NCBI GenBank assembly: GCA_017530275.1
Contig: JAFXMP010000202.1
Location: 1 to 9,792 of the forward strand
Source: Clostridia bacterium
Lineage (GTDB): Bacteria > Bacillota_A > Clostridia > Christensenellales > Aristaeellaceae
Length of the DNA: 9,792 nucleotides
Reading direction: 5' to 3'
Below are positions 1 to 9,792 of this stretch, in pieces. How positions within the stretch are numbered: position 1 is the first letter of the stretch; each line of letters begins with the position of its first letter. The notes under the pieces were generated by a model, which did no database searches, was not told the origin of the DNA, and saw only the letters and a list, made by a program, of their open reading frames with translations. A program made the translations under genes and the position numbers.

Positions 1-23
1 TGGGGATTAACTTTCTGACCCAT
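1..23 (-). CDS. rpsC: Ribosomal protein S3, first codons only (partial)
   Basis: The complement strand reads ATG followed by codons for Met-Gly-Gln-Lys-Val-Asn-Pro, the conserved start of bacterial S3 (uS3), a 30S protein near the mRNA entry site. The gene runs off the left edge of the window. It starts 13 bases after the rplV stop, and a GGGAGGAT ribosome binding site lies in that gap. The position directly after rplV is the standard place for rpsC in the S10 operon. Identity rests on seven residues plus this gene order. Confidence 0.9.
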
Positions 24-36
24 TGTGATCCTCCCT

Positions 37-423
37 TTACTTCTTCTGGTCGAGCACCACGCTGATGTGGCAGGTGCGCTTGAGCATGGGGGAAGCGCTG
101 CCGCGGCTGCGGGCTACGTAGCGCTTGAGGGTCGGGCCGGGGTTGGCGTAGCACTCTGCGACATACAGGGTGCTGCGGTCCAGATCCTGGTTGTTCACCG
201 CGTTGGCGATGGCGGAAGAAAGCACCTTCGCGATCACGGGAGAAGCAGCCTTGGGGGTAAACTGCAGAATGGCGAGCGCCTTGTCCACATCCTTGCCGCG
301 GATCAGATCGAGAACGATCTTGGCCTTGCGGGAGGACAGGCGGATGTGCTTGGCGTGCGCCTGGGGCCGCTTGTCGCGGGTCTGAGCCCGTAGCGCGCCC
401 TTTTCACGGGTACGAGTAGCCAT
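37..423 (-). CDS. rplV: Ribosomal protein L22
   Basis: This 50S subunit protein (uL22) binds 23S rRNA, and its long beta hairpin lines the peptide exit tunnel. The conserved core is visible: HIRLSSRKAKIVLDLIRGK near residues 26-44, and the C-terminal block with RGSASPMLKRTCHISVV near residues 106-122. At 128 codons it is about 15-18 residues longer than the common 110-113 aa form. The surplus is a basic N-terminal tail (MATRTREKGALRAQ...) before the usual start of the domain. The ATG at 423 has a GGAAGGAGAG-type ribosome binding site a few bases upstream. The gene lies 18 bases after rpsS and 13 before rpsC, in operon order. The family assignment is secure. Confidence 0.97.
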   Translation of the reverse strand: MATRTREKGALRAQTRDKRPQAHAKHIRLSSRKAKIVLDLIRGKDVDKALAILQFTPKAASPVIAKVLSSAIANAVNNQDLDRSTLYVAECYANPGPTLKRYVARSRGSASPMLKRTCHISVVLDQKK

Positions 424-441
424 CTTATTTCTCTCCTTCCC

Positions 442-720
442 TTACTTGCGGCCAGTGGCCTTTTCGCCCGCGTGACCGCGGAACGTGCGGGTGGGGGCGA
501 ATTCGCCCAGCTTGTGGCCCACCATGTCTTCGGTGATGTACACCGGCACATGCTTGCGTCCGTCGTGCACCGCGATGGTGTGGCCGACGAATTCGGGGAA
601 GATGGTGGAGGCGCGGCTCCAGGTCTTGAGCACCTGCTTGGCGCCGGTTTTGTTCATATCGACAACGCGCTTAAACAGCGCTTCCTGTACAAACGGGCCT
701 TTCTTTACGGAACGGCTCAT
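442..720 (-). CDS. rpsS: Ribosomal protein S19
   Basis: S19 (uS19) sits in the head of the 30S subunit, where it contacts S13 and 16S rRNA. The 92-residue length is normal for the family. The start [11 protein letters not shown] and the segments [21 protein letters not shown] and [15 protein letters not shown] are hallmark S19 sequence. The ATG at 720 is preceded by an AAGGAGG-type site. The gene lies 29 bases after the rplB stop and 18 bases before rplV, as expected in the S10 operon. Nothing is missing. Confidence 0.98.
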
Positions 721-749
721 GAGGTTTCCTCCTTCCTGTCCGCGCCTGA

Positions 750-1580
750 TTACTTACCGGCACGCTTTACGATGAGGTTATTGGAATACTTCTTGTGCTT
801 GCGGGTCTTGAGGCCCAGAGCGGGCTTGCCCCAGGGGGTAACAGGGGCGGGCATGCCAACGGGGCTCTTGCCTTCGCCGCCGCCGTGGGGATGGTCGCAG
901 GGGTTCATGACCACGCCGCGGACGGTGGGACGGATGCCCATGTGGCGGGTGCGGCCTGCCTTGCCGATGCGCACGTTGCTGTGGTCAGTGTTGCCCACGG
1001 TGCCGATGGTGGCCATGGCGTTCATGGGGATCTTGCGGAATTCGCCGGAGGGCATACGCACCTGGGCGTAAGCGCCTTCTTTACCCATGAGCTGGGCGTA
1101 AGCGCCGGCGGACCGGACCAGCTGGCCGCCCTTGCCGGGCTTGATCTCGATGTTGTGGATCAGGGTACCAACGGGGATGTTGGCCATGGGCAGGGCGTTG
1201 CCGGGCTTGATGTCGGCGTTTTCGCCGCTCATGACGGTGTCGCCCACCTTCAGATCCAAGGGAGCCAGGATGTAGCGCTTTTCGCCGTCCACATAGTGCA
1301 GCAGGGCGATGAAGGCGCTGCGGTTGGGATCGTATTCGATAGCGGCCACTTTGGCGGGCACGTCTCTCTTATCCCGTTTGAAATCGATGATGCGGTACTT
1401 GATCTTGTTGCCGCCGCCCTGGTGGCGAACGGTGATCTTGCCCTGCTTGTTGCGGCCCGCGTGCTTTTTCAGGTATTCGGTCAGGCTCTTTTCAGGGGTC
1501 TTTTTGGTGATTTCCTCGAACGTCAGCACCGACATAAAGCGGCGGGCGGAGGAAGTGGGCTTATAAACTCGAATGGCCAT
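750..1580 (-). CDS. rplB: Ribosomal protein L2
   Basis: L2 (uL2) is a primary 23S rRNA-binding protein near the peptidyl transferase centre and is needed for subunit association. The 276-residue length is typical. The N-terminal OB-like RNA-binding region includes [18 protein letters not shown] near residues 42-59. The C-terminal region carries [14 protein letters not shown], with the conserved histidine pair at about residues 230 and 232, and ends in a basic [11 protein letters not shown] tail. Translation starts at the ATG at 1580, after a GGGAGGAG-type site in the 15-base gap from rplW. This is a canonical copy without anomalies. Confidence 0.98.
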
Positions 1581-1595
1581 TTGTCTTCTCCTCCC

Positions 1596-1892
1596 TTACA
1601 CCATGCCCTCGAAGAATTCGATGGGCTTGGAATCTTCCGTCAGGATCACATAGGCTTTCTTGGTTTCGGGGGTGCGGCCCTGATGCACGCCCTGGCGCTT
1701 CATTTTGCCCAGGGTGCGCAGGGTGTTCACCCGCGCTACTTTAATGGAAGGAAAAACCTTTTCCAGCGCCTTTTTGATTTCGATCTTGTTGGCGTCCATG
1801 GCCACTTCAAACACGTACCGCTTGTCCGCGATGCCGTCGTAGCCTTTTTCAGTCAGGACGGGGCGCAGGATGATGTCATGGGGATTTTTCAT
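1596..1892 (-). CDS. rplW: Ribosomal protein L23
   Basis: L23 (uL23) sits at the exit of the peptide tunnel and is the docking site for trigger factor and SRP. The 98-residue length is normal. The start MKNPHDIILRPVLTEKG and the segments VFEVAMDANKIEIKKALEKVF and VARVNTLRTLGKMKRQG are family hallmarks. Its ATG overlaps the rplD stop in a four-base ATGA (1889-1892), which suggests translational coupling of L4 and L23. The rplB start follows 15 bases after the stop. Confidence 0.98.
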   Translation of the reverse strand: MKNPHDIILRPVLTEKGYDGIADKRYVFEVAMDANKIEIKKALEKVFPSIKVARVNTLRTLGKMKRQGVHQGRTPETKKAYVILTEDSKPIEFFEGMV

Positions 1893-2515
1893 GCGTACAC
1901 CTCCTGGATGTCCTGCATGGCCCCTTTGAGCACGATGATCTTATCGGCGTTCAGCAGGTCATACACATTGATGGTGTTCACGTAAGCGTCCTTGACGGTG
2001 GGGATGTTCTTGCTGGCGCGGATGACGCTTTCGTCACGGCCTTCCAGCACGAGCAGGGCCTTCTGGTCTTCAGCGCCCAGCGCCTTGATGACCTGAGCCA
2101 TCAGCTTGGTCTTGGCGTCGGCCAGCTTGATCTGGTCCACCACCACGATGGCGCCTTCGTTGAGCTTGCTGGTCAGCGCGCTCTTCATGGCCAGGCGGCG
2201 AACCTTCTTGGGCACGTTGATGACGTAGTCCCGGGGCTGGGGCGCGAACACCACGCCGCCGTGACGGAACTGGGGAGCGCGGTTGCCATGGTGGCGGGCG
2301 TTGCCGGTGCCCTTCTGGCGATAGATCTTCCGGCCGCCGCCGCGGACCATGCCGCGGGTCAGGGCGCTCTGAGTGCCCTGGCGCTTATTGGCTAAAATAG
2401 AGCGAACGACCAAATGCATGGCGGGGACGTTGATGGGAGCGGCGAAAACTTCCTCGCTCAGCTCCATGCTGCCCACTTTCTTGCCCTGCATGTCGAGCAC
2501 ATCGATGTTAGGCAT
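1889..2515 (-). CDS. rplD: Ribosomal protein L4
   Basis: L4 (uL4) is an early-assembly 50S protein with an extended loop reaching the exit tunnel. In gammaproteobacteria it also represses the S10 operon. The 208-residue length is normal. The extended-loop region is visible as KRQGTQSALTRGMVRGGGRK and KGTGNARHHGNRAPQFRHGG (about residues 43-86), followed by the globular C-terminal domain. The ATG at 2515 has a GAAGGAGG site in the 18-base gap from rplC. The stop overlaps the rplW start. Whether this copy regulates its own leader (see the leader entry) cannot be told from the sequence. Confidence 0.98.
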   Translation of the reverse strand: MPNIDVLDMQGKKVGSMELSEEVFAAPINVPAMHLVVRSILANKRQGTQSALTRGMVRGGGRKIYRQKGTGNARHHGNRAPQFRHGGVVFAPQPRDYVINVPKKVRRLAMKSALTSKLNEGAIVVVDQIKLADAKTKLMAQVIKALGAEDQKALLVLEGRDESVIRASKNIPTVKDAYVNTINVYDLLNADKIIVLKGAMQDIQEVYA

Positions 2516-2533
2516 TGTCTGTTTCCTCCTTCA

Positions 2534-3175
2534 TCAGGCCTTGCAGGAATTGCGGATGAGCAGCAGGCCTTCCTTGGGGCCGGGAACCGCGCCGTGAACC
2601 AGCAAAAGGCTCCGTTCGGCGTCCACCTGCACAACGGACAGGTTCTGGACGGTGACCCGTTCCACGCCGTAATGGCCGGCCATGTGCTTGTTCTTGAACA
2701 CGCGGGAAGGATCAGAGTTGGCGCTCATGGAACCTACGCCGCGGTGATACTTGGAACCGTGGGCCATGGGGCCGGTGTGCTGGTTCCAGCGGTAGATGGG
2801 GCCGGTATAGCCGCGGCCCTTGGTGATGCCGGTGATGTCAACGGCTTCGCCCGCTTCAAAGATGTCAGCCTTGATTTCCTGGCCGATTTCGTAACCGGAG
2901 CAGTCTTCCAGGCGGAATTCCCGCAGAGCGCGCATGGGGGCGACGCCCGCCTTCTTAAAGTGACCGGCGTCGGGCTTGTTCACCAGCTTTTCGACCCGGT
3001 TTTCGGGCACCTTGTCAAAGCCGAACTGAACCGCTTCATAGCCGTCTTTTTCGATGGTCTTCTTCTGCACCACGGTGCAGGGGCCCGCCTGAATGACCGT
3101 CACAGGAACCAGACGGCCGTCGGGCAGGAAAATCTGGGTCATACCCAGCTTTTTGCCTACGATTGCCTTTTTCAT
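2534..3175 (-). CDS. rplC: Ribosomal protein L3
   Basis: L3 (uL3) is a 50S protein whose central extension reaches the peptidyl transferase centre. It is 213 residues, close to the family norm. The start [16 protein letters not shown] and the central segments [13 protein letters not shown] and [14 protein letters not shown], followed by [14 protein letters not shown], are diagnostic. The ATG at 3175 is preceded by AGGAGGG in the 15-base gap from rpsJ. The rplD start follows 18 bases after the stop. The position as second gene of the operon matches the usual S10 operon. Confidence 0.98.
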
Positions 3176-3190
3176 AATTGCCCTCCTGCC

Positions 3191-3499
3191 TTACAGCTTG
3201 ATTTCGATTTCGACGCCGGCCGGCAAATCGAGCTTCATCATGGCGTCCACAGTGCGGGGATTGGGGTTATGCACGTCGATCAGGCGCTTGTGCGTGCGGC
3301 GTTCAAACTGCTCGCGGCTGTCCTTATACTTGTGCGGTGCGCGGAGGATCGTAACGATCTCCTTTTCGGTGGGCAGCGGGATCGGACCGGAAACCCGGGC
3401 GCCCGTGCGCTTGGCGGTTTCCACAATGCGCTCGGCGGACTGGTCGATCAGGTTATGCTCGTACGCCTTGAGCTTGATGCGGATTTTCTGGCTGGCCAT
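3191..3499 (-). CDS. rpsJ: Ribosomal protein S10 (NusE)
   Basis: S10 (uS10) is a 30S head protein and, as NusE, a partner of NusB and NusG in transcription antitermination. The 102-residue length is normal. Diagnostic segments are [21 protein letters not shown] near the N terminus, [11 protein letters not shown] near residues 37-47, and [19 protein letters not shown] near residues 62-80. The ATG at 3499 has a strong AAGGAGG site seven bases upstream. It is the first gene of the operon and follows a structured leader of about 220 nt transcribed from the promoter at 3730-3758. Confidence 0.98.
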
Positions 3500-3723
3500 G
3501 TTTTTTCCTCCTTGATTTCGTACTCACGGCTGACGGGGGGAGTCTTTCCTCTCTCCGGTTAGGCGCTTCGCAGGGATGGCGCCAACCTGTTGGGAAGCCC
3601 GTCGCCTTCCGTTCCTTTGGAACGGTTCGAGTCCGTTCGCCGGGGTCGCGCCCCGACTGGTCCGCGTTAGTTACCTGCTCTGGCCAGAGCAGCAACCTAA
3701 CGCTTCATCCCTAAACAGACAGC
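3500..3723 (-). promoter_or_regulatory. Structured 5' leader of the S10 operon
   Basis: This gene-free stretch runs from the predicted transcription start to rpsJ and is dense in inverted repeats, listed here in transcript order. (1) A hairpin has GCGTTAG/CTAACGC outer arms (3697-3703 with 3664-3670), an internal loop, and a perfect 16-nt palindrome at its tip (3676-3691). (2) CGGGG/CCCCG pair around a 5-nt loop (3641-3655). (3) AACGG (3633-3637) can pair with CCGTT (3621-3625) across a 7-nt loop, or the overlapping CCGTTCC (3619-3625) can pair with GGAACGG (3609-3615) across three bases; the two pairings exclude each other. (4) GGTT-GGCGC pairs with GCGCC-AACC with one bulge (3557-3587). The rpsJ ribosome binding site follows. 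I infer a cis-regulatory leader. The ligand or binding protein is unknown; L4 is the obvious candidate by analogy with E. coli. Confidence 0.65.
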
Positions 3724-3729
3724 TTGACT

Positions 3730-3758
3730 ATTATACATGATCGCTTTCTAAAAATCAA
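3730..3758 (-). promoter_or_regulatory. Main promoter of the S10 operon
   Basis: On the complement strand there is a -35 box TTGATT (3753-3758), exactly 17 bp of spacer, and a consensus -10 box TATAAT (3730-3735). Transcription is expected to start near 3722-3724, giving a leader of about 220 nt before rpsJ. The near-perfect boxes fit a highly expressed ribosomal-protein operon. Confidence 0.85.
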
Positions 3759-3800
3759 GCATTTTTGCACCCGATTTTCAACTTTTTTTCAATTTTTTTC
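3759..3800 (-). promoter_or_regulatory. Phased A-tracts upstream of the S10 promoter (UP-element-like)
   Basis: On the complement strand, runs of 5, 4, 7 and 7 adenines (opposite T runs at 3762-3766, 3775-3778, 3783-3789 and 3793-3799) are centred about 10-12 bp apart, directly upstream of the -35 box. Helically phased A-tracts bend DNA, and such sequence commonly acts as an UP element contacting the RNA polymerase alpha subunit. The function is inferred from position and phasing only. Confidence 0.55.
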
Positions 3801-3891
3801 AGTTTCGCAATTGCTTAAATCCCTGTTTTTCTTCCGTTTCCCGCATTCAAGCTTGACAACCTTTCCGGGTGTGTCCTGTTGAGGGAGAATT
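3801..3891. other. Intergenic stretch without a recognised feature
   Basis: This AT-rich spacer lies between the A-tracts and the first heptamer repeat element. No open reading frame with a ribosome binding site and no RNA gene is apparent. An isolated TTGACA (3853-3858, + strand) lacks a -10 box at usable spacing. Confidence 0.5.
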
Positions 3892-4036
3892 CAGAGTTCG
3901 GAGTTCAGATGATATTGTTGAGAGATAAAAACAGAGTACAGAGGATGTCGGTATATTCCCCCCATCTCTCGGGGATACCGACAAACCAATCTGTACTCTG
4001 AACTCTCTACTCTCCGCTCTCAACTCTCCGCTCTCA
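3892..4036. repeat. Heptamer inverted-repeat element, copy 1 (diverged)
   Basis: The left side has 7-bp units related to GAGAGTT (CAGAGTT at 3892, CGGAGTT at 3899, CAGAGTA at 3932, CAGAGGA at 3939). The right side is the inverted series (AACTCTC, TACTCTC, CGCTCTC, AACTCTC, CGCTCTC from 4001). An inner perfect pair CAGAGTACAGA / TCTGTACTCTG (3932-3942 with 3990-4000) encloses 47 bp. That core has its own hairpin, TGTCGGTAT / ATACCGACA (3946-3954 with 3975-3983), with CCCC and GGGG inside it. The outermost right unit supplies the TGA stop of the CHAP-domain gene (4034-4036). It matches copies 2-4 in unit type and layout. Confidence 0.8.
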
Positions 4037-4960
4037 GTACCACGTCCGGCAGAATTCCGTCACATACCAGGTGGCCTGATGCGGTTCATACTGGATATCG
4101 GGATCTGTGCGGTATTCTTCCGGGGCGGGGGACATATTATTGTTGGTTTTTGCGTCGGGCTTGTTTTTGTTGGCAGGCGCGTTGGCGTCGTACACGTAGG
4201 TGAAGCGCTTGATGCGGCTGGACAGGTTGCCTTCCACGGTGGAAAGAAGGAATTTGCCCTCCCCCAGGTCCTGAACGTCGGTGATCAGGCCCACGTGCAC
4301 GAAGGCGTAGGCGGACACGGTATTGCCATTGCTTTTGCTGTCCCGGCGGCCGTAGATCACCAAATAGCCGGGCTGGGGATCGTCCTGAGTCAGGCGGTCC
4401 ATATTGCCAAAGCCGGTGTCCAGCTTGGGCACGGCGGCTTCCCGCAGGCCGTGGGGCTCGCCGGTTTCGGTGGGCTTCACTTTTTTGTAGGTATCCGTGG
4501 GCTCCAGGGGCACGCCGGCGGCGTCTAAGCAGTAGCTGGCAAAGGCCCCGCACCAGCCGCATTCATAGCCCCACCATTTAGTATATTTATTGTAGCGCGG
4601 CTCCTTGGAGAAGGTTTTGCCCAGGTTTTCCCGCCATTCCTGAATGGCGATATCGATGGCGTTCCTAATCAGCGCGGGCACGGGATCGCTTGCGGCGGTC
4701 ACTTCCACCTCCACGGCATATTCCTGCCCGTCAGCCCCGATCAGGGCCAGCACGGCGTACCCTTCCTCGTGGGCGGTGATCACACTGCCTTCGGCGCTGG
4801 CCACCTCCGGCGCGTCGCTTTCCCAATACCCGGAAAAGGGCAGGGATAATTCGCGGCTCTCTCCCACAGTCAGCGTTAATTGTGACCGCAGCGCTTCTGA
4901 AAGGGACACGGCAGGCAGCAGGCACAGCAGGGTTAATAAGGCGCAGATGATTCTTTTCAT
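4034..4960 (-). CDS. Secreted Ig-like/CHAP-domain cell-wall hydrolase
   Basis: A signal peptide is clear: MKRII, a hydrophobic core to about residue 19, and likely cleavage near residues 20-24. Residues 27-89 look like a small bacterial Ig-like (BIG2-type) domain. From about residue 95 to 250 there is a CHAP-type cysteine amidase/peptidase: the block GYECGWCGAF gives the candidate nucleophile Cys137, FVHVGLI gives His222, and STVEGN gives the polar third position (Glu243/Asn245). CHAP enzymes usually cut peptidoglycan cross-bridges or the amide next to muramic acid; the exact bond here is unknown. The C-terminal 55 residues are polar and Asn/Pro-rich. The ATG overlaps the stop of the upstream membrane-protein gene in ATGA, so the two are translationally coupled. 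The stop codon lies inside a heptamer repeat arm. Confidence 0.8.
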   Translation of the reverse strand: MKRIICALLTLLCLLPAVSLSEALRSQLTLTVGESRELSLPFSGYWESDAPEVASAEGSVITAHEEGYAVLALIGADGQEYAVEVEVTAASDPVPALIRNAIDIAIQEWRENLGKTFSKEPRYNKYTKWWGYECGWCGAFASYCLDAAGVPLEPTDTYKKVKPTETGEPHGLREAAVPKLDTGFGNMDRLTQDDPQPGYLVIYGRRDSKSNGNTVSAYAFVHVGLITDVQDLGEGKFLLSTVEGNLSSRIKRFTYVYDANAPANKNKPDAKTNNNMSPAPEEYRTDPDIQYEPHQATWYVTEFCRTWY

Positions 4961-6039
4961 GTTTCTTCCTCTCCTTGTCGCTCCTCGGCCGCAGTCTTTT
5001 CCTCAACCCCATGGCGCATGCTCCAGGCGCTGTCGAAGATCACAGCGGCTACGCCGATGATCATGGTGAAATAATAGGTAAAAAACCGCCATAGCAGCAG
5101 CGCGCCCACCAACTTGTCTGCCGGGAACACATGCTGGAAAAAAATATAGAAGCCACCCTCCTGGGCGCCGGACGCGCCGGGCAGGGGGGTAAAAGACGCG
5201 GCGATGAACAAAAGGAACTGCAAGGTCAGCACGTCCCAATAGGTATACTGATTGAGGCCCAGGGCCCGGTAAATGCAGTAAGCGATGCTCATGAGGCCCA
5301 GCACCTGTAAGCAGGAAAGCAGATACAGATGAAAGAGCCGGATGGGATGATGGGTCAGGTAATCAACGGAAGCATGGAAATCGCCGATAGCGCCTTCCGC
5401 GCGGGCGCTAAGGCTTTGAGCGTCCTTCACCAGATGCAGGGCCTTGCCTGCCCGGATCAGCAGGTTAATGATCCCGCGCACGATATTCTTATTGATAGCC
5501 AAAAGGATCACCAGCGCCACCGTCAGGCCGTTGATCACGAACCCGGCAAATACGATCCATTTTGCCTGGTCAATGCAAGCCAATACGATAGACGGGTTCA
5601 GTATCCACAGCAGCCCGCCAAGACTCAACAGCGCCGTTTGAAACGTAAAAAACTTTACCGCCAGCCCGGAGGAAGAAACGCCCGCAGGGATCCCACGCTT
5701 TTTCAGAGCAAGCACCTGCATGGGCTGGCCTCCGGTGGCGGCGGGAGTGACAGAAGAATAAAAGCTGCCGATCAGCGCCACCAGCAGGGACAGGCTGAAT
5801 TTGATTTTTACTTTTTGCTGACGAAAAAAAACATGCAGGCCCATGGCCTCAAACGTCATGAACACGCACCAGGAGCCGATGGCCGCGATGACCCAAAATG
5901 GATTCGCGCTGCGCATAGCCGTCCAGGCATCGCCGATATCGCCGCCTCTGGCGCTGACGAACAGCACCGCAGCCAGAGTGATAACGATAATGCCCCCGTT
6001 CAGCAGGTTGCTCCGGGCGTCTTTGGACATTTTCTTCAA
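4957..6039 (-). CDS. Flippase-like integral membrane protein (LPG_synthase_TM / UPF0104 family)
   Basis: This 360-residue polytopic protein has hydrophobic segments at roughly 12-30, 48-72, 81-98, 124-147, 160-183, 236-259, 266-285 and 309-337. Two signature blocks of the family related to the N-terminal flippase half of MprF are present: SVTPAATGGQP (about 96-106) followed by a KKRGIP segment, and FTPLPGASGAQEGGF (about 283-297). The soluble lysyl-transferase domain of MprF is absent, so lipid or polyisoprenoid-linked substrate flipping is more likely than lysinylation; the substrate is unknown. The start chosen is TTG at 6039, with AAGGAAGG (6046-6053) six bases upstream. An ATG three codons in (6030) would place that site too far away. 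It is coupled to the CHAP hydrolase gene by an ATGA overlap, pointing to a shared role at the envelope. Confidence 0.85.
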   Translation of the reverse strand: MKKMSKDARSNLLNGGIIVITLAAVLFVSARGGDIGDAWTAMRSANPFWVIAAIGSWCVFMTFEAMGLHVFFRQQKVKIKFSLSLLVALIGSFYSSVTPAATGGQPMQVLALKKRGIPAGVSSSGLAVKFFTFQTALLSLGGLLWILNPSIVLACIDQAKWIVFAGFVINGLTVALVILLAINKNIVRGIINLLIRAGKALHLVKDAQSLSARAEGAIGDFHASVDYLTHHPIRLFHLYLLSCLQVLGLMSIAYCIYRALGLNQYTYWDVLTLQFLLFIAASFTPLPGASGAQEGGFYIFFQHVFPADKLVGALLLWRFFTYYFTMIIGVAAVIFDSAWSMRHGVEEKTAAEERQGEEET

Positions 6040-6088
6040 GGGTTGCCTTCCTTACAATTCTAATAGTGCGGAAAAACCGCCATTTATC

Positions 6089-6118
6089 AGTATATCATAT
6101 ACCCTGCGGATTTGTCAC
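6089..6118 (-). promoter_or_regulatory. Candidate promoter of the flippase-CHAP gene pair
   Basis: On the complement strand GTGACA (6113-6118) and TATACT (6089-6094) are separated by 18 bp. The -35 box overlaps the stop codon of the upstream regulator gene. A perfect 13-bp palindrome, GTATAT-C-ATATAC (6090-6102), covers the -10 box and could be an operator or simply AT-rich promoter sequence. Confidence 0.5.
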
Positions 6119-7188
6119 CCCCCTTTTTCTGTCTGCTTTCGCCGCTCCTGCCGCCGGATGCGGTTGATGTGGCGCTCGAAATCACCGTTTTCCAGAAGGG
6201 TGGCCAGGACATACTGCTCAAAAGCGGGCACGGGGCAGGAATAGAAAGCCGCCTTTTCCCGGAAGAGATGAAGCAGCCGGGGGGGCAGTACCATATAGCC
6301 CACGCGGATGGAGGGAGACACGGTGCGGGAAAAGGTGTTCAGGTAGATCACGTTTTGATTTTCGGCACGGGCGAACACCGTTTCCTCCGGCTTGCGCAGG
6401 AGGGAAAATTCCGATTCAAAATCGTCCTCCACGATGTAGCGTTCCCCCTGGGCCGCCCATTGCAGATACTCCCGCCGCTTGGAGGCGCTGGCGGTGACGC
6501 CGCTGGGGAAGCTGCGGTAGGGGGTGATATGCAGCACCTGGGCTTTCGTCCCTTTCAGGGCGGCGGACTGAATGCCGTCCCGGGCCAGGGGCAAAAGTTC
6601 GCATTGCACACCCCGCGCCCGGTACACCTGCTCGATCTTCTCATAGGAGGGGGATTCGATGGCGAAGGCCCGGCTGCTGCCGAGCATTTCCACCACCAGG
6701 CCATACAGGTATTCCGCGCCGGAGCCGATGACGATTTGCTCGGGGCTGACCCGGATGCCCCGGTTCCGGGCCAGGTAGCGGGACAGCGCCATACGAAGTT
6801 CGTTGCATCCCGCGTTGGGGGATTTATTCAATATGGCTTCGCCGTATTCGGTCAGCACCCGCCGCATGGTGCGGGCCAGGGTGGCGAAAGGGAAGGCGTT
6901 TTCCGGGCGGGAAGCGTATCGAACGGGCGGGCGAGAAGAAGCCGGGGCAGGCGCGAAGCCCTCCGAAGGCCGGAAAATCACAAAAAAGCCGCTGCGGGGC
7001 CGGGCCTCGATATAGCCCTCCTGGCAGAGCAATTCGTAACTGTGCTCCACGGTGATCACGCTCACACCCCGGTCCCGGGCCGTCTGCCGCCGGGAGGGCA
7101 GGCGCGCGCCGAAGGGCCACACCCCGTCCGTGATCTCCTGCCGCACCGCTTCATACAGGTGCAGGTACGCCGGTTTATTCCGCTCCAT
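6115..7188 (-). CDS. MocR-type regulator (GntR wHTH fused to aminotransferase-like domain), atypical and short
   Basis: Residues 1-72 form a GntR-type winged helix (PAYLHLYEAVRQEITDGVWP, then LPSRRQTARDRGVSVITVEHSYELL). After a Pro/Ala-rich linker, residues 95-350 resemble a fold-type I aminotransferase, with IVIGSGAEYLYGLV, ESPSYEKIEQVYRARGV, TPYRSFPSG and IVEDDFESEF. In MocR proteins such as GabR this domain binds PLP through a lysine in a TFSK motif. Here the motif is TFSRTVSPSIRVGY, so Arg288 replaces the lysine. The protein ends at 357 residues in HINRIRRQERRKQTEKGG, whereas the family is usually about 450-480, so the last ~100 residues of the effector domain are absent. The next gene starts 76 bases later, leaving no room for them. 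It is divergent from the ECF S component and probably controls it. It could be a PLP-independent regulator or a decaying gene. Confidence 0.85.
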   Translation of the reverse strand: MERNKPAYLHLYEAVRQEITDGVWPFGARLPSRRQTARDRGVSVITVEHSYELLCQEGYIEARPRSGFFVIFRPSEGFAPAPASSRPPVRYASRPENAFPFATLARTMRRVLTEYGEAILNKSPNAGCNELRMALSRYLARNRGIRVSPEQIVIGSGAEYLYGLVVEMLGSSRAFAIESPSYEKIEQVYRARGVQCELLPLARDGIQSAALKGTKAQVLHITPYRSFPSGVTASASKRREYLQWAAQGERYIVEDDFESEFSLLRKPEETVFARAENQNVIYLNTFSRTVSPSIRVGYMVLPPRLLHLFREKAAFYSCPVPAFEQYVLATLLENGDFERHINRIRRQERRKQTEKGG

Positions 7189-7220
7189 CTGGTCTTATGT
7201 TTTTCTCCTGTTCTGGCACT

Positions 7221-7248
7221 TTTCACAGGGCCAAATTGGGCTTATACT
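7221..7248 (+). promoter_or_regulatory. Candidate promoter of the ECF S-component gene
   Basis: TTCACA (7221-7226), a 16-bp spacer and TATACT (7243-7248) lie about 50 bases upstream of the ATG at 7298. The CCAA-A-TTGG palindrome (7231-7239) sits in the spacer, where a bound regulator would block polymerase. Confidence 0.55.
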
Positions 7249-7276
7249 TTCCACCGTAATCCAATAGCAATTGGAT
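7231..7276. promoter_or_regulatory. Paired palindromes, putative operator of the MocR-type regulator
   Basis: Two related inverted repeats lie in the divergent gap: CCAA-A-TTGG (7231-7239) and the longer ATCCAAT-AGCA-ATTGGAT (7259-7276, perfect 7-bp arms). Their centres are about 32 bp, roughly three helical turns, apart. They overlap the core elements of both divergent promoters. MocR regulators commonly bind paired sites in such gaps and repress themselves while activating the neighbour. Assignment to this regulator is by position. Confidence 0.55.
7241..7270 (-). promoter_or_regulatory. Candidate promoter of the MocR-type regulator gene
   Basis: On the complement strand TTGCTA (7265-7270), an 18-bp spacer and TATAAG (7241-7246) give a start near 7234, about 45 bases before the regulator ATG. 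The -10 region overlaps that of the opposite promoter and the -35 box lies inside the larger palindrome, so the two promoters probably compete. Confidence 0.5.
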
Positions 7277-7297
7277 GCGAAAAAGGGGTGACGATCG

Positions 7298-7864
7298 ATG
7301 AAAAAACAGGATGTTAAGGTGGTTGAAATCGTGTTTGTGGGGTTGCTGGCGGCCATGGTATATGTGGTGACGCTGTTCCGTTTCCCGCTGCTGGGCTCTA
7401 AGGTGCATTTTGCCAACGCGGTATGTCTGCTGGGCGGCATGCTGCTGGGGCCGTGGCTGGGCGGGATCGCCGCCGGGCTGGGCTCCGCGCTGTATGACGC
7501 ATTCCACGGCTATGATTTTCTGAACGTGATGATCACTTTTGTCAGCAAGTTCGCCATGGCCTGGGTGTGCGGGGCCATCATGCACAAAACCGGCAAAGGC
7601 AGGCTGCGGATCGACCGTACCATGCTTTCCGCCGTGGCCGGTGCGCTGACCTATGTGGCGCTGTATATGCTGAAGACCTATATTTTCGGCTTGATCGCCG
7701 GGAACGGCTGGGCCGCTGTGATCAGCAAATTCCCCGCTTCCATCATCAACGCCGGCGCAGCCATCGTGGCCGCCCCCGTCTTCTTCCACGCGGTGCTGCC
7801 AGCCCTCAAATCCAGCGGGGCCTTGCGGTATCTGCGCCCGGCGGAAACGGCGGGGAAAGACTAA
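7298..7864 (+). CDS. ECF-type transporter substrate-binding (S) component
   Basis: This 188-residue, very hydrophobic protein has about six membrane segments (roughly 8-28, 37-50, 51-68, 76-96, 109-133 and 145-168). The block HFANAVCLLGGMLLGPWLGG followed by IAAGLGSALYD is characteristic of S components of energy-coupling factor vitamin transporters. The first helix has a small-residue patch (GLLAAM, residues 15-20) of the kind that docks on EcfT. No EcfA or EcfT genes are in the window, so it presumably uses a shared module encoded elsewhere. The ATG at 7298 follows AAGGGGTGA with six bases of spacing. The substrate is not readable from the sequence. Divergence from a MocR-type (PdxR-like) regulator makes a vitamin B6-related compound one reasonable guess. 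The stop is three bases before a heptamer repeat element. Confidence 0.85.
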   Translation: MKKQDVKVVEIVFVGLLAAMVYVVTLFRFPLLGSKVHFANAVCLLGGMLLGPWLGGIAAGLGSALYDAFHGYDFLNVMITFVSKFAMAWVCGAIMHKTGKGRLRIDRTMLSAVAGALTYVALYMLKTYIFGLIAGNGWAAVISKFPASIINAGAAIVAAPVFFHAVLPALKSSGALRYLRPAETAGKD

Positions 7865-7867
7865 GGG

Positions 7868-7986
7868 CGGAGTTGGGAGTTGAAAGTTGAGAGTTGAGAG
7901 TTGAGATAATATAGTCCGATCATTTTTGAAACCGGCATATCGGATCCATATAAATCTCAACTCTCCGCTCTCAACTCTCAACTCTT
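7868..7986. repeat. Heptamer inverted-repeat element, copy 2
   Basis: The left arm has five 7-bp units (CGGAGTT, GGGAGTT, GAAAGTT, GAGAGTT, GAGAGTT from 7868) then GAGATAA. The right arm has ATCTC then AACTCTC, CGCTCTC, AACTCTC, AACTCTT (7954-7986). Between GAGAT (7903-7907) and ATCTC (7954-7958) lie 46 bp containing a nested pair TCCGAT/ATCGGA (7915-7920 with 7939-7944). The element fills the space between two convergent genes. Its right arm encodes the last residue (Ser) and the TGA stop of the C39-type gene. Confidence 0.85.
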
Positions 7987-7990
7987 TTTT
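7889..7990 (+). terminator. Terminator-like hairpin plus T-run formed by repeat copy 2
   Basis: For transcripts of the ECF S-component gene, the repeat arms can fold into a long imperfect stem (12 uninterrupted pairs, a 2-base mismatch, then more pairs) that is followed by six T (7985-7990). The loop of about 46 nt is large but contains a helix of its own. The opposite strand has no T-run after the arm, so termination would be one-directional. Confidence 0.45.
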
Positions 7991-8586
7991 ATTTGTTCGG
8001 TTCTCCAGATCAGCAGCAGTTCCCGATCCTTATACGCTCCCATAGCGTAGTCCGATTTGTCCTGCAAGTTCAGCAGGTCAAAGCGCACGGCCCGGTTGTA
8101 TTCCTTGGGCTTACCGGAAACCGCCCTCCGGCCCGGTTCCTTGAAATCCGGTTCCTCCTCGTAAGGGTCGAACAGGCCGATTTCGTTATCCGGCAGAATG
8201 GCCGTCAGCAGCACGTAATGGCCGATGCCCCCGGCGGTGCAGCGCATGACGGCGCAGCCGCCCTTTTCCAGGCATTCCCACACCCTGCCGCCCGGCGCGA
8301 TTTCCGCCTGCTCATTTTCCAGGAATTCCGCCCCGATGGGAAAATGCCAACCCTTGGCGTAGCAGTTGAACCAATCCGCCATATACCGCATGGCCGCTTT
8401 GGATGTTCCATGACATCCGACGCAGCCTTTTTCACAGTAGGTATCGTTGCCCATGAGCCAGATGTGCTTCAGCAGCCCCGGCAAAATTTCCTCCCGTTCA
8501 AACAGATACCGGATAGCGTTGGTCAGGCTGGTCGGGCCGCAGTCGTATTCGGAGGATTGATAAATCAGATCATTCTTCATTTTCAT
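7978..8586 (-). CDS. Stand-alone C39-like cysteine peptidase
   Basis: The N-terminal block YQSSEYDCGPTSLTNAIRYLF matches the papain-like C39 fold of bacteriocin leader peptidases: oxyanion Gln10 and nucleophile Cys16, with His123 in GIGHYVLLT and Asp140 in LFDPY completing the triad (numbered from the ATG at 8586). There is no signal peptide, membrane segment or ABC domain, so it is a free cytosolic enzyme, about 202 residues. Its substrate is unknown and no small precursor peptide with a double-Gly leader is evident nearby. Residues 51-59 hold an odd Cys-rich insert, CEKGCVGCH. The start is uncertain: GTG at 8589, ATG at 8586 or ATG at 8580 all follow a weak AAAGAAG site. The stop lies inside repeat copy 2. 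No good promoter was seen, so it may be read through from the permease gene. Confidence 0.75.
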   Translation of the reverse strand: MKMKNDLIYQSSEYDCGPTSLTNAIRYLFEREEILPGLLKHIWLMGNDTYCEKGCVGCHGTSKAAMRYMADWFNCYAKGWHFPIGAEFLENEQAEIAPGGRVWECLEKGGCAVMRCTAGGIGHYVLLTAILPDNEIGLFDPYEEEPDFKEPGRRAVSGKPKEYNRAVRFDLLNLQDKSDYAMGAYKDRELLLIWRTEQIKKS

Positions 8587-8611
8587 CACTTCTTTTTGTA
8601 ATCATGGTGTG

Positions 8612-8716
8612 GAGAGCGGAGAGTTGAGAGTTGAGATTTATATAGCTGACCAACTGTGGCCGCCTATTGGTAGACACTATCATATCTCCACTCTCAACTC
8701 TCAACTCCCAACTCTC
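8612..8716. repeat. Heptamer inverted-repeat element, copy 3
   Basis: Left units are GAGAGCG, GAGAGTT, GAGAGTT then GAGATTT (8612-8639). The right arm has ATCTC then CACTCTC, AACTCTC, AACTCCC, AACTCTC (8684-8716). The arms pair over 19 positions with one mismatch. Between GAGAT (8633-8637) and ATCTC (8684-8688) lie 46 bp, the same length as in copy 2 but with unrelated sequence, containing ACCAA/TTGGT (8649-8653 with 8667-8671). The right arm begins four bases after the permease stop codon. The element occupies almost the whole gap between permease and C39-type gene. Confidence 0.85.
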
Positions 8717-8720
8717 TTAA

Positions 8721-9578
8721 TCATTCTTCGTTCCTCGGGTCAAAGGCATCCCGCAGGGCGTCCCCCACGAAATTGATGCACACCACCAGCAGGATGATCA
8801 CCGCGCCTGCGGGCACCCACAGCCAGGGCTTATCGGTAAGCACGCTGAGAGATTCCGCGCCCTCCAAGATGTTGCCTAAGGAGGGGGTGGGCTTCTGCAC
8901 GCCCATGCCCAGGAAGGACAGGGCAGCTTCGTCCAGGATGGACAGGGCGAACACGCTGGTGGCGAACACCAGCACCGGGGCCACGGTGTTGGGCAGGATC
9001 TCCGAAAACAGGATATAGCGCCGGGGCATGCCGGCGGCGATATCGCTTTTGATGAAATTGGTTTCCCGGAGGCTTAGCACGTTGCCCCGCACCAGCCGGG
9101 CCACGCCGGGCCAATCCACAAAGCCCAAAATCAGCACGATGCTCCACATACCGGGCTGGAAAATAGCCGCCGCCACCAGCACCAGCAGGATATAAGGGAA
9201 GGACATGACCATGTCCGTAAAGCTCATGATGGCCTTATCCACCGCCCCGCCGAAATAGCCGCTGACCAGCCCCAAGATCACGCCGATCACGGTGGAAATC
9301 AGGGTCGCCAGGAAGCCCACCAGCAGGCTCACCCGCATGGCGTACAGGATGCGGCTGTACATATCCCGGCCGATCTTATCCGTTCCCAAAATATGCTCCG
9401 CCGTGGGCGGCTGTGAAAACTTGCCCGTGGGCTTCGTCGGCTCGTAGGGCGCGATTACCGGGGCCAGCACCGCCATGCCAATCAGCACGGCCAGGATCAC
9501 CAGACAGACCACTGCCGCCTTATGATGGCAGAACCGCTTGATAATGGGGCGGTATTTGCCGCTTGCTTTCGTGGACAA
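8721..9578 (-). CDS. DppC/OppC-type ABC transporter permease
   Basis: This 285-residue inner-membrane permease belongs to the peptide/nickel (Dpp/Opp) ABC importer family. The N-terminal segment (about 22-43) is followed by the diagnostic HILGTDKIGRDMYSRILYAMRVSL block (about 62-85). Further membrane segments lie at about 84-108, 117-137, 144-160, 200-220 and 254-274. The EAA coupling loop reads AAGMPRRYILFSEILPN (181-197), and the usual end NFVGDALRDAFDPR is present, so the protein is full length. The start is TTG at 9578, backed by AAGGAGGG seven bases upstream. Such permeases work as a pair with DppB plus two ATPases and a binding protein. None of these is in the window, and an insertion sequence with a half repeat element lies where dppB would normally sit. 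The substrate (oligopeptide, dipeptide or metal chelate) cannot be told. Confidence 0.92.
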   Translation of the reverse strand: MSTKASGKYRPIIKRFCHHKAAVVCLVILAVLIGMAVLAPVIAPYEPTKPTGKFSQPPTAEHILGTDKIGRDMYSRILYAMRVSLLVGFLATLISTVIGVILGLVSGYFGGAVDKAIMSFTDMVMSFPYILLVLVAAAIFQPGMWSIVLILGFVDWPGVARLVRGNVLSLRETNFIKSDIAAGMPRRYILFSEILPNTVAPVLVFATSVFALSILDEAALSFLGMGVQKPTPSLGNILEGAESLSVLTDKPWLWVPAGAVIILLVVCINFVGDALRDAFDPRNEE

Positions 9579-9585
9579 CAGGTTT

Positions 9586-9593
9586 CCCTCCTT
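9586..9593 (-). promoter_or_regulatory. Ribosome binding site fixing the TTG start of the permease
   Basis: AAGGAGGG on the complement strand is near-perfect for 16S rRNA pairing and stands seven bases before TTG at 9578. No ATG or GTG in frame has a comparable site. Confidence 0.8.
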
Positions 9594-9613
9594 GAAAAAG
9601 GTCGAACAGTGGG

Positions 9614-9648
9614 AAGAGTTGAGAGTTGGGAGTTGGGAGTTGAGATAA
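9614..9648. repeat. Heptamer repeat element, copy 4 (left half only)
   Basis: Units AAGAGTT, GAGAGTT, GGGAGTT, GGGAGTT then GAGATAA run in the same order and end with the same GAGATAA as the left arm of copy 2. No inverted right arm follows within the window. Instead the sequence passes into the end of an insertion sequence. The missing half may lie beyond the insertion sequence, outside the window. Confidence 0.75.
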
Positions 9649-9652
9649 AGTT

Positions 9653-9792
9653 AGAGTGTGTTTCTAAAAGTATACCCGCCTGCATTATGCAAGCAGTATG
9701 CGAATACAAGCCAGATGGACAAAGGCCAGGAAACGGTCAGCGAGCTTATCATAGCGGGTAGCGACGCGGCGAAACTCCTTCAGCTTTAAGAA
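9653..9792 (-). mobile_element. 3' end of an IS5-type insertion sequence (continues past the right edge)
   Basis: A transposase C terminus (see next entry) stops about 30 bases before AGAGTGTGTTTCTAAA (9653-9668), which is where the terminal inverted repeat is expected. The short distance from stop codon to element end is typical of IS5-family elements. The exact boundary is uncertain because the other end is outside the window. Confidence 0.65.
9685..9792 (-). CDS. IS5-family DDE transposase, C-terminal fragment
   Basis: The complement strand is open from the window edge to TAA at 9685-9687, coding 35 residues. They include FRRVATRYDKLADRFLAF and end VHLACIRILLA. The segment RRVATRYDKLA followed by a hydrophobic FLAFVHLA tail is the well-known C terminus of IS5/IS427-type DDE transposases, which cut and paste the element through a DDE catalytic core. 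Only the end is visible, so completeness and activity cannot be judged. The reading frame is uninterrupted. Confidence 0.85.
   Translation of the reverse strand, partial: FLKLKEFRRVATRYDKLADRFLAFVHLACIRILLA

Follow-up and report, generated by a model that had tools for sequence, protein, structure and literature searches.

The 9,792-nucleotide stretch of a Clostridia bacterium genome analysed here (the window) raises the question of what kind of element produces tandem 7-nt units in inverted orientation at separate sites of one contig. The first-pass annotation had described such arrays at four sites, and all four were found again (Table 1). An inverted-repeat scan places the arms of copy 2 at 7877-7907/7954-7984 and those of copy 3 at 8609-8637/8684-8712, each pair enclosing 46 nt. 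Copies 1-3 fold far better than shuffled sequences whichever strand is taken (z -5.5 to -11.1), and the half copy, copy 4, folds no better than shuffles (z -0.15). Copy 1 looks composite because its left arm is broken up. From its sequence, copy 4 appears to have been interrupted by a DDE-type insertion sequence, because its orthologue in L001 (3746-3880) is complete; the adjoining minus-strand transposase matches PF13586 with E=0.0065, which lies below the curated cut-off.

Table 1. Heptamer-array copies of the window and their parts
Feature	Positions	Strand	Remarks
Copy 1, whole	3885..4038		Innermost units CAGAGTACAGAG/CTGTACTCTG flank the 47-nt core (counted by eye)
Copy 1, left arm	3885..3943		AGAGTTC/AGAGTAC-type heptamers, interrupted
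Copy 1, core	3944..3990		47 nt, nested TGTCGGTAT/ATACCGACA; from sequence and fold
Copy 1, right arm	3991..4038		About 7 units; contains the stop codon of ORF 4034-4960 (-)
Copy 2, left arm	7868..7907		GAGAGTT-type; begins 3 nt downstream of ECF-transporter ORF 7298-7864
Copy 2, core	7908..7953		46 nt, nested TCCGAT/ATCGGA; from inverted-repeat scan and fold
Copy 2, right arm	7954..7986		T-run next; contains the stop codon of ORF 7978-8589 (-)
Copy 3, left arm	8607..8637		From inverted-repeat scan
Copy 3, core	8638..8683		46 nt; belongs to the 23-element core family
Copy 3, right arm	8684..8716		From inverted-repeat scan
Copy 4	9608..9653		Left arm and beginning of core, apparently broken off by the insertion sequence
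Insertion sequence end at copy 4	9654..9792	-	Transposase 3' end 9685-9792; exact junction read by eye

That the arrays are more than chance is evident from the gapped two-arm pattern, which has 160 matches in the genome G001 and 213 in G004 (counts that include overlapping matches inside single elements) against 0 for the reversed control. The ungapped pattern offers no test of chance: its reversed control matches equally often and is uninformative because the array is nearly identical when read backwards. Across 297 genomes of the order, the matches listed for the GAGAGTT frame comprise the 160 in G001 and 1-9 in each of 51 others, the listed places that were inspected being mostly chance except in G107. 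The GGGATTA frame has no match in the same 297 genomes and 74 in G320, a genome obtained by a route separate from that set. In E. coli MG1655, two stretches of 50 kb each contained 2 inverted repeats whose arms reach 15 nt or more, and neither repeat has period 7; a phage collection held no match to the one family sequence used as query.

A total of 3.7 Mb of sequence yielded 268 inverted repeats whose arms measure 20 nt or more; the best period is 7 or 14 in 147 of them, another value in 5 and none in 116. In 145 of 174 elements the two arms agree in their consensus unit, and GAGAGTT proves to be one among at least eight heptamers with this architecture. The spelling of the unit differs between hairpins and the 7-nt period is constant, with many different units occurring within one genus, often within one genome, beside one outer repeat. 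The elements are non-coding and about 110-160 bp long. A well-preserved copy has AAAGRACRCTTTAARTCA outermost, then about 4.5 tandem heptamers, a brief junction rich in A/T, for which TTTATATAGT and TTTATTTTG are frequent sequences, and a core of about 46-60 nt, after which the series returns as its reverse complement. The outer repeat AAAGRACRCTTTAARTCA stands at 65 array-flanking ends, two of which are wrongly oriented and probably chance. The pattern ACACTTTAAGTCA, allowing at most 1 mismatch, has 48, 35, 36 and 23 matches in G001-G004, where its reversed control has 3, 2, 1 and 1 (no density is derived from G003, whose contigs were chosen for having matches). At most two mismatches being allowed, the outer repeat is recognizable at 50 of 348 arm ends; most copies, including copies 1-4 of the window, have no recognizable one, and remnants such as GACTTAATGCCTCC suggest that such copies have lost it. 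It was recovered as 33 pairs, but 3 of these fall within genes and are probably fortuitous; the remaining 30, 16 of them fetched on account of having the pair, span 130-159 bp. Certain AGGTAGG elements carry different outer palindromes. GTTCAG was rejected as an outermost motif, not being among the enriched 6-mers.

The first-pass annotation took the cores to be unrelated in sequence and constant in length. The former does not hold generally, since the core of copy 3 belongs to a family with members in G001-G004 and that of copy 2 is common to its orthologues in L002 and L004. More generally, cores group in families of 23, 17, 13 and 11 members that are spread over many loci, each with its own lengths, and a core of constant length is not supported. 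Constancy of length stood within the window (47, 46 and 46 nt in copies 1-3) but not beyond it: cores of the GAGAGTT class measure 27-115 nt, with 36 of 89 at 45-49 nt, the AGGTAGG class has a median of 58 nt, and the overall range is 21 to 175 nt. The spacing between arms, random values of which had been put forward as the mark of simple-sequence expansion, shows modes at 46 and 55-56 nt but also a wide spread. Nor is the suggested fast evolution of the core supported: where orthologous elements have homologous cores (36 pairs), core and flanks change at about equal rates, identity at aligned positions being 0.852 in the core versus 0.874 in the flanks, with 0.915 in the arms. In these pairs 11.8% of arm positions are unaligned versus 1.9% of core positions, indicating that the arms gain and lose stretches. 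Such turnover is what one would expect if the polymerase slipped in 7-nt steps at hairpin-prone gene ends and template switching matched the arms, the elements never moving at all. Most genomes with abundant long simple repeats are reported to have heptanucleotides as the most frequent class (PMC4679880), and contact of the polymerase with 7 nt has been put forward (Mrazek et al. 2007, as cited in PMC4679880). However, copying is needed to explain a shared outer repeat and the recurrence of core families at unrelated loci, and entire elements are missing at orthologous sites; we regard expansion without movement as unlikely.

According to hexamer-based gene predictions made for this analysis, 141 of 146 elements are intergenic (overlapping a predicted gene by at most 30 nt); the sequence concerned consists of coding regions to 87%. 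Their median distance to a gene 3' end is 14 nt, and they occupy 27 convergent versus 10 divergent gaps, the background being 237 versus 246. This proximity to gene ends would fit transcription terminators or 3'-end mRNA stabilisers under selection, the sequence of which would be free since only the hairpin counts. At least four T in 6 nt follow 57 of 296 element ends against a background of 7.2%, and the aligned arm positions are, as noted, slightly more conserved than core and flanks. Furthermore, a classical terminator precedes the element at 8 of 158 gene ends facing one, versus 226 of 1860 genes lacking an element, as if the element had replaced the terminator. Yet four fifths of the ends are devoid of a T-run, so that only the said minority show the stem with a following T-run that marks an intrinsic terminator, and five T in a row occur at just 8 of 296 ends. 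Changes in the aligned Watson-Crick pairs of the arms, 691 in number, include 7 double ones that give a Watson-Crick pair again and 63 that abolish pairing (55 single, 8 double). Selection for termination would also account for use after insertion, not for the copies, and we consider it quite improbable as the origin of these elements. Insertion after terminators was seen at some sites and is not general. The structured RNA class that had been envisaged is not supported: compensatory change is weak, and the window has 0 Rfam matches at gathering score. A permissive Rfam search of eight loci yielded, in the element regions, only below-threshold hairpin models, mostly of miRNAs. Within the 440-bp element of L283 the same search gave a below-threshold sRNA model; its one result above gathering score was a tRNA of L285 that lies elsewhere than in the element. 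The hosts are gut bacteria, and in them these mobile-looking hairpins lie just downstream of many genes.

Comparison of orthologous sites bears directly on mobility. The relatives available are metagenome assemblies, as far as the records show. In 117 orthologous flank pairs (113 when each element is counted once per genome), 40 are shorter by at least 60 nt, 68 similar and 9 longer; these counts contain reciprocal comparisons, and the elements of L002, which lies on contig G2C13, may be counted twice. Bare sites, defined as having at most 60 nt remaining and no period-7 array, make up 32 of the 40 shorter pairs and concern 26 distinct elements, for which they point to gain of the element. For example, L004, the L002/G2 genome and the window all lack L003:4632 at the corresponding site, G4 and G2 likewise lack G3C71:11132, and G4 and G1 lack G3C36:5415; insertion would be the parsimonious reading of these three sites. 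Several filled sites differ from their bare counterpart by more than the element alone, and since the 36 homologous pairs include none between strains of a single species, they show no insertion event as it happened.

Thus, of the earlier proposals, that of a MITE-like element is the one supported, by the dispersed copies, the core families, the outer terminal inverted repeat and the bare orthologous sites. Like bacterial MITEs the elements are short, non-coding, dispersed and intergenic and have terminal inverted repeats, but they differ in their variable tandem heptamer arms. We call them MITE-like rather than proven MITEs because neither a target duplication nor a transposase was found. No duplication length stands out in the 33 outer-repeat pairs, the 3 chance-like ones included, and the copies may be too old to show one. 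In the sequence scanned there was no gene-sized element with paired outer repeats, by a strict scan that also missed the 440-bp elements described below. A scan for an autonomous partner, which misses unequal ends, returned a single long outer-repeat pair, a chance one; for whole genomes, this covers the matches listed in pattern searches. Elements of about 440 bp lie between outer repeats in L283 and L285; they are identical at 428 of 440 positions, and their longest closed ORFs have 101 and 73 codons.

Based on these observations we propose that the elements are probably short, non-coding mobile palindromes of a non-autonomous kind, with arms that are renewed in steps of 7 nt. They would be moved by an enzyme that recognises the outer ends in trans, and copies would persist where genes stay unbroken, mostly right after stop codons. 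The outer ends would later decay, the arms would gain and lose 7-nt units, and one arm would now and then serve as template for the other, so that the two remain alike. The role of the arms would be to form a long hairpin irrespective of the letters of the unit. The regular tandem units, about four per arm, could instead suggest putative binding sites for a heptamer-recognising host or transposon protein, a protein-binding array having also been considered in the first-pass annotation; however, at least eight unit sequences adjoin the same outer repeat, and we deem such an array very unlikely. Nine orthologous sites carry different heptamers (two of them judged by eye), and two sites have identical outer junctions with different interiors (the site pair L268/L273/G1C10 was judged by eye), which plain insertion leaves unexplained. 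This raises the rather tentative possibility that period 7 is kept by a process and not by sequence, both arms being rewritten at once with various purine-rich heptamers. Such sequence-agnostic stems of mobile elements would be templated anew, 7 nt at a time, either by copying primed from the hairpin or by an exchange between the tips of extruded hairpins, and the outer ends and inner junction would stay. If true, this would also account for the sites with equal outer junctions and unlike interiors.

REP and REPIN sequences are short palindromes present in hundreds per genome, with a GTAG or CGTC tag and a RAYT gene. The present elements are likewise short palindromes in many copies, but their outer end at the hairpin foot is AAAGRAC and not GTAG/CGTC, and they are much longer, with tandem units. 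A literature search for four literal array and outer-repeat strings found nothing related. The closest precedent is the inverted GGGAATC arrays of Xanthomonas (Rehm et al. 2015, PMC4692102): tandem heptamers, mostly of four units, forming 186 and 183 arrays in two genomes, with 70 and 75 inverted pairs, 89% and 93% intergenic, and a mean of 28 nt after the 5' neighbouring gene. Those inverted pairs after genes resemble our elements, but they have a single unit, were studied as quadruplex formers and are reported to be generally unassociated with mobile elements, and the portions of that report available to us describe neither an outer repeat nor a core family, both of which are present here. 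The P6b hairpin of the Nostoc tRNA-Leu intron has a stem of 7-nt repeats in two very different sequences of similar structure, for which whole-region replacement was inferred (PMC4476775); it occupies a single intron position, whereas the present elements are dispersed. The 'class 3' sites of Geobacter metallireducens have five tandem MTYCTGA heptamers in 15 of 16 cases, drawn looping back on the other strand and read as regulator binding sites (PMC2700814), but with one unit only, in contrast to the many found here. The intergenic TAACTGA tandem heptamers of Beggiatoaceae, some cyanobacteria and Bacteroidetes, with 169 sets in one genome (PMC4679880), differ in being direct repeats, with one indirect, and in lying mostly upstream of start codons.

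New here are the occurrence of at least eight heptamers in one architecture, the outer repeat, the inner junction, the bare and heptamer-swapped orthologous sites, and the intergenic position close to gene 3' ends. The heptamer hairpin arrays of Xanthomonas, Geobacter and the Nostoc intron were reported separately, each with its own unit or units and its own explanation; the presence of many units in one genus beside one outer repeat suggests a single type of mobile hairpin, the arms of which can be exchanged. These elements offer a tractable system for asking why bacterial repeats favor a length of 7 nt and by what route the two arms of a palindrome change in concert.

The four GAGAGTT arrays that the first-pass annotation described are present in the window, the three complete ones (copies 1-3) enclosing cores of 47, 46 and 46 nt. 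The window encodes LPG_synthase_TM, GntR/aminotransferase, ECF-transporter and OppC-type permease proteins, CHAP-like and C39-like products (both matches below cut-off) and, judging from the sequence, presumably a ribosomal-protein operon. The predicted folds of copies 1-3 are much more stable than those of dinucleotide-shuffled sequences. The half copy (copy 4) has no such folding advantage and appears to be an element interrupted by an insertion sequence, with the entire element at the corresponding place in the related locus L001. Both the CHAP-like and the C39-like ORF end in a stop codon located within a heptamer arm, and at one site in genome G004 a gene apparently reads on into the element (Table).

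Searching genome contigs with the ECF protein yielded 87 relatives, the best 80 of which were kept (L001-L080). L001-L004 show 91-96% identity in this protein and come from goat reticulum, a 'RUG' assembly and red deer, L004 being labelled Christensenellaceae; genomes G001-G006, which contain L001-L005 and L014, were used for pattern searches. A detector accepting any period-7 inverted pair, run over 1.90 Mb, recovered 49 pairs (one spanning two adjacent elements) and revealed further units in the GAGAGTT layout, including AGGTAGG, AAAGTGR, AGAGTNC, GGGATTA and AGTTCTA. A larger set comprised the window, L001-L080 (1.09 Mb) and parts of G004 (1.19 Mb), G001 (0.68 Mb), G002 (0.36 Mb) and G003 (0.35 Mb, selected by hits and hence biased). 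It contained 372 inverted repeats with arms of at least 15 nt, of which 174 had period-7 arms, most often 32 and 31 nt long and with an identical consensus unit on the two arms in 145. Of the 268 whose arms reached at least 20 nt, 49 fitted period 7 best and 98 period 14; another 5 had a different best period and 116 had none. Such an element occurs in 8 of the 75 loci L006-L080, and two 50-kb control stretches of E. coli gave two inverted repeats, neither with period 7.

The comparison of orthologous loci suggested in the first-pass annotation uncovered states with and without an element: among 117 orthologous pairs (113 unique) 40 were shorter by at least 60 nt, and 32 of these, from 26 elements, were bare sites, the other eight having another hairpin or a poor alignment. 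The cores, which had been thought unrelated and free in sequence, fall into families of 23, 17, 13, 11 and fewer members among 184 elements compared; they are thus not free sequence, the copies first noticed merely happening to represent different families. Their constant length holds within the window, and more widely core length goes with family. The largest family includes copy 3 and unites 21 GAGAGTT with two AGAGTNC elements; the second unites 16 GAGAGTT elements with one of AGTGTGG. Core links between unit classes number three pairs, all within these two families, against 262 within classes. The start of the core is often alike across unit classes (TTTATATAGT or TTTATTTTG), such a motif marking 0.61 of 127 GAGAGTT and 0.57 of 65 AGGTAGG ends; with shares of 0.25 (16 AGAGTNC ends) and 0.20 (66 AAAGTGR ends) it is weak in these two classes. 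In one G001 core there is a hairpin resembling a bidirectional terminator, CTCCCAGG...CCTGGGAG, accompanied by runs of A and T.

The units differ between lineages. The GGGATTA frame has 74 matches in G320 and 0-3 in each of the other 11 genomes searched, and the AGTTCTA frame 120 in G318, 104 in G320, 41 in G006, 31 in G319, 22 in G315, 2 in G314 and none in the remaining six, G004 included (counts include overlapping matches; reversed controls gave 0). Matches to the GAGAGTT frame abound in G001 and G004; across 297 genomes of the order they are numerous in G001 only, among the matches listed. A GAAAGTT inverted repeat was seen in G107, another genome of the order.

Orthologous sites can also carry different arrays. 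Where orthologous pairs lacked a homologous core, another period-7 array stood at the place in 18 of 60 (a set that draws on the biased G003, counts some pairs in both directions and may contain diverged homologues), versus a gene-gap occupancy of about 7% (146 elements, 2100 adjacent gene pairs). A classifier found seven sites where the orthologues carry different unit classes, L003/L004 resting on one flank as the L003 contig ends there, and two more were read by eye. At two sites, also read by eye, the outer-repeat junction looks alike and the interior differs, which would reflect either very site-specific insertion or exchange of interiors. At some gene ends where sister species have a heptamer element another hairpin, GGGGGAAACC...GGTTTCCCCC followed by ACCCCCTTCC, is found; in L001 it comes after the outer-repeat-like ACACTTTCAATTGA.

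Across the 36 pairs whose cores are homologous, the arms showed 0.915 identity at aligned positions and had 11.8% of their positions unaligned, compared with 0.852 and 1.9% for cores and 0.874 and 5.2% for flanks; arm change appears to proceed by units. Compensatory change was weak, with seven Watson-Crick-restoring double changes versus 63 pairing losses in 691 pairs.

Beyond the arms of better-preserved copies lies an inversely oriented outer repeat, AAAGRACRCTTTAARTCA, absent from the window copies. It was found at 65 array ends, two of them in the wrong orientation and about half lying in sequence selected for having it. Pattern searches matched it far more often than its reversed control, and within the genus a stricter pattern recovered it in 11 of 29 genomes. 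It adjoins at least eight units: AGAGTTG, AGGTAGG, AAAAGTG and AGTGTGG (clear on one side only in the latter two), AGAGTNC, GGGATTA, AGATAGA-like and AGTTCTA (from positions on G315 contig 26). In G320, a listed GGGATTA pair is found no more than about 35 bp away from 7 of the 16 listed outer-repeat sites (total 19). The 23-member core family has it on both sides in eight, one side in four and neither in 11; as six of the eight were selected for it, the remaining 17 divide into two, four and 11, and some of these 11 retain remnants. Other outer palindromes surround some AGGTAGG elements, two of which lie within ACGCATGAATG...AAATTGGGATTTAT. The AAAGRACRCTTTAARTCA repeat also bounds two G+C-rich elements of about 440 bp in G001, identical at 428 of 440 positions, and several G001 contigs end just inside a repeat of this kind.

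Sites discussed in the text (GxCy, contig y of genome G00x; L, fetched locus)
Feature	Position	Remark
Stop codon in arm	window 4034-4036	CHAP-like ORF
Stop codon in arm	window 7978-7980	C39-like ORF
Gene reading into element	G4C14:23194	
Terminator-like core	G1C26:85888-85967	
GAAAGTT repeat	G107 contig 145, 1869-1954	
Class swap	L001/L004	classifier
Class swap	G1C26/G3C10	classifier
Class swap	G1C21/G4C2	classifier
Class swap	G4C1/G2C18	classifier
Class swap	G4C3/G2C5	classifier
Class swap	G4C14/G3C66	classifier
Class swap	L003/L004	classifier
Class swap	G3C18/G1C16	by eye
Class swap	G2C17/G3C18	by eye
Like junction	G4C3:100592 with G2C5:7835	
Like junction	L268 with L273	left junction also end of G1C10
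Other hairpin	L001 ~2030-2090	
Other hairpin	G4C2:6114-6200	
Other hairpin	G1C3:11396-11500	
Outer palindrome	L003:4610-4765	ACGCATGAATG...AAATTGGGATTTAT
Outer palindrome	G3C71:11132-11244	ACGCATGAATG...AAATTGGGATTTAT
Outer palindrome	G4C15:9617	
440-bp element	L283:329-767	G001 contig 28
440-bp element	L285:358-797	G001 contig 23
Bacteroides array	L367:5001-5037	
Bacteroides array	L368:5001-5036	

Elements overlap predicted genes by at most 30 nt in 141 of 146 cases, at median distances of 14 nt from a gene 3' end and 54 nt from a start. T-runs follow 57 of 296 element ends, 2.7 times background, an excess suggesting that some elements may act as terminators.

Elsewhere, a script counted inverted repeats of this kind in 14 of 80 IMG/VR stretches selected by the GAGAGTT or outer-repeat pattern, one of them (L346) plainly not heptameric, and other units occur in some (L342, L336, L351). 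Several period-7 inverted repeats per contig were noticed in L342, L307 and L318, the L342 units being clearly different. In another phylum, GAGAGTT-type arrays occur at or next to the ends of lpxB and cydB in two records of Bacteroides finegoldii, and the detector found no period-7 inverted pair in these arrays. Heptamer hairpins have also been reported in Xanthomonas (GGGAATC repeats, 70 and 75 inverted pairs, mostly of four units, after genes; PMC4692102), Geobacter (PMC2700814) and a Nostoc intron (PMC4476775). A literature search, with most subscription journals outside its scope, found no paper joining these three cases or giving the AAAGRACRCTTTAARTCA repeat.

Of the readings offered by the first-pass annotation the MITE-like one gains from the bare orthologous sites and the core families, which point to mobile hairpins. 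The elements are best read as MITE-like hairpins with heptamer arms, probably mobile judging from the comparison of species, and what is unusual in them is the apparent replaceability of the arms.
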